Shown here: one piece after another, positions 1-64,000 of the stretch
Layout: each line of letters starts with the position of its first letter
How positions within the stretch are numbered: position 1 is the first letter of the stretch
Source of the DNA: Streptomyces sp. NBC_00425
GTDB lineage: Bacteria > Actinomycetota > Actinomycetes > Streptomycetales > Streptomycetaceae
Assembly (NCBI RefSeq): GCF_036030735.1
Contig: NZ_CP107928.1
Span: forward strand, 7,130,001 to 7,194,000
Length of the DNA stretch: 64,000 nt
Direction of reading: 5' to 3'
Program-made: the position numbers and the translations under genes
The notes under the pieces: model-generated
Told to the model about the DNA's origin: nothing
What the model saw: the letters and a program-made list of their open reading frames with translations, nothing else
The model's database searches: none

Positions 1-362
1 TCCGGTCGGACAGCGACCGGGAGAAGGCGTTCGAGAAGGAACTGGCGGTGCGCGCGGCCAAGGCGGCGAAGCAGCGGCTGCGGGAGATCGAGGCCGCGGA
101 GGACCTGTCGGAGGAACTGTCCGAGCAGATGCTGCGCCGGGCCTTCGACATCGGACTGCGGATCAGCCCGGACGTGGGCGAGGACGAGCGCCGGGAAGGG
201 CACGATCAGCGGGTGCGCCGGCTGAAGCGGGTGCGCCGCATCCAGGGGGAGATGCTGAGCGCGGCACGGCACGAGGTGGTCGCGGCGCGCAGCGAGCCGG
301 GCGCCGACCCGGAGATCGTGGACCGTGTGCTGCGGCACCTGGACGTGCGCAGCCTGAAGTGA
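1..362 (+). CDS. C-terminal part of a probable Na+/H+ (CPA1-type) antiporter, 5' end outside the window
   Basis: The reading frame is already open at base 3 and stops at 360-362, so only the last ~119 residues are visible. They form a charged, helical, soluble tail rich in Arg, Glu and Ala with no membrane segment. The end of the protein (residues reading RIQGEML, then AARHEVVAARSEPG, then VDRVLRHLDV) resembles the cytoplasmic tail of bacterial CPA1 sodium/proton antiporters, where a similar helix pair closes the protein. The membrane domain would lie upstream of base 1, so the family call rests on the tail alone. A strong hairpin follows the stop codon. Confidence 0.5.
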   Translation, partial: RSDSDREKAFEKELAVRAAKAAKQRLREIEAAEDLSEELSEQMLRRAFDIGLRISPDVGEDERREGHDQRVRRLKRVRRIQGEMLSAARHEVVAARSEPGADPEIVDRVLRHLDVRSLK

Positions 363-370
363 GTGAGGCG

Positions 371-408
371 GGCCCCGCCCTGCCTCGGACAGGAGGGAGG
401 GCGGGGCC
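371..408 (+). terminator. Hairpin between two converging genes
   Basis: Perfect 11-bp inverted repeat: ggccccgccct (371-381) pairs with 398-408 across a 16-base loop. It starts 8 bases after the antiporter stop and lies before the 3' end of the minus-strand MscS gene, so it could end both transcripts. There is no U-tract, as is usual in Streptomyces. Confidence 0.7.
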
Positions 409-470
409 GGTCTCGTCACGGTGAGGGAACCCGGGGCCCGGGGGCCCGGGAGCCGTCGGTCAGCGGTTCG

Positions 471-1571
471 TCAGCGGGTCTCGTGGACGCGGCGGGCGGC
501 GCCGTCGGGCGAGGCGGACTGGCCGGGGAGGCGCCCCGGAGGCAGCGCCGCGTCCGCCGTGTTGACCCGGGGAAGCGCGTACGCGTGCTCCTTGGACAGC
601 CAGCGGATCATCTGCTCGCGGACCGCGACGCGCACCGTCCAGATGTCGTCGGCGTCCTTGGCCGTGACCAGGGCCCTCACCTGCATGGTGTTGGGCGTGG
701 TGTCGGTGACGTCGAGGCCGCAGGCGCGCCCGTCCCAGGCCGGGCACTCGCGCAGGATGTCGCGCAGCTTCTCGCGCATCGCCTCCACGGGCGCCGCGTG
801 GTCGACGTGCCAGTAGACGATGCCCGTCATCTGGGGGGTGCCGCGCGACCAGTTCTCGAAGGGTTTCGAGGTGAAGTACGACACGGGCATCGTGATCCGG
901 CGCTCGTCCCAGGTCCGCACGGTCAGGAAGGTCAGGGTGATCTCCTCGACCGTGCCCCATTCGCCGTCCACCACGACCGTGTCGCCGATGCGCACCATGT
1001 CGCCGAAGGCGATCTGCAGGCCGGCGAACAAGTTGCTCAGCGTCGACTGTGCGGCCACACCGGCGACGATGCCGAGAATCCCGGCCGAGGCCAGCAGCGA
1101 GGCGCCCGCCGCGCGCATGGCGGGGAACGTCAGCAGCATCGAGGCCGCGGCGACCACGCCGACGACGGCCGAGACCACCCGCATGATCAGCGACACCTGG
1201 GTCCGCACCCGCCGGACCCGGGCCGCGTCGCGGTGCATGCGCGCATAGCGCGAGTACGACGTCTCGACGACCGCCCCCGCGATGCGGATCACCAGCCAGG
1301 CCGCCGCGCCGATCAGCACCAGGGTGAGGGTGCGGCCGATGCCCACCCGGTGGTCGTCCAGCAGTTGCGCCTCGTCGTAGGACCCTCTGAGCATCGCCGC
1401 GCACAGCACCAGCTGGTACGGGATGCGGCCACGGCGCAGCAGACCCCACAGCGGGGTCTCCGGGTGCCGTCGGTCGGCCTTGGACAGCAGGCGGTCGGTG
1501 GCCCAGCCGATGAGGACGGTCAGCATCACCGAGCCGCCCACCACGATCACGGGGCGGAGCAGGTTCTCCAT
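471..1571 (-). CDS. MscS-family mechanosensitive ion channel
   Basis: 366 aa. Hydrophobic helices lie at about residues 7-26, 80-100 and 125-150. A Gly/Ala-rich segment at about 155-190 (SLLASAGILGIVAGVAAQS, then LSNLFAGLQIAFGD) matches the pore-lining TM3 of MscS. The following segment (VVVDGEWGTVEEITLTFLTV, then RTWDERRITMPVSYF) is the MscS beta domain. The family opens under membrane tension to release osmolytes during hypo-osmotic shock. The ATG at 1571 begins directly with a membrane helix. Only 98 bases separate it from the divergent hydrolase gene, so the two promoters share that gap. Confidence 0.9.
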   Translation of the reverse strand: MENLLRPVIVVGGSVMLTVLIGWATDRLLSKADRRHPETPLWGLLRRGRIPYQLVLCAAMLRGSYDEAQLLDDHRVGIGRTLTLVLIGAAAWLVIRIAGAVVETSYSRYARMHRDAARVRRVRTQVSLIMRVVSAVVGVVAAASMLLTFPAMRAAGASLLASAGILGIVAGVAAQSTLSNLFAGLQIAFGDMVRIGDTVVVDGEWGTVEEITLTFLTVRTWDERRITMPVSYFTSKPFENWSRGTPQMTGIVYWHVDHAAPVEAMREKLRDILRECPAWDGRACGLDVTDTTPNTMQVRALVTAKDADDIWTVRVAVREQMIRWLSKEHAYALPRVNTADAALPPGRLPGQSASPDGAARRVHETR

Positions 1572-1669
1572 GCCTTCGAACGTAACCGAGTCGGCGGGGT
1601 CCTGAACCTGTGACTTGTGTGAAGAGGCGCACGCCGGGGGCTTTCGGTGCGGGCTGGCACCATGGGCGC

Positions 1670-2239
1670 ATGAACATCATGCTCTTTCACTCGACCTATG
1701 GTCCGCGGCCGGCGGTGCGCGCCGCGGCGGACCGGCTGCGTGCCGCCGGGCACGAGGTCTGGACGCCGGACCTCTTCGGGGGGCGCACGTTCGACACGGT
1801 CGAGGAGGGCATGGCGTACAACGAGGAGATCGGCAAGGACGAGCTGCTGAAGAGAGCCGTGCTGGCCGCCGCGCCCTACTCCGAGCGCGGGCTGGTCTAC
1901 GCCGGGTTCTCGCTCGGCGCGTCGATCGCCCAGACCCTCGCCCTCGGCGACGACAAGGCGCGCGGCCTGCTCCTTCTGCACGGCACCTCGGACCTCGCGC
2001 CGAACGTCTCGGTGGACGACCTCCCGGTGCAACTGCACGTCGCGGAGCCGGACCCGTTCGAGACCGACGACTGGTTGAGCGCCTGGTACCTCCAGATGGG
2101 CCGGGCCGGCGCCGATGTGGAGGTCTACCGGTACGCGGGCGCCGGGCACCTGTACACCGACCCCGGGCTGCCCGACTACGACGAGGAGGCGGCCGAGGCC
2201 ACCTGGCGGGTGGCGCTCGGCTTCCTCGAGAGCCTGTAG
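1670..2239 (+). CDS. Dienelactone-hydrolase-family protein
   Basis: 189 aa from the ATG at 1670. It has an alpha/beta-hydrolase fold of the dienelactone hydrolase family. An early strand reads NIMLFHSTYG, the nucleophile elbow is GFSLGAS (Ser, where classical dienelactone hydrolase has Cys), an acidic residue lies in the EPDPFETDDW stretch, and the catalytic His is in GAGHLY. The substrate is unknown; a small esterase or lactonase role is inferred. There is no Shine-Dalgarno sequence. A -10-like CACCAT at 1658-1663 lies six bases before the ATG, which suggests a leaderless transcript. Its 3' end converges on phoD with a 12-base gap. Confidence 0.85.
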   Translation: MNIMLFHSTYGPRPAVRAAADRLRAAGHEVWTPDLFGGRTFDTVEEGMAYNEEIGKDELLKRAVLAAAPYSERGLVYAGFSLGASIAQTLALGDDKARGLLLLHGTSDLAPNVSVDDLPVQLHVAEPDPFETDDWLSAWYLQMGRAGADVEVYRYAGAGHLYTDPGLPDYDEEAAEATWRVALGFLESL

Positions 2240-2251
2240 CGGCTGAACGAC

Positions 2252-3934
2252 CTAGACGGGGTCGTACGTCCGTTCCACCTTCTGGGTGCCGCTGCGGGTG
2301 CGGTAGGAGCGCTGCCAGGAGGAGGTCGCGGTGGCGCTGGTGCGGTCGGACAGCACGTAGTAGTCCATCTGCGCGCGTTCGGCGGTGATGTCCAGGACGC
2401 CGTAGCCGTGCCGGTCCGTGTCGACGAAGTGGACGTGCCGGTTCGCGGCCCGGATGACGGGCGAGGCGATCGCGGTGAGCGTGCCCTCGGGCACCTTCAC
2501 GATGTCGTCGAGGTTGTCGGAGGTCACCGAGGTGACCACGAACTCGGTGGCGGCCGAGGCCGACAGCGGGTACGTCCCGGCGTCCACCGGCACGTCGTTG
2601 GCCCACGCCATGTGGATGTCACCGGTGAGGAACACGGTGTTGCGGATGGCGTTCGCGCGCAGGTGGGCGAGGAGCTCGCGGCGGTCGTCGGTGTAGCCGT
2701 CCCACTGGTCGGTGTTGAGGCCGAGGCCGTCCTGCGGCAGGCCGAGCAGCTTGGCGAGCGGCTTGAACAGGTCCGCGGAGAGCGAGCCGATCACGAACGG
2801 CGAGATCATCACCGAGTTGCCGACCAGCCGCCAGGTGGTGTCCGACGCCTTCAGCCCGGCCTTCAGCCAGTCCAGCTGGGCGCGCCCGGTGATCGTGCGG
2901 TCCGGGTCGTCGACCGTGCCGTTGCCGACCTTGACCTGCTGGGAGCGGAAGGAACGCAGGTCCAGCAGGGAGAGATCGGCGAGCTTGCCGAAGCGCAGCC
3001 GGCGGTAGGTGGTGCCGGCGATCGCGGGCCGGACCGGCATCCATTCGAAGTAGGCCTGCTTCGCGGCCGCCTGACGGGCCGACCAGGCGCCCTCCGCGCC
3101 TTCGGTGTGGTTCTCGGCGCCGCCCGACCAGGTGTCGTTGGCGAACTCGTGGTCGTCCCATATCGCGATGACCGGGGCCTTCACGTGCAGAGCCTGAAGG
3201 TCGGGGTCCGTCTTGTACTTGCCGTGCCGGGTGCGGTAGTCGGCGAGCGTGAGGATCTCGTGGGTGGGCGCGGTCTGCCGTACGACGGCGCCGCGGGCTC
3301 CGTACTCGCCGGTGCCGTACTCGTAGATGTAGTCCCCGAGATGCAGCCAGGCGTCCAGGTCGCCGCGGGCCGCGAGGTGACGGTACGAGGAGAAGTAGCC
3401 GGCCTCCCAGTTGGCGCAGGAGACCACGCCGAAGCGCAGACCCGTGACGGCGGCGTCCGCCGCGGGCGCGGTGCGGGTACGCGCCACCGGGGTCCGGGCG
3501 TCGCCCGCCGAGAAGCGGAAGTAGTAGTCGGTGGCCGGCTGGAGGCCGCGGATGTCGGCCTTGACGGTGTGGTCGGAGGCAGCGGTGGCGGTGGTCGAGC
3601 CCTTGTTGACGACGTTCGTCAGCGCCCTGTCCGTGGCGACGACCCAACTCACCTCGGTGTCCGGGCCGAGTCCGGAGCCCGGTGTCGCCTCGGCGGCGGG
3701 CGTCACCCTGGTCCACAGCAGGATGCCGTCGGGCAGCGGGTCGCCGGAGGCGAGACCGTGCAGGAACGCCGGGGTCTCCGCGGCGGCGCGGGCCGGGAGC
3801 GCGGCGGCGAGCGGTCCGGCCAGGACGACGGTCGCCGCCGCGGCCTTGACGACCGTACGGCGGCGCGGGGAGAGGGAGTCGGGGCGCTCTGACGGGACGT
3901 CGGCGCTCGTGGAGGATCTGTATCGACTGGTCAC
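2252..3934 (-). CDS. phoD: Secreted alkaline phosphatase/phosphodiesterase, PhoD family
   Basis: 560 aa from the GTG at 3934; a TTG two codons upstream (3940) is also possible. The N-terminus carries a twin-arginine signal (SPRRRTVV, then a hydrophobic Ala-rich stretch ending [11 protein letters not shown]), so export by Tat is expected. Next is the PhoD N-terminal beta domain, then the metallophosphatase core with its ligand motifs: [36 protein letters not shown] and [11 protein letters not shown]. PhoD enzymes release phosphate from mono- and diesters outside the cell and bind Ca/Fe. A -10-like TAATCT (3943-3948 on this strand) eight bases before the GTG favours that start, with a leaderless message. 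Confidence 0.93.
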
Positions 3935-3942
3935 GGGCAATC

Positions 3943-3999
3943 AGATTACTGACGAGTACGACCGAGAGCGGGCGAACCGGAAAGAAGTTCGCCCGCTCT
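3943..3999 (-). promoter_or_regulatory. phoD promoter with a 13-bp perfect inverted repeat
   Basis: On the phoD strand a TAATCT hexamer (3943-3948) lies 8 bases before the GTG. Just upstream, 3965-3999 is a perfect inverted repeat: agagcgggcgaac, a 9-base spacer, then its exact complement. One arm contains GTTCGCC, one base from the GTTCACC core of Streptomyces PHO boxes, and sits about where an activator replaces a -35. Control by PhoP under phosphate limitation is inferred from the gene's function and this position. The repeat could instead bind another dimeric regulator. Confidence 0.45.
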
Positions 4000-4156
4000 T
4001 CGACTGCGCGTCGGACGCCGGTCCCCGAGTCCGCAGGGACGGGCGTCGCGGCCGGTCTTCCGCCGCTGCGCCAGGCGGCCGTTGTCGCCCCCGGAGGCCC
4101 GCCGACCCCCTCCGGTCGCCCTCTCGCACTCCCCCCGGAAATGCTCCGGGCAGAAC

Positions 4157-4190
4157 GTGACGGCCCGCCGAGGAACTGACGGGCCGTCAC
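4157..4190 (-). terminator. Hairpin downstream of the small remnant
   Basis: Perfect 11-bp inverted repeat, gtgacggcccg (4157-4167) with cgggccgtcac (4180-4190) and a 12-base loop. It lies 12 bases beyond the stop codon of the minus-strand remnant at 4202, the expected place for its terminator. Confidence 0.6.
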
Positions 4191-4201
4191 GAATGTCGGA
4201 G

Positions 4202-4411
4202 TCAGCGGATGTTCACCGACCCGGAGGACAGGGACGGGTTCTCGGAGAAGATCCAGCCCTTGACCTGGCCGCTGCCCACCCGTCCGTACACCCAGAAGTT
4301 CCCGGACGTGTTGTAGACCCCGCACCATGCGTGGAACGCCGTGCCGGGGAGGCCGACTCGTTCGAGGGCGACGGCGGTCCGGTTTCCGGGCCGGGAAAAG
4401 CGGAATGCCAC
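4202..4411 (-). pseudogene. Probable remnant of a small secreted protein
   Basis: The frame encodes up to 69 residues. The last ~50 look like real protein: WCGVYNTSGNFWVYGRV, then GSGQVKGWIFSENPSLSSG, with aromatic residues and alternating strands like the small beta or SH3-like domains of Streptomyces secreted proteins. The only upstream start (GTG 4411) falls inside the hairpin that ends the neighbouring gene. There is no signal peptide and no ribosome-binding site. I read it as the 3' end of a gene whose front is lost. Chance open frame is the alternative, but the hairpin immediately after the stop argues for a former gene. Confidence 0.4.
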
Positions 4412-4441
4412 GGACCGTTTTCACGGTCCGGGGCATTTCCG
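4401..4441 (-). terminator. Terminator of the DsbA-like gene
   Basis: Long hairpin just after the stop at 4446: cggaatgccacggaccg (4401-4417) pairs with 4424-4441 with a single bulge and a short loop containing tttt. It is the strongest stem in this part of the window. Confidence 0.75.
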
Positions 4442-4445
4442 GTGC

Positions 4446-5267
4446 TCAGCCCTTGAGCGCTGCGGCGATCGCGGTCTCGTAGTCGGCGACGGTCATGGGG
4501 ACGTTGCCGTTGGCGGCCTTGATGAGCTTGCCGTCCATCACGAGGGAGGGGGTTCCCTGGATGTCGTACTTCTTGCTGTCCGAGTCGAACTTCGCGCTCA
4601 TGACCAGAGCCCACTTGTCGTAGGTGCCGTTCTTCACGGCGCTCTGGAACTTGGCGTTGTTCTTCAGAGCGGAGACCGTGTCCGCCACCTTGATCAGGTA
4701 CGAGTCGTCCTTGAACTTGTCTTCGGTCTCCTCGGGGTGGTACTTCGTCGAGTACAGCGCGGTCTTGTACTCGAGGAAGGCCTCGGAGCTGACGTTCAGC
4801 GCCGCGCCGAGAGCGCTCAGCGCGTTCTTCGAGCCCTCGCCGGTCAGCTTGTCGTCGAGGAACGTGGCGCCCACGTACTGGATCTTGTACTTGCCGGCCG
4901 CGACCTCCTTGTCGACGGTCGGGCCGACGGTCTGCTCGAACTGGGCGCAGATCGGGCAGCGCGGGTCCTCGTACATCGCGAGGGTCTTCTTCGCGTCCGC
5001 CTTGCCGATGACGACGGTCGTGCCGTCCTCGCCGGTGGTGTTGGCGGGCTTGACGAGCTTCTGGCTCTTGACGTTGTCCCAGTACTCGGGCTTGTTGGCC
5101 TGGACGACGGCGTAACCTATGCCGCCGGCGGCGGCCAGTACGCCGACGACCGAGAGGCCGACGATGATCTGACGCTTGGTCTTGGCGCGCTTGGCCTCGC
5201 GCTCGCGCTCGATGCGCAGCCGCTCCCGGGCCGCCGTCTTCGCCGCAGCGCTGTTCCGCTTGCTCAT
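4446..5267 (-). CDS. Membrane-anchored DsbA/thioredoxin-fold protein
   Basis: 273 aa from the ATG at 5267, preceded by a GGAGAT ribosome-binding site. A basic cytoplasmic start of about 35 residues (SKRNSAAAKTAARERL...) is followed by one membrane helix (IIVGLSVVGVLAAAGGIGYAV) and an extracytoplasmic thioredoxin-like domain. The redox motif is CPIC (in DPRCPICAQF), with the helical insert typical of DsbA (thioredoxin_4 family) and a cis-Pro loop GTPSLV. It probably makes or shuffles disulfides in exported proteins. The gene at 35845-36621 is a paralogue with the same layout and a CPAC motif. Confidence 0.88.
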   Translation of the reverse strand: MSKRNSAAAKTAARERLRIEREREAKRAKTKRQIIVGLSVVGVLAAAGGIGYAVVQANKPEYWDNVKSQKLVKPANTTGEDGTTVVIGKADAKKTLAMYEDPRCPICAQFEQTVGPTVDKEVAAGKYKIQYVGATFLDDKLTGEGSKNALSALGAALNVSSEAFLEYKTALYSTKYHPEETEDKFKDDSYLIKVADTVSALKNNAKFQSAVKNGTYDKWALVMSAKFDSDSKKYDIQGTPSLVMDGKLIKAANGNVPMTVADYETAIAAALKG

Positions 5268-5355
5268 GGTGATCTCCAAAAGGGACGCGCACACGTCGTA
5301 CGCGGAAGTTCGTGTGGGGACTGAGGAACTGAGGTGGTGCCCGGAACGCCTGGTC

Positions 5356-5411
5356 CGTGCGGACGTGCCCGAGCGGACCTGCCCGAGCGGACCTGCCCGT
5401 GCGGACGTGCC
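5356..5411. repeat. Four tandem 14-bp units
   Basis: Units start at 5356, 5370, 5384 and 5398. Units 1 and 4 read cgtgcggacgtgcc; units 2 and 3 read cgagcggacctgcc. Degenerate copies continue to about 5450. The block fills the 190-base gap between the DsbA-like gene start and the end of the upstream membrane-protein gene. No gene is visible there. Confidence 0.8.
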
Positions 5412-5458
5412 CGGGGGACGAGTCGGTGGGGACGAGTCCGTGCGGACGTGTGGTCTGT

Positions 5459-6154
5459 TCAGACCGCGGCGGGCGAGCGCGGCGGTCCACGCCGTCCCAG
5501 GGAGTGCACGAGGAGCCGGTCGCGGGCGGTGGCCGCGCGGCGAGCGGGCCGCGGCAGGCGGCGGGCCGCCGGGGCGCGTCGTACGGTCACGGCGGCCACC
5601 GCGATCAGCAGGGGCCGGAAGGTGGTCGCGGTGGCCGCCCGCAGCAGCTGGACGAGCGCCCGCTCGCCCCGGCGCAGCCAGGCGGCGGCGATCAGGCCGA
5701 CGCAGATGTGCGCGGCGAGCAGCAGCCAGGCGGCGGCCGGGTAGACGTGCGTGAGGTGTCCGCCCAGTCCCGTGGGACCGGGGCCCCCGGCGACCTGCGC
5801 CAGCGGGGTGCCCACGCGGGCGCCGTCACCGCACAGCACGTCCCAGCCGAAGGAGGCCAGTGGGCCGGCGACCGGGCCGCCGGCCCTGCCGTAACAGACG
5901 TGCTGGCCGGTGGTGAAGACGGTGTCGGCCGCCAGCTCCAGCGGGATCAGCCAGGCGGCGATCCGCCCGAAGCCGCACTCGCGGCCGGCGAGGGCGTACG
6001 CGAGGGCGAACACGGCGGCCGCGACGGCGGCCACCGTGTTGAGCGGCAGCGGGGCCCGCGACAGCAGCACGTGCGACGCGGTGCTGAGCGTCACGACGAA
6101 GGCCGTGAACAGCGCCGCGCGTACGGCTCTGAGGCGGGTCCCGGATATGTCCAT
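5459..6154 (-). CDS. Integral membrane protein of unknown function
   Basis: 231 aa. About four or five hydrophobic segments: LFTAFVVTLSTASHVLLS (residues ~15-32), VAAVAAAVFALAYALA (~41-56), IAAWLIPLELAADTVF (~65-80), AAWLLLAAHICVGLIAAAW (~141-160) and a weaker one near 175-190. The C-terminus is a very basic tail of about 40 residues. Cys residues lie in the loop between the third and fourth helices. I do not recognise a family. The start at 6154 lacks a clear ribosome-binding site, so a slightly later start is possible. It reads toward the DsbA-like gene but is separated from it by the 14-bp repeats. Confidence 0.7.
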   Translation of the reverse strand: MDISGTRLRAVRAALFTAFVVTLSTASHVLLSRAPLPLNTVAAVAAAVFALAYALAGRECGFGRIAAWLIPLELAADTVFTTGQHVCYGRAGGPVAGPLASFGWDVLCGDGARVGTPLAQVAGGPGPTGLGGHLTHVYPAAAWLLLAAHICVGLIAAAWLRRGERALVQLLRAATATTFRPLLIAVAAVTVRRAPAARRLPRPARRAATARDRLLVHSLGRRGPPRSPAAV

Positions 6155-6222
6155 AGCGGAGGAGAGTGTGTCACGTACCGCGGTAGGGGACCCCTAAAGA
6201 GTCCCTGTGAGAAGGCCTACTG

Positions 6223-7548
6223 TCACAGACCCGGAATCCGGCCGTTGCGGAACAGGTCGACGAAGATCTGGTGGTCGGCACGCGCGCGTGCGCCGTAGCC
6301 GTGCGCGAAGTCGACCAGGAGGGGTGCGAAGCCCTCCTCGTCGGCCGCGATCGCCGCGTCGATGGCCCGCTCGGTGGAGAAGGGGACCAGGGACTCGCCG
6401 GAGGTGTCGTCCGCCGCCGCGTGCATGGTGGCGGTGGCCCGGCCCAGGTCGGCGACGACGCCCGCGATCTCCTCCGGGTCGTCGATGTCACCCCAGTCCA
6501 GGTCGACCGCGTACGGCGAGACCTCGGCGACCAGCTGGCCGGCGCCGCCGAGCTCGGTCCAGCCCAGCCACGGGTCCGCGTGCTGCTGGAGGGCGCGCTG
6601 GGAGATCACCGTGCGGTGGCCCTCGTGCTGGAAGTAGCCGCGGATCGCCGGGTCGGTGATGTGCCGGGAGACGGCCGGGGTCTGCGCCTGCTTGATGTAG
6701 ATCACGACGTCGTTCTCCAGGGCGTCGCTGTGGCCCTCGAGGAGGATGTTGTACGACGGCAGACCGGCCGAGCCGATGCCGATGCCGCGGCGGCCGACGA
6801 CGTCCTTCACCCGGTAGGAGTCCGGGCGGGCCAGCGACGTCTCCGGCAGCGTCTCCAGATAGCCGTCGAAGGCGGCGAGCACCTTGTAACGGGTGGCGGC
6901 GTCCAGCTCGATGGAGCCGCCGCCGGGTGCGAAGCGACGCTCGAAGTCCCGGATCTCCGTCATCGAGTCCAGCAGCCCGAAGCGGGTCAGCGCACGGGCG
7001 TCGCGCAGCGCGTCCAGCAGCGGGCCCTGGGCGGTGTCCAGGGTGAAGGGCGGCACCTCGTCGCTCTTCGCGCCGGTGGCCAGCGCGTGGATGCGCTCGC
7101 GGTACGCGCCCGCGTAGACCTCCACCAGCTCCGTGATCTGGTCGTCGCCGAGCGCCTTCGCGTACCCGATGAGGGCGAGGGAGGCGGAGAGACGCTTGAG
7201 GTCCCAGGTGAAGGGGCCGACGTAGGCCTCGTCGAAGTCGTTGACGTTGAAGATCAGCCGGCCGTTGGCGTCCATGTACGTGCCGAAGTTCTCCGCGTGC
7301 AGGTCGCCGTGGATCCACACGCGCGAGGTGCGCTCGTCCAGGAACGGGCCGCCCCGCTTCTCCGCGTCCAGGTCGTGGTAGAAGAGGCCGGCGGTGCCCC
7401 GGTAGAACGCGAACGCCGAGGCCGCCATCTTCCGGAACTTCACGCGGAACGCGGCCGGGTCGGCGGCCAGGAGCTCGCCGAACGCGGTGTCGAAGACGGC
7501 GAGGATCTGCTCGCCGCGGTGCTCGTCGTCGAGCTGCGGAACCGACAT
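6223..7548 (-). CDS. DUF2252 family protein
   Basis: 441 aa from the ATG at 7548, with an AGGAGG site nine bases upstream. The central motif HGDLHAENFG, followed about 15 residues later by NVNDFDEAYVGPFTWDL, is the hallmark of DUF2252. It resembles the catalytic (HGDxxxxN) and metal-binding (D-F-D) loops of aminoglycoside-phosphotransferase-like kinases. A later segment reads VKDVVGRRGIGIGSAGLPSY. The true substrate is not known; a small-molecule kinase-like activity is inferred from fold similarity only. It is divergent from dnaE across a 214-base gap. Confidence 0.88.
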   Translation of the reverse strand: MSVPQLDDEHRGEQILAVFDTAFGELLAADPAAFRVKFRKMAASAFAFYRGTAGLFYHDLDAEKRGGPFLDERTSRVWIHGDLHAENFGTYMDANGRLIFNVNDFDEAYVGPFTWDLKRLSASLALIGYAKALGDDQITELVEVYAGAYRERIHALATGAKSDEVPPFTLDTAQGPLLDALRDARALTRFGLLDSMTEIRDFERRFAPGGGSIELDAATRYKVLAAFDGYLETLPETSLARPDSYRVKDVVGRRGIGIGSAGLPSYNILLEGHSDALENDVVIYIKQAQTPAVSRHITDPAIRGYFQHEGHRTVISQRALQQHADPWLGWTELGGAGQLVAEVSPYAVDLDWGDIDDPEEIAGVVADLGRATATMHAAADDTSGESLVPFSTERAIDAAIAADEEGFAPLLVDFAHGYGARARADHQIFVDLFRNGRIPGL

Positions 7549-7762
7549 CGCTGGGTGCCTCCTGGTGCATGACGTGTACGACGGCGTCTTCGCCGTCTCC
7601 AACGGACGAAGGTACGCGGGAGTGCCCGTTTCCCTCGGGTGAAGGTACGCGGCGCAGCGGTCCGCGTGTCAGTGGTCAGGCATAGACTTCGACGCTGTCC
7701 CCCCGACCGCCCGCAACCGGTGGGACACCAGTCGACCCATGTTTCCCCTGGAGGCCGCAGCC
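7549..7762. promoter_or_regulatory. Divergent promoter region, DUF2252 gene and dnaE
   Basis: 214 bases without a gene. Toward dnaE, TAGACT at 7683-7688 with gtgtca at 7661-7666 (16-base spacer) is a plausible vegetative promoter about 75 bases before the start codon. No strong operator-like repeat was found. Confidence 0.35.
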
Positions 7763-10700
7763 GTGTCAAAGCCGCCGTTCACGCACCTGCACGTCCACAC
7801 CCAGTACTCGCTGCTGGACGGTGCCGCGCGGCTGAAGGACATGTTCGACGCGTGCAACGAGATGGGCATGACGCACATCGCCATGTCCGACCACGGCAAC
7901 CTCCACGGGGCCTACGACTTCTTCCACACGGCGAAGAAGGCCGGCGTGACCCCCATCATCGGGATCGAGGCGTACGTCGCCCCCGAGTCGCGGCGCAACA
8001 AGCGCAAGATCCAGTGGGGCCAGCCGCACCAGAAGCGCGACGACGTCTCCGGTTCCGGCGGCTACACCCACAAGACGATCTGGGCGGCGAACGCGACGGG
8101 CCTGCACAACCTCTTCCGGCTCTCGTCGGACGCGTACGCCGAGGGCTGGCTGCAGAAGTGGCCCCGGATGGACAAGGAGACCATCGCCCAGTGGTCCGAG
8201 GGGCTCATCGCCTCCACCGGCTGCCCCTCGGGCGAGCTCCAGACCCGGCTGCGGCTCGGCCAGAAGGAAGAGGCGCTGAAGGCGGCCGCCGACTACCAGG
8301 ACATCTTCGGCAAGGACCGCTACTTCCTGGAGCTGATGGACCACGGCATCGAGATCGAGAGCCGGGTCCGTGACGGCCTTCTGGAGATCGGCAAGAAGCT
8401 GGGCATCCCGCCGCTGGTCACCAACGACTCGCACTACACCTATGCGCACGAGGCGACCGCGCACGACGCGCTGCTGTGCATCCAGACCGGCAAGAACCTC
8501 TCGGACCCGGACCGCTTCCGCTTCGACGGCACCGGCTACTACCTGAAGTCCACGGACGAGATGTACGCCATCGACTCCTCGGACGCCTGGCAGGAGGGCT
8601 GCGCCAACACCCTCCTGGTGGCCGAGCAGATCGACACCACCGGCATGTTCGAGGCGAAGAACCTCATGCCGAAGTTCGACATCCCCGACGGCTTCACCGA
8701 GGTCACCTGGTTCAAGGAGGAGGTCCGGCGGGGGATGGACCGCCGCTTCCCGGGCGGCGTCCCCGAGGACCGGCAGAAGCAGGTCGAGTATGAGATGGAC
8801 GTCATCATCCAGATGGGGTTCCCGGGCTACTTCCTCGTCGTCGCCGACTTCATCATGTGGGCGAAGAACCAGGGCATCGCGGTCGGCCCGGGGCGTGGCT
8901 CCGCGGCCGGTTCGATCGTCGCCTACGCGATGGGCATCACCGACCTCGACCCGATCCCGCACGGCCTGATCTTCGAGCGGTTCCTCAACCCCGAGCGCGT
9001 CTCCATGCCCGACGTCGACATCGACTTCGACGAGCGCAGGCGCGTCGAGGTGATCCGGTACGTCACCGAGAAGTACGGCGCCGACAAGGTCGCCATGATC
9101 GGCACCTACGGCAAGATCAAGGCGAAGAACGCCATCAAGGACTCCGCGCGCGTGCTGGGCTACCCGTACGCGATGGGCGACCGGCTCACCAAGGCCATGC
9201 CGGCCGACGTCCTGGGCAAGGGCATCGACCTCAACGGCATCACCGACCCCTCGCACCCGCGCTACAGCGAGGCGGGCGAGATCCGCGCGATGTACGAGAA
9301 CGAGCCGGACGTCAAGAAGGTCATCGACACCGCCAAGGGCGTCGAGGGCCTGGTCCGGCAGATGGGCGTGCACGCGGCCGGCGTGATCATGTCCAGCGAG
9401 CCCATCGTCGACCACGCCCCGATCTGGGTGCGGCACACGGACGGCGTGACCATCACCCAGTGGGACTACCCGCAGTGCGAGTCGCTGGGCCTGCTGAAGA
9501 TGGACTTCCTCGGCCTGCGCAACCTGACGATCATGGACGACGCCGTCAAGATGGTGAAGTCCAACAAGGGCGTCGACCTCGACCTGCTGGCCCTGCCGCT
9601 CGACGACCCGAAGACCTTCGAACTCCTCCAGCGCGGGGAGACCCTCGGCGTCTTCCAGTTCGACGGCGGCCCCATGCGCTCGCTGCTGCGTCTGATGAAG
9701 CCCGACAACTTCGAGGACATCTCCGCCGTCTCCGCGCTCTACCGTCCGGGCCCGATGGGCATGGACTCGCACACCAACTACGCGCTGCGCAAGAACAAGC
9801 TCCAGGAGATCACGCCGATCCACCCGGAGCTGGAGGAGCCCCTCGAAGAGGTCCTGGCCGTCACCTACGGTCTGATCGTCTACCAGGAGCAGGTGCAGAA
9901 GGCCGCCCAGATCATCGCCGGGTACTCGCTCGGCGAGGCCGACATCCTCCGCCGCGTGATGGGCAAGAAGAAGCCCGACGAGCTGGCGAAGAACTTCACC
10001 ATCTTCCAGGCCGGCGCCAAGAAGAACGGCTACAGCGACGAGGCGATCAAGGCCCTGTGGGACGTGCTGGTCCCGTTCGCCGGCTACGCCTTCAACAAGG
10101 CGCACTCCGCCGCGTACGGCCTGGTCTCGTACTGGACCGCCTACCTGAAGGCGAACCACCCCGCCGAGTACATGGCCGGACTGCTCACCTCGGTCAAGGA
10201 CGACAAGGACAAGTCGGCCGTCTACCTCAACGAGTGCCGGCGCATGGGCATCAAGGTGCTCCCGCCGAACGTCAACGAGTCGGTGCACAACTTCGCCGCC
10301 CAGGGCGACGACGTGATCCTCTTCGGCCTCGAGGCCGTCCGCAACGTCGGCACCAACGTGGTGGAGTCGATCATCAGGAGCCGCAAGGCCAAGGGCAAGT
10401 ACGGCTCCTTCCCCGACTACCTCGACAAGGTCGAGGCCGTCGCCTGCAACAAGCGCACCACGGAGTCGCTGATCAAGGCGGGCGCGTTCGACACCCTGGG
10501 GCACACCCGCAAGGGTCTCACCGCGCACTTCGAGCCGATGATCGACAACGTGGTCGCGGTCAAGCGCAAGGAGGCCGAGGGACAGTTCGACCTCTTCGGC
10601 GGCATGGGCGAGGAGGAGACCAGCGAGCCGGGCTTCGGCCTGGACGTCGTCTTCACCGAGGACGAGTGGGACAAGACCTATCTGCTCGCCCAGGAGCGGG

Positions 10701-11302
10701 AGATGCTCGGTCTCTACGTCTCCGACCACCCGCTCTTCGGCCTGGAGCACGTGCTGTCCGACAAGGCGGACGCGGGGATCGCCCAGCTCACCGGGGGCGA
10801 GCACGCGGACGGCGCGGTGGTGACCATCGGCGGCATCATCTCCGGCCTGCAGCGCAAGATGACCAAGCAGGGCAACGCCTGGGCGATCGCCACCGTGGAG
10901 GACCTCGCGGGCTCCATCGAGTGCATGTTCTTCCCGGCGACCTACCAGCTCGTCTCCACCCAACTCGTCGAGGACGCCGTCGTCTTCGTCAAGGGCCGCC
11001 TCGACAAGCGCGAGGACGTGCCGCGGCTGGTCGCGATGGAGCTCCAGGTCCCGGACCTGTCGAACGCGGGCACCAACGCGCCCGTGATCCTCACCATCCC
11101 GGCGACCCGGGTCACCCCGCCGATGATCAACCGTCTCGGCGAGATCCTCACCCACCACAAGGGCGACAGCGAGGTCCGGATCAGGCTCCAGGGCCCGACG
11201 AAGACGACCGTCCTGCGTCTGGACCGGCACCGGGTCAAGCCCGACCCCGCTCTCTTCGGCGACCTGAAGGTCCTGCTCGGCCCGTCCTGCCTGGCGGGCT
11301 GA
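7763..11302 (+). CDS. dnaE: DNA polymerase III alpha subunit
   Basis: 1179 aa from the GTG at 7763, which has a GGAGG site ten bases upstream; a frame-matched ATG at 7739 lacks one. It is the replicative polymerase of the chromosome. Domains in order: N-terminal PHP domain (HLHVHTQYSLLDG, residues ~6-18); palm with the catalytic triad in PDVDIDFDERR (D417, D419, D421 by my count); a Gly-rich GPGRGSAAGS loop just before; thumb and fingers; a helix-hairpin-helix region around 850; and an OB-fold (GGIISGLQRKMTKQG, from ~1020). The length matches actinobacterial DnaE1. A hairpin follows the stop. Confidence 0.98.
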   Translation: MSKPPFTHLHVHTQYSLLDGAARLKDMFDACNEMGMTHIAMSDHGNLHGAYDFFHTAKKAGVTPIIGIEAYVAPESRRNKRKIQWGQPHQKRDDVSGSGGYTHKTIWAANATGLHNLFRLSSDAYAEGWLQKWPRMDKETIAQWSEGLIASTGCPSGELQTRLRLGQKEEALKAAADYQDIFGKDRYFLELMDHGIEIESRVRDGLLEIGKKLGIPPLVTNDSHYTYAHEATAHDALLCIQTGKNLSDPDRFRFDGTGYYLKSTDEMYAIDSSDAWQEGCANTLLVAEQIDTTGMFEAKNLMPKFDIPDGFTEVTWFKEEVRRGMDRRFPGGVPEDRQKQVEYEMDVIIQMGFPGYFLVVADFIMWAKNQGIAVGPGRGSAAGSIVAYAMGITDLDPIPHGLIFERFLNPERVSMPDVDIDFDERRRVEVIRYVTEKYGADKVAMIGTYGKIKAKNAIKDSARVLGYPYAMGDRLTKAMPADVLGKGIDLNGITDPSHPRYSEAGEIRAMYENEPDVKKVIDTAKGVEGLVRQMGVHAAGVIMSSEPIVDHAPIWVRHTDGVTITQWDYPQCESLGLLKMDFLGLRNLTIMDDAVKMVKSNKGVDLDLLALPLDDPKTFELLQRGETLGVFQFDGGPMRSLLRLMKPDNFEDISAVSALYRPGPMGMDSHTNYALRKNKLQEITPIHPELEEPLEEVLAVTYGLIVYQEQVQKAAQIIAGYSLGEADILRRVMGKKKPDELAKNFTIFQAGAKKNGYSDEAIKALWDVLVPFAGYAFNKAHSAAYGLVSYWTAYLKANHPAEYMAGLLTSVKDDKDKSAVYLNECRRMGIKVLPPNVNESVHNFAAQGDDVILFGLEAVRNVGTNVVESIIRSRKAKGKYGSFPDYLDKVEAVACNKRTTESLIKAGAFDTLGHTRKGLTAHFEPMIDNVVAVKRKEAEGQFDLFGGMGEEETSEPGFGLDVVFTEDEWDKTYLLAQEREMLGLYVSDHPLFGLEHVLSDKADAGIAQLTGGEHADGAVVTIGGIISGLQRKMTKQGNAWAIATVEDLAGSIECMFFPATYQLVSTQLVEDAVVFVKGRLDKREDVPRLVAMELQVPDLSNAGTNAPVILTIPATRVTPPMINRLGEILTHHKGDSEVRIRLQGPTKTTVLRLDRHRVKPDPALFGDLKVLLGPSCLAG

Positions 11303-11324
11303 CCGCGCGGGGAACACGACGCGA

Positions 11325-11358
11325 CGAGGGGCGCATCCGGCACCGGATGCGCCCCTCG
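11325..11358. terminator. Bidirectional terminator after dnaE
   Basis: Perfect 16-bp inverted repeat, cgaggggcgcatccgg (11325-11340) and its complement (11343-11358). It lies 22 bases after the dnaE stop and 35 bases beyond the stop of the convergent small gene. Confidence 0.85.
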
Positions 11359-11393
11359 TGCATGCCGGGCCGCAACGGCCCGCGGTGCAGACG

Positions 11394-11558
11394 TCAGTTG
11401 TGGCCGAAGCGCTTCTGCCGGCCCTTGCGGGCGATGTCGGCAGGCGTCGCCTGGGCGATGCGCTGCTCGGTCTGCGACTCCATCGAGGACGGCTGTGCCG
11501 CCTGCGGACCACGCTCGGACTGCGGCTGCTTACGAACCTGCTTCTTGTTCTTGGCCAT
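11394..11558 (-). CDS. Small basic protein, 54 aa
   Basis: Read directly from the sequence: ATG at 11558, stop at 11394-11396. It begins MAKNKKQVRKQPQSERGPQ and ends DIARKGRQKRFGHN. An AGGAGG site lies nine bases before the ATG, and a strong hairpin lies 35 bases past the stop. The protein is Lys/Arg/Gln-rich and hydrophilic, with no membrane segment and no motif I can tie to a function. The good start site and terminator make it a real gene. Confidence 0.8.
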   Translation of the reverse strand: MAKNKKQVRKQPQSERGPQAAQPSSMESQTEQRIAQATPADIARKGRQKRFGHN

Positions 11559-11782
11559 GGTGATCTGCCTCCTGTGGGGGATCTAGGGGCCAGGGCCGGG
11601 ACCAGATTCACATAGGCTGACTTACAACGCATTTCGGATAATTACCGTCCGTGACAGGGGTCGTCGGAGTGTGGCGCCTCCAAACGCCACGCCGAAGATC
11701 GAGTTCCGGCCGTTAACCTCCGCGCGGTCGGGCAGACTCGAAGGAAGCCCGAAGCAAACCTCCCGGAAAGAGGGTGAGTCGT

Positions 11783-13003
11783 GTGGACCGCTGCATCGTC
11801 CTGGTGGACGCCGGGTATCTGCTGGGGGCGGCCGCGAGTCTCCTCGCCGGGGAACCCTCGCGATCCCGTATCACCGTCGACCACTCCGCGCTCGTCCAGG
11901 GCCTGCGCGAACAGGCCGAGTCCGAGACCGAGCGCCCGCTGCTGCGCATCTACTGGTTCGACGGCGCCCCGGACCGCGTCCCCCAGCCGGAGCACCGCAG
12001 ACTGCGCGTGATGCCCCGGGTCACGGTCCGGCTGGGCGCCCTGACCCGCAGCGACGGACGGTGGGCCCAGAAGGGCGTCGACGCCGCCATGCACGCCGAG
12101 CTGACCGAGCTGGCCCGCAACCGCGCCTGCTCCGACGTCGTCCTCGTCACCGGCGACGGCGACCTGCTGCCGGGGATGATGGCCGCCAAGGAGCACGGCG
12201 TCGCCGTCCACCTCTGGGCCGTCCAGGCCGCCGACGGCGACTACAACCAGTCCGAGGACCTCGTCGCCGAGGCCGACGAGCGGCGCGTCCTGGACCGCAT
12301 CTGGATCACCAAGGCGGTCCGCGCGAAGGAGCTCGGCGGGGTCTGCGCGCCGCCGCCCGCGCCCCGTCCCGAGATCGCCGCGATCCTCTCCGCTCCGCTG
12401 CCCGACTCCGGGCTCGCCCCCACCGTCGAGCGGCCCTCCGAGGAGGCCGAGCACCCCTCGGTGACCGCCGGCTCCGACACCGGCGCGCAGGACCGCGTCC
12501 CGGCCCCCAAGGGCGTCCCCACGCCCAAGGACCTCGCCGCTCTGCGGGCGCCGGGGTCGCCCGCCGTCCAGCATCCGGCCACCGCGACCCTGCGCTGGTC
12601 CTCCGACAAGGGCTGGGTCGACCGCCCCGGGGCCGCCCCCGAGCCCGCCGACGTCGCCTCCATGCCGACGCTCGCGCAGGTCACCACGGCGGAACAGCGG
12701 TGGGCCGACCGCGAGGAGGACATCACCACCGTCGGCGGCGACCCCTACGAGGTGGGACAGGTGTTCGCCCGCCGGTGGATGGCGCGCCTCGGCGACCAGA
12801 GCCATCTGCAGAAGCTGTCCGGCATGTACCCGCGCATCCCGCACCGCATCGACGGCGAGCTGCTGAGGTACGCGGCCCGCTTCGGTCTGCTCGCCCACAA
12901 GGACGACCAGATCGACGAGCACGACCGGTACGCCATCCGGGCGGGATTCTGGCGCGAGATCGACGTGCGCACGGCCGCCGGGCACGCTCCGGCGGCGGAC
13001 TGA
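11783..13003 (+). CDS. NYN (PIN-like) domain protein
   Basis: 406 aa from the GTG at 11783, eight bases after GAGGG; an upstream GTG at 11774 overlaps that site. The N-terminal ~180 residues are an NYN/LabA domain: VLVDAGYLLGAA carries the first acidic residue, QKGVDAAMHAEL the second, and VTGDGDLLPGM the third. These form the metal-dependent nuclease site of PIN-like RNases. A disordered Pro/Ala/Thr-rich linker (~190-300) leads to a C-terminal helical module (FARRWMARLGDQSHLQ... RYAARFGLL) that could be a winged-helix, LOTUS-like unit. An RNA-processing role is inferred. Confidence 0.82.
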   Translation: MDRCIVLVDAGYLLGAAASLLAGEPSRSRITVDHSALVQGLREQAESETERPLLRIYWFDGAPDRVPQPEHRRLRVMPRVTVRLGALTRSDGRWAQKGVDAAMHAELTELARNRACSDVVLVTGDGDLLPGMMAAKEHGVAVHLWAVQAADGDYNQSEDLVAEADERRVLDRIWITKAVRAKELGGVCAPPPAPRPEIAAILSAPLPDSGLAPTVERPSEEAEHPSVTAGSDTGAQDRVPAPKGVPTPKDLAALRAPGSPAVQHPATATLRWSSDKGWVDRPGAAPEPADVASMPTLAQVTTAEQRWADREEDITTVGGDPYEVGQVFARRWMARLGDQSHLQKLSGMYPRIPHRIDGELLRYAARFGLLAHKDDQIDEHDRYAIRAGFWREIDVRTAAGHAPAAD

Positions 13004-13065
13004 GCGGGCCGCCCGCGACGCCCCGACCGTGAGCGACGGCCCGCGACCCCGTACTCTCGTCCCTT

Positions 13066-14085
13066 GTGAGTACGCGCGCGGCACCGCCCCTCCGGCACGG
13101 GAACGAGGTCGTGTGTGCCGTGCGCGGTCTGACCAAGACCTATCCGGCGGTCCGCGGCCGGCGCGGCACTCCCGCGACACCCGAGGTCCGGGCCACCGAC
13201 GACGTACGGCTGGACATCCGGCGCGGTGAGATCTTCGGGCTGCTCGGACCCAACGGCGCCGGCAAGACCACCCTCGTCCGGCAGATGACCGGGCTGATGC
13301 GTCCCGACGCGGGCAGCGTGGAGATCCTCGGCCACGACATCGTGCGTCACCCCGAGCGGGCCGCCCGCATCCTCGCCTACCTCGGCCAGGAGTCCACCGC
13401 CCTCGACGACCTCACCGTCTCCCTCGCCGCCGAGACCACCGCGCGGCTGCGCGGCCTCGACGTGCACACGGCACGCCGGGAGCGGGACGCCGTCCTCGAC
13501 GAACTGGGCCTGACCCCGCTCGCCGGACGACCCCTGCGCAAACTGTCCGGCGGTCAGCGCCGGCTGGCCTGCTTCGCCGCCGTCCTGGTGGGGGAGCGGC
13601 CGCTGCTGGTGCTGGACGAGCCGACCACCGGCATGGACCCGGTGGCACGGCGGGCCGTGTGGGCCGCCGTGGACCGTCGGCGTGCGGAACGCGGCACGAC
13701 CGTGCTGCTGGTCACCCACAACGTCATCGAGGCGGAGACCGTGCTCGACCGGGTCGCCGTCCTCGACCAGGGCAGGGTCATCGCCTGCGACACCCCCGCC
13801 GGCCTCAAGGAGCAGGTCGCCGACGAAGTCCGGGTCGAGCTGGTGTGGCGGGAGCGGGCGCCGCTGGACGTGCCCGAGGTCGCCGCGCTGCGCGAGCGGG
13901 CCCTGGAGTCGGGGCGTCGCTGGACGCTGCGGCTGGCCCCCGACGAGGCCCGCGCGGTCGTCGCCACCGTCACCGGCGGGGCCGCCTTCGCCGCGCTGGA
14001 CGACTTCACCCTTGCCACGCCGAGCCTGGAGGACGTCTACCTGGCGCTCGGCGGGGCGGCGCGGCAGGGGCTGGTGCGGGCGTGA
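13066..14085 (+). CDS. ABC transporter ATP-binding protein
   Basis: 339 aa. Walker A GPNGAGKTT (residues ~61-69), signature LSGGQRR (~160-166), Walker B LLVLDEP, then a switch His in LLVTHN. The ~100-residue C-terminal extension after the nucleotide-binding domain is typical of DrrA-type exporters. It pairs with the permease that follows (103-base gap) to form an ABC-2 exporter of unknown substrate. The GTG at 13066 has no Shine-Dalgarno; TACTCT at 13052-13057 lies eight bases before it, suggesting a leaderless message. Confidence 0.93.
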   Translation: MSTRAAPPLRHGNEVVCAVRGLTKTYPAVRGRRGTPATPEVRATDDVRLDIRRGEIFGLLGPNGAGKTTLVRQMTGLMRPDAGSVEILGHDIVRHPERAARILAYLGQESTALDDLTVSLAAETTARLRGLDVHTARRERDAVLDELGLTPLAGRPLRKLSGGQRRLACFAAVLVGERPLLVLDEPTTGMDPVARRAVWAAVDRRRAERGTTVLLVTHNVIEAETVLDRVAVLDQGRVIACDTPAGLKEQVADEVRVELVWRERAPLDVPEVAALRERALESGRRWTLRLAPDEARAVVATVTGGAAFAALDDFTLATPSLEDVYLALGGAARQGLVRA

Positions 14086-14188
14086 GCGCGGCGTGGACGG
14101 CGAGCGCCACGGGCGGCGGGCTGAGCGGGCGGGCCGCCGGGCCCGTATGGGACGGTATGAGAGCCGTAGGGAAGAGGAGCAGCGCCAC

Positions 14189-15013
14189 GTGAGTGTCGTA
14201 CCCGCCGAGGTTCTGCCGGGCGGCGCCCGGGCCGTCACCGAGACGCCCCGCGCCGCGGCCGCCGAACTCGCGCCGCGTGCCCGGCTGTGGCCGTCCCTCG
14301 TGGCCGTGTACCGGGCGCAGCTGTCCCGGGCGCGGGTGGCGCGCATCCCGCTGCTGTTCGTGGCGACCTTCCAGTCGGTCGGCATCCTGATCATGATGCG
14401 TGGCGTGGTGGACGGCGGAAACGAGGCGGAGGCCGTGGTGGCGGGCTCCGCGGTGCTCGTCGTGGCCTTCGTCGCGCTGAACCTGCTCGCGCAGTACTTC
14501 GGGCAGCTGCGGGCGAGCGGGGGGCTGGACCACTACGCGACCCTGCCCGTGCCGCCGGCCGCCGTCGTGCTGGGCGCGGCCGGGGCCTACGCCTCGTTCA
14601 CCGTGCCGGGGACGCTGGTGACCGCGGTCTTCGGCTGTGCGCTGTTCGGGCTGCCGCTGACCCATCTGTGGGTGCTGGCGGCCGTCATCCCCCTGGCGGG
14701 CGCCGCGCTGTCCGGACTCGGCGCGGCCTTCGGGCTGCTCGCGCCGCGGCCGGAGCTGGCCACCGTGCTGGGGCAGCTCGGCATGTCGGCGGCGCTGCTG
14801 CTGGGCGTCCTGCCGCCGGACCGGATGCCGGAGGCGGTGCGTCTCGCCCGGGACCTGCTCCCGTCCACCTACGGGGTCGAGGCCTTCGCGCGGACCTTCG
14901 GGCCGCACCCCGACTGGGCGTTCGTGCTCGGCGACCTCGCCGTGTGCGCGGGCGTGGGCGTCGTCTCGCTGGCCGTCGCGACCTGGGCGTACCGCCGGGC
15001 CGCCGTCCGGTGA
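14189..15013 (+). CDS. ABC-2 type transporter permease
   Basis: 274 aa from the GTG at 14189, with GAGGAG about ten bases upstream. After a ~45-residue cytoplasmic start it has six hydrophobic segments: IPLLFVATFQSVGILIMM, VVAGSAVLVVAFVALNLLA, VVLGAAGAYASFTVPGTL, LWVLAAVIPLAGAALSGL, LGQLGMSAALLLGVLPP and LGDLAVCAGVGVVSLAVATW. The interior Gln-rich loop (AQYFGQLRASGGLDHYATLP) resembles ABC-2 permeases. It is the membrane partner of the ATPase at 13066; the substrate cannot be told from the sequence. Confidence 0.88.
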   Translation: MSVVPAEVLPGGARAVTETPRAAAAELAPRARLWPSLVAVYRAQLSRARVARIPLLFVATFQSVGILIMMRGVVDGGNEAEAVVAGSAVLVVAFVALNLLAQYFGQLRASGGLDHYATLPVPPAAVVLGAAGAYASFTVPGTLVTAVFGCALFGLPLTHLWVLAAVIPLAGAALSGLGAAFGLLAPRPELATVLGQLGMSAALLLGVLPPDRMPEAVRLARDLLPSTYGVEAFARTFGPHPDWAFVLGDLAVCAGVGVVSLAVATWAYRRAAVR

Positions 15014-15047
15014 CGCGCCGCACGGGCGCGCCTGGCACGATGTCAGT

Positions 15048-15731
15048 GTGACCGCACCGCTGACTCCGCCTCCGCCGCCGCACGAACCGTCTCCGCACGA
15101 GGCCTGGCCGCCGTCGTCCGGAGGGTACGCGGCCACCGCGCCCCACGACGGCGCGTACGGACAGGACGGGCCCGGGATGAAGACCGAACTGCGGGAAGCC
15201 GCCGTGATCACGGTGGGGGTCGCCCTCGTCGGGGTGCTGCTGGGGCTGCTGTGGGTGTGGCTGGCGCCGCAGGTGCCGCTCGTCGGCGAGCTGTCGGACG
15301 GCAGCTGGGTCGTCTACTTCAAGGACACCGAGGGGGAGCAGGCGATCGGGGTGGACGGCACGTTCACCCTGCTGGCCCTGGCCTGCGGCGCCGTGAGTGC
15401 GGCGGCGGTCTTCATGTGGCGGCGGCGCGGGGGAGTGCCCCTGGTGGTGGCGCTCGGCCTGGGCGGTCTTCTCGGCTCGCTGCTGGCCTGGCGGCTCGGG
15501 GTGTGGCTCGGGCCCGACTCCGATGTGATCGCGCACGCGCAGGCCGCCGGCAAGGGCGTCACGTTCTCGGCGCCGTTGAAGCTCGGGGCGAAGGGGGCGC
15601 TGCTGGCGTGGTCGCTGGCCGCGATGCTGGTGCATCTGGGGCTCACGGCGTTGTTCGGACCCCGGGATCCCGAGCCGTTCCCGCCGTACGGGGAGGCGCC
15701 GAAGGACGCGTACGGGGCGCCTACGGCGTAG
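15048..15731 (+). CDS. DUF2567-like membrane protein
   Basis: 227 aa. A Pro/His-rich N-terminus (~45 residues) precedes four membrane segments: AAVITVGVALVGVLLGLLWVWL, FTLLALACGAVSAAAVFMW, LVVALGLGGLLGSLLAW and LLAWSLAAMLVHLGLTALF. The long loop between the first two contains GSWVVYFKDTEGEQAIGVDG. The layout matches actinobacterial DUF2567 proteins, whose role is unknown. The GTG at 15048 lies six bases after a CACGAT -10-like hexamer, without a ribosome-binding site. It is 34 bases after the ABC permease, so co-transcription is possible too. Confidence 0.7.
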   Translation: MTAPLTPPPPPHEPSPHEAWPPSSGGYAATAPHDGAYGQDGPGMKTELREAAVITVGVALVGVLLGLLWVWLAPQVPLVGELSDGSWVVYFKDTEGEQAIGVDGTFTLLALACGAVSAAAVFMWRRRGGVPLVVALGLGGLLGSLLAWRLGVWLGPDSDVIAHAQAAGKGVTFSAPLKLGAKGALLAWSLAAMLVHLGLTALFGPRDPEPFPPYGEAPKDAYGAPTA

Positions 15732-15740
15732 GGGCGGGCA

Positions 15741-15770
15741 GCGGCGGGGGGCGGTTTTCGCCCCCGCCGC
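15741..15770. terminator. Hairpin after the DUF2567-like gene
   Basis: gcggcggggg (15741-15750) pairs with cccccgccgc (15761-15770) across a tttt-containing loop, 10 bases past the stop codon. Confidence 0.75.
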
Positions 15771-15859
15771 CCCTTCCCGTCCCGTCTCCAGGGGCGCTGC
15801 CCCTGCGGCCACCCCTCCAGGGCGCTCCGCCCCCTGGACCCCCGTCGGCCTGGACGGCC

Positions 15860-15905
15860 TCGTCCTCAAACGCCGGACGGGCTGGAAGGCCGGACGGGCT
15901 GGAAG
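15860..15905. repeat. Streptomyces intergenic repeat with a 17-bp tandem duplication
   Basis: The tract cgtcctcaaacgccggacgg (from 15861) is a sequence I associate with many Streptomyces intergenic regions. Here its unit gccggacgggctggaag is duplicated exactly (15872-15888 and 15889-15905). It lies in the 205-base gap between the DUF2567-like gene and ybaK; nothing else is seen in that gap apart from the hairpin at 15741 and low-complexity C/G tracts. Confidence 0.55.
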
Positions 15906-15936
15906 GTGGGCCGGGGCGAAGGGGGAGTGGGGTCGG

Positions 15937-16440
15937 TCAGGGGCGGGCGATCGGGGCCAGCAGGGCGTCGGTCTGGGCGGTCAGGTCCGCCGGGGCGAGT
16001 TCGACCTCCAGGCCTCTGCGGCCCGCCGAGACGCAGATGGTGGCGTGCGTCGTCGCCGAGTCGTCCAGGACCGTGCGCAGTTTCCTGCGCTGGCCGAGCG
16101 GGGAGATGCCGCCGCGGACGTAGCCCGTGGTGCGTTCGGCGAGCGCCGGGTCGGCCATCGCCGCCCGTTTGCCGCCCACCGCCGAGGCCAGGGCCTTCAG
16201 GTCGAGGGAGCCCGCGACGGGGACCACCGCCACGGTCAGGGCTCCGTCCACGTCCGCGACCAGGGTCTTGAAGACGCGGTCGGGGGAGACGCCCATCGCC
16301 TCGGCCGCCTCCTCGCCGTAGGACGGGTGGCCCGGGTCGTGGTCGTAGGCGTGGACCGTGTAGTCCACGCCCGCCGCCGTCAGGGCCACCGTCGCGGGCG
16401 TGCCGCCGGACTGCTGCTGCTTCTTCGGCTTCTTCGCCAT
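15937..16440 (-). CDS. ybaK: Cys-tRNA(Pro)/Cys-tRNA(Cys) deacylase YbaK
   Basis: 167 aa, the normal length for YbaK/EbsC. After a basic start (AKKPKKQQQ) it has the family motifs: YEEAAEAMGV-type helix (here GEEAAEAMGVSPDRVFKTL), the strand ALTVAVVPVAGSLDLKALA, and the conserved YVRGGISPLGQRRKL segment that includes the GxxSP loop of this trans-editing fold. It clears mischarged Cys-tRNA(Pro) in the cytoplasm. It ends the minus-strand run with the Lon-N gene, 7 bases downstream of it. Confidence 0.93.
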   Translation of the reverse strand: MAKKPKKQQQSGGTPATVALTAAGVDYTVHAYDHDPGHPSYGEEAAEAMGVSPDRVFKTLVADVDGALTVAVVPVAGSLDLKALASAVGGKRAAMADPALAERTTGYVRGGISPLGQRRKLRTVLDDSATTHATICVSAGRRGLEVELAPADLTAQTDALLAPIARP

Positions 16441-16447
16441 GGGGCCT

Positions 16448-17188
16448 TCAGTTGAGACTGGTCGGGGCGCGGGTCAGCTCCGCCGCGGGCAGCGAGGGCA
16501 GGCTGCGGATGATCGCCGTCTCGGCGCGCAGCACGGTCAGCTCGTCCCGCAGACGTGAGGCCGTGTCGGGGGCCTGCAGAAGGCGCTGCTTGCTCGGGAC
16601 GTCCAGCATCATCGCCGCCGCCACCAGGTACGACACCACCGAGGGGTCGTCCGGCAGGTCCGCGCCGGTGGCCAGCGAGCGCTCGCGGGCGCCCGCCAGC
16701 CGCTTCTGGTACTGGCGGAAGGCGCGCAGTACGCCCTCGGCGAGGGCGCCCGCCTCGTCGCCCGGTTCCTCCGGCAGCTCCTGCAGCTCCGCCGTCAGGA
16801 ACGGGCCCGACGCGTCCACCGACAGCAGCTTGACGCGGGTGGTGCCCGTCGCCAGCACCTCGAAGGTTCCGTCGGCGCGCTCGCGGATCGTCGCCGCGTC
16901 GGCCACGCAGCCCACGCCGTGGAACGTCCTGGCGGGGTCGTCGCCGAAACCGGCGGCCGGGCCGCGCTCGGTCACCGCCGTGCGGTCGGGGAGCCCCCGG
17001 GCGCTGGGCGCCACCTCGTGGCCGTCACGGATGGCCACGACGGCGAACCGGCGCGATTCGTCCTCGGGGGTCTTCAGAAGATCGCGCATCATGGCGCGAT
17101 AGCGCTCCTCGAAGACGTTGAGCGGGAGCACGAGTCCCGGGAACAACACCGAGTTCAGCGGGAAGAGCGGCAGACGGACGGTGGTCAC
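16448..17188 (-). CDS. Lon N-terminal (substrate-binding) domain protein
   Basis: 246 aa from the GTG at 17188. It starts with TTVRLPLFPLNSVLFPG and LVLPLNVFEERYRAM, the PUA-like LON N-domain, and continues GVGCVADAATIRERADGTF and VLATGTTRVKLL. No AAA ATPase or protease domain follows, so this is a stand-alone LON-substrate-binding protein. Stand-alone members have no firmly assigned role. It is 11 bases downstream of the helical protein gene at 17200 and 7 bases upstream of ybaK, which suggests one transcript. Confidence 0.88.
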   Translation of the reverse strand: MTTVRLPLFPLNSVLFPGLVLPLNVFEERYRAMMRDLLKTPEDESRRFAVVAIRDGHEVAPSARGLPDRTAVTERGPAAGFGDDPARTFHGVGCVADAATIRERADGTFEVLATGTTRVKLLSVDASGPFLTAELQELPEEPGDEAGALAEGVLRAFRQYQKRLAGARERSLATGADLPDDPSVVSYLVAAAMMLDVPSKQRLLQAPDTASRLRDELTVLRAETAIIRSLPSLPAAELTRAPTSLN

Positions 17189-17199
17189 GACGCAGAAGC

Positions 17200-18243
17200 C
17201 TAATGGTCCAGCGGCCGGGCTCGTCCGCCGTGCCCGCCACCCGGCTGCCACGGGGGGTGGTCGGACGGCCCCGAGCGGACCTCCTCGCGCACGGCCAGGA
17301 AGTGGCCGAGGGGGTCGTCCGACAGCCGTCCCCACGGGAAGGAGGTGGCATACGGGCCGATCAGCAGCAGCTGGGCGAGGGCGTCGTCGCGGCGGTCCAG
17401 GCGGACCAGGACGTACGTCAGCACGTTGCGGATCTCGGCCGGCCACGGGTCGGCGGCCGGGAAACGCGCGGAGAGCGCGACGGCGCGGTCGGCGGCGGCG
17501 TCCAGCCGCTCGCGCGGCACCTCGGGCCCGCAGCCGTCCGTGAGATAGGCGAAGGCGGCCCGGGCCGGCAGTGCCTGGACCAGGGAACCGGCCGGCGCGT
17601 CCTGCGCGGCCCGGTCGGCGAAGTCGAAGCACTCGCGGTGGGAGCCGTGCCAGGACTCGGCCAGATAGCGCTTGGCGGCGACATGGCAGCCGTAGTGGTG
17701 CGGGGCGCGGCGCACCGCGGCAGCCCACAGCTCGCCGAAGTACTTGTGCCCGGCCCGGGAGCCGCGGGCGTGGTCCAGGGCTATCCGCCACGGCACCGGG
17801 TCGCGGACGTCGCTCTGCGCGGCGGCGGTGATCAGCGGGCTCACCTCGCGCAGCAGCTCGGCCCGGGCGGGCGACCCCCAGGCCCGCGCCACGGCGAGCT
17901 GGGCGGCCACGAGCAGGACGTCGGGGTCGCGCGGTGCGGCTGCGCGCCAGTCCTCGAACCACTCCGGGCGGGAGCGGGCGAAGGCGGCGAGCCGGGTCGT
18001 GTACCGGTCGCGGTACTCCCACTCGGCCCGTTCCCGGGTGTGGGCCAGCAGTTCGGCGGCGGGCGCGTAGGCGCCGAGGGCGGCGGCGACCAGGGCGGGC
18101 CCGAGTCGGTCGTCGGGCACGTCGAGGAGCACCTCGTCGTCGGCGGGGAGCCCGGCGGCGCTGTGGGGGGCGGCGATCCGTGCCTGCCGGGAGCTCCGGG
18201 AGGCACGGATGAACGGGGGGAGCAGAGCCATGGTGCCGACCAT
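17200..18243 (-). CDS. Helical-repeat protein of unknown function
   Basis: 347 aa, rich in Ala, Arg and Leu, and soluble. Many helix pairs of ~35 residues give it the look of a TPR-like solenoid (for example AAALGAYAPAAELLAHTRERAEWE and AVARAWGSPARAELLREV). Tyr- and Trp-containing motifs recur, such as GHKYFGELWAAAVRRAPHHY. I do not recognise a named family. The ATG at 18243 starts MVGTMALLPP; the internal ATG four codons later is an equally good start. It heads the minus-strand run with the Lon-N gene and ybaK. Confidence 0.65.
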   Translation of the reverse strand: MVGTMALLPPFIRASRSSRQARIAAPHSAAGLPADDEVLLDVPDDRLGPALVAAALGAYAPAAELLAHTRERAEWEYRDRYTTRLAAFARSRPEWFEDWRAAAPRDPDVLLVAAQLAVARAWGSPARAELLREVSPLITAAAQSDVRDPVPWRIALDHARGSRAGHKYFGELWAAAVRRAPHHYGCHVAAKRYLAESWHGSHRECFDFADRAAQDAPAGSLVQALPARAAFAYLTDGCGPEVPRERLDAAADRAVALSARFPAADPWPAEIRNVLTYVLVRLDRRDDALAQLLLIGPYATSFPWGRLSDDPLGHFLAVREEVRSGPSDHPPWQPGGGHGGRARPLDH

Positions 18244-18379
18244 TGAAAAGCCGCGGCTTCAGATTGCGCCAGAGGCTTCACGCAACCTGCGGAAAGTTGT
18301 ACGCCCCGAGGTCAAGGGATGGTAAAGGTGAGCGTTCAACAACTTTTTCCGTTGCGCACCCCTGCGGACCCGCTGTCCC

Positions 18380-19954
18380 TCAGCCCCGGCGCAGCAGTCT
18401 CGTCGCCCCCGCCGCCACGGCCGTCGCCAGGATCCAGCCGAGCAGGACCAGCGCCGTCGACAGCCACTGCCAGCCGCCGCTCAGCTGCCACTGGCCGACC
18501 TGCCCGAGGTCGATGACCGGCAGCAGCAGGTCGAGGGCGAACAGGGCCGGGTTCCAGGGCGGGTGCCCCTGCCGGTCGACGGGCGGGTGCGCGGCGTGGG
18601 CGAAGGCCAGCGAGCTCGCCGCCCACAGCACCGCCATCCACACCGCCGCGCGGCCCGGCCGGTATCCGTACGCGACCGTCCAGTCCTGCGCGTAGCCCCA
18701 GAGCTTCGCCGCCGGCGGCAGGGTCTCACGACGACGGCGCTGCTTGGCCAGCAGCACCTCGCGCGCGTCCTCGTCCTCCCCGCCGGTCCGCAGCACGGCC
18801 GCCAGCCGCTCGTACGGTTCCGGGGCGTACTCGGCCGTCGCCGCGGCCACCCAGCGCAACCGCTCGGCCAGCGGGAACGGTCCCTGCGGCACCAGGTTCT
18901 CGTACGCGAAGCCGCCCATGTGCAGCGCGCCCGGACCCGGCCAGGCACTCGCCCGGTCCACCAGGTTGATCACCCGGGCGCCGGACAGGACCACCTTGCC
19001 GCGCAGCGGCTGCTCGCCCAGGAAGCGCAGCTCGGGCGTCTGCACCCGGCGCAGCGACAGCTCCTGCTCGTCCGTGAGGACGAACCGGGCCCGCTCCAGG
19101 TCCACCGCGTCCCCGAACCGGCCGTCGTCCAGGCGTATCCCGCCCCGGCACTCGAAACGCTGGATGCGCGTCCCGCGGGCCGGGGTGACACCGCTCAGCG
19201 CGTGGCCGCCGACGCCGGCCGGGGTGAGGTACAGCGAACGCTCCACGGTCAGCTGGGGCGCGTTCAGCGCGAGCCGCGTGTACGGGTTGGCCAGCCGCGC
19301 CCCGCGCAGACTCAGCGACACGCCGATCTTGGCGCTGCGCAGGCTCAGCTCGCCGTGCGACTCGAGCAGTTCGGCCTGGAGGTCCTGGCCGACCGTCATG
19401 CCGTCGGCGGCGATGGACCGGCCGGTGCGGTCCCGGTAGACGATCGCCTGGTTCAGCAGCAGGTCGGTGCCGATGTGCGCGTCGGTGAGCCGCACGCCGT
19501 TGTGGAAGCGGCAGCGCGGGAGGTGCAGATCGCCCTCGGTGTGCACCCGCGCCGCCTCCAGCCGCGGCACCGAGCAGTCCACCATCCGCATGGTCGTGAA
19601 CCGCGCCTCGGGCAGGAGCACGTCCCGCTCGAACCGGCAGCGCTTCATCTCCACGTACGGCACCACCGTGCCGCCCGCGAGATCCAGCGAGCCGCTGATC
19701 TGCACGCCGGCCAGCTTCATCGAGGCCACCCGGCCGGCCAGCGCCGGCGGCCCGTCCAGCAGCAGCCAGGCGACGATCCGGGCCCGCACCGTCCGCGCCC
19801 CGCCCCACGGATGGCCGCCGTGCGGATCGTCGACGACCGTGTCCCCGCTGCTCAGGTCGTACGCGCTGCCGTTGCGGAAGGCCTGCCACATGCCCGCCTC
19901 GGCCGCGGTCAGGTCGTCCGGCAGATCGCCGGCGCCGTCGGTGACCGCTGTCAC
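18380..19954 (-). CDS. Membrane protein with a pentapeptide-like beta-helix domain
   Basis: 524 aa. A helical start (~1-65) is followed by ~250 residues of short, regularly spaced segments of the type [41 protein letters not shown] and [16 protein letters not shown], suggestive of a right-handed beta-helix related to pentapeptide repeats. After a helical linker with [10 protein letters not shown], the C-terminus has two or three membrane segments ([51 protein letters not shown]). Relatives in Streptomyces are sometimes labelled oxidoreductase, but I see no redox motif. It is divergent from hisD. Confidence 0.68.
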
Positions 19955-20061
19955 CCGTCACCCCCTCCGTCACTCCTGGGTTTCGCACGGCTGTTCTGCC
20001 CGCTGAGTGACCCCCCGAACACCCAACGTGAAGGCGATCTTCCGAGTTCCGGCCACGGTCT

Positions 20062-20112
20062 GTATCAGCCATTGATACGCGCGGACGACGCCCGATCCCG
20101 GTCTGAGAGAAT
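20062..20112 (+). promoter_or_regulatory. his operon promoter region with a GTATCA/TGATAC inverted repeat
   Basis: GAGAAT (20107-20112) lies seven bases before the hisD GTG, a leaderless-type -10. Upstream, GTATCA (20062-20067) and TGATAC (20073-20078) form a perfect 6-bp inverted repeat with a 5-base spacer. It stands out as A/T-rich in this 165-base divergent gap and is a candidate operator for hisD or for the opposite gene. No matching -35 is evident. Confidence 0.4.
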
Positions 20113-20119
20113 TGGCCAC

Positions 20120-21445
20120 GTGATCTCCCGAATCGATCTGCGCGGCGACGCCCTTCCCGAGGGACCCGCCCTGCGCGACCTGCTGCCCCGAGCCGACTTC
20201 GACGTCTCGGCCGCCCTCGAGAAGGTGCGTCCGATCTGCGAGGCCGTGCATCATCGTGGCGACGCGGCGCTGATCGACTTCGCCGAGAGGTTCGACGGGG
20301 TGCGGCTGGAATCCGTACGGGTCCCGGCCCGCGCGATCGCCGACGCGCTGGACGGGCTCGACCCCGACGTGCGCGCGGCCCTGGAGGAGTCCATCCGCCG
20401 CGCCCGCCTCGTCCACCGCGAGCAGCGCCGTACGACCCACACGACGCAGGTCGTGCCCGGCGGCGCCGTGACCGAGAAGTGGGTGCCCGTCGACCGGGTC
20501 GGTCTGTACGCGCCCGGCGGCCGCTCGGTCTACCCGTCCTCCGTGGTGATGAACGTGGTGCCCGCCCAGGAGGCGGGCGTCGAGTCCATCGCCCTGGCCT
20601 CGCCCGCCCAGGCCGAGTTCGCAGGCCTGCCCCACCCGACGATCCTCGCCGCCTGCGCCCTGCTCGGCGTCGACGAGGTGTACGCGGCCGGTGGCGCGAC
20701 CGCCGTCGCGATGTTCGCGTACGGCACGGAGTCCTGCGCGCCCGCGAACATGGTCACCGGCCCCGGCAACATCTGGGTCGCCGCCGCCAAGCGCTACTTC
20801 GCCGGCAGGATCGGCATCGACGCCGAAGCGGGACCGACCGAGATCGCCGTCCTCGCCGACGCCACGGCCGACCCCGTGCACGTCGCCGCCGACCTGATCA
20901 GCCAGGCCGAACACGACCCGCTGGCCGCCGCCGTCCTGGTCACCGACTCCGTCGAGCTGGCGGACGCGGTCGCCAGGGAACTGGAGCCGCAGGTCGCGGC
21001 CACCAAGCACGTCGAGGACCGGATCGTCCCGGCGCTCGCCGGCCGGCAGTCCGCGATCGTGCTGGTCGACGGCGTCGAGGAGGGTCTGCGGGTGGTCGAC
21101 GCCTACGGCGCGGAGCACCTGGAGATCCAGACGGCGGACGCCGCCGCCGTGGCCGACCGGGTGCGGAACGCGGGCGCGATCTTCGTCGGGCCCTGGGCGC
21201 CGGTCTCGCTCGGCGACTACGCGGCCGGCTCCAACCACGTGCTCCCCACGGGTGGCTGCGCCTGCCACTCCTCCGGGCTGTCCGTGCAGTCCTTCCTCCG
21301 CGGCATCCACATCGTCGACTACACGCGCGACGCGCTCGCCGAGGTCGCGCACCACGTGGTGACGCTGGCGGAGGCGGAGGACCTGCCCGCCCACGGGGCG
21401 GCGATCAAGGCGCGGTTCGCATGGAAGGTGCCGACGAGCAAGTGA
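20120..21445 (+). CDS. hisD: Histidinol dehydrogenase
   Basis: 441 aa from the GTG at 20120. It oxidises L-histidinol to L-histidine in two NAD-dependent steps, the last reactions of the pathway. Family signatures: [19 protein letters not shown], then [18 protein letters not shown] (NAD-binding region), [19 protein letters not shown], the Zn-binding stretch [10 protein letters not shown], and near the C-terminus [20 protein letters not shown]. It is the first gene of the his operon and overlaps hisC by 4 bases (GTGA). Upstream coding sequence is absent; the start is set by the -10-like hexamer seven bases before it. Confidence 0.97.
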
Positions 21446-22551
21446 GCTTCGGAATCGACGATCTCCCCGTACGGGACGAGCTGCGCGGCAAGTCCCCCTA
21501 CGGCGCGCCCCAGTTGGACGTCCCCGTACGGCTGAACACGAACGAGAACCCCTACCCGCTGCCCGAGCCGCTGGTCGAGCGGATCGCCGAGCGGGTGCGC
21601 GACGCGGCCCGCGAGCTCAACCGGTACCCGGACCGCGACGCCGTGGAGCTGCGGACGCAGCTGGCGAAGTACCTCAGCGACACGACTGGGCACGAGGTCG
21701 CCGCGGGCAACGTGTGGGCCGCCAACGGCTCCAACGAGGTCCTCCAGCAGCTGCTGCAGACCTTCGGCGGACCCGGCCGCACGGCCATCGGCTTCGAGCC
21801 GTCGTACTCGATGCACGCTCTCATCGCCCGCGGCACCGGGACCGGGTGGATCTCCGGGCCGCGAGGCGCCGACTTCACCGTCGACCTCGCGGCCGCCGAG
21901 AGGGCCATCGCCGAGCACCGCCCCGACGTCGTCTTCGTCACCACCCCCAACAACCCCACCGGCACCGCGGTCCCGGCCGAGACGGTCCTCGCACTGTACG
22001 AGGCCGCCCAGGCCGCGAAGCCGTCGATCGTCGTGGTCGACGAGGCGTACATCGAGTTCAGCCACGGCGACTCGCTGCTGCCGCTGATCGAGGGCCGGCC
22101 GCACCTCGTCGTGTCGCGCACGATGTCGAAGGCCTTCGGCGCGGCGGGCCTGCGCCTCGGGTACCTCGCCGCGCACCCGGCGGTGGTGGACGCCGTCCAG
22201 CTGGTCCGGCTGCCCTACCACCTGTCGGCGGTCACCCAGGCGACCGCGCTGGCCGCCCTGGAACACACCGACACCCTGCTGAAGTACGTCGAACAGCTGA
22301 AGTCGGAGCGGGACCGCCTGGTGGGCGAACTGCTCGCGGCCGGCTACGAGGTCACGCCGTCCGACGCCAACTTCGTGCAGTTCGGGCGGTTCGACGACGC
22401 CCACGCGGTGTGGCGGCAGATCCTCGACCGGGGCGTCCTGGTCCGGGACAACGGGGTGCCCGGCTGGCTTCGGGTCACCGCCGGAACCCCCGAAGAGAAC
22501 GACGCGTTCCTCGACGCGGTCCGTGAACTGAAGAAGGAGACGAGCGCATGA
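21442..22551 (+). CDS. hisC: Histidinol-phosphate aminotransferase
   Basis: 369 aa, class II PLP aminotransferase converting imidazole-acetol phosphate and glutamate to histidinol phosphate. Motifs: [12 protein letters not shown] at the start, [19 protein letters not shown], the PLP-contacting TTPNNPTG and DEAYIEFS, and the Schiff-base lysine in [17 protein letters not shown] (K230). It overlaps both neighbours by 4 bases, giving translational coupling within the his operon. Confidence 0.96.
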
Positions 22552-23150
22552 CTCGCGAAGGCCGCGTCGGAAGAATCGAGCGCACCACGAAGGAGACCTC
22601 GGTCCTCGTCGAGATCGACCTCGACGGTTCCGGCAAGGTCGACGTGTCGACCGGTGTCGGCTTCTACGACCACATGCTCGACCAGCTCGGCCGGCACGGT
22701 CTGTTCGACCTGACCGTGAAGACCGACGGCGACCTGCACATCGACTCGCACCACACCATCGAGGACACCGCCCTCGCGCTGGGCGCCGCCTTCAAGCAGG
22801 CCCTCGGCGACAAGGTGGGGATCTACCGCTTCGGCAACTGCACGGTCCCGCTGGACGAGTCCCTCGCCCAGGTCACCGTCGACCTCTCCGGCCGCCCCTA
22901 CCTCGTGCACACCGAGCCCGAGAAGATGGCGCCGATGATCGGCGAGTACGACACGACGATGACCCGGCACATCCTGGAGTCGTTCGTCGCCCAGGCGCAG
23001 ATCGCGCTGCACGTGCACGTGCCCTACGGGCGCAACGCGCACCACATCGTGGAGTGCCAGTTCAAGGCGCTGGCCCGGGCCCTGCGCTACGCGTCCGAGC
23101 GCGACCCGCGCGCGGCCGGCATCCTCCCCTCCACGAAGGGCGCGCTGTAA
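22548..23150 (+). CDS. hisB: Imidazoleglycerol-phosphate dehydratase
   Basis: 200 aa, a monofunctional HisB without the phosphatase domain of enterobacteria. It dehydrates imidazoleglycerol phosphate to imidazole-acetol phosphate. The duplicated fold shows both Mn-binding motifs: [14 protein letters not shown] and [13 protein letters not shown], plus [17 protein letters not shown] near the start. The ATG overlaps the end of hisC by 4 bases. Four bases separate its stop from the small membrane-protein gene. Confidence 0.97.
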
Positions 23151-23154
23151 AGCC

Positions 23155-23319
23155 ATGACCGGACTGTCGACCATCCTGATCGTCGTCGGCCTCTTCCTGG
23201 CCGGCGGCATCTACTCCTTCGTCAAGCAGCAGATGCCCCGGAGCCTGATCGTGCTGCTCTCGATAGGGGCCGCGATGTGCCTCGTCGCCGGTGTGATGCG
23301 GCTGGAGGTGTGGAATTGA
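23155..23319 (+). CDS. 54-aa membrane protein inside the his operon
   Basis: Read directly: ATG at 23155, stop at 23317-23319. It starts [18 protein letters not shown] and ends [11 protein letters not shown]. Two hydrophobic stretches (residues ~5-19 and ~29-47) flank a basic turn with KQQMPRS, so a two-helix hairpin membrane protein is likely. It lies 4 bases after hisB and its TGA overlaps the TTG start of hisH. No his-pathway enzyme is missing at this position, so its role is unknown. The tight coupling on both sides makes it a genuine gene. Confidence 0.8.
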
Positions 23320-23966
23320 GCAGCGCGAACGGCGCGAAGAAGGTCGTGGTCTTCGACTACGGCTTCGGCAACGTCCGCTCCGCCGAGCGCGCCCTCGCGC
23401 GCACCGGCGCGGACGTCGAGATCACCCGTGACTTCGACACCGCGATGAACGCCGACGGACTGCTGGTGCCGGGCGTCGGCGCCTTCGCCGCCTGCATGCG
23501 CGGCCTGAAGGAGGCCCGCGGCGACTGGATCATCGGCCGCCGGCTCTCCGGCGGACGGCCGGTCATGGGCATCTGCGTCGGCATGCAGATCCTGTTCGAG
23601 CGCGGCATCGAGCACGGCGTGGAGACCGAGGGCCTCGACGAGTGGCCCGGCGCCGTCGAGCCGCTGCAGGCGGACGTCGTGCCGCACATGGGCTGGAACA
23701 CCGTGGACGCCCCGGCCGACTCCCAGCTGTTCGCCGGCCTCGACGCGGACGCCCGCTTCTACTTCGTGCACTCCTACGCCGTCCACGACTGGTCCCTGGA
23801 AGTGCTCAACCCGGCGATGCGCGCCCCCAGGGTGACCTGGGCGACGCACGGCGAGCCGTTCGTGGCCGCCGTGGAGAACGGCGCCCTGTGGGCCACGCAG
23901 TTCCACCCCGAGAAGTCCGGCGACGCCGGAGCCCAGCTCCTCACCAACTGGATCGGAACACTGTGA
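23316..23966 (+). CDS. hisH: Imidazole glycerol phosphate synthase, glutaminase subunit
   Basis: 216 aa from the TTG at 23316, chosen because it overlaps the previous stop (TTGA) and no ATG/GTG lies between it and [13 protein letters not shown]. It is a class I glutamine amidotransferase that supplies ammonia to HisF. The nucleophile Cys is in [12 protein letters not shown]; the His and Glu of the triad are in [13 protein letters not shown] segment reading [13 protein letters not shown] is also typical of HisH. It overlaps priA by 4 bases. Confidence 0.96.
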
Positions 23967-24688
23967 GCAAGCTCGAACTCCTCCCCGCCGTCGACGTCCG
24001 CGACGGCCAGGCCGTCCGTCTCGTGCACGGCGAGTCCGGGACCGAGACCTCCTACGGCTCTCCGCTCGAGGCGGCCCTCGCCTGGCAGCGGTCGGGCGCC
24101 GAGTGGCTGCACCTGGTCGACCTGGACGCCGCGTTCGGCACCGGCGACAACCGCGCGCTGATCGCCGAGGTCGCGAAGGCGATGGACATCAAGGTGGAGC
24201 TCTCCGGCGGCATCCGCGACGACGACACCCTCGCCGCCGCCCTCGCCACCGGCTGCACGCGGGTGAACCTGGGCACGGCCGCCCTGGAGACGCCCGAGTG
24301 GGTCGCCAAGGTCATCTCCGAGCACGGGGACAGGATCGCGGTCGGTCTGGACGTCCGCGGCACCACCCTGCGCGGCCGCGGCTGGACCCGCGACGGAGGC
24401 GACCTCTACGAGACGCTGGCCCGTCTCGACCAGGAGGGCTGCGCGCGGTACGTGGTCACCGACATCGCCAAGGACGGCACCCTGCAGGGCCCGAACCTCG
24501 AGCTGCTGAAGAACGTCTGCGCGGTCACCGACCGGCCCGTCGTCGCCTCCGGCGGCGTGTCGTCGCTGGACGACCTCCGGGCCATCGCCGAGCTGGTCCC
24601 GCTCGGCGTCGAGGGCTCCATCGTCGGCAAGGCGCTGTACGCGAAGGCGTTCACCCTGGAAGAGGCCCTGGAAGCGGTGGCCCGGTGA
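23963..24688 (+). CDS. priA: Bifunctional HisA/TrpF isomerase PriA
   Basis: 241 aa (beta/alpha)8 barrel from the GTG at 23963. It isomerises ProFAR in histidine synthesis and, in actinobacteria, also phosphoribosyl-anthranilate in tryptophan synthesis. Features: [18 protein letters not shown] with the first catalytic Asp, [24 protein letters not shown], and the second catalytic Asp in [15 protein letters not shown], then [13 protein letters not shown]. No trpF is present among the trp genes in this window, which fits the dual role. That role is known for the family, not shown by sequence alone. Confidence 0.95.
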
Positions 24689-25098
24689 GCGAGGTGCGCC
24701 GGATCGGGTCCGGCGGACCCTGGGAGGAGGCCTTCGGCTACTCCCGCGCGGTGCAGCTGCCGGGCGGGCTGGTGCTCGTCTCCGGCTGCACCTCCGTGGT
24801 GGACGGCGAGATCGCCGCCGGGGGGCCGTACGAGCAGACGATCAACGCCTTCAACGTGGCCTTCGCCGCGCTGGAGAAGCTGGGGCTCGGCCGCGACGAC
24901 GTCGTCCGCACGCGCATGTACCTCACCCACGCGCGGGACGTCGACGACATCGGGCGCGCCCACAAGGAGCTGTTCGACGCCGTCCGGCCGGCCGCGTCCA
25001 TGGTCATCGTGTCCGGCTTCGTGGACCCGAGCCTGGTCGTCGAGGTCGAGGTCGAGGCGTTCCGCTCGGGCGGCGAAGAGGAGGTGTCCGCGCCATGA
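24685..25098 (+). CDS. RidA/YjgF-family protein within the his operon
   Basis: 137 aa. Chorismate-mutase-like fold of the RidA family: [20 protein letters not shown], a central [19 protein letters not shown] helix, [18 protein letters not shown], and the end [23 protein letters not shown]. The Arg that binds carboxylate in RidA has a candidate in VVRTRMYL. RidA hydrolyses reactive enamine/imine intermediates released by PLP enzymes. It overlaps priA and hisF by 4 bases each, so it is translationally built into the his operon. Confidence 0.9.
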
Positions 25099-25850
25099 CG
25101 CTGGCCGTACGAGTCATCCCCTGCCTGGACGTGGACGCCGGCCGGGTGGTCAAGGGCGTCAACTTCCAGAACCTGCGCGACGCGGGCGATCCCGTCGAGA
25201 TGGCCAAGGTGTACGACGCCGAGGGCGCCGACGAGCTGACGTTCCTGGACATCACCGCCTCCTCCGGCAACCGCGAGACGACGTACGACGTGGTGCGCCG
25301 CACCGCCGAGCAGGTGTTCATCCCGCTGACCGTGGGCGGCGGGGTCCGCACCCCGGAGGACGTCGACAAGCTGCTGCGGGCCGGCGCCGACAAGGTGGGC
25401 GTCAACACCGCCGCGATCGCCCGCCCGGAGCTGATCAGGGAGATCGCCGAACGGTTCGGGCGGCAGGTGCTGGTCCTGTCGGTGGACGCCCGGCGCACGG
25501 AGTCGGGCTCCTTCGAGGTGACGACCCACGGCGGCCGCCGTGGCACCGGCATCGACGCCGTCGAGTGGGCGCACCGGGCGGCGGAGCTGGGCGCCGGCGA
25601 GATCCTGCTCAACTCGATGGACGCGGACGGCACGAAGGACGGCTACGACCTGGAGATGATCGCCGCGGTGCGCAAGCACGTGACGGTCCCGGTGATCGCC
25701 TCCGGCGGCGCAGGCCGGCTCACGGACTTCGCGCCGGCCGTCGAGGCGGGCGCGGACGCGGTGCTCGCGGCGTCCGTCTTCCACTTCGGCGACCTGCGGA
25801 TCGGCGAGGTCAAGCAGACCCTGCGCGAAGCGGGACACCCGGTGCGGTGA
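25095..25850 (+). CDS. hisF: Imidazole glycerol phosphate synthase, cyclase subunit
   Basis: 251 aa barrel that joins PRFAR with HisH-derived ammonia to give imidazole glycerol phosphate and AICAR. Catalytic Asp residues are in [19 protein letters not shown] and in [16 protein letters not shown]. Phosphate-binding loops are [15 protein letters not shown] and [13 protein letters not shown]. It is the last gene of the his operon here and is followed by a strong hairpin. hisG, hisE and hisN-type genes are not in the window; hisI lies 3 kb downstream. Confidence 0.97.
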
Positions 25851-25894
25851 CGCCGGTGGACGCGCTCCGCGACGCGCGGCGCTCCTGACACGCG

Positions 25895-25927
25895 GTAAGC
25901 CCCGGTCGCCTGGCGGCCGGGGCTTAC
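25895..25927. terminator. his operon terminator
   Basis: gtaagccccggtcgcc (25895-25910) pairs with gcggccggggcttac (25913-25927) with one mismatch near the loop. It lies 45 bases after the hisF stop and before the ArsR promoter. Confidence 0.85.
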
Positions 25928-25950
25928 TCGCGCCGAAACAGGAAAGAGAA

Positions 25951-25994
25951 GTTGCGCAAAAAATATTGCGCAACTATTCCTTCCTGTCTACGGT
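25951..25994 (+). promoter_or_regulatory. arsR-MFS promoter with an overlapping operator
   Basis: A -35 TTGCGC (25966-25971) and -10 TACGGT (25989-25994) are spaced 17 bp and place the start of transcription at the arsR ATG (26002), giving a leaderless message. gttgcgcaa (25951-25959) and ttgcgcaac (25966-25974) form a perfect 9-bp inverted repeat. Each arm contains the palindrome TTGCGCAA, and the second arm covers the -35. An outer aggaa/ttcct pair flanks the site. This is the expected design for repression by the ArsR protein encoded immediately downstream. Confidence 0.75.
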
Positions 25995-26001
25995 GGGAGG
26001 C

Positions 26002-26601
26002 ATGACAGACAGGGAGCGCAATCGCCGGATCACGGACCTGGGCACGCTGAAGGCGCTCGCCCACCCCCTCCGGATGCAGCTGTACCGCGGGCTGACCGTC
26101 GCCCGCGTCGCCACCGCCTCCCACCTCGCCGACCAGGTCGGCGAGGCCGTCTCGCTCGTCAGCTACCACCTGCGCAAGCTCGCCGAGCACGGGCTCATCG
26201 AGGAGGCCGAGCCGCAGAGCGCGGACGGCCGCGAGCGCTGGTGGCGGCTCGCCTCCGACGGCGTGAGCATCCGCGACGAGGACTTCCGCGACGCCCCGGA
26301 GAAGGCGGCCGCGCACACCGCGGCCAGCCGGCTCTTCGCCGAGGACCGCATGGACATGTACCGCCGCTGGCTCGACGAGCGGACCCACTGGGGCCCCGAG
26401 TGGAACCGCAGCGCCGAGTCCTCCGAGTCCATCCTGCGGCTCACCGCGGACGAACTGGCGGAGCTCAACGCCGAGATGCTCGCGCTCCTGCGCAGGTACG
26501 ACGAGCGGGGCAGGGCCGCCGAGGCCGCTCGGCCCGGCGAGGCGGCCGAGGGCCGGGAGAACGTCTCGGTGCACACGTACGCGTTCCCGTTCCGTGCCTG
26601 A
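26002..26601 (+). CDS. ArsR-family (winged-helix) transcriptional regulator
   Basis: 199 aa. The first ~95 residues form a winged helix: LGTLKALAHPLRMQLYRGL, the recognition region VSLVSYHLRKLAEHGLIEEA, then the wing ADGRERWWRLASDG. No Cys-rich metal site is visible, so a metal-sensing ArsR is unlikely; a ligand- or drug-sensing type is more likely. The C-terminal half is helical and charged (EDRMDMYRRWLDERTHWGPE). It overlaps the MFS gene by 8 bases if the longer start of the latter is used. It probably represses its own promoter. Confidence 0.9.
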   Translation: MTDRERNRRITDLGTLKALAHPLRMQLYRGLTVARVATASHLADQVGEAVSLVSYHLRKLAEHGLIEEAEPQSADGRERWWRLASDGVSIRDEDFRDAPEKAAAHTAASRLFAEDRMDMYRRWLDERTHWGPEWNRSAESSESILRLTADELAELNAEMLALLRRYDERGRAAEAARPGEAAEGRENVSVHTYAFPFRA

Positions 26602-28030
26602 TCCCTCGCTCGGCGGCGGCCCCGGCTCCGATGCCGCGTCGGGCACCGCCTCCGCCCCCGCCTTCGATGCCGTACCCGATTCCGTGCCGGATTCCGTGCC
26701 GGATTCAGTGCCGGATTCCACGTCCGATTCCGTGTCCGCTCCCGTGGGAGAGAGGCTGCCGGTGACCACCGCCACGCACGAGACCGTCCAGCGCACAGCC
26801 CCCGAACCCCCCGCCCCCGAACCCGCCGCCCACCGCGACCCCAACGTGCTGCGCTGGCTCACCGCCTACACCGCCTCCATGGTCGGCGACAGCGTCTACT
26901 ACATCGCCCTGTCGTGGGCCGCCGTACAGGCCGGCACCCCCGCACAGGCCGGGCTGGTGATGACGGCGAGCGCGGTGCCGCGGGCCCTGCTGATGCTGGG
27001 CGGGGGAGTGATCGCCGACCGGCTGGGCCCGCGCCGGGTCGTCATCGGCAGCGACGCGGTGCGCTGCGCGGCCGTCCTGGCAGTGGCCGCGCTGCTGTAC
27101 GCGACGACTCCCGGCCTGTGGCCGCTCGCCCTGCTCGCCCTGGTCTTCGGCGCCGTCGACGCCGTCTTCATGCCGGCCGTGGGCGCGCTCCCCGCGCGCG
27201 TGACGAGCCGCGGGCAGCTCGCGCGCGTCCAGGGCATGCGCGGCCTCGCCATCCGGTTCGCGAGCGTCGTCGGCGGGCCGCTCGGCGGTCTCGGGGTGGC
27301 GGTCGGCGGAGCGGCCGCCGCGTTCGCCCTGGCGGGGCTGCTGATAGCGGTCTCGGTGCCGCTGCTGTGCTCCGTGCGCATCCGCGAGCTGCCCGCCGAC
27401 GACAAGGCGGCCGCCGGCGGCACCGCCCGGAGCGATCTGCTGGCGGGCCTGCAGTACGTGCGCCGCCACCGCGTCCTCGCCCCGCTGCTGCTGGCCATCG
27501 CCCTCGGCGACCTGGGCTTCGTCGGGCCCCTCAACGTGGGCCTGACCCTGCTGGCCGACGAACGCGGCTGGGGCGCCGCAGGCATGGGGTGGGTGCTCTC
27601 CGGGTTCGGCGTCGGCGCGGGCGCCGCCTCGCTGCTGCTGACCCTGCGGGGACGGCTCCCGCGCGCAGGCCGGCTGGCCGGCTCGTCGCTCCTGGCGGGC
27701 TCCGTGGCCATCGGCGGCCTCGCCTTCGCGCCCACCCTCGTCTCCGCCGTCGGCACGGCCCTGCTGATCGGGCTGCTCGCCGGGCTCAGCGGCGCCGTGT
27801 GCGGAGCCCTGCTGCAGACCCAGGCCGACCCGGCCTACCTGGGCCGCGTCACCGCCGTCTCCGGTCTCGTCAGCGTCGGCCTCACCCCGCTCAGCATGCC
27901 GGTGTCGGCCGCGGCCGTCGGAGCCTGGGGCACCGGACCCGTCTTCGTCGTCAGCGCCGCCGTCTGCGCACTGGGCGGGGTCGTGGCCCTGAGCGTGCGC
28001 ACCCTGCGCCGCGCCGAACTGCCGCGCTGA
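26594..28030 (+). CDS. MFS exporter, probably controlled by the adjacent ArsR protein
   Basis: 478 aa from the GTG at 26594, or 422 aa from the GTG at 26762. The latter has a GGGAGAGAGG site six bases upstream; the former keeps coding-like third positions but lacks a site. The membrane domain begins with VLRWLTAYTASMVGDSVYYIALSW and has about 12 segments. It has the loop 2-3 motif GGGVIADRLGPRRVVI of MFS drug exporters of the enterobactin/EntS or macrolide-efflux type. The extended N-terminus contains tandem Val-Pro-Asp-Ser units. Coupling to an ArsR regulator suggests inducible efflux of an unknown compound. Confidence 0.88.
   Translation: MPDPSLGGGPGSDAASGTASAPAFDAVPDSVPDSVPDSVPDSTSDSVSAPVGERLPVTTATHETVQRTAPEPPAPEPAAHRDPNVLRWLTAYTASMVGDSVYYIALSWAAVQAGTPAQAGLVMTASAVPRALLMLGGGVIADRLGPRRVVIGSDAVRCAAVLAVAALLYATTPGLWPLALLALVFGAVDAVFMPAVGALPARVTSRGQLARVQGMRGLAIRFASVVGGPLGGLGVAVGGAAAAFALAGLLIAVSVPLLCSVRIRELPADDKAAAGGTARSDLLAGLQYVRRHRVLAPLLLAIALGDLGFVGPLNVGLTLLADERGWGAAGMGWVLSGFGVGAGAASLLLTLRGRLPRAGRLAGSSLLAGSVAIGGLAFAPTLVSAVGTALLIGLLAGLSGAVCGALLQTQADPAYLGRVTAVSGLVSVGLTPLSMPVSAAAVGAWGTGPVFVVSAAVCALGGVVALSVRTLRRAELPR
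26672..26743 (+). repeat. Six tandem 12-bp units encoding VPDS
   Basis: Units begin at 26672, 26684, 26696, 26708, 26720 and 26732, with consensus gtgccggattcc. They are in frame with the longer form of the MFS protein, giving (V/T)(P/S)(D/A)S repeats. If translation starts at 26762 they are untranslated leader instead. Confidence 0.8.
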
Positions 28031-28042
28031 CCCCACCCCATG

Positions 28043-28074
28043 GGGCCGGGCCGCCGACGCCCGGCTGCCGGCCC
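28043..28074. terminator. Hairpin between converging genes
   Basis: gggccgg (28043-28049) and ccggccc (28068-28074) in the 51-base gap between the MFS gene end and the end of the TIGR03085 gene. It is modest in strength. Confidence 0.4.
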
Positions 28075-28081
28075 GCGCGGC

Positions 28082-28717
28082 TCAGATGCCGAGCTGCTTG
28101 CCGCCGTGCAGCCGGTCGATCGCTTCCTTCTCGCCGTCCAGCTCCACCACGGCGGCGCTCTGCCGGCCGTACAGGAACAGCAGCAGCTCCGACGGCTCAC
28201 CCGTCGCCGTCACGACCGGCGTGCCACGGTTGGCGACCGCCGTACGGCCGTCCGGACGGCGCAGGACCAGGCCCGTCGGGGTGCCGCGGCCCATCAGGCG
28301 CGCGGTGCGCTCCAGACGCGACCACAGCGCGTCCTGGAAGACCGGGTCGAGCTCACGCGAGGACCAGTCGGGCCTGGCCCGGCGGACGTCCTCCGTGTGC
28401 ACGTAGAACTCGATGGTGTTCGACGCCTCGTCGAGCTGCTTGAGCTGGAACGGGGAGAAACGCGGCGGACCCGTGCGGATCAGCTGGATCAGCTCGTCGT
28501 ACGGCTTCGCGGCGAACTCCTCCATCACCCGGTCCAGGCGCGACGCGAGCTGCTTGATCAGGATGCCCCCGGCAGCGTCCGGACGGCGTTCGCGCACCAC
28601 CACGTGCGCGGCCAGGTCACGGGTCTGCCAGCCCTCGCAGAGCGTGGGCGCCTCAGGGCCCGCGGTCTCCAAGAGGTCGGCGAGCAGGAGCCGTTCACGC
28701 TTCGCGAAAGTGGACAT
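28082..28717 (-). CDS. TIGR03085-family protein (mycothiol-dependent-enzyme-like fold)
   Basis: 211 aa. It begins [20 protein letters not shown], followed by [21 protein letters not shown]. The helix with W-x(3)-DLxxH is the N-terminal signature of the DinB/maleylpyruvate-isomerase superfamily (TIGR03083/03085), whose His residues bind a divalent metal. A further segment reads [19 protein letters not shown], with His and Glu that may complete the metal site. Characterised relatives use mycothiol, the actinobacterial thiol. The actual reaction is unknown. It is divergent from hisI with an 83-base gap. Confidence 0.85.
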
Positions 28718-28787
28718 GCGGCCAGCCTACGACCCCGCGCACGGTCCGCCCAGTGGACACCGCGCCGTCACCGTCAGTGGCGCGCGG

Positions 28788-28793
28788 CACAAT
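28788..28793 (+). promoter_or_regulatory. hisI -10 element, leaderless start
   Basis: CACAAT lies exactly seven bases before the hisI ATG and there is no Shine-Dalgarno sequence. ccgtca at 28765-28770 (17-base spacer) is a partial -35. This promoter would drive hisI and trpE together. Confidence 0.5.
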
Positions 28794-28800
28794 GGCAGGC

Positions 28801-29211
28801 ATGACCAGCACGCCCACGCCCAGCAGCCTGGACCCCGACATCGCCGCGCGTCTCAAGCGCAGCCCCGACGGGCTCGTCCCCGCCATCGCCCAGCAGTACG
28901 ACACCGGTGAGGTGCTCATGCTCGGCTGGATGGACGACGAGGCGCTGCACCGCACGCTCACCACCGGCCGCTGCACCTACTGGTCGCGCAGCCGCCGCGA
29001 GTACTGGGTCAAGGGCGACACCTCCGGCCACGTCCAGCAGGTCAGGTCAGTGGCCCTCGACTGCGACGCCGACACCGTGCTCGTCCAGGTCGACCAGACC
29101 GGCGCCGCCTGCCACACCGGCGCGCGCACCTGCTTCGAGGTGGACGTGCTCCTGAAGGACGCCGCCGACGCCGCGAACGCCGATTCCGGCGTCCCGGCCG
29201 CGGATCAGTAA
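28801..29211 (+). CDS. hisI: Phosphoribosyl-AMP cyclohydrolase
   Basis: 136 aa from the ATG at 28801, monofunctional, without a HisE domain. It opens the adenine ring of PR-AMP, the third step of histidine synthesis. Motifs: [39 protein letters not shown], and the Zn/Mg-binding residues in [13 protein letters not shown] and [13 protein letters not shown]. It is separated from the main his operon by about 3 kb and is 11 bases upstream of trpE, so histidine and tryptophan genes share a transcript here. Confidence 0.96.
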
Positions 29212-29222
29212 GGTCAGCCGCC

Positions 29223-30710
29223 ATGGACCTCGAGACGTTCCGCAAGCTGGCCACCGACCGGCGGGTCATCCCGGTCACCCGCAAGCTCCTCGCCGACGGC
29301 GACACCCCGGTCGCGCTCTACCGCAAGCTCGCCGCCGAGCGCCCCGGCACCTTCCTCCTGGAGTCCGCGGAGAACGGCCGCTCCTGGTCCCGGTACTCCT
29401 TCGTCGGCGTCCGCAGCTCCGCCACGCTCACCGCACGCGACGGCCAGGCCCACTGGCTCGGCGCCCCGCCCGTCGGCGTCCCCGCCGAGGGCGACCCGCT
29501 CGCCGCGCTGCGCGCCACCGTCGAGACCCTGCACACCCCCCACCAGGAGGGCCTGCCGCCCTTCACCGGCGGCATGGTCGGCTACCTCGGATACGACATC
29601 GTGCGCCGCCTGGAGAAGATCGGCCCCGGCGAGCGCGACGACCTGAAGCTGCCCGAGCTGACGATGCTGCTCACCAGCGACCTCGCCGTCATGGACCACT
29701 GGGAGGGCTCCGTCCTGCTGATCGCCAACGCGATCAACCACAACGACCTCGACACCGGCGTCGACGAGGCCCACGCCGACGCGGTCGCCCGGCTGGACGC
29801 CATGGAGGCCGACCTCTCCCGCGCCGTCGCCCAGCCGCCGGCCGTCCTGCCGCCCTCCGAACTGCCCGAGTACACCGCCCTGTGGGGCGGCCCCGACTTC
29901 CGGGCGGCCGTCGAGGACGTCAAGGAGCGCATCCGCGCGGGCGAGGCCTTCCAGGTCGTCCCCTCCCAGCGCTTCGAGACGGCCTGCACCGCGAGCGCGC
30001 TGGACGTCTACCGGGTCCTGCGGGCCACCAACCCCTCCCCGTACATGTACCTGTTCCGCTTCGACGGCTTCGACGTCGTGGGCTCCTCCCCGGAAGCCCT
30101 GGTCAAGGTCGAGGACGGACGGGCCATGGTCCACCCCATCGCCGGCACCCGGCACCGGGGCGCCACCCCGCAGGAGGACCAGGCGCTCGCCGACGAGCTG
30201 CTCGCCGACCCCAAGGAGCGCGCCGAGCACCTCATGCTCGTCGACCTGGGCCGCAACGACCTGGGGCGGGTCTGCGAGCCCGGCTCGGTCGAGGTCGTCG
30301 ACTTCATGTCCGTCGAGCGGTACTCGCACGTGATGCACATCGTCTCCACCGTCACCGGCCAGGTCGCCGCCGGCCGCACCGCTTTCGACGTCCTCACCGC
30401 CTGCTTCCCCGCCGGCACCCTCTCCGGCGCCCCCAAGCCGCGCGCCATGCAGATCATCGACGAACTGGAGCCGTCCCGACGCGGCCTGTACGGCGGCTGC
30501 GTGGGCTACCTGGACTTCGCGGGGGACTCCGACACGGCCATCGCCATCCGCACGGCCCTGCTGCGCGACGGCACCGCCTACGTCCAGGCCGGCGCCGGCA
30601 TCGTCGCCGACTCCGACCCGGTCGCCGAGGACCAGGAGTGCCGCAACAAGGCGGCGGCCGTCCTGCGCGCCGTCCACACCGCCAACCGCCTCGGCGACCG
30701 GAGCGCCTGA
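29223..30710 (+). CDS. trpE: Anthranilate synthase component I
   Basis: 495 aa, converting chorismate to anthranilate with the TrpG amidotransferase (not in this window). The N-terminal half holds the tryptophan feedback site, with [22 protein letters not shown] context. The catalytic C-terminal half shows [40 protein letters not shown] and the Mg-binding [13 protein letters not shown] and [16 protein letters not shown]. No leader peptide with Trp codons fits in the 11-base gap after hisI. A hairpin follows at 30757. Confidence 0.97.
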
Positions 30711-30756
30711 GCAGGCCGGCGGCCGGGGCGTCCGCCGCCCGATAGGACGCGTCTCA

Positions 30757-30790
30757 CTGAACCCCGGGTGACGTATCGCCCCGGGTTCAG
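30757..30790 (+). terminator. Hairpin between trpE and the next membrane-protein gene
   Basis: ctgaaccccggg (30757-30768) pairs with ccccgggttcag (30779-30790) with one bulge. It lies 46 bases after the trpE stop and immediately before the -10-like GATAGT of the following gene, so it could be a terminator or an attenuator. Confidence 0.55.
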
Positions 30791-30805
30791 GCGATAGTGG
30801 AGTAC

Positions 30806-31444
30806 GTGACTGCTGCTCCTGACCCCCGTTCCGAGACCGCGTCCGCCCGGTCGGGCCGCCGGAGCCTCGCCCTCGCCCTGCTGTGCGGCGCGCTGGGCGC
30901 GGCCGTGGCCCTGCTGTCCACCCGACAGCGCTGGTCGGAGGGCACGGCCACGGTGGCCGGCGGCGCCTTCCCGCTGACCGCCAGGGGCAGCGACGTGACG
31001 GGCGTGCCCGCGGCGCTCGCGATAGTCGGCCTCGCCGCGCTCGTCGCCGTCTTCGCCGTCCGCCGCACGGGCCGCCTCGCCGTCTCCGTGCTGCTCGCGC
31101 TGTCCGGCGCCGGAATCATGGCCACCGCCCTGATCGGCGCGCGCGACGGCTCCGCGCTCGACGAGCAGGCCGCCAAGGCCTCCGGTGACACCTCGGCCAC
31201 CGTCGCCTCGTTCACCCACACCGCCTGGCCCTACGCGGCGGCCGCGGGCGGCGCCCTGATCCTTCTCGCGGGCCTTCTCGCCCTGCGCTACGGTCGCCGC
31301 TGGCCCGCCATGTCGGGCCGCTACGAACGTGACGGCACGCCCCGTCCCCGGCGCGCCGCCAGGCCCGCCGACCCGGACCGGCCCGAAGAGATGTGGAAGG
31401 CTCTGGACCGGGGCGAGGACCCGACCGGCGCCGGCCCCGCCTGA
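30806..31444 (+). CDS. Trp-biosynthesis-associated membrane protein (TIGR02234-like)
   Basis: 212 aa from the GTG at 30806 (a GTG at 30797 is also in frame). Four membrane segments: LALALLCGALGAAVALLST, ALAIVGLAALVAVFAVR, LAVSVLLALSGAGIMATAL and YAAAAGGALILLAGLLAL. The loop after the first holds RQRWSEGTATVAGGAFPLTA, typical of the TIGR02234 family found near trp genes in actinobacteria. Its function is not established. The C-terminal tail contains EEMWKALDRGEDPT. GATAGT lies seven bases before the GTG, a leaderless-type start. Confidence 0.85.
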   Translation: MTAAPDPRSETASARSGRRSLALALLCGALGAAVALLSTRQRWSEGTATVAGGAFPLTARGSDVTGVPAALAIVGLAALVAVFAVRRTGRLAVSVLLALSGAGIMATALIGARDGSALDEQAAKASGDTSATVASFTHTAWPYAAAAGGALILLAGLLALRYGRRWPAMSGRYERDGTPRPRRAARPADPDRPEEMWKALDRGEDPTGAGPA

Positions 31445-31599
31445 CAGGCCCCTGACCAGGTCGCCGTCCCGGGCCGCCGATGTGGCGCATCCGACGCGAC
31501 CGGATCCCACCCCCGCGTCCGTCAGACGTGCGCGTACGGGACAATGGACGACGAGCGTCCGGCTCGGACGGACACAGAGACAGCAATGAGGAGCAAGTC

Positions 31600-31866
31600 A
31601 TGGCGGGCAGCAGCCACGGACACACCCCGGCCGCCTGGACCGGTGTCACCATCGCCATCATCGGGTTCACCGTCGCGGGCGCGTTCATGGTGATGGCCGA
31701 GCCGCTCGGCTTCTGGGCCGGCATGGCGATCGTGGCGCTCTCCGGATTCGTCGGCCTCGCCATGCGGGCGGCGGGCCTGGGCCGGCCGAAGACCGCGGCC
31801 CAGCCGGTGCACCAGACGACGGCCACGGCAACGGCCACCCGCGAGCCGGCGGGCGCCGAGGGCTGA
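31600..31866 (+). CDS. HGxxPAAW-family small membrane protein
   Basis: 88 aa from the ATG at 31600, with GAGGAG nine bases upstream. It begins MAGSSHGHTPAAWTGV, the motif that names this Streptomyces family, followed by two membrane segments (ITIAIIGFTVAGAFMVMA-like and FWAGMAIVALSGFVGLAM) and a Thr/Ala-rich polar tail. Function unknown; its position between trpE and trpC is shared, as I recall, by other Streptomyces. A strong hairpin follows. Confidence 0.85.
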   Translation: MAGSSHGHTPAAWTGVTIAIIGFTVAGAFMVMAEPLGFWAGMAIVALSGFVGLAMRAAGLGRPKTAAQPVHQTTATATATREPAGAEG

Positions 31867-31882
31867 GCGACCCGTACCTCCC

Positions 31883-31915
31883 GAGGGGCGGCCGGTGGTC
31901 AACCGGCCGCCCCTC
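31883..31915. terminator. Terminator after the HGxxPAAW gene
   Basis: Perfect 14-bp stem: gaggggcggccggt (31883-31896), loop ggtca, then accggccgcccctc (31902-31915). It lies 16 bases past the stop. Confidence 0.9.
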
Positions 31916-31975
31916 ACCCGTGCGCGGCCGCCCCCGCACGCGCGCGTGCGGCCCCGGCGGGGCACAATGCGAACC

Positions 31976-32401
31976 GTGAACGCCGACAGCCGCAGCGTGA
32001 CGACCACCGCCCTCGGACGCCTGGCCGTGCCCGCCGGCATCCTCGCGGCCGTCGCCGGGGCCTTCGCCTACGTCGGGGCCGTCGACCCCAACGAACCCGG
32101 CCACTACCCGGCCTGCCCCCTGCTGCGCTACACGGGCCTGTACTGCCCCGGCTGCGGAGGCCTGCGCAGCGCGCACGCCTTCGTGCACGGCGACCTGCAG
32201 ACCGCCCTGCACGACAACGCGCCGGCCGTCGTCGCCTTCCTCGGCTTCGCCGTCGTGTGGACCGTCTGGGTGGTCCGCGTGGCGCGCGGCCGGCCCGTGC
32301 GCGTCGACCCCACCTCCGTGCAGCTGTGGACGCTGGGCGCGTTGCTGCTGGTCTTCACGGTTGTCCGGAACCTGCCGTTCGGCGGCTGGCTACACCCTTG
32401 A
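31976..32401 (+). CDS. DUF2752 membrane protein
   Basis: 141 aa from the GTG at 31976; an in-frame ATG at 31967 overlaps a CACAAT hexamer (31963-31968) that would be the -10 of a leaderless transcript. The signature CPLLRYTGLYCPGCGGLRS, with its conserved Cys residues, is followed by HAFVHGDLQTALHDNA. This is the DUF2752 hallmark. Three hydrophobic helices flank it (LAVPAGILAAVAGAFAYVG, AVVAFLGFAVVWTVWVVRV, LWTLGALLLVFTVV). Function unknown. It is followed by 146 bases before trpC. Confidence 0.88.
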   Translation: MNADSRSVTTTALGRLAVPAGILAAVAGAFAYVGAVDPNEPGHYPACPLLRYTGLYCPGCGGLRSAHAFVHGDLQTALHDNAPAVVAFLGFAVVWTVWVVRVARGRPVRVDPTSVQLWTLGALLLVFTVVRNLPFGGWLHP

Positions 32402-32547
32402 TCGACAGGGCGATGTCCAGGTAGTGGGACCGCCGTCAACCGGATGCGAGGCCATCGCCCCGCTCCGGATACCATCGAGTGACCATCTGTTTCTCCCTCG
32501 GTCGCGAAAAGCGCCGACCGTCTCTCAGCCGGAAGGGGGCCGCTCGC
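32402..32547 (+). promoter_or_regulatory. trpC upstream region
   Basis: 146 bases without a gene. TACCAT at 32470-32475 is a plausible -10. GGAAGGGGG about nine bases before the trpC GTG is its ribosome-binding site. I looked for a leader peptide with Trp codons followed by alternative hairpins and saw none. Confidence 0.35.
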
Positions 32548-33357
32548 GTGAGTGTGCTCGACGAGATCATCGACGGAGTCCGTGCCGACCTCGCGGAGCG
32601 GCAGGCGCGCGTCAGCCTCGACGAGCTCAAGGAGCTGGCGGCCAAGGCCCCCGCCGCCAAGGACGGCGTCGCGGCGCTCCGCGGTGACGGCGTCAAGGTG
32701 ATCTGCGAGGTCAAGCGCTCCAGCCCGTCCAAGGGCGCGCTGGCCGCGATCGCCGACCCCGCCGGCCTCGCCGCCGACTACGAGGCGGGCGGCGCGGCGG
32801 TCATCTCCGTCCTCACCGAACAGCGCCGGTTCGGCGGCTCGCTCGCCGACCTCGAGGCGGTCCGCGCCCGGGTGGACATCCCCGTCCTGCGCAAGGACTT
32901 CATCGTCACCTCGTACCAGCTGTGGGAGGCCCGCGCGTACGGCGCCGACCTCGCGCTGCTCATCGTGGCCGCCCTGGAGCAGTCGGCTCTCGAGTCGCTG
33001 ATCGAGCGTGCCGTCTCCATCGGTCTCACCCCGCTCGTCGAGGTCCACGACGAGGACGAGGTGGAGCGCGCCGTCGACGCGGGCGCCAAGGTGATCGGCG
33101 TCAACGCGCGCAACCTGAAGACCCTCGAGGTAGACCGGGGCACCTTCGAGCGGGTGGCCCCCGAGATCCCGGCGAGCATCGTCAAGATCGCCGAGTCCGG
33201 GGTGCGAGGTCCGCACGACCTCATCGCGTACGCCAACGCCGGCGCCGACGCGGTCCTCGTCGGCGAGTCCCTGGTGACCGGCCGCGACCCCAAGACCGCG
33301 GTGGCCGACCTGGTGGCGGCGGGCGAGCACCCCGCACTGCGCCACGGCCGGGGCTGA
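32548..33357 (+). CDS. trpC: Indole-3-glycerol-phosphate synthase
   Basis: 269 aa from the GTG at 32548, set by the GGAAGGGGG site. It cyclises carboxyphenylamino-deoxyribulose phosphate to indole-3-glycerol phosphate. Motifs: [15 protein letters not shown] (substrate-binding Lys and Ser), [51 protein letters not shown] and [12 protein letters not shown]. It is monofunctional, without a fused TrpF; PriA would supply that step. It is followed 21 bases later by trpM. Confidence 0.97.
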
Positions 33358-33378
33358 TCTCCCGCTAGGCTTGCCCCG

Positions 33379-33594
33379 ATGACTCCGACGACCCCCGCGA
33401 CCGCCACGGACCGGTACGCCCGCCTCGCGCGCGGCTGCCGCCCCCGTGGCTGCCGCGCGCCCGCCCGCCGGGTGCACGGCCGACGCGTGCGGTACGTCAT
33501 CGGGGACGAACCCGGCCAGGTGAACGGCATGCGATGGCAGCGGCGCCCCCCAGGGGCGCGGGGTACTGCGCGACAGGCAACCGACGGCCGCTAG
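33379..33594 (+). CDS. trpM: TrpM (TrpX)-type small basic protein
   Basis: 71 aa, very Arg-rich, including RYARLARGCRPRGCRAPAR, RRVHGRRVRYVIGDEPGQ and NGMRWQRRPPGARG. It sits between trpC and trpB, exactly where S. coelicolor carries trpX/trpM, a small protein reported to modulate tryptophan synthesis and morphological differentiation. Two Cys residues are six apart. TAGGCT (33366-33371) lies seven bases before the ATG, so it may have its own leaderless start. The family call relies on position and my memory of the S. coelicolor protein. Confidence 0.75.
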   Translation: MTPTTPATATDRYARLARGCRPRGCRAPARRVHGRRVRYVIGDEPGQVNGMRWQRRPPGARGTARQATDGR

Positions 33595-33668
33595 CCGTCC
33601 GTCCGACGACCCCGCCCCCACGGCGTTTCGTGTCCGCACACCAAACCGTCTCACCGTGAGGTTTCCGC

Positions 33669-34952
33669 ATGCCCAGCGAGTTCTTCATTCCCGACCCCGA
33701 GGGTCAGGTCCCCACCGTCGAGGGCTACTTCGGCGCGTTCGGCGGCAAGTTCATCCCGGAGGCCCTCGTCGCCGCCGTGGACGAGGTGGCCGTCGAGTAC
33801 GACAAGGCCAAGCACGACCCCGAGTTCGCCCGTGAGCTCGACGACCTGCTCGTGCACTACACCGGCCGCCCCAGCTCCCTCACCGAGGTGCCGAGGTTCG
33901 CCGAGCACGCCGGCGGCGCCCGGGTGTTCCTCAAGCGCGAGGACCTCAACCACACCGGCTCCCACAAGATCAACAACGTGCTCGGCCAGGCGCTGCTCAC
34001 CCGGCGCATGGGCAAGACCCGCGTGATCGCCGAGACCGGCGCGGGCCAGCACGGCGTCGCCACGGCCACCGCCTGCGCCCTCTTCGGGCTCGAGTGCACC
34101 ATCTACATGGGTGAGATCGACACCCAGCGCCAGGCCCTCAACGTGGCCCGGATGCGCATGCTGGGCGCCGAGGTCGTCGCCGTGAAGTCCGGCAGCCGCA
34201 CCCTGAAGGACGCCATCAACGAGGCGTTCCGCGACTGGGTCGCCAACGTCGACCGCACCCACTACCTGTTCGGCACGGTCGCCGGACCGCACCCCTTCCC
34301 GGCCATGGTCCGCGACTTCCACCGGGTCATCGGCGTCGAGGCCCGCCGCCAGATCCTGGAGCGCGCCGGACGCCTGCCCGACGCGGCCGTCGCCTGCGTC
34401 GGCGGCGGCTCCAACGCCATCGGCCTCTTCCACGCCTTCATCCCGGACGCCGGCGTGCGTCTGATCGGCTGCGAGCCGGCCGGGCACGGCATCGAGACGG
34501 GCGAGCACGCGGCGACCCTGACCGCGGGCGAGCCCGGCATCCTGCACGGGTCGCGCTCCTACGTCCTCCAGGACGACGAGGGCCAGATCACCGAGCCGTA
34601 CTCCATCTCGGCGGGCCTGGACTACCCGGGCATCGGCCCCGAGCACTCCTACCTCAAGGACACCGGCCGCGGCGAGTACCGCGCCGTCACCGACGACGCG
34701 GCCATGCAGGCGCTGCGCCTGCTGTCGCGCACCGAGGGCATCATCCCGGCCATCGAGAGCGCCCACGCGCTGGCCGGCGCCCTGGAGGTCGGCAGGGAAC
34801 TCGGCCCGGACGGGCTGATCGTCGTGAACCTGTCGGGTCGCGGCGACAAGGACATGGACACGGCCGCCCGCTACTTCGGGCTGTACGACACCGACGCCGA
34901 GGTCGCCGCCGACGCGGCCGCCACCGCGGAGATCGAGGGAGACGCGAAGTGA
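33669..34952 (+). CDS. trpB: Tryptophan synthase beta chain
   Basis: 427 aa. A PLP enzyme that condenses indole with serine. It starts with a ~20-residue extension, then [20 protein letters not shown]. The PLP lysine is K100 in [17 protein letters not shown]. Further motifs: [20 protein letters not shown], the phosphate-binding [14 protein letters not shown], and [16 protein letters not shown]. Its stop overlaps the trpA GTG by 4 bases, consistent with making the alpha2-beta2 complex in equal amounts. 74 bases separate it from trpM. Confidence 0.98.
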
Positions 34953-35767
34953 GCGGGAACATCCAGCTGCTGTCGGACACCCTCGCGGCCGCGAAGGCCG
35001 AGGACCGCGCCGCGCTCATCGCCTACCTCCCGGCCGGGTTCCCGACCGTGGACGGCGGCATCGAGGCGATCAAGGCCGTCCTCGACGGAGGCGCCGACGT
35101 GGTCGAGGTCGGACTGCCGCACAGCGACCCGGTCCTCGACGGCCCGGTCATCCAGACCGCCGACGACATCGCCCTGCGCGGCGGGGTGCGCATCGCGGAC
35201 GTCATGCGCACGGTCCGCGAGGCGTTCGAGGCCACCGGCAAGCCGGTCCTCGTCATGACGTACTGGAACCCCATCGACCGCTACGGCGTCGAGCGGTTCA
35301 CCGCCGAACTGGCGGAGGCCGGCGGTGCGGGCTGCATCCTGCCCGACCTGCCGGTGCAGGAGTCGGCCCTGTGGAGGGAGCACGCCGACAAGCACGGCCT
35401 CGCGACCGTCTTCGTCGTCGCGCCGAGCAGCCGGGCCGCCCGGCTCGCGCAGATCACCGAGGCGGGCAGCGGCTTCGTCTACGCAGCCTCGCTGATGGGT
35501 GTCACCGGCACCCGGGAGTCGGTCGGCGCGCAGGCCCACGACCTGGTGGAACGGACCCGGGCCACCGGGTCGGGCCTGCCGGTCTGCGTCGGCCTCGGCG
35601 TCTCGGACGCCCGGCAGGCCGCCGAGGTGGCGGGCTTCGCCGACGGCGTGATCGTCGGCTCGGCCTTCGTCAAGCGGATGCTGGACGCGCCGGACGAGGC
35701 GGCCGGCGTCGAGGCGGTCCGCGCCCTCGCGGGCGATCTGGCGAAGGGCGTGCGCCGCCGGGCGTGA
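34949..35767 (+). CDS. trpA: Tryptophan synthase alpha chain
   Basis: 272 aa barrel that cleaves indole-3-glycerol phosphate to indole and glyceraldehyde phosphate. The catalytic Glu is in [20 protein letters not shown], with the catalytic Asp in the same stretch. Further motifs: [28 protein letters not shown] and [15 protein letters not shown], then [11 protein letters not shown] and [11 protein letters not shown]. It overlaps trpB by 4 bases and is followed by a hairpin that ends the trp cluster. Confidence 0.97.
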
Positions 35768-35804
35768 GGGGAACACCGGTCACCCGAACGGGTGGACCTG
35801 GGGT

Positions 35805-35829
35805 CGGGGAGGCGCATTGCGCCTCCCCG
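35805..35829. terminator. trp operon terminator
   Basis: 12-bp palindrome arms, cggggaggcgca (35805-35816) and tgcgcctccccg (35818-35829), 38 bases after the trpA stop and just before the DsbA-like gene. Confidence 0.75.
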
Positions 35830-35844
35830 GTTCGTTCTGGGGGT

Positions 35845-36621
35845 GTGAGCGAGAAGAATCGTGACGGAAAGCGCACTGCCCGGGAGCGGCTGGCGGCGGA
35901 GCGCGAGAAGCAGAAGACGGCCGAGCGGCGGCGGCGCACACTGATCGTCGGCGCGAGCGTGGTGTGCGTGCTGGGGCTGGCAGCGGTGATCGGCGTCGTC
36001 GCCGCGAACTCCGGCAAGGACGACAGCAGCGACAAGGCGGGCCCGGTCGTGGCGCCCTCGGGAGCCCAGGGCGAGGACGCCCTCGCGATCCCCGTCGGCA
36101 AGGACGGCGCCAAGTCCTCGCTCACGGTGTGGGAGGACTTCCGCTGCCCGGCCTGCAAGGCCTTCGAGACGGCGTACCGGCCCACGATCCACGAGCTGAC
36201 GCAGGGCGGGAAGCTGAAGGTCGAGTACCACCTGGCCACCCTCATCGACGGCAACATGGGCGGCAGCGGCTCCCGCAACGCGGCCAACGCGGCGGCCTGC
36301 GCCCAGGACGCCGGAAAGTTCCCCGCCTACCACGACGTGCTGTACGAGAACCAGCCGGAAGAGACGAAGGACGAGTACGCCGAGAACAGCCGGCTGATCG
36401 AACTCGCCGGCAAGGTCGACGGGCTCGACACGCCCGCGTTCCGCGCCTGCGTGGAGCAGGGCACCCACAACAGCTGGGTCGTGAAGTCCAACCAGGCCTT
36501 CCAGAACGGCCGCTTCGGCGGCACCCCCACCGTGCTGTTCAACGGCAAGAACATCTATCAGGACCGGTCGATGACGCCGGAGAAGCTGAAGAAGATGGTG
36601 GAGGAGGCCGACCAGGGGTGA
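35845..36621 (+). CDS. Membrane-anchored DsbA-family protein
   Basis: 258 aa from the GTG at 35845. It has the same plan as the gene at 4446-5267: a charged cytoplasmic start rich in Lys, Arg and Glu, one membrane helix (TLIVGASVVCVLGLAAVIGVV), a short linker, and a thioredoxin-fold domain with CPAC in WEDFRCPACKAFE. The helical insert and the cis-Pro loop FGGTPTVLFNG are present. It probably acts as an extracytoplasmic thiol oxidase or isomerase. It begins only 16 bases after the trp terminator, so its promoter must lie within or before that hairpin. Confidence 0.9.
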   Translation: MSEKNRDGKRTARERLAAEREKQKTAERRRRTLIVGASVVCVLGLAAVIGVVAANSGKDDSSDKAGPVVAPSGAQGEDALAIPVGKDGAKSSLTVWEDFRCPACKAFETAYRPTIHELTQGGKLKVEYHLATLIDGNMGGSGSRNAANAAACAQDAGKFPAYHDVLYENQPEETKDEYAENSRLIELAGKVDGLDTPAFRACVEQGTHNSWVVKSNQAFQNGRFGGTPTVLFNGKNIYQDRSMTPEKLKKMVEEADQG

Positions 36622-36693
36622 CACCGCGGGCCAGGCCCTTTCACACCAGCCCGTTATGGAGCCGTAGCCGGGCTGCCCATCGTCGGCCGTGCG

Positions 36694-36718
36694 TGGCAGG
36701 GTAGCGTCGACCCTGCCA
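36694..36718 (+). promoter_or_regulatory. Inverted repeat overlapping the lgt start
   Basis: tggcagggt (36694-36702) and accctgcca (36710-36718) form a perfect 9-bp inverted repeat around a TAGCGT hexamer. The last base of the second arm is the A of the lgt ATG. No ribosome-binding site is visible. It could be an operator over the -10 or an RNA hairpin that masks the start. Confidence 0.45.
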
Positions 36719-37836
36719 TGGAACTTGCCTACATTCCCAGCCCGTCGCACGGGGTGCTGTACCTCGGCCCCGTTCCGCTGCGTGGCTACGCGTTCTGCAT
36801 CATCATCGGCGTCTTCGTCGCGGTCTGGCTCGGCAACAGGCGCTGGGTCGCCCGGGGCGGGCAGGCCGGCACGGTGGCCGACATCTCCGTCTGGGCGGTG
36901 CCCTTCGGACTCGTCGGCGGCCGGCTCTACCACGTGATCACGGACTACGAGCTGTACTTCAGCGAGGGCCGGGACTGGGTGGACGCCTTCAAGGTCTGGG
37001 AGGGCGGCCTCGGTATCTGGGGCGCGATCGCGCTCGGCGCGGTGGGCGCGTGGATCGGCTGCCGCCGCCGGGGCATCCCGCTGCCGGCCTACGCCGACGC
37101 CATCGCCCCGGGCATCGCCCTCGCGCAGGCGATCGGCCGCTGGGGCAACTGGTTCAACCAGGAGCTGTACGGCAAGGAGACCGACCTTCCCTGGGCCCTG
37201 CACATCACGTCCTCGGCGGACGGGCGGGTGCCCGGCTACTACCACCCGACGTTCCTGTACGAGTCGCTGTGGTGCGTCGGCGTCGCCCTCCTCGTCATCT
37301 GGGCCGACCGGCGCTTCAAGCTGGGCCACGGGCGGGCCTTCGCCCTGTACGTCGCCGCGTACTGCGTGGGCCGCGCCTGGATCGAGTACATGCGGGTCGA
37401 CGACGCTCACCACATCCTGGGCCTGCGGCTGAACGACTGGACCGCGCTGGTCGTCTTCCTGCTCGCGGTGGTGTACATCGTCGTCTCGGCGAAGAAGCGG
37501 CCGGGCCGGGAAGAGGTCGTCGAGCCTGCCGCGCAGGCCTCCGGCGACACGGCCGGGGACGCCTCCGCCGACGGAGAGGAGAAGCCCGGGGCCGAGTCGT
37601 CCTCGTCCGGGGCGACGGCGGAGTCCGCCAAGACGAAGGGCGCCGGCGGGACCGGGACCGAGAAGGCCGAGGACGCGTCCGGGGCCGACGGCGGGGCCGG
37701 GACCACGGCCGTGGCCGAGGACGGCACCGAGGCCGTGACCGACAAGGCCGACAAGGCCAGGGCCGGGGCCGAGGCCAAGACCGAGGCGCAGGCCGACGTC
37801 AAGGACGAGGCGGAGTCGGCCGGCAAGAAGAGCTGA
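36718..37836 (+). CDS. lgt: Prolipoprotein diacylglyceryl transferase
   Basis: 372 aa. It moves diacylglycerol from phosphatidylglycerol onto the lipobox Cys of prolipoproteins in the cytoplasmic membrane. About seven membrane segments and the Lgt signature IGRWGNWFNQELYGKETDL are present, with PTFLYESLWCVGVALLVIW and GRAWIEYMRVDDAHHILGL later. The HGGL stretch of E. coli Lgt reads WGAI here, as I recall for other actinobacteria. After residue ~270 comes a ~100-residue tail of Ala, Glu, Thr, Lys and Asp (ADKADKARAGAEAKTEAQ) that is not part of the enzyme core. Confidence 0.95.
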   Translation: MELAYIPSPSHGVLYLGPVPLRGYAFCIIIGVFVAVWLGNRRWVARGGQAGTVADISVWAVPFGLVGGRLYHVITDYELYFSEGRDWVDAFKVWEGGLGIWGAIALGAVGAWIGCRRRGIPLPAYADAIAPGIALAQAIGRWGNWFNQELYGKETDLPWALHITSSADGRVPGYYHPTFLYESLWCVGVALLVIWADRRFKLGHGRAFALYVAAYCVGRAWIEYMRVDDAHHILGLRLNDWTALVVFLLAVVYIVVSAKKRPGREEVVEPAAQASGDTAGDASADGEEKPGAESSSSGATAESAKTKGAGGTGTEKAEDASGADGGAGTTAVAEDGTEAVTDKADKARAGAEAKTEAQADVKDEAESAGKKS

Positions 37837-37863
37837 CGGCCGTCGCTGCGACGACGCGTACGA

Positions 37864-37900
37864 CGACGAGGGCGCCCGGTGAACCCGGGCGCCCTCGTCG
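37864..37900. terminator. Bidirectional terminator between lgt and the CitE-like gene
   Basis: Perfect 16-bp stem: cgacgagggcgcccgg (37864-37879), loop tgaac, then ccgggcgccctcgtcg (37885-37900). It serves two converging transcription units, lgt and the seven-gene operon ending at 37932. Confidence 0.92.
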
Positions 37901-37931
37901 TGCGACCGCGGGTCGCGGCCTCGCCGGCCGG

Positions 37932-38762
37932 TCAGTCCCGGCCGGCCAGGGCCAGCGTGCGGTGCGCGGCCGCCACCACCGCGGCGTCGACGAACCGTCC
38001 GTCCGGGAGGGCCTGGGCGCCCCGTTCGGTGATGGCCGCCTTCACGATCGTCTCGGCGTCCTCCAGCTCCTGCTGGGTCGGCAGGTAGGCCTGTTCGATG
38101 ATCGGGAGCTGCCGGGGGTGGATGGCGGCGCGTCCGAGGAATCCGAGGGTGCGGCCGTGGGCGCAGCTGGTGGCCAGGCCGTCCAGGTCGCGGATGTCGG
38201 GGTGGACCGACTGGGGCGGGGGCGCCAGCCCTGCGGCCCGGGCGGCGACGACGACCCGGGAGCGGGACCAGTCGAGGCCCGCGTCGTGGCGGACGCCCAG
38301 ATCCGCTCGCAGGTCCGCCTCGCCGAGGGCGATGCCGCGCAGGGAGGGGTGGGCGCGGGCGATGGCGTAGGCGTGTTCCACGCCGAGGGCGGTCTCCAGC
38401 AGGGCGTGCAGGGGCGTGGCGCCGCGATCGCTCCGGGGCACGCTCTCGGCGACCCGGGTGATCTGGTGCGGGGCCGTCACCTTGGGCAGGCGCAGACCGC
38501 AGACGCCGGGGAGGGCGGCCACGGTGCGCAGGTCCGCCGCGGCGTAGGGGGTGTCCAGGGAGTTCACCCGGACGTGGACCGGTACCGGCTGGGGCTCCGA
38601 AAGACGTTCGGCGGTGGCCGCACGCGCGTACTCCTTGCGGTCCGGGGCGACCGCGTCCTCCAGGTCGACGATGACGACGTCGGCGCCGCAGGCGAGGGCC
38701 TTGGTGACCGTCTGCGGGCGGTCACCGGGAACGTAGAGCCAGGTCAGTGGGGGTTTCTTCAC
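37932..38762 (-). CDS. CitE/HpcH-type CoA-ester lyase
   Basis: 276 aa from the GTG at 38762. Barrel of the HpcH/HpaI aldolase - citrate lyase beta family. It shows LTWLYVPGDRPQTVTKAL at the start, ADVVIVDLEDAVAPDRKEYAR (acidic metal-site residues), VHVRVNSLDTPYAAADL (Arg that binds the acyl group), PLHALLETALGVEHAYAIA and the metal Asp in ALGEADLRADLG. Characterised relatives cleave malyl-, methylmalyl- or citramalyl-CoA. It is the last gene of the seven-gene operon, overlapping the CoA-transferase by 4 bases. Confidence 0.9.
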   Translation of the reverse strand: MKKPPLTWLYVPGDRPQTVTKALACGADVVIVDLEDAVAPDRKEYARAATAERLSEPQPVPVHVRVNSLDTPYAAADLRTVAALPGVCGLRLPKVTAPHQITRVAESVPRSDRGATPLHALLETALGVEHAYAIARAHPSLRGIALGEADLRADLGVRHDAGLDWSRSRVVVAARAAGLAPPPQSVHPDIRDLDGLATSCAHGRTLGFLGRAAIHPRQLPIIEQAYLPTQQELEDAETIVKAAITERGAQALPDGRFVDAAVVAAAHRTLALAGRD

Positions 38763-40015
38763 AGGGCACCCGCCTCGCGCAGGGTGCTCAGCTCGTCCGC
38801 GGTCAGGCCCAGCTCGGTCAGGACGGCGTCCGTGTCGGCGCCGTGCGGGCGGCCGGCCCAGCGGATCGCGCCGGGGGTCGCGGAGAGCCGGAACAGGACG
38901 TTCTGCATCCGGATCCGGCCCAGCTCCGGGTCGTCCACCGCGGTGACGGTGTCCAGGGCCTGGTACTGGGGGTCCGACAGCACGTCCCGGACGTCCTGGA
39001 CCGGGGCGATCGCCGCCTCCGCCTTCTCGAACGCCGCGAGGACGTCGGTGCGGGTGTGCCGGGCGATCCAGGAGCCGACCGCCTCGTCGAGGACGTCGGT
39101 GTGGGCGGCCCGCTCGGCGCCGGTGGCGAACCACGGCTCGTCGATCAGCTCCGGGCGGCCGACGAGCCGCATCACCCGTTCCGCGACCGACTGCGCCGAC
39201 GTCGAGACGGCGACCCAGTCCCCGTCGGCCGTGCGGTAGGTGTTGCGCGGGGCGTTGTTGGCGGACCGGTTGCCGGTACGGGCCTGGACGTAGCCCAGCT
39301 GGTCGTACCAGAGGGGCTGGGGGCCGAGGACGGTGAGGATGGGCTCGATGATCGCCATGTCGACGACCTGGCCCTCGCCGGTGCGGTCGCGGGCGGTGAG
39401 GGCCGTCATGACGGCATAGGCGGTGGCCAGGCCGGCGATCGAGTCGGCCAGGCCGAAGGGCGGGAGAGTGGGCGGGGCGTCCGGTTCGCCGGTGATCGCC
39501 GCGAAGCCGCTCATCGCCTCCGCGAGCGTGCCGAAGCCGGGGCGGTGCGCGTAGGGGCCGAACTGGCCGAAGGCGGTGACCCGGGTGAGGACCAGACGGG
39601 GGTTCGCCGACGACAGCTCCTCCCAGCCGAGGTCCCACTTCTCCAGGGTGCCGGGACGGAAGTTCTCGATGATCACGTCGGCCGTGGCGGCGAGCTGCAG
39701 CAGGGTGTCGCGGCCGCCCGGCGTGGACAGGTTCAGGGTGATCGTGCGCTTGTTGCGGCCGAGGAGCTTCCACCACAGGCCCACGCCGTCCTTGGACGGG
39801 CCGTGCCCGCGGGAGGGGTCGGGGCGCTCGGGGTGTTCGACCTTGACGACGTCCGCGCCGAAGTCGCCGAGCAGGGTGGCGGCGAGAGGTCCCGCGAACA
39901 GGGTGGCCAGGTCGAGGACCCGGACGCCGTGCAGGGGAGCGGCCGGCCCGGCCACGGGGGGCGTGGTCCCGACGCGTTCGGTCGTGCGAGGTTCGGTCGT
40001 GCGGGGTTCGGTCAT
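38759..40015 (-). CDS. CaiB/BaiF family (type III) CoA-transferase
   Basis: 418 aa from the ATG at 40015. Family III CoA-transferase: PLHGVRVLDLATLFAGPLAA at the start, LGDFGADVVKVEHPERPDP, KRTITLNLSTPGGRDTL, VIIENFRPGTLEKWDLGWEEL, FGQFGPYAHRPGFGTLAEAM (the region with the catalytic Asp in this family is VDMAIIEPIL or nearby). It moves CoA between carboxylic acids; the acid is unknown. Its first codons contain a 15-bp repeat giving TTEPR-TTEPR-TTER. It overlaps the ribokinase and the CitE-like gene by 4 bases each. Confidence 0.92.
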   Translation of the reverse strand: MTEPRTTEPRTTERVGTTPPVAGPAAPLHGVRVLDLATLFAGPLAATLLGDFGADVVKVEHPERPDPSRGHGPSKDGVGLWWKLLGRNKRTITLNLSTPGGRDTLLQLAATADVIIENFRPGTLEKWDLGWEELSSANPRLVLTRVTAFGQFGPYAHRPGFGTLAEAMSGFAAITGEPDAPPTLPPFGLADSIAGLATAYAVMTALTARDRTGEGQVVDMAIIEPILTVLGPQPLWYDQLGYVQARTGNRSANNAPRNTYRTADGDWVAVSTSAQSVAERVMRLVGRPELIDEPWFATGAERAAHTDVLDEAVGSWIARHTRTDVLAAFEKAEAAIAPVQDVRDVLSDPQYQALDTVTAVDDPELGRIRMQNVLFRLSATPGAIRWAGRPHGADTDAVLTELGLTADELSTLREAGAL

Positions 40016-40905
40016 GAGGCGTACTGCGTCTCGATCTCGGAGCGGTACGGCATCGACGCGCAGGCGCCGGGACGCTGGACGGACAGCGCGGCCGCGGCCG
40101 CCGCCCAGGCCAGGGCCTCCCGTACGGGCCGCTTCTCGCCCAGCGCCACCGCGAGGGCGCCGACGAACGTGTCGCCCGCGCCGGTGGAGTCCACGGCGGT
40201 GACGCGTGGAGCGGGCACGGTGAGGGGTTCGGCGCCCCGGGCGGCGTAGAGGCTGCCGGCCGCGCCGAGGGTGATGACGACCTCGGGGACGCTGTCCAGC
40301 AGGACGGCGGCCGCCTCGTGCGGGTCGGTGCGGCCGGTGAGCGCGGTCGCCTCGTGCTCGTTGGGCACCAACAGGTCGGTGGCGTCGAGGAGTTCCGGCG
40401 GCAGGGGCCGGGCTGGGGCGGGGGTGAGGATCGTGCGCACGCCGTGCCTGTGGGCGGCCCGGGCACCGGCGACGACCGCGGCCAGGGGCACTTCGAGTTG
40501 CAGCAGGAGCGCGTCCGCGGAGGCGATGAGGCCTTCGTCGCCGGGGGCGAGATGGTCGACGGTGCCGTTGGCGCCGGGCACCACGACGATCGCGTTGCCG
40601 CCGTCGTCGTCCACCACGATGTGCGCGGTGCCGGAGGGGGCCTCGACGGTGCGCAGGTGGTCGGTGTTGACGCCCGCGTGCTCGAGCGTGGAGCGCAGCC
40701 GGGCGCCGAAGGAGTCGTTGCCGACCGCCCCGATCATCGAGACGGCGCCGCCGGCGTGGGCGGCGGCGGTCGCCTGGTTGGCGCCCTTGCCGCCGGGGAG
40801 GGTGCGGAACTCCCGTCCCGTCACGGTCTCCCCGCGCTGCGGGGGCTTCGCCACGTAGGCGACGAGGTCCATGTTCGTGCTGCCGAGCACGACGATGTCG
40901 GTCAT
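40012..40905 (-). CDS. rbsK: Ribokinase (PfkB family)
   Basis: 297 aa from the ATG at 40905. It phosphorylates D-ribose, or a related pentose, with ATP. PfkB signatures: LGSTNMDLVAYVAKPPQRGE, the Gly-rich TLPGGKGANQATAAAHAGG, and the C-terminal TAVDSTGAGDTFVGALAVAL with the catalytic Asp and anion hole. The NEHEATALTG helix is typical of ribokinases. No ribose ABC transporter or LacI regulator accompanies it. It is coupled by 4-base overlaps to an ADP-ribosylglycohydrolase-family gene and a CoA-transferase, which suggests that ribose is released inside the cell. Confidence 0.92.
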   Translation of the reverse strand: MTDIVVLGSTNMDLVAYVAKPPQRGETVTGREFRTLPGGKGANQATAAAHAGGAVSMIGAVGNDSFGARLRSTLEHAGVNTDHLRTVEAPSGTAHIVVDDDGGNAIVVVPGANGTVDHLAPGDEGLIASADALLLQLEVPLAAVVAGARAAHRHGVRTILTPAPARPLPPELLDATDLLVPNEHEATALTGRTDPHEAAAVLLDSVPEVVITLGAAGSLYAARGAEPLTVPAPRVTAVDSTGAGDTFVGALAVALGEKRPVREALAWAAAAAALSVQRPGACASMPYRSEIETQYAS

Positions 40906-42281
40906 GGGCGGGATGCCTCCCGAGGGATGAGGGACCGGGTGAGGTGGGCGAGGGCGTCGAAGCCGACGCCGTCGAAGTCGGCGACGGAGGTGGCGAGCCG
41001 GTTCTTGAGGGGGGCCGTCCAGCGGTCGGGGAGGGCGGCCGGGCCGCCGGTGAGCAGGGCGGCGACGCCGCCCGCGGTCGCGCCGTCGGAGTCGGTGTCC
41101 CAGCCTCCCGACACGGCACGGCAGATGGACCCGGCGAAGTCGCCGTCCGCGTGGGCGAGGGCGGCGGCGATCAGGGCCGTGTTGGGGACGGCGTGCACCC
41201 AGTGGGCGCTCCGGTGGGCGACGTGGAGTTCGTCGACGACGGTGTCGAAGTCGGCGTGCTCCCCGGCGAGCCGGATCGCGTGGGTGACGGCGACGGCGAG
41301 CCGGGAGCGGGGCGGGACCACCGACAGGCCGGTGTGCAGGCAGGTGTGCACGTCGAGGGCGCCGGTCGCGGCCGCGGCGACGACGGCCGCCGTGAACATC
41401 GCCGCGTAGACGCCGTTGCCGGTGTGTGTGAGGACGGCGTCGCGGTGCGCCTGCTCGGCTGCGGCAGCCGGGTCGCCGGGGTTGGTCCAGCCGTGCACGT
41501 CGGCGCGGATCAGGGCGCCGATCCACTCCCGGAAGGGGTTGCGGTGGCGGGCGGTGTGCGGGGGTTCGACGCCGCAGAGGAGGTTGCGGTAGGCGACGCG
41601 TTCGGCGGTGAAGGTGCGGCCCGCGGGGAGTTCGTCGAGCCAGAGCCGGGCCACGTCGGCGGTGGTGAAGCCCCTGCCGTGGCGCTGCAGCAGCAGGAGG
41701 TTGAGGAGGGGGTAGTTGAGGTCGTCGTCCTCGGGCATGCCGTCGATGTTCTCGGCCAGCGAGGTGGGCGCCGAGCGGCGGTTCCACGGGTGCTCCTCGA
41801 GGAGGGGGCCGGGAACCCCCCGGGCGGTGAAGTAGCCGTCCAGGGGCCAGTTTCCGGCGGCCCGCGCCAGCCGGCGGACGGCGTCCAGGGGAAGCTTCTC
41901 CACCGGTTTGCCCAGGAGGCAGCCGGCGGCCCGCCCCAGCCAGGCGGCTTCCAGGCGGGCCTGCGAGGGCGCCGGGGTTCTCGTGCCGCCCGGCCGGCCC
42001 GGCCACCGGGGGCAGAGCGCTCTGATCTTCTCCAGTTCGGTCGGCTCGTCCTCGGCCAGTCTGCTGGGCAGGTCCGCCAGTTCGTCGAGCAGGTCGTCGG
42101 CGAGGAGCCGGAGATAGCCGGAGGCCCGTTGCCCGGACGCGCCGGCGCGGGGCGGCGCGTCGTGGCCGCCGGCCGCTCGCCAGCGGGCGGCGACCGCCCA
42201 CGGCTCCCGGCCGTCCTCGGCCGCCTGGCGCAGTTCGTGGCCGAGCAGGTCCTCGGGCTGGACCCAGGTCAGTCGGAGCAT
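40902..42281 (-). CDS. ADP-ribosylglycohydrolase-family protein A (large type)
   Basis: 459 aa from the ATG at 42281. A ~110-residue N-terminal helical domain (LTWVQPEDLLGHELRQAAED...) precedes the all-helical DraG/ARH fold, which starts RLEAAWLGRAAGCLLGKPVEK. The first metal motif is EDDDLNY (in IDGMPEDDDLNYPLL) in place of the usual TDDT. The second is intact: GGWDTDSDGATAGGVAALLTG. Both binuclear Mg sites therefore look present. The family cleaves ADP-ribose-protein bonds or other N/O-ribosides; the substrate here is unknown. It overlaps protein B by 13 bases and rbsK by 4. Confidence 0.88.
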   Translation of the reverse strand: MLRLTWVQPEDLLGHELRQAAEDGREPWAVAARWRAAGGHDAPPRAGASGQRASGYLRLLADDLLDELADLPSRLAEDEPTELEKIRALCPRWPGRPGGTRTPAPSQARLEAAWLGRAAGCLLGKPVEKLPLDAVRRLARAAGNWPLDGYFTARGVPGPLLEEHPWNRRSAPTSLAENIDGMPEDDDLNYPLLNLLLLQRHGRGFTTADVARLWLDELPAGRTFTAERVAYRNLLCGVEPPHTARHRNPFREWIGALIRADVHGWTNPGDPAAAAEQAHRDAVLTHTGNGVYAAMFTAAVVAAAATGALDVHTCLHTGLSVVPPRSRLAVAVTHAIRLAGEHADFDTVVDELHVAHRSAHWVHAVPNTALIAAALAHADGDFAGSICRAVSGGWDTDSDGATAGGVAALLTGGPAALPDRWTAPLKNRLATSVADFDGVGFDALAHLTRSLIPREASRP

Positions 42282-43456
42282 CCGGAGCCTCCGGGGGCGC
42301 CTCCGAGTGCGCGGAACGCCCGCTCGTGGTCGCGGCGGCGCTCGACGTCGCGGTGGAAGACCTCGCGGGCGACCTCGGTGAGCGTCGCCGCCGGCTGCCA
42401 CAGGTCGAGGCGGCTGGCCTCGGCGACCTGCTTCGACCAGTCCTCGGGGACCGGTGAGCCCAGAGCGCCGGCCACCGCGCCCGCCATCGTGGCGATCGAG
42501 TCGCAGTCGCGGCCGTAGTTCACGGAGCCGAGGACCGCCCGGCGGTAGTCGCCGCCCGCCGCCAGCACCATCCCCAGGGCGACCGGGAGTTCCTCGATCG
42601 CGTGCAGCCGGGAGGGGCGGCGCGCGCCGAGCGAGGGCCGCCGGTAGTCGGGTCCCACCGTGTCGTAGGGCGCCACCGACTCCCTGAGCGGGACGAGCGC
42701 GGACTCGACGTCGCCGTGCCGGGCCGCCTCCTCGCAGACCTTCTCGATCGCCGTGCGCGTGCCGTCCTTCGCCAGCGCCAGACAGGCCGTCACCACCGAC
42801 TCCGCGGTCGCGTCGGGCGTGCACGCGGCCGCCACCGCCGCGGCGAAGACACCCGCCGCCTCCCGGCCGTAGGACGACTGGTGGGCGCCCGCGACGTCCA
42901 GCGCCTCGGCGTACGCTCCCGCCGGGTCGGCCGCGTTGACCAGGCCCACCGGGGCCATGTACATCGCCGCGCCGCAGTTGACGATGTTGCCGACGCCGGC
43001 TTCCCGCGGGTCCACATGGCCGTAGTGGAGCCGTGTGACCAGCCACTTCTCCGCCAGGAAGATCCGGTGCAGGGGGAGCGCCTCGGCTTCCAGTTCGGGG
43101 ATCCAGCGGGGCGTCGTCATCAGGTCCGGGACGAGGTGGCCGGCGACCGCGTAGGCGTCCAGGTGGTCGCGGACCGTGGCGTAGACCCTGATCAGCGCAT
43201 GGGTCATCAGGGTGTCGTCGGTGACGTGGCCGTCGCCCTTGTGGTACGGCGCGATGGGGCGGGCGGTGCGCCAGTCGTCGCCGTGCCAGGGCCCGACGAC
43301 GCCGTGCACGCGGCCGCCGTGGCGTTCGAGGATCTGTTCCGGGGTGTAGCCCTCGACGGGGCCGCCGAGGGCGTCGCCCACGGCCGCGCCGACCAGGGCG
43401 CCGGTGATGCGCTCCTCCAGGGTTGCCCCGTTGCTTTCTTCTGCTTTGGGCGTCAT
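42269..43456 (-). CDS. ADP-ribosylglycohydrolase-family protein B
   Basis: 395 aa from the ATG at 43456, which has AGGAGG 12 bases upstream; the ATG at 43468 abuts that site and is less likely. It has a full DraG/ARH domain: ERITGALVGAAVGDALGGPVE, the first metal motif VTDDTLMTHALI and the second YGRDCDSIATMAGAVAGAL. All metal ligands expected from the family are present, so it should be an active hydrolase. A central segment reads GNIVNCGAAMYMAPVGLVNAA. It is the second of the four paralogues, counting down the coordinates, and lies 8 bases from gene C. Confidence 0.9.
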   Translation of the reverse strand: MTPKAEESNGATLEERITGALVGAAVGDALGGPVEGYTPEQILERHGGRVHGVVGPWHGDDWRTARPIAPYHKGDGHVTDDTLMTHALIRVYATVRDHLDAYAVAGHLVPDLMTTPRWIPELEAEALPLHRIFLAEKWLVTRLHYGHVDPREAGVGNIVNCGAAMYMAPVGLVNAADPAGAYAEALDVAGAHQSSYGREAAGVFAAAVAAACTPDATAESVVTACLALAKDGTRTAIEKVCEEAARHGDVESALVPLRESVAPYDTVGPDYRRPSLGARRPSRLHAIEELPVALGMVLAAGGDYRRAVLGSVNYGRDCDSIATMAGAVAGALGSPVPEDWSKQVAEASRLDLWQPAATLTEVAREVFHRDVERRRDHERAFRALGGAPGGSGCSD

Positions 43457-43464
43457 GCCCCGAA

Positions 43465-44838
43465 TCATCCTCCTGGTGGGGCCGGTTGTGCGGTTTCCAG
43501 GAGCCCGGCGAGTTCCACCAGATCGGTGCCGGTGAGCCGCGGGAGTGCGCAGCCGGAGAGGACGCGGCAGCTGTCGCGCCACGCCTCGGGGATCGCGGCG
43601 GCGCCGCCGAGCGCCCCGGTGAGCGCGCCCGCCAGGGCGGGGGCCGAGTCCGCGACCCGGGAGAGGCAGGCCGCGGCCGGCACCGCCTCGCCGATGCGGC
43701 CGCCGGACGCCGTCGCGAGGGCCAGCGCCACCGGCACGGTCTCCGCCGCGGCGATGCCGTAGCTGTAGACGTGGTCGACGATCTGGTGTTCCAGCAGCGG
43801 GACGAGCGCGAACGCGCTCGGTGCGCCGCGGGCCAGGTCCAGCGCGTGCCGGGCGTTGCGGCCGATCTCCGTGTGTGCGGGGAGTTCGCCGAGCGCCGCC
43901 GTCGTGCAGGCCTCGACGTCCGCTCCGGCCAGGGCCAGCGCCAGCGCCGCGGCCATCGCCCGGGCGCCGTGCACGCCGTCGCCGTCCTGGGTGTAGCGGG
44001 CGTCGAACTCGGCGAGCCCGGCGGCGGCCCGGGGATCGCCGGCGTGCGCCACCGCGAGGACGCAGGCGCGCACGCAGGCCGCGTCGTCGAAGTAGTGCGG
44101 GTTGTCGTGGCCGGTGGCGGGGGGCCGCAGTCCGGCGACGAGATTGCCCAGTCCGGCGCGGACGGAGATGCGGGCGCGCAGGGGCAGGACGGCGGACTCG
44201 ACCTCCGGCGCGCGGTCGGCCGCCGCCGCGACCTCACTGGCGATCGCGTTCCAGGCGAGGTCGATGGCGGCGCGCATCCGGCGATCTCGGCCGAGGTCGC
44301 CGAGGGCGGTGTCATCGCCGGCCCGCAGCACCGCCTCGGCGGCGAACGCCGCCCACTCGGCGTCGTCGGAGGGGCCGAGCCGGAGGGGTTCGGGGGGCTG
44401 GTTCAGGGCGATGGGGACGGGCAGGGTGGTCGTCGCGTTGTGTTCGGCGAAGGTGTCGAGCTCCCTGGTCAGACGGCGGGTCCAGTCCGGCATCCGGGCG
44501 GCGCGATGGCGGGCGGCGGGCCACCCGGCGGCGTCGCCCGCGGCCAGGCCCAGCAGCAGGCCCTCGATGCGCCGCGCGTGCCGCGGGCGGGCGGGTCTCG
44601 CGGGTTCGGCGTCGCCGGCGGGCCTGTCGGTCCGGCCCGCCGGTCCGGCGTGGTGGCGTCCGGCCGCTCCGCTGCGGCTCTCGCGGTCGGGTGCGGACGG
44701 GCCCTGCGGGGCGCGATCGGCCTCGCCGTCGGGGGCCGCGGGCGCGCGGGGCGGCGCCGTGACCGCGATGCCCGCCGCGCTCTCCGTGGCCGCCGCGGCC
44801 GTCATCGTCTCGTCGTCCCAGGGGGCGGGCGGTGTCAT
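43465..44838 (-). CDS. ADP-ribosylglycohydrolase-family protein C with an altered active site
   Basis: 457 aa from the ATG at 44838 (GGAGG seven bases upstream). A disordered Ala/Pro/Arg-rich start (~90 residues) precedes RIEGLLLGLAAGDAAGWPA. The first metal motif, normally TDDTE, is SDDAEW. The second, normally GRDxDT, reads SRVADSAPALAGALTGALGG: the first Asp is replaced by Val and the Thr by Ser. The fold is otherwise kept, with no frameshift. It may be a catalytically weak or regulatory paralogue. It overlaps gene D by 4 bases. Confidence 0.85.
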   Translation of the reverse strand: MTPPAPWDDETMTAAAATESAAGIAVTAPPRAPAAPDGEADRAPQGPSAPDRESRSGAAGRHHAGPAGRTDRPAGDAEPARPARPRHARRIEGLLLGLAAGDAAGWPAARHRAARMPDWTRRLTRELDTFAEHNATTTLPVPIALNQPPEPLRLGPSDDAEWAAFAAEAVLRAGDDTALGDLGRDRRMRAAIDLAWNAIASEVAAAADRAPEVESAVLPLRARISVRAGLGNLVAGLRPPATGHDNPHYFDDAACVRACVLAVAHAGDPRAAAGLAEFDARYTQDGDGVHGARAMAAALALALAGADVEACTTAALGELPAHTEIGRNARHALDLARGAPSAFALVPLLEHQIVDHVYSYGIAAAETVPVALALATASGGRIGEAVPAAACLSRVADSAPALAGALTGALGGAAAIPEAWRDSCRVLSGCALPRLTGTDLVELAGLLETAQPAPPGG

Positions 44839-45980
44839 GGGCAGGCCTCCGCGCTGTCGTTCGCCGTCGCCGTCGCCGTCACGGTCGCCGCAGTCGTCGT
44901 CGCCGTCGTGGCAGCTGTCGTCGCCGCTGTCAGGGCGAAGGCCGTCGGGTCCGGGTGGGAGAGCCGTCCCGGGCTCATCAGGATCGGCACGACGTCCGCC
45001 CCGACGACGCCCTCGCCCCACTTGCCGCCCTCGCCCGGCACCAGCAGTTCGGCCACGTCCAGCACGTGATGGCCCGCCATCGAGGGCAGGCAGGTGCCCC
45101 GCGCCGGGCCGATGGCCGCCGCCCAGTCCTGCGGGATCGCCGAGACCCCCCGGGTGGCGCCGGCCAGGGCGCCCGCCACCGCCGCCGTGGTGTCCGCGTC
45201 GCGGCCCATGTTCACCGCCGTGAGGACCGCCTCGCGGAAGTCGCCCTCGGCTGCCGCGTAGGCGCCGAACGCGAGGGCGACGGCCTCGGGCGCCAGATCG
45301 GTCCACGGGTAGCCGCCGACGACGACGGCCGAGCGCACGGCCCGTTCGCCGCGGTGGGCCGCCGCTGCCGCCCGGCGCAGGGAACGAGCCGTCCAGGAGT
45401 CCTCGGGGACCACCGCGAGAGCCGAGGCGACCACCGCGACCGGCGGCGCCCCGGCCATCGCCGCGGCCACTCCCGCCGCGACCGCCTGCCCGCCGTAGAT
45501 GCCCTCGCCGTCGTGGCTCACCGCGCCGTCGATCGCGACCAGCCGGGCGGCCTCCGCCGGGCGGCCCGCGGCGAAGACGCCGAAGGGGGCCGCGCGCATC
45601 GCCAGGCCGTCGCTCCAGGCGTGCCGGTGCTGCGCCGAGATGGGCGCCGCGAGGCCGCGGCGGAGGTTCTCCAGGGTGCCGCGCTCGCTGAATCCCGCGC
45701 CCCGGAAGGGGCCTTCGTCCCGGTCGGCGATCCACTGGTGCCAGGCCGACTCGACGTGGGCCGGGGTGAGCGCGGAGCCGTGCCGGGCGAGCAGCAGGCC
45801 GGAGAAGATCGCGTACTCGGTGTCGTCCGTGCCGGCCGGCCGGTCGGCGACGTAGCCGGTGATGCGGCCCCAGCGGGCGCGGATCTGCGAGGGCTTCATG
45901 TTCTCGGCGGGGGCGCCCAGGGCGTCTCCGACGGCGAGGCCGAGCAGGGCGCCGCGGGCTCTTTCACGGATCGTCGCCAT
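44835..45980 (-). CDS. ADP-ribosylglycohydrolase-family protein D, first gene of the operon
   Basis: 381 aa from the ATG at 45980, with GGAGGAGG about seven bases upstream. Complete DraG/ARH domain: RARGALLGLAVGDALGAPAE, first metal motif AGTDDTEYAIFSGLLL, second MGRDADTTAAVAGALAGATRG. All ligands are present. The C-terminus has a ~30-residue Thr/Ala/Val tail (TAATTAATTATTTAATVTA) from a GTC/GCC triplet-rich stretch, unlike the rest of the protein. It heads the seven-gene operon; its promoter lies in the 270-base gap shared with the metal transporter. Confidence 0.9.
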   Translation of the reverse strand: MATIRERARGALLGLAVGDALGAPAENMKPSQIRARWGRITGYVADRPAGTDDTEYAIFSGLLLARHGSALTPAHVESAWHQWIADRDEGPFRGAGFSERGTLENLRRGLAAPISAQHRHAWSDGLAMRAAPFGVFAAGRPAEAARLVAIDGAVSHDGEGIYGGQAVAAGVAAAMAGAPPVAVVASALAVVPEDSWTARSLRRAAAAAHRGERAVRSAVVVGGYPWTDLAPEAVALAFGAYAAAEGDFREAVLTAVNMGRDADTTAAVAGALAGATRGVSAIPQDWAAAIGPARGTCLPSMAGHHVLDVAELLVPGEGGKWGEGVVGADVVPILMSPGRLSHPDPTAFALTAATTAATTATTTAATVTATATANDSAEACP

Positions 45981-46201
45981 AGGCGTCCTCCTCCACCATG
46001 GCTCCGCTCGGGCGCGGAACCGTCTGCGGATGTGTCCCACCATCGGCGGTTGACCCGAGCCTCGAAGCCCTTCATGTCACCCGGTCGACATCTGTGCGGA
46101 TAGCCGATCGAATGAGCGCTCGAAGGTAAAAGCGCAGGTTAGCCCAGCCTTTCCTTGCTGGCGGAGCGGAATGGGGAGGCGTATCTTCGCGTTGTAGGAA
46201 C

Positions 46202-46216
46202 TTAGAATCAGTCTAA
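46202..46216 (+). promoter_or_regulatory. Fur-type 7-1-7 box upstream of VIT1
   Basis: TTAGAATCAGTCTAA: seven bases, a central C, then seven bases that are the reverse complement at six of seven positions. This is the 7-1-7 pattern of Fur-family sites. It is 35 bases before the start of a metal transporter. Confidence 0.55.
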
Positions 46217-46218
46217 AC

Positions 46219-46237
46219 TTAGCTTTGGCTCAGCTTA
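46219..46237 (+). promoter_or_regulatory. DmdR1/IdeR-like iron box upstream of VIT1
   Basis: TTAGCTTTGGCTCAGCTTA agrees at 15 of 19 positions with the Streptomyces iron box as I remember it (TTAGGTTAGGCTCACCTAA). It lies 14 bases before the VIT1 GTG, where a bound repressor would block transcription or a bound activator would be unusual. Confidence 0.55.
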
Positions 46238-46250
46238 CTGGGGGATCTCC

Positions 46251-46982
46251 GTGGCCATCATCGAGACCGAGGCGCCGCTGCACGAGGCGCACCGCGACAA
46301 CCACACCCACCGTGACGTCAACGGGGGCTGGCTGCGCCCCGCCGTCTTCGGCGCGATGGACGGCCTGGTCTCCAACCTCGCCCTGATGACCGGTGTCGCC
46401 GGCGGATCCGTGGGACAGCAGACCCTCGTCGTCACCGGCCTCGCGGGGCTGGCCGCCGGCGCCTTCTCCATGGCCGCCGGCGAGTACACCTCCGTCGCCT
46501 CGCAGCGCGAACTCGTCGAGGCCGAACTGGCTGTCGAGCGGCGGGAGCTGCGCAAGCACCCCCAGGACGAGGAGGCCGAGCTCGCCGCCCTGTACGAGTC
46601 CCGGGGCGTCGAACCCGCACTCGCCCGGCAGGTCGCCCAGCAACTGTCGCGCGACCCCGAGCAGGCCCTGGAGATACACGCCCGCGAGGAGCTGGGCATC
46701 GACCCGTCCGATCTGCCCTCGCCGCTGGTCGCCGCGGTGTCCAGCTTCGGATCGTTCGCACTGGGCGCGTTGCTGCCCGTCCTGCCGTATCTGCTCGGCG
46801 CCTCCTCCCTGTGGCCGGCCGTGCTGCTGGCCCTGCTCGGCCTGTTCGGCTGCGGCGCGGTGGTGGCCCGGGTGACGGCGCGGACCTGGTGGTTCAGCGG
46901 GCTGCGGCAGCTGGCCCTCGGCGGTGCGGCGGCCGGTGTGACGTACGCCCTGGGCAGCTTCTTCGGAACGGCCGTAGGATAG
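46251..46982 (+). CDS. VIT1/CCC1-family iron/manganese transporter
   Basis: 243 aa from the GTG at 46251. VIT1 fold: a His-rich start (HEAHRDNHTHRDVNGG), TM1 with FGAMDGLVSNLALMTGV, TM2 with GLAGLAAGAFSMAAGEYTSV, a ~90-residue acidic cytoplasmic helical domain (SQRELVEAELAVERRELRKH...), then three more membrane segments. The Asp and Met of TM1 and the Glu and Tyr of TM2 correspond to the metal path of VIT1. In bacteria the family is thought to export or sequester Fe2+/Mn2+. The two iron-type operators just upstream support an iron role. Confidence 0.92.
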   Translation: MAIIETEAPLHEAHRDNHTHRDVNGGWLRPAVFGAMDGLVSNLALMTGVAGGSVGQQTLVVTGLAGLAAGAFSMAAGEYTSVASQRELVEAELAVERRELRKHPQDEEAELAALYESRGVEPALARQVAQQLSRDPEQALEIHAREELGIDPSDLPSPLVAAVSSFGSFALGALLPVLPYLLGASSLWPAVLLALLGLFGCGAVVARVTARTWWFSGLRQLALGGAAAGVTYALGSFFGTAVG

Positions 46983-47363
46983 ATCGGCTGCTACCTATGC
47001 GATGGGCCGCATAGGTAGCCGTTACCGACTGGTTTCGAGTGCTTAACCAGCGGGCATGAGCCGTAAGCGCTGTGGGCAATGACGCCTGCGGCGCACTCGC
47101 GGGGTGGGTGACGCCGCTCCCCCCGCCCTTCCGGTCCGCCGGGCAACGATCCGACCGATCTCGTCCCGTCCGGCCCCCATACCTTTCAGCCACGTGCGAG
47201 GAACCCCCGCCGCGCGTCCGTGGCGTCCGCATGCTGGAACGGAGTATCCGGTTCCCGAGAACCGCTCCATCATGTAACCTGCACGAAATTTTGCGTTCCG
47301 CAGAGGGCCAACGTCGTCCCTTCGCCAGCAGATATGCCACCTGAGACGACGACGGGAGAGCCG
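46983..47363 (+). promoter_or_regulatory. gltB upstream region (381 bases)
   Basis: The left end holds the VIT1 terminator (46990-47019). The middle is G/C-rich with no gene. Near the right end, cggttc/gaaccg (47249-47264) is a 6-bp inverted repeat, and GTAAC-n6-GAAAT (47274-47289) matches the GlnR box gTnAC-n6-GaAAc at nearly every position. GGGAGAG eight bases before the gltB ATG is the ribosome-binding site. GlnR control of glutamate synthase is inferred. Confidence 0.45.
46990..47019 (+). terminator. VIT1 terminator
   Basis: Perfect 12-bp stem gctacctatgcg (46990-47001), loop atgggc, complement 47008-47019, starting 8 bases after the stop. It is notably less G/C-rich than other hairpins here. 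Confidence 0.85.
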
Positions 47364-51954
<4,591 letters not shown>

Positions 51955-51962
<8 letters not shown>

Positions 51963-53415
51963 CCCGAAGGGCTTCCTGAACCACGGCCGTGAGGTCGCCA
52001 AGTCCCGCCCCGTCGACGTGCGGCTGAAGGACTGGAACGAGGTCTACGTCCCCGGTTCGCTGCTGCCGATCATCGGCAAGCAGGCCAGTCGGTGCATGGA
52101 CTGCGGCATCCCGTTCTGCCACAACGGCTGTCCGCTCGGGAACCTGATCCCCGAGTGGAACGACTTCGCCTACCGCGAGGACTGGTCGGCCGCGCAGGAG
52201 CGGCTGCACGCGACGAACAACTTCCCGGAGTTCACCGGGCGGCTGTGCCCGGCTCCCTGCGAGTCGGCGTGCGTGCTCGGCATCAACCAGCCGGCCGTCA
52301 CCATCAAGAACGTCGAGGTCTCGATCATCGACAAGGCGTGGGAGACCGGTGACGTCGCTCCGCAGGCGCCCGAACGCCTGTCCGGCAAGACGGTCGCGGT
52401 CATCGGTTCGGGCCCGGCGGGCCTGGCCGCCGCCCAGCAGCTCACCCGGGCCGGCCACACCGTCGCCGTCTACGAGCGCGCGGACCGCATCGGCGGCCTT
52501 CTCCGGTACGGCATCCCCGAGTTCAAGATGGAGAAGCGGCACATCAACCGCCGCATCGAGCAGATGCGCACGGAGGGCACCCGCTTCCGCACCGGCATCG
52601 AGATCGGCCGCGACCTCAAGGCCACCGACCTGAAGAAGCGCTACGACGCCGTCGTGATCGCCGCCGGCGCCACGACCGCCCGTGACCTGCCGGTCCCCGG
52701 CCGTGAGCTCAAGGGCGTCCACCAGGCGATGGAGTACCTGCCGCTGGCCAACAAGGTCCAGGAGGGCGACTTCGTGGCGCCCCCGATCACGGCCGAGGGC
52801 AAGCACGTCGTGGTCATCGGCGGCGGCGACACCGGCGCCGACTGCGTGGGCACCGCCCACCGCCAGGGCGCGGCCTCCGTCACCCAGCTGGAGATCATGC
52901 CCCGGCCGGGCGAGGAGCGGAACCCGGGCCAGCCGTGGCCGACGTTCCCGATGCTCTACAAGGTCACCTCCGCGCACGAGGAGGGCGGTGAGCGGGTCTA
53001 CTCCGTCTCCACCACCCACTTCGAGGGCGACGAGGACGGCAACGTCCAGTGGCTGCACCTCACCGAGGTCGAGTTCGTCGAGGGCAGGCTGACGCCCAAG
53101 CCGGGCACCGAGCGCAAGATCCCCGCCCAGCTGGTCACCCTCGCCATGGGCTTCACCGGCACCGACCGGGAGAACGGCCTGGTGGAGCAGTTCGGCCTGG
53201 AGCTCGACGAGCGCGGCAACGTGGCGCGCGACGCCGACTTCGCGACCAACGTGCCCGGCGTGTACGTCGCCGGAGACGCCGGCCGCGGCCAGTCGCTCAT
53301 CGTGTGGGCGATCGCGGAGGGCCGCTCGGCCGCCCGCGGCGTCGACCGGTTCCTGACCGGGGCGAGCGACCTGCCCGCCCCGATCCGCCCGACGGACCGC
53401 TCGCTGATGGTCTGA
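51955..53415 (+). CDS. gltD: Glutamate synthase small subunit
   Basis: 486 aa from the ATG at 51955, overlapping gltB by 8 bases. It takes electrons from NADPH via FAD and passes them to GltB. N-terminal 4Fe-4S cysteines lie in [20 protein letters not shown] and [15 protein letters not shown]. The FAD motif is [21 protein letters not shown] and the NADPH motif is [21 protein letters not shown]. The closing FAD segment reads [20 protein letters not shown] 15-bp terminator follows, so gltBD is a two-gene operon. Confidence 0.98.
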
Positions 53416-53466
53416 CGGCCCCGCCGAAAGGCACCAGACGTCCCGTACAAAGGCGTGCGGAACATT

Positions 53467-53515
53467 GACGGCGCCTGCCCACAGTCCCCGACCGGACGAC
53501 TGGGCAGGCGCCGTC
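53467..53515. terminator. gltBD terminator
   Basis: Perfect 15-bp stem: gacggcgcctgccca (53467-53481) and tgggcaggcgccgtc (53501-53515) with a 19-base loop, 52 bases past the gltD stop. Confidence 0.88.
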
Positions 53516-53572
53516 GCCTTTCCGTACACCTGTTCCCCGAGTGGGGGCGGTGGGTGTGGAAGGCTGTGCGCC

Positions 53573-54295
53573 ATGGTCGCGATCAGTCTCACCAAGGTCC
53601 AGGAGACCGCACCCGCGCTGGTCAGCCTCTACAAGAGCGCCGGGGCGTCCCTCGCCAGGCACGGCCTCGACGGGCAGCGGGCCGCCGTCTACCTCGTCGT
53701 CGACTACTCGGGGTCGATGAAGCCGTACTACGAGGACGGCAGCGTGCAGGCGCTCGCCGACCGGGTGCTGGGACTCTCCGCCCATCTCGACGACGACGGC
53801 CGGGTGCCGGTCGTCTTCTTCTCCACCGACGTCGACGCCGTCACCGACATCGCCCTCGCCGACCACCGCGGACGGGTGGACCGCATCGCGGCCGGGCTCG
53901 GACACATGGGCAGGACCAGCTACCACCTCGCCATGGACGCCGTCATCGACCACTACCTCGACAGCGGGGCGCGCGAACCCGCGCTCGTCGTCTTCCAGAC
54001 CGACGGCGGCCCCGTCAACAAGCTCGCCGCCGAGCGCTATCTGTGCAAGGCCTCCAAGCTGCCCCTGTTCTGGCAGTTCATCGGCTTCGGCGACCGCGGC
54101 AGCAAGCAGTTCGACTTCCTGCGCAGGCTCGACGAACTGCCCGTCCCGGCGAAACGGGCGGTCGACAACGCCGGCTTCTTCCACGCCGGTCCGGATCCGC
54201 GGAAGGTGTCGGACGCCGATCTCTACGACCGGCTCGTGAGCGAGTTCCCGGGGTGGCTGACGGCCGCCCGGGCGCACGGGATCGTACGACCGTAG
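53573..54295 (+). CDS. VWA-domain protein, TerF-like
   Basis: 240 aa from the ATG at 53573. After ~30 residues (LTKVQETAPALVSLYKSAG) comes a von Willebrand A domain with a complete MIDAS: DYSGSMKPYYEDG (DxSxS), the Thr in MGRTSYHLAMDAV and the Asp in VVFQTDGGPVNK. The subfamily (vWA-TerF) is linked in other bacteria to tellurite/stress (ter) gene sets, but no ter genes lie nearby. It is a cytoplasmic metal-dependent adhesion or scaffold protein of unknown partner. The gene is flanked by the gltBD terminator and the cytochrome b gene. Confidence 0.87.
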   Translation: MVAISLTKVQETAPALVSLYKSAGASLARHGLDGQRAAVYLVVDYSGSMKPYYEDGSVQALADRVLGLSAHLDDDGRVPVVFFSTDVDAVTDIALADHRGRVDRIAAGLGHMGRTSYHLAMDAVIDHYLDSGAREPALVVFQTDGGPVNKLAAERYLCKASKLPLFWQFIGFGDRGSKQFDFLRRLDELPVPAKRAVDNAGFFHAGPDPRKVSDADLYDRLVSEFPGWLTAARAHGIVRP

Positions 54296-54403
54296 CGGCG
54301 GAGGCGGCGGTGCCTGCACAGGCCGTCCGGAACCGTCCGCACCGTTGGCTCAGCGGGTCGTCCGTGCCACCCTGAGGAAGGTCCGACGGGGAGGCGGCGA
54401 CGT

Positions 54404-56089
54404 ATGGGCGAGTACGTGGGATCGGTGAACGAGGCGGCGCAGGAGGGGAGTTCACGGCCGAGGGGGGAGCCGGGCAAGGGCGAGCGGGTCGCGGACTGGG
54501 CGGACGGACGGCTCGGGCTGTACACGCTGGCGAAGGCCAACCTGCGCAAGGTGTTCCCGGACCACTGGTCCTTCATGCTGGGCGAGATCTGCCTCTACAG
54601 CTTCCTGATCCTCATCCTCACCGGCGTCTACCTCACCCTGTTCTTCGAGCCGAGCAGCGCCGAGGTCGTCTACCACGGCTCCTACGCGCCCCTCAACGGC
54701 ATCACGATGACGCGGGCGTACGAGTCGACGCTCGACATCAGCTTCGACGTCCGCGGCGGCCTGCTGATCCGGCAGATCCACCACTGGTCGGCGCTGGTCT
54801 TCGTCACCGGCATGCTCGTGCACATGATGCGGGTGTTCTTCACCGGCGCGTTCCGCAAGCCGCGCGAGGTCAACTGGGTGTTCGGCTGGCTGCTGTTGTT
54901 CCTCGGCATCCTCACCGGTCTGACCGGCTACTCGCTCCCCGACGACCTGCTCTCCGGCACCGGCGTGCGGTTCGCCGACGGCGCGATCCTGTCCGTCCCG
55001 ATCGTCGGGACGTACCTGTCGTTCTTCCTCTTCGGGGGCGAGTTCCCGGGGCACGACATCATCTCCCGGTTCTACCCGATCCACGTCCTGCTGCTGCCCG
55101 GCATCATGCTGGGGCTGGTCGTCGCCCACCTCGTCCTGGTGTTCTTCCACAAGCACACGCAGTATCCGGGACCCGGACGCGACCAGAAGAGCGTCGTCGG
55201 CATGCCGTTCATGCCGGTCTACATGGCGAAGGCCGGCGGGTTCTTCTTCCTGGTCTTCGGCGTGCTCGCGGTGATGGGCGGGATCGCGAGCGTCAACCCG
55301 GTGTGGGCGTTCGGGCCGTACCGGCCGGACCAGGTGACGACGGGCGCCCAGCCGGACTGGTACCTCGGCTTCTCCGAGGGGCTGATCCGGGTGATGCCGG
55401 GATGGGAGATCAACGCCTGGGGCCACACCCTGGAGCCGGGCGTCCTCATCCCGTTCTCGCTCTTCCCGCTGATCCTGCTCGCCCTCGGGGTCTATCCCTT
55501 CGTCGAGGCGTGGATAACCGGCGACAGGCGCGAGCACCACATCCTCGACCGGCCGCGCAACGCCCCCGTGCGCACCGGCCTCGGCGTGGCCTGGCTGACC
55601 CTGTACGCGGTGCTGCTGCTCGGCGGCGGCAACGACATCGTCGCCACCCATCTGCATCTGTCCATCAACGCGATCACCTGGTTCGTGCGGGTCGCCGTGT
55701 TCGTCGCCCCCGTCGTCGCCTTCGTGGTCACCAAGCGGATCTGTCTCGGACTGCAGCGCCGCGACCGCGACATGGTGCTGCACGGCCGGGAGACGGGCAC
55801 CATCAGACGCCTGCCGCACGGCGAGTACGTCGAGGTCCACGAACCCCTCGGCCGGGACCGGCTGTTCACCCTCACCCAGCACGAGCAGCACCCGCCGTAC
55901 GAGATCGGGCCGCTCGTCGACCACAACGGGGTGCGGCGGCCGGTCACCGTCTCCCAGCGGGTGCGGGCGCGGCTGGCCCGGGCGATGTTCGGCGCGGACG
56001 GCCACATCCCCAAGCCGACGCCCGGGGAGTACCGCGAACTCACCGGAGGCCACGGGGGTCATGGGGGACATGGGGGAGACGGGACGTGA
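54404..56089 (+). CDS. Orphan cytochrome b (QcrB paralogue)
   Basis: 561 aa. Eight or nine membrane helices. Heme His residues lie in QIHHWSALVFVTGMLVHMM and in FYPIHVLLLPGIMLGLVVAHL. The quinol-site loop is QPDWYLGFSEG (the PDWY form used by actinobacteria). The end is hydrophilic and closes with Gly-His repeats (GGHGGHGGHGG). This is the cytochrome b of complex III, but no qcrC, qcrA or cytochrome oxidase gene is adjacent, so it is a second copy working alone or with subunits made elsewhere. Its 3' end overlaps the convergent SGNH gene by 50 bases. Confidence 0.92.
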   Translation: MGEYVGSVNEAAQEGSSRPRGEPGKGERVADWADGRLGLYTLAKANLRKVFPDHWSFMLGEICLYSFLILILTGVYLTLFFEPSSAEVVYHGSYAPLNGITMTRAYESTLDISFDVRGGLLIRQIHHWSALVFVTGMLVHMMRVFFTGAFRKPREVNWVFGWLLLFLGILTGLTGYSLPDDLLSGTGVRFADGAILSVPIVGTYLSFFLFGGEFPGHDIISRFYPIHVLLLPGIMLGLVVAHLVLVFFHKHTQYPGPGRDQKSVVGMPFMPVYMAKAGGFFFLVFGVLAVMGGIASVNPVWAFGPYRPDQVTTGAQPDWYLGFSEGLIRVMPGWEINAWGHTLEPGVLIPFSLFPLILLALGVYPFVEAWITGDRREHHILDRPRNAPVRTGLGVAWLTLYAVLLLGGGNDIVATHLHLSINAITWFVRVAVFVAPVVAFVVTKRICLGLQRRDRDMVLHGRETGTIRRLPHGEYVEVHEPLGRDRLFTLTQHEQHPPYEIGPLVDHNGVRRPVTVSQRVRARLARAMFGADGHIPKPTPGEYRELTGGHGGHGGHGGDGT

Positions 56090-57242
56090 GGACCCGCGCG
56101 AAGCGTTCGCCGATCAGGCGGTGACCGGCCGCGTCCGGGTGGAGGCCGTCGGGCAGCGGTGTCCCGACGGCGTCGGCCTCGCCGTACAGGTCGAGGCCGT
56201 CGACGTAATGCAGGTGTGGGTCGTCGGCGGCGCGCTCGGCCACGATCCGGGCCAGTTCGGCGCGGATCACCCGCAGGGTCAGCTTTCCGTACGCCACCTC
56301 GGCCGGATCGCCCATCGGCTGGAACAGCGCCCTGCCCGCGGCGGCGGAGGCGAAGTCGAGCGAGGTGGGGCCCGGCGTGTCCTCGTGCATCGGGCACAGG
56401 ATCGGTGAGACGACCACCAGGGGCGTGTCCGGACGGCCCTCGCGGATCGTGTCGAGGAAGCCGTGCACGGCCGGGGTGAAGGCGCGCAGCCGCATCAGGT
56501 CCAGGTTCACCACGTTGATGCCGACCTTGACGCTGATCAGGTCGGCCGGGGTGTCCCGCAGCGCGCGGGCGGTGAACGGGTCCAGCAGGGCGCTGCCGCC
56601 CAGGCCCAGGTTGATCAGCTCCACCCGGGCCAGCGAGGCGGCGAGGGCGGGCCAGATCGCGGTGGGGCGCACCGCGTCCGAGCCGTGGCTGATCGAACTG
56701 CCGTGGTGCAGCCAGACCGGCCGGCCGTGCGCCGGGGCGGCGGTCAGCGGGGCGTCGGTGCGCAGGGCGACCAGTTCGGTGGTCTCGTCGTGCGGGAGCC
56801 AGATCTCCAGGTCCTTGACCCCGGCCGGCAGGTCCGTGAACCGCAGGGTGGCGACCGGACCGGACCGGGTGTCGCTGGTCTCGGCCACCAGGTCGACGGT
56901 CTGGACGCGGCCGCCCTCCGTCACACTGGCCGTCCTGACCGGACGGCCGTCGACGAGCAGTTCGTACACGCCGTCCGGGCGGGGCGGACCGCCGACGTAG
57001 ACCCGCTTGGTGGGCAGGACGTCCAGCTCGACGGCGGTGGCCTCGCTGCGGAACGCGAGCCGTACGCCCGACGGCTGGGACTCGGCCATGGCGAGCTGCG
57101 GGTCGGCGCACTGGGCACGCGCGCGTGCGGGCAGCCGGTGCGGCAGCACGCCGTGCTCGGTGCGCTCCAGGTCGAGTGCTCCGCGCAGCAGATCGGCGGT
57201 GACCGGCGTCGTGACCCAGCCCGGGCCCGGCGCGCGGCTCAT
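56040..57242 (-). CDS. SGNH/GDSL-type hydrolase
   Basis: 400 aa. The N-terminal ~170 residues are a beta-sandwich-like region (VELDVLPTKRVYVGG..., VATLRFTDLPAGVKDLEIWLP). Then comes the SGNH core: HHGSSISHGSDA with the nucleophile Ser (about residue 182/183), LGLGGSALLDP with the Gly, KVGINVVNLD with the Asn, and DGLHPDAAGHRLIGE with Asp and His. This two-part layout is seen in SGNH esterases acting on carbohydrate acetates, but the substrate is unknown. There is no signal peptide. It overlaps the TetR gene by 4 bases. Confidence 0.88.
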   Translation of the reverse strand: MSRAPGPGWVTTPVTADLLRGALDLERTEHGVLPHRLPARARAQCADPQLAMAESQPSGVRLAFRSEATAVELDVLPTKRVYVGGPPRPDGVYELLVDGRPVRTASVTEGGRVQTVDLVAETSDTRSGPVATLRFTDLPAGVKDLEIWLPHDETTELVALRTDAPLTAAPAHGRPVWLHHGSSISHGSDAVRPTAIWPALAASLARVELINLGLGGSALLDPFTARALRDTPADLISVKVGINVVNLDLMRLRAFTPAVHGFLDTIREGRPDTPLVVVSPILCPMHEDTPGPTSLDFASAAAGRALFQPMGDPAEVAYGKLTLRVIRAELARIVAERAADDPHLHYVDGLDLYGEADAVGTPLPDGLHPDAAGHRLIGERFARVLTSRLPHVPHDPRGLR

Positions 57243-57808
57243 GCGGCGGGCCAGTTGCGCAGCAGGGCGTCGAGGGCGTCCAGGACGCGGGCCCAGGTCT
57301 CGTCCGTGTCCGGCGCGCTGTGGCTGAAGCTCCCGCCCAGCTCCAGGGCGACGTAACCGTTGAAGACGCTGCCGAGGAGCCGGACCGCGTGCGTACGGTC
57401 CGGCTCCTCGAGGTCGTAGCCGCGCAGCAGTGCCCGGGTCATCTGCGCGTGCCGGACGCCGGCGCTCGCGGCCGCCGTCTCGGGGTCGAGCCGCAGCTGG
57501 GCGGCGGCGTAGCGGCCGGGATGCTCGTGCGCGTAGTCGCGGTAGACGTCGGCCAGCGCGGTCAGCGCGTCCTTGCCGGACCGGCCCGCCAGCGCGTCGG
57601 CGGCCCGGTCGGCGAGCTCCTCGAGGGCGAGCAGCGCGATCCGGGTCCTGAGGTCCTGCGAGTTCTTCACGTGCGAGTACAGACTCGCGACCCTGACGTC
57701 GAACCGCCGGGCCAGCGCCGAGACGGTCACCTCCTCGAAGCCGGCCTCGTCGGCGAGCTCCGCGCCCGCCCGCACCAGACGCTCCGTGGTCAGTCCGACC
57801 CGCCCCAT
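57239..57808 (-). CDS. TetR-family regulator
   Basis: 189 aa from the ATG at 57808 (GGAAGG site nearby). N-terminal helix-turn-helix: TTERLVRAGAELADEAGFEEVTV-type helix, then SALARRFDVRVASLYSHVKN. The C-terminal ligand domain has the WHG-type ending (RLLGSVFNGYVALELGGSF). It is transcribed with the SGNH hydrolase and divergently from the FBP gene, across a perfect operator-like inverted repeat, so it probably represses both directions. The inducer is unknown. Confidence 0.9.
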   Translation of the reverse strand: MGRVGLTTERLVRAGAELADEAGFEEVTVSALARRFDVRVASLYSHVKNSQDLRTRIALLALEELADRAADALAGRSGKDALTALADVYRDYAHEHPGRYAAAQLRLDPETAAASAGVRHAQMTRALLRGYDLEEPDRTHAVRLLGSVFNGYVALELGGSFSHSAPDTDETWARVLDALDALLRNWPAA

Positions 57809-57876
57809 GTTCGTCCTTCCCGTCGCTCGGGTCTGCACCCCCGGGCCTTCACCGATGGCCTTCACCCATTATGCGT

Positions 57877-57905
57877 TTGCCTAAAGTATTTAGGCAATTT
57901 AGCCT
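57877..57905 (+). promoter_or_regulatory. TetR operator within the FBP gene promoter
   Basis: TTGCCTAAA (57877-57885) and TTTAGGCAA (57889-57897) form a perfect 9-bp inverted repeat with spacer gta. TTGCCT is also a -35 placed 17 bp from TAGCCT (57900-57905), itself seven bases before the FBP ATG. Binding of the divergent TetR protein here would block the promoter. Confidence 0.7.
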
Positions 57906-57912
57906 CGCCTAT

Positions 57913-58404
57913 ATGAAGCCGCTGACCGAAGCAGAGATCCGCGCCGCGTTCGTGAACTGTTCCAAGGGCGAGGCCAAGCGCCTGTCCGTGCCGCGTGACC
58001 TCACCGACCGTCCCTGGGACGACCTGGACTATCTGGGCTGGCGCGACCCCCAGGCCCCCGACCGCGCCTACCTCGCCGTGGAACTCGACGGCAGGCTGAA
58101 GGCCCTCGCCCTGCGCACCTCCGCCGCCGCCCCCGGGCAGTCCCGGCGCAGCATGTGCAGGCTGTGTCTGACCACCCACTCCGGCGGCGTCTCGCTGATG
58201 GTCGCGCCGAAGGCAGGCCGGGCCGGCCAGCAGGGCAACTCGGTGGGCGCCTACATCTGCAGCGACCTCGCCTGCTCGCTGTACGTGCGGGGCAAGCGGG
58301 ACGCGGGCGTCGGGGCGCGACTGCACGAGACGATCACGCTGGAGGAGAGGATCGAGCGGACGGTCGCCCACCTCGCCGCGTTCGTCGCCACGGTGACGGG
58401 CTGA
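57913..58404 (+). CDS. FBP-domain protein (EF-G-binding, FusB-like C-terminal zinc finger)
   Basis: 163 aa from the ATG at 57913. The start (MKPLTEAEIRAAFVNCSKGEA) and the treble-clef zinc finger, with CRLC (in SMCRLCLTTHSGG) and CSDLAC (in AYICSDLACSLYVRGK), match the FBP / elongation-factor-G-binding domain of FusB-type proteins. FusB rescues EF-G stalled by fusidic acid; stand-alone actinobacterial members are less well known, so a role in translation is inferred. The message appears leaderless and under the control of the divergent TetR protein. Confidence 0.85.
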   Translation: MKPLTEAEIRAAFVNCSKGEAKRLSVPRDLTDRPWDDLDYLGWRDPQAPDRAYLAVELDGRLKALALRTSAAAPGQSRRSMCRLCLTTHSGGVSLMVAPKAGRAGQQGNSVGAYICSDLACSLYVRGKRDAGVGARLHETITLEERIERTVAHLAAFVATVTG

Positions 58405-58408
58405 CCCT

Positions 58409-58478
58409 CTGCCGTCTGCCGTCTGCCGTCTGCCGTCTGCCGTCTGCCGTCTGGCGTCTGCCGTCTGGCGTCTGCCGT
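58409..58478. repeat. Ten tandem copies of the heptamer CTGCCGT
   Basis: 70 bases made of ten 7-bp units; units 7 and 9 read CTGGCGT, the rest are identical. Degenerate units continue to about 58555. It begins 4 bases after the FBP stop. The 212-base gap before the acyl-CoA dehydrogenase end holds nothing else that I can identify. Confidence 0.95.
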
Positions 58479-58616
58479 CGCCGTCCACTGTCCGCTGGCC
58501 GCCGTATTCCGTCTGCCTTCGCCGCCCGCTGTCTGTCGTCTGCCGTCCTGCGTCCGTGGTCTCTCACCCGCGCGTCGCGGGGCCGGCCGGGGGGTGCGCC
58601 ATCCCGCGGCGGCGGC

Positions 58617-59615
58617 TCAGGCGCGGTCGCGCAGCACCTGCGCCCGGCAGGCGTCCGGATCACCCCACGCCGTACGCAGCGCTCGGGCCTTGGTCAGCCA
58701 CAGCGACAGGTCGTACTCCGCCGTGTAGCCGATCGCGCCGTGCAGCTGGAGCGCGGTGCGCGCGGTCGCGTACGCCGCCTCGCAGGCGCTCACCTTCGCG
58801 GCGGCCACGTCCGCCGGGGCCATCGTCACCGCCGCGCCCAGCACCAGGGGGCGGGCGAACTCCAGCGCGATCTTCGCGTCCGCCAGCCGGTGCTTGACCG
58901 TCTGGAACGACCCGATGGGCACGCCGAACTGGACGCGCCGGCGCACGTACCCCACCGTCCGGTCCAGCAGGGCGAGGCCCACGCCCAGCGCCTGCGCGGC
59001 GGTGGCGAGACGGGCCCACAGCAGGGCGCGGCCCGCGGGCGGGTCCGGGTCGAGGAGTTCACCGCCCGGCAGCAGCCGGGTGAGCCGGCGGGCCGGGTCC
59101 AGGGACGCGCGGACCGGGCCGTGTCCCGGGGCGAGCCGCAGCCCGTCCGCGGCCAGGACGAGACGTGCCGTCGCCGCGTCGCCGTCCAGGGCGTACCCGC
59201 CCTCCCGTGCCAGCGTCGCCATCGACTCGCCCGAGGCCAGACCCGGCAGGAACCGCCCGGCCGGGCCCGGTGCGCTGAGCGCCGCGGCCGCGGCCACCGT
59301 CTCCACCAGCGGCCCGGGCACCGCATACCGCCCCAACTCCACGAAGGCGACAGCCAGTTCGACCGGTCGCGGCCCCAGCCCGTCGTACGCCTCAGGGACG
59401 GCCAGCGCGAAGACCCCGGCCGCGGCGATCCGCGACCACAGCGCCCGCCCGGACGCCCGCTCGCCGCGGCTCCAGTCACGGATCACGGCGGGTGCGCCGG
59501 CCGCGGTCAGCATCGCGCCCAGCGACCCGGCGAAGGCCCGCTGCTCGGCGTCGAGGAGGAAGCGCGGCGCGGGCTCGGGCGCCGCCGGTGCGGGGGTGTG
59601 CGGCGAGACCGTCAC
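58617..59615 (-). CDS. Acyl-CoA dehydrogenase (short type)
   Basis: 332 aa from the GTG at 59615. Acyl-CoA dehydrogenase fold with reduced N- and middle domains. The C-terminal helical domain is clear: RRRVQFGVPIGSFQTVKHRLAD, then TARTALQLHGAIGYTAEYDLSLW. The usual catalytic Glu position is not obvious. Such shortened subunits in steroid catabolism form alpha2-beta2 heterotetramers with a partner carrying the complementary residues (FadE-type pairs); the adjacent 379-aa gene is the natural partner, as they overlap by 4 bases. Confidence 0.88.
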   Translation of the reverse strand: MTVSPHTPAPAAPEPAPRFLLDAEQRAFAGSLGAMLTAAGAPAVIRDWSRGERASGRALWSRIAAAGVFALAVPEAYDGLGPRPVELAVAFVELGRYAVPGPLVETVAAAAALSAPGPAGRFLPGLASGESMATLAREGGYALDGDAATARLVLAADGLRLAPGHGPVRASLDPARRLTRLLPGGELLDPDPPAGRALLWARLATAAQALGVGLALLDRTVGYVRRRVQFGVPIGSFQTVKHRLADAKIALEFARPLVLGAAVTMAPADVAAAKVSACEAAYATARTALQLHGAIGYTAEYDLSLWLTKARALRTAWGDPDACRAQVLRDRA

Positions 59616-60751
59616 CGGCGCCCCCTCGGCAGACCGAGCAGGTGCTCGGCGATGATGTCGCGCTGGATCTCGTTCGTGCCCGCGTAGATCGGTCCGGCGA
59701 GCGCGAAGACATACCGCTGCGACCACTCCGCGTCGGCGAACTCGCCCTCCTCGCCGAGGAGGTCGAGCGCCGTCTCGTGCAGGGCGATGTCGTACTCGGA
59801 CCAGAAGACCTTGTTCAGACTCGCCTCGGCTCCGACGCGCTCGCCGCCGAGGAACCGGGAGGCGGTCGCGTAAGTGGCCAACTGGTAGGCGCGGGCGCCG
59901 ATCAGCGCGTCGGCGACCTGTGCCCGCGCGCCCTGCGGACTGCCCTGCGCCCGCCAGAGCGCGTGCAGCCGCTCGGCCGCTGCGAGGAAGCGGCCGGGGG
60001 AGCGCAGCGTCAGCCCGCGTTCGTCGGCCGCCGTCGCCATCGCGATCCGCCAGCCCTGGCCGGGCTCGCCGATCACGTCCTCGTCCGGCACGAACACCTC
60101 GTCCAGGAACAGCTCGGCGAACGCCGGCTTCCCGTCGAGACGGCCGATCGGGCGGACGGTGACGCCCTCCGCGCGCAGGTCGAACATGACGTAGGTGAGC
60201 CCTTGGTGGGGTTTCGGGGCCCCGGGGTCACTGCGGAAGAGGCCGAAGGCGCGGTCGGCGAAGGCCGCGCGCGAGGACCACGCCTTCTGGCCGCCGAGCC
60301 GCCAGCCGCCGGGGACCCGCACCGCGCGGGCGCGCAGCGAGGCCAGGTCCGAACCGGCCTCCGGCTCCGACCAGGCCTGCGCCCAGACGGTCTCGCCGCG
60401 CGCCATCGCGGGCAGCACCCGCGCGCGCTGCTCCTCGGTGCCGTGCTCGAACAGGGTCGGCGCGAGGAGGCTCACGCCGTTCTGGCCGACCCGGCCCGGG
60501 GCGCCCGCCGCGTAGTACTCCTCCTCGAAGAGCAGCCAGCGCACGAGGCCGCACTCCCGTCCGCCGTACCGGCGCGGCCAGTTCACCACCGACCAGCCGC
60601 CCGAGGCCAGTTCGGCCTCCCACGCGCGGTGCGCGGCGAAGCCCTCGGCGGTCTCCAGCGAGGGCAGCGGCTCGGGCGGCACATGCGCGTGCAGCCATTC
60701 CCGGGCCTCGGCGCGGAACGCCTCGTCGGCGGGGGAGTGCGTGAGATCCAC
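59612..60751 (-). CDS. Acyl-CoA dehydrogenase
   Basis: 379 aa from the GTG at 60751 (TAGGAGAG about seven bases upstream). Full three-domain acyl-CoA dehydrogenase: FRAEAREWLHAHVPPEPLP at the start, the FAD/substrate motif WAQAWSEPEAGSDLASLRARA, a WSSRA stretch, VFVPDEDVIGEPGQGW, and the C-terminal FALAGPIYAGTNEIQRDIIAEH. It oxidises an acyl-CoA at the alpha-beta bond using FAD. It resembles FadE30-type enzymes of actinobacterial steroid clusters. It is divergent from the SDR gene across a KstR2-like site. Confidence 0.9.
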   Translation of the reverse strand: MDLTHSPADEAFRAEAREWLHAHVPPEPLPSLETAEGFAAHRAWEAELASGGWSVVNWPRRYGGRECGLVRWLLFEEEYYAAGAPGRVGQNGVSLLAPTLFEHGTEEQRARVLPAMARGETVWAQAWSEPEAGSDLASLRARAVRVPGGWRLGGQKAWSSRAAFADRAFGLFRSDPGAPKPHQGLTYVMFDLRAEGVTVRPIGRLDGKPAFAELFLDEVFVPDEDVIGEPGQGWRIAMATAADERGLTLRSPGRFLAAAERLHALWRAQGSPQGARAQVADALIGARAYQLATYATASRFLGGERVGAEASLNKVFWSEYDIALHETALDLLGEEGEFADAEWSQRYVFALAGPIYAGTNEIQRDIIAEHLLGLPRGRR

Positions 60752-60793
60752 GGGCGCTCTCCTACGGGTGCTTTCGCGGGACCGTTCTTCCCT

Positions 60794-60817
60794 AACAAGT
60801 GTTTGGTAGGTTAGCGT
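60794..60817. promoter_or_regulatory. KstR2-like operator in the divergent acyl-CoA dehydrogenase / SDR promoter
   Basis: AACAAGTGTTTGGT (60794-60807) matches the KstR2 motif AnCAAGnnCTTGnT, as I remember it, at 9 of 10 defined bases. It lies inside a longer imperfect palindrome CCTAnCAA...TTGnTAGG (60791-60810). TAGCGT (60812-60817) six bases before the SDR ATG is a leaderless-type -10, so the site sits in the promoter spacer. Confidence 0.6.
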
Positions 60818-60823
60818 GGCTCC

Positions 60824-61612
60824 ATGACAGGCGTCGAGAGTCCGGCATACGTGCCCGGCCACGGGCTGCTCAGGGGGCGCACCGCCGTCGTCACGGCCGC
60901 GGCCGGGGCCGGCATCGGCGGAGCCGTCGCACGGCGCTTCCTGGAGGAAGGGGCGCGCGTGCTGATCAGCGACGCCCACACCCGGCGGCTCAAGGCCCAC
61001 GAGAGCGCGCTGGCCGAGGAGTTCGGGCCGGCGTCGGTGGCGGCCCTGCCCTGCGACGTCACCGACGAGGACCAGGTGCGGGCCCTGTTCGACGCCGCCG
61101 TCACCGCCCACGGCAGGTTGGACGTCGTGGTCAACAACGCCGGCCTCGGCGGCACCGCGCACCTCGCGGACATGACGGACGAACAGTGGACACGCGTCCT
61201 CGACGTCACGCTGAACGGCACCTTCCGCTGTACCCGGGCCGCCCTGCGGCGGATGCGCGACACCGGCGGCGGCGTCATCGTCAACAACGCCTCCGTCGTC
61301 GGTTGGCGCGCCCAGGCCGGACAGGCGCACTACGCCGCCGCGAAAGCGGGCGTGATGGCGCTGACCCGCTGCGCGGCGATCGAGGCCGCCGCCTACGGCG
61401 TGCGGGTCAACGCCGTCTCACCCAGCCTCGCCATGCATCCGCACCTGGTGAAGGTCACCTCCGCCGAACTACTGGAGGAGCTCACCGGACGCGAGGCCTT
61501 CGGACGGTACGCCGAGCCCTGGGAGGTCGCCAACGTGATCGTGTTCCTGGCGTCCGGCTACTCCTCGTACATGACCGGCGAAGTGGTCTCCGTCAGCGGC
61601 CAGCATCCTTAG
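60824..61612 (+). CDS. Short-chain dehydrogenase/reductase
   Basis: 262 aa. Rossmann fold with the NAD(P) loop TAAAGAGIGGAVARRF (the first Gly of the usual TGxxxGxG is Ala), DVVVNNAGLGG (NNAG motif), Ser157 in VIVNNASVVGW, and Y170/K174 in AHYAAAKAG. The C-terminus is normal (VIVFLASGYSSYMTGEVVSV). Position and sequence type suggest an equivalent of the SDRs in the actinobacterial HIP-degradation cluster (for example Rv3548c/Rv3549c); the exact step is not assignable. It has no Shine-Dalgarno and is 15 bases before the TetR gene. Confidence 0.9.
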   Translation: MTGVESPAYVPGHGLLRGRTAVVTAAAGAGIGGAVARRFLEEGARVLISDAHTRRLKAHESALAEEFGPASVAALPCDVTDEDQVRALFDAAVTAHGRLDVVVNNAGLGGTAHLADMTDEQWTRVLDVTLNGTFRCTRAALRRMRDTGGGVIVNNASVVGWRAQAGQAHYAAAKAGVMALTRCAAIEAAAYGVRVNAVSPSLAMHPHLVKVTSAELLEELTGREAFGRYAEPWEVANVIVFLASGYSSYMTGEVVSVSGQHP

Positions 61613-61627
61613 GACGACAATGGACGC

Positions 61628-62263
61628 GTGCCTCCTACGAAGCCCCGTACGCCCCCTGCGAAGAAGAAGCCCCAGGTGACCGCCGCGCCCGCCCGTCGCC
61701 GCGAACTCCTCGAGACCGCCGCCGAGGTCTTCGCCGAGCAGGGCTACAACGCCACCACCGTGCGCAAGATCGCGGACCACGCGGGCATGCTCGCGGGCAG
61801 CCTCTACTACCACTTCGACTCCAAGGAGTCGATGCTCGAGGAGATCCTGCGCAGCTTCCTCGACGAGCTGTGGGACGGCTACGACACCGTCCTCGCCGCC
61901 CCGCTGGGCCCCCGCGAGACCCTCGAGGCGCTGGTCACCGAGTCGTTCCGGGAGATCGACCGGCACCGCGCCGCCGTCGCGATCTACCAGAAGGAGAGCA
62001 GGCAGCTCGTGGTGCAGGAACGGTTCGCGTTCCTCGCCGACTCACAGCGCAGGTTCGAGACGGCGTGGCTCTCCACGCTGGAACGCGGAGTCGCGGCCCG
62101 GGTCTTCCGGGCCGATCTCGACGTCCGTCTCACCTACCGGTTCGTCCGCGACACGGTGTGGGTCGCCGCGTCCTGGTACCGGCCCGGCGGGCAGCACAGC
62201 CCGGAGGAGATCGCCCGCCAGTACCTGTCGATGGTGCTGGACGGCATCGCCGTCCGTGAATAG
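61628..62263 (+). CDS. kstR2: KstR2-like TetR-family regulator
   Basis: 211 aa from the GTG at 61628. A basic, Pro-rich start (PPTKPRTPPAKKKPQ) precedes the helix-turn-helix: RRRELLETAAEVFAEQGYNA, then TTVRKIADHAGMLAGSLYYHFDSKE. The ligand domain follows. KstR2 represses genes for degradation of the last two steroid rings and is released by HIP-CoA. I assign this name from the neighbours (two FadE-type genes, SDR, thiolase, nitronate monooxygenase) and the KstR2-type operator; the sequence alone shows only a TetR repressor. GACAAT lies six bases before the GTG. Confidence 0.65.
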   Translation: MPPTKPRTPPAKKKPQVTAAPARRRELLETAAEVFAEQGYNATTVRKIADHAGMLAGSLYYHFDSKESMLEEILRSFLDELWDGYDTVLAAPLGPRETLEALVTESFREIDRHRAAVAIYQKESRQLVVQERFAFLADSQRRFETAWLSTLERGVAARVFRADLDVRLTYRFVRDTVWVAASWYRPGGQHSPEEIARQYLSMVLDGIAVRE

Positions 62264-62298
62264 TCCACTGACGTGCCCCTTTGCATGAGGGAGTTGCC

Positions 62299-63456
<1,158 letters not shown>

Positions 63457-63462
63457 CGGGAC

Positions 63463-63495
63463 ACCGGCCCCGTCGGAGCCGCGCGGAGGGCCGGT
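63463..63495. terminator. Hairpin between thiolase and the converging gene
   Basis: accggccc (63463-63470) and gggccggt (63488-63495), 8-bp stem with a G/C-rich loop, 6 bases after the thiolase stop. Confidence 0.5.
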
Positions 63496-63572
63496 CGCAA
63501 CGGCTGCAAGGCGGTCCGGGCGGGCGGCGAAGGCGCGGGCCGGACCGGGCGCCGGGCGAGGAGGCGAGGGCG

Positions 63573-64000
63573 TCAGGGGTTCGCGAGCCGGTCCAGGGCG
63601 GTCAGCACGTCCTGCGCCTCCTTCATGATCCGTTCCACCAGCTCCGCGCACGACGGCAGGTCGTCGATCACCCCGGCGACCTGCCCGGCGGCCATCACAC
63701 CCGCCTCGGGGCGACCCTCCACCATCGCGGACCTCAGCAGCATCGGCGTGTTCGCGGCCAGCAGCACCTGACTCCAGGCGAGGTCCTTGCCGTGCCGCAA
63801 CGCCAGGCCGTCGCGGACCATCTGCCGCCAGGTGAGACCCGACAGCCTGCGGAAGCCGGCCGCGTGACGCGCCGCACGCAGCAGCGCCCGGACCCGGCCC
63901 GCGGCCTCCAGACCGTCGACCAGCGGCGTGCGCAGCATGCGGTGCGGAAGGCCGTCCACCGCCCGGGTGACCGTGACGTCCCGTACCGTCGCCGCCAGAT
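63573..64000 (-). CDS. Nitronate monooxygenase-like protein (IpdC-type), 5' end outside the window
   Basis: The last ~142 codons are visible; the frame stays open to base 64000. The visible part includes TVTRAVDGLPHRMLRTPLVD, then LLRSAMVEGRPEAGVMAAGQ and VAGVIDDLPSCAELVERIM, the typical ending of nitronate monooxygenase/2-nitropropane dioxygenase-family flavoproteins, where the MAAGQ(V/S)AG loop is conserved. In M. tuberculosis the family member in the KstR2 regulon is IpdC (Rv3553), a reductase of the last steroid rings. That link is inferred from context. Confidence 0.8.
   Translation of the reverse strand, partial: LAATVRDVTVTRAVDGLPHRMLRTPLVDGLEAAGRVRALLRAARHAAGFRRLSGLTWRQMVRDGLALRHGKDLAWSQVLLAANTPMLLRSAMVEGRPEAGVMAAGQVAGVIDDLPSCAELVERIMKEAQDVLTALDRLANP

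Follow-up and report, generated by a model that had tools for sequence, protein, structure and literature searches.

A conserved operon of four ADP-ribosylglycohydrolase-family proteins with CoA transferase and CitE-type lyase genes in Streptomyces and its probable role in furanoside catabolism

Here we report a comparative genomic analysis of a seven-gene operon from Streptomyces sp. NBC_00425, which encodes four paralogs of the DraG/ADP-ribosylglycohydrolase family (ARH1 to ARH4), a ribokinase, a CoA transferase and a CitE-type lyase. These seven genes probably represent the enzyme half of a LacI-CUT1 catabolic operon that cleaves an imported furanoside-acid conjugate. The gene order and its conservation, the linkage to importer and regulator genes in related bacteria, the operators and the active-site motifs were directly observed in the genomes. 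More tentatively, the operon may encode an undescribed pathway that rhizobial plasmids share with actinobacteria of soil and with Nanopelagicaceae of fresh water. In it, ARH1, ARH3 and ARH4 would be active intracellular furanosidases, ARH2 would be a conserved pseudoenzyme paired with ARH1, and the acid would be processed by CoA transfer and a cleavage of the citramalyl-CoA type; in that case, its substrate would be a compound widespread in soils and lakes and new as a nutrient.

Results

Organization of the operon in Streptomyces sp. NBC_00425

The analyzed window is a stretch of 64,000 nucleotides of the NBC_00425 genome, in which all seven open reading frames of the original prediction were found on the minus strand: ARH1 (positions 44835-45980, 381 aa; PF03747, 208 bits), ARH2 (43465-44838, 457 aa; PF03747, 113 bits), ARH3 (42269-43456, 395 aa; PF03747, 164 bits), ARH4 (40902-42281, 459 aa; PF03747, 162 bits), the PfkB-family ribokinase RbsK (40012-40905, 297 aa; TIGR02152, 309.4 bits), the family III CoA transferase CaiB (38759-40015, 418 aa; PF02515 (CoA_transf_3), 409 bits), and CitE, a CoA-ester C-C lyase of the citrate/citramalyl-CoA lyase superfamily (37932-38762, 276 aa with a GTG start; PF03328 (HpcH_HpaI), 127 bits). 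The gene junctions from ARH1 to CitE are -4, +8, -13, -4, -4 and -4 bases, in agreement with the five 4- or 13-base overlaps and one 8-base gap counted previously. The absence of a transporter or regulator from the operon was likewise confirmed, the window locus having neither LacI and its operators nor an importer. By Pfam, the flanking genes belong to the LGT, VIT1 and glutamate synthase families.

A GGAGGAGG site is located upstream of the ARH1 start at 45980, and the divergent promoter region between ARH1 and the VIT-family gene (45981-46250, no strand assigned) contains conserved blocks and no LacI-type operator. An ATGTC-N8-GACAT inverted repeat in the Streptomyces promoter was rejected as an operator, being exact in just 8 of 80 loci. 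At the 3' end, the interval between the operon and the convergent lgt gene holds a terminator-type hairpin on the minus strand (37863-37901; -52.3 kcal/mol, z -8.9), and none of 200 shuffled sequences folded as well. The hairpin agrees with the strong terminator called earlier at this place and is followed by no T run.

Sequence features of the ARH paralogs

All four ARH proteins exceed the PF03747 gathering score of 26.2, in agreement with the row of different DraG/ARH-fold proteins proposed initially. The identity is 31% between ARH1 and ARH3 and 34% across 230 residues between ARH1 and ARH2, and the similarity of ARH3 to ARH4 is confined to a single 61-residue match. Judging from their sequences, the four paralogs are ancient; a recent tandem duplication of one hydrolase was dismissed given these pairwise comparisons.

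We take the Glu, T-D-D and D-x-D motifs of the DraG/ARH family (PF03747) to be metal ligands. Alignment with the solved DraG structure (2woe) places them at E26, T51-D52-D53 and D261-x-D263 of ARH1, where the Glu and all four Asp residues are invariant in 104 of 104 orthologs. ARH3 keeps the ligands in 117 of 118 orthologs. In ARH4, which has an N-terminal extension of about 100 residues, E-D-D-D replaces T-D-D, and the E, DDD and D-x-D are present in all ungapped aligned rows. The Glu and the first Asp of DxD are absent from ARH2 in all 111 orthologs, nearly all of which retain the Asp pair and the last Asp; the ARH2 start is uncertain because its first ~85 residues are of low complexity. By these motifs, the predicted metal site is intact in ARH1, ARH3 and ARH4 and degenerate in ARH2. 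None of the ARH proteins reached the equivalog cut-offs of DraG (TIGR02662; best 80.0 vs 337.05 bits) or Tri1 (NF041672; best 51.8 vs 490 bits).

Ribokinase, CoA transferase and lyase

RbsK passes the ribokinase equivalog model TIGR02152 (309.4 bits vs a cut-off of 299.65) and misses a second ribokinase model, PRK11142 (264.6 vs 341). The NBC_00425 genome contains a further ribokinase-like gene (47% identity), which could stand in for RbsK. In CaiB, D191, presumably the catalytic Asp, is invariant in 114 of 114 orthologs, as are D33, E35, D36, R65 and E123 of CitE in 114 orthologs. The nearest solved chains to CitE are 8khl and 9nzb, its best solved match being the beta chain of an acyl-CoA lyase, and CitE misses the cut-offs of the citramalyl-CoA lyase RipC (NF038242; 157.2 vs 375 bits) and of citE TIGR01588 (158 vs 443.4 bits). 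CaiB and CitE fall below all NCBIfam equivalog cut-offs; therefore, no substrate was assigned to them.

Conservation of Streptomyces-type loci

The Streptomyces-type set was defined as the best 80 ARH4 relatives among the matches listed. ARH3, ARH4 and CaiB are each encoded in all 80 of these loci, CitE in 79, ARH2 in 78 and ARH1 in 71; eight of the nine loci without ARH1 are contig ends, and the remaining one, L072, is decayed. Ribokinase is present in 42 of the 80 loci, with the L054 copy being a fragment by length, and it was dropped as a defining member. Because ribokinase is missing in 38 of these best 80 listed loci and in both Nanopelagicaceae loci, ribose release cannot be counted among the constant features. 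From the conservation of the loci, the gene order is judged not to be due to chance. Median dN/dS values of 0.16-0.30 for all seven genes (60 pairs per gene) indicate that the Streptomyces genes are under purifying selection. With these values, and with few internal stops, a decaying cluster was rejected; a crude check of the matched part of all loci revealed stops in just L149 ARH1, L034 ARH2 and L175 ARH3.

A fuller operon with LacI and CUT1 genes in other actinobacteria

At an E value of 1e-30, ARH3 was found in 62 of 394 genomes of the class; the class-wide search scored up to four candidates per genome, and another up to three, so single absences may be misses. We read all 33 loci outside Streptomyces, which comprise every non-Streptomyces ARH3 match. 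LacI and both CUT1 permeases are encoded at the operon head in 31 of them, the other two being truncated contigs. The CUT1 binding protein is present in 30 of the 33, with a 31st in L177 below the cut-off at 25% identity. ARH4 was identified in 32, ARH2 in 29 and ARH1 in 28 of these loci, ribokinase in 26 (one of the seven lacking it is a truncated contig), and a GH13-like barrel protein in 18. CaiB and CitE are linked in 29 loci; these come from six families, and one of the genomes is a Nanopelagicaceae genome of 1.3 Mb. Of 32 loci compared for operators (the 31 above and N. gerenzanensis), 27 have twin LacI-type sites upstream of LacI and three more have a single one, against an expected 0.004 per 330 bp. 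The conserved unit is real by these counts, and the idea of an oddity restricted to Streptomyces was abandoned, since the ARH operon also occurs in other actinobacteria and on alphaproteobacterial plasmids.

The linked LacI scored best against the ribose repressor RbsR, under the cut-off (191 vs 382 bits), and the binding protein gave low-similarity matches to many sugar and oligosaccharide binders. Jiangella-type loci carry a divergent esterase gene, assigned to PF00756 by scans of L180 and L188; in L181, L187 and L188, the esterase side has a third operator. The CaiB-CitE pair lies away from the ARH operon in three loci of family f91 (L162, L165 and L167, with a fourth, L164, being truncated) as well as in N. 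gerenzanensis, which speaks against our best explanation. Such unlinked pairs adjoin a gene for a GntR/FCD-type regulator in five of five loci and a TRAP permease gene in three of five, a weaker pair in L213 being excluded from the count. In the tree, which was midpoint-rooted for drawing only, L166 and L191 are labeled as importer-bearing though their contigs begin inside the operon.

Importer genes in Streptomycetaceae

In Streptomycetaceae of other genera, all eleven genes are linked in L227 and ten in L228, and in 10 of the 12 Streptomycetaceae loci read, the importer is an unlinked trio of two permeases and a binding protein. The binding protein was found in 20 of the 29 Streptomyces with ARH3 (including NBC_00425 and one partial match, G665) vs none of the 11 without ARH3 (p 7e-5, kinship ignored), where up to eight candidates were scored per genome and single absences may be misses. 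No importer ortholog was detected in the NBC_00425 genome, which was scored in full (best 29%); an alternative ABC importer could substitute. LacI-type operators were found in 0 of 70 Streptomyces upstream regions.

Counter to our best explanation, 9 of the 29 ARH3-bearing Streptomyces are without the importer, at up to eight candidates per genome, and NBC_00425 itself has no ortholog of it.

Rhizobial plasmids and other lineages

We read 11 rhizobial loci out of 20 alphaproteobacterial plasmid records matching ARH3, and each has the arrangement LacI-CUT1-ARH3-like-UgpC. A second ARH gene is present in 10 of them, CaiB in six and CitE in five (both in five). UgpC is followed by CaiB-CitE, CaiB alone, a ribokinase or none of these, with the ribokinase directly 3' in one locus, at the place of CaiB/CitE; several genes are interrupted in one plasmid locus, L238. 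The absence of CaiB from 5 and of CitE from 6 of the 11 loci likewise runs counter to our best explanation.

Elsewhere, ARH4 relatives adjoin CUT1 and ribokinase genes in Mycolicibacterium and Deinococcus. A gene of the ribokinase family is next to ARH genes in L131, L150, L152 and L242, four lineages other than that of NBC_00425. Near the ARH4 relatives in L129, L151 and L153 are genes for transporters or regulators, or for a distant kinase, and the set is incomplete. A phylum search with ARH4 was positive in 16 of 396 genomes (up to four candidates scored per genome), ARH3 being the better query.

Discussion

In our proposal, the seven genes belong to an operon that in its complete version consists of LacI, a CUT1 importer (binding protein plus two permeases), ARH1 to ARH4, ribokinase, the CoA transferase and the CitE-type lyase. 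The compound entering the cell would be a furanoside, most probably an organic acid bearing a ribosyl group. Inside, ARH3, ARH4 and ARH1, the last together with the degenerate ARH2, would act as furanosidases on this small molecule and hydrolyze its furanosyl bonds. The released sugar, presumably ribose, would be phosphorylated by a ribokinase encoded here or elsewhere in the genome. The free acid, which would derive from the same compound as the sugar, would receive CoA via CaiB, and CitE would cleave the resulting CoA ester, yielding a 2-oxo acid together with acetyl-CoA or, alternatively, propionyl-CoA. We know of no enzyme activity of any operon member on a riboside.

Joint conservation of the hydrolase and CoA-transferase/lyase genes had been set beforehand as a test of the original prediction, and it was found in 29 of the 33 actinobacterial loci and again on some alphaproteobacterial plasmids (CoA transferase in 6 and lyase in 5 of the 11 loci read). 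The idea of one pathway is strengthened by this result, while ribokinase as its fixed part is weakened, being missing in 38 of the best 80 listed and 7 of the 33 other loci, the seven including one truncated contig and both Nanopelagicaceae loci. The sugar may not be ribose, or the ARH proteins may cut a non-glycosidic bond, with some other furanose-type or acylated compound as the substrate and the kinase as an occasional member. The missing ribokinase genes, the esterase of Jiangella-type loci with its third operator in L181, L187 and L188, the GH13-like protein in 18 of 33 loci, and the low-similarity resemblance of the binding protein to many sugar and oligosaccharide binders fit this reading. 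However, the window kinase scores above the ribokinase cut-off, ribokinase-family genes accompany ARH genes in L131, L150, L152 and L242, and the second ribokinase-like gene of NBC_00425 (47%) could replace a missing one; we regard this reading as unlikely. It is quite improbable that one repressor governs two pathways, with the importer, ARH and RbsK serving riboside utilization and CaiB and CitE an organic-acid route unrelated to it. Where CaiB-CitE is unlinked, it does lie by a GntR/FCD-type regulator, accompanied in three of five loci by a TRAP permease gene, and the genes after UgpC vary in rhizobia (CaiB-CitE, CaiB, ribokinase or none), but linkage of the pair holds in 29 of the 33 actinobacterial loci, across six families and down to the small (1.3 Mb) genome of a Nanopelagicaceae member, and 5 of 11 rhizobial loci encode both proteins.

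Synthesis of the substrate within the cell had been suggested from the lack of a transporter, a view not supported given the LacI and CUT1 genes heading 31 of 33 related operons (the two others truncated), the linkage in L227 and L228, and the unlinked importer in many Streptomyces. For the NBC_00425 lineage itself, intracellular production followed by loss of an unneeded importer would agree with the missing importer ortholog, the continued purifying selection on the Streptomyces genes and the lack of LacI-type operators in 70 of 70 upstream regions; we consider it very improbable, with the binding protein kept in 20 of 29 ARH3-bearing Streptomyces, the unlinked trio in 10 of 12 Streptomycetaceae loci and another ABC importer as a potential substitute. 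Genuine reversal of ADP-ribosylation on proteins, nucleic acids or metabolites, with the other genes recycling ribose and acyl groups, appears highly improbable. The family and its metal motifs are shared with DraG, and S. coelicolor has characterized ADP-ribosyltransferases according to the available text of one report (PMC9411070). Against it stand the linkage to LacI and a sugar importer in relatives, DraG and Tri1 scores far under the cut-offs (80 vs 337 and 52 vs 490 bits), and, in the accessible part of another report, the lack of detectable activity of SCO2028 and SCO2030 on U-alpha-ADP-ribose, the one substrate concerned (PMC13036486).

If the catabolic reading holds, the four ARH proteins would appear to digest a nutrient rather than reverse ADP-ribosylation. 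Many ADP-ribosylglycohydrolase annotations would then be misleading, furanosidase activity of the ARH fold awaiting assay, and a new nutrient of freshwater and soil bacteria could be found through the ligand of the linked binding protein. Our literature search found neither a published description of the seven-gene set nor a published substrate for the operon, consistent with the earlier statement that no system with this exact set had been described, although four homologs are already in print as uncharacterized. These, SCO2028-SCO2031 of S. coelicolor, probably correspond to ARH1-4 by order and neighbors. They are four consecutively numbered members of eight listed DraG/ARH homologs, are given as uncharacterized and, in the available text, are treated as ADP-ribosyl hydrolases with their neighbor genes unmentioned (PMC9411070). 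A second paper found it surprising how many putative ADP-ribosyl hydrolases S. coelicolor has (PMC5087735). For four of these eight homologs (PMC9411070), the operon context suggests an explanation that can be tested; if our reading is true, they would be catabolic and unrelated to ADP-ribosylation.

Among known systems, the E. coli yegTUV genes encode a nucleoside-type symporter, the ARH homolog YegU and the PfkB kinase YegV, whose functions are given as unknown in the available text (PMC10819704). The likeness lies in a transporter, an ARH-family protein and a sugar kinase within one repressed operon (PMC10819704), whereas yegTUV, as far as the source describes it, has one ARH protein, an MFS symporter, a GntR-type regulator and no CoA-dependent steps. 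The ict-ich-ccl genes of Pseudomonas aeruginosa, which convert itaconate to pyruvate and acetyl-CoA and adjoin the IctPQM TRAP transporter, resemble our genes, from the accessible text, in the CitE-type lyase and in the TRAP permease gene beside unlinked CaiB-CitE in three of five loci (PMC12599236). In contrast to the itaconate genes, no hydratase gene was seen in the window operon, its CitE is under the RipC cut-off, and CaiB-CitE goes together with ARH hydrolases and, among the relatives, also with sugar import. The relatives of the window operon resemble LacI-CUT1 carbohydrate operons in having LacI, twin operators, two permeases and a binding protein followed by intracellular hydrolases, in many cases with a sugar kinase. 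They differ in that the hydrolases are of the DraG/ARH family and are followed by a CoA transferase and a CoA lyase, and the window copy differs further in being without LacI, operators and importer.

Conservation of the ARH operon in Streptomyces

The seven minus-strand genes at 37932..45980 very probably constitute a single conserved catabolic unit. Re-reading of the window sequence bore out the original prediction for all seven genes, their lengths and overlaps, and the terminal hairpin. In the source genome, a 9.8-Mb Streptomyces (window at 7,130,001-7,194,000), the operon is flanked by LGT and tryptophan synthase alpha genes on one side, and by VIT-family and glutamate synthase genes on the other. 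The ribokinase exceeded its NCBIfam cut-off; profile matches placed the family III CoA transferase CaiB and the CoA-ester lyase CitE in their superfamilies, and both scored below every NCBIfam equivalog cut-off. Judged from their sequences, the DraG/ARH-fold proteins ARH1-ARH4 are old paralogues, with identities of 31% for ARH1/ARH3 and 34% over 230 residues for ARH1/ARH2, and a sole match of 61 residues for ARH3/ARH4. A profile search detected ten PF03747 matches in the source genome in total. Two PF03747 genes with identical scores lie near both chromosome ends (G000:C1:25541-26350 and 9778963-9779772), which suggests terminal inverted repeats.

The best 80 of 538 confirmed ARH4 matches in a one-genome-per-species collection were all from Streptomyces (79 by name and one 'Actinobacteria bacterium OV320'). 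ARH1-ARH4, CaiB and CitE, flanked by lgt and by the VIT and gltB genes, were complete in 71 of these 80 loci, while eight others stop at a contig edge and one is decayed. In this decayed copy (L072 8134-12861, Streptomyces sp. CoH27), CaiB is fragmented and ARH2 partial, and ARH1 and CitE were not found. Ribokinase is present in 42 of the best 80 loci, counting a fragment in L054 and leaving out a remnant in L044. ARH3 occurs in 29 of the 40 Streptomyces of the class-wide sample (one match partial), and the dN/dS medians of the operon genes range from 0.16 to 0.30.

Metal sites of the ARH proteins

The acidic metal ligands of DraG were located in ARH1 by alignment to the solved DraG structure. 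These ligands are retained in 104/104 ARH1 and 117/118 ARH3 orthologues, as well as in every ungapped ARH4 row, where E-D-D-D replaces T-D-D. In ARH2, all 111 rows have lost the first Asp of D-x-D and have the first Glu replaced, mostly by Ala, else by Gly, Val, Arg, a gap or X; these losses are common to Streptomyces and four other families, and the middle Asp pair and last Asp are retained in nearly all rows. ARH1 and ARH2 adjoin each other at every locus showing both; the sole loci with room for both that show ARH2 without ARH1 are L191, which is truncated, and L072, which is decayed. The simplest reading is that ARH2 would be a conserved pseudoenzyme partner of ARH1, and the two may form a complex.

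Importer linkage and operators

The ARH3 query matched 62 of 394 class genomes. Of these, 33 lie outside Streptomyces, and the loci of every one were retrieved. Their usual order is LacI, two permeases and a binding protein (a CUT1 sugar importer), ARH1 to ARH4, ribokinase, CaiB and CitE, often with an extra gene between ribokinase and CaiB. LacI and both permeases are each present in 31 of the 33 loci, the two LacI-less ones being contigs that begin inside the operon, and the binding protein in 30 (31 including a divergent one in L177). ARH3 is in all 33 by construction, as the query gene, ARH4 in 32, ARH1 in 28, ARH2, CaiB and CitE each in 29, ribokinase in 26 and the extra gene in 18. Family f93 includes Jiangella, because the extra gene of L180 is identical to one of Jiangella alkaliphila, and f99 corresponds to Nanopelagicaceae, because the ARH3 of L177 is identical to one so named. 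The leanest loci are the two f99 ones, ordered LacI-CUT1-ARH3-ARH4-extra-CaiB-CitE (L176) and LacI-CUT1-ARH3-ARH1-ARH2-CaiB-CitE (L177), and the Nonomuraea gerenzanensis locus lacks CaiB-CitE. The extra-gene family (P0128), present in 18 loci including L180, combines a GH13-like barrel with an FGE-type domain and has listed members in Micromonospora and Pseudonocardia as well. A GH38 alpha-mannosidase gene (L172 1224-4295) is divergent from the operon's LacI.

Upstream regions of LacI from 31 loci and N. gerenzanensis (n=32) contain two or three palindromes (e.g. GGAAACGTTTCC or GTAAACGTTTAC) in 27 cases and a single one in three, the background expectation being 0.004 per 330 bp; the nearest pair is spaced by 24 to 44 bases. 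A third copy occurs in L173, L181, L187 and L188; in the last three it lies towards a divergent gene for an esterase-like protein. This gene is also found in L180 and matched PF00756 in both cases scanned (L180, L188). The N. gerenzanensis LacI scored highest against RbsR, though under its cut-off. No LacI-type palindrome was found 5' of ARH1 in 70 Streptomyces upstream regions. Across these regions (the window and 69 Streptomyces-type loci), the VIT/ARH1 intergenic region (45981-46250) contains blocks more than 95% conserved; one, GGCTGGGCTAACCTGC, resembles an iron box and may control the VIT gene.

Twelve Streptomycetaceae loci were read around matches to the binding protein. All eleven genes are linked in L227 and ten of them in L228, which has a kinase-like gene past the LacI end; the other ten loci carry an unlinked permease-permease-binding protein trio without LacI. 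The binding protein occurs in 20/29 Streptomyces with ARH3 versus 0/11 without (40 genomes sampled twice; p 7e-5, ignoring relatedness), and the source genome has no orthologue (best match 29%). Since other families have the importer linked and Streptomyces forms a single, fully supported clade in the ARH3 tree, whose root is not fixed, loss of importer linkage in Streptomyces would be the simplest history.

Discussion

By its gene number, we take SCO5809 of S. coelicolor to lie outside the ARH operon. SCO5809 acts on phosphate-linked ADP-ribose (PMC11833690), and the DraG/ARH family therefore includes ADP-ribosyl hydrolases in this species. SCO2028-SCO2031 (PMC9411070), or SCO2028-SCO2030 without SCO2031 (PMC5087735), are named as uncharacterised DraG/ARH homologues, and purified SCO2028 and SCO2030 had no detectable activity on U-alpha-ADP-ribose (PMC13036486). 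From gene order, SCO2028 would be ARH1 and SCO2030 ARH3. No description of the ARH-ribokinase-CaiB-CitE set was found in the literature searched, largely open-access papers. The pathway likely begins with an imported furanoside; that its sugar is ribose is somewhat less likely. On this reading, four putative ADP-ribosyl hydrolases would belong to nutrient catabolism, with a substrate common to soil and freshwater bacteria.

Four f91 genomes and N. gerenzanensis have a close paralogous CaiB-CitE pair away from the ARH operon, adjoining a GntR/FCD-type regulator in all five loci (L209-L212, L246); three run on into a DctM TRAP permease gene and one stops at CitE. This arrangement is reminiscent of the P. 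aeruginosa itaconate genes, which encode proteins yielding pyruvate and acetyl-CoA and are served by a TRAP transporter (PMC12599236). The resemblance suggests that the acid of the pathway may be a C4-C6 di- or hydroxy-acid. Other CaiB relatives lie near dihydroorotase-family, cyclase, CoA ester lyase and MmgE/PrpD genes on a Rhodococcus gordoniae plasmid (L235), and near HMG-CoA lyase and isopropylmalate dehydratase genes on a Haloferax gibbonsii plasmid (L237).

On alphaproteobacterial plasmids, an ARH3-like gene lies within a LacI-CUT1-ARH3-UgpC operon in all 11 loci read, with a second ARH of ~700 residues in ten, CaiB in six and CitE in five. In Sinorhizobium sp. B11 the genes run in the order LacI, importer, two ARH genes, UgpC, CoA transferase and lyase, and in Agrobacterium tumefaciens HAMBI 105 a ribokinase replaces the last two. 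The C-terminal ~400 residues of the ~700-residue ARH proteins (L232 10219-12318 and kin) matched no Pfam family. ARH4 relatives are accompanied by CUT1 genes and ribokinase in Mycolicibacterium arabiense and Deinococcus aetherius, and one adjoins a ribokinase in the actinobacterial locus L131. E. coli yegTUV, whose function is unknown, follows the same logic as the ARH operon.
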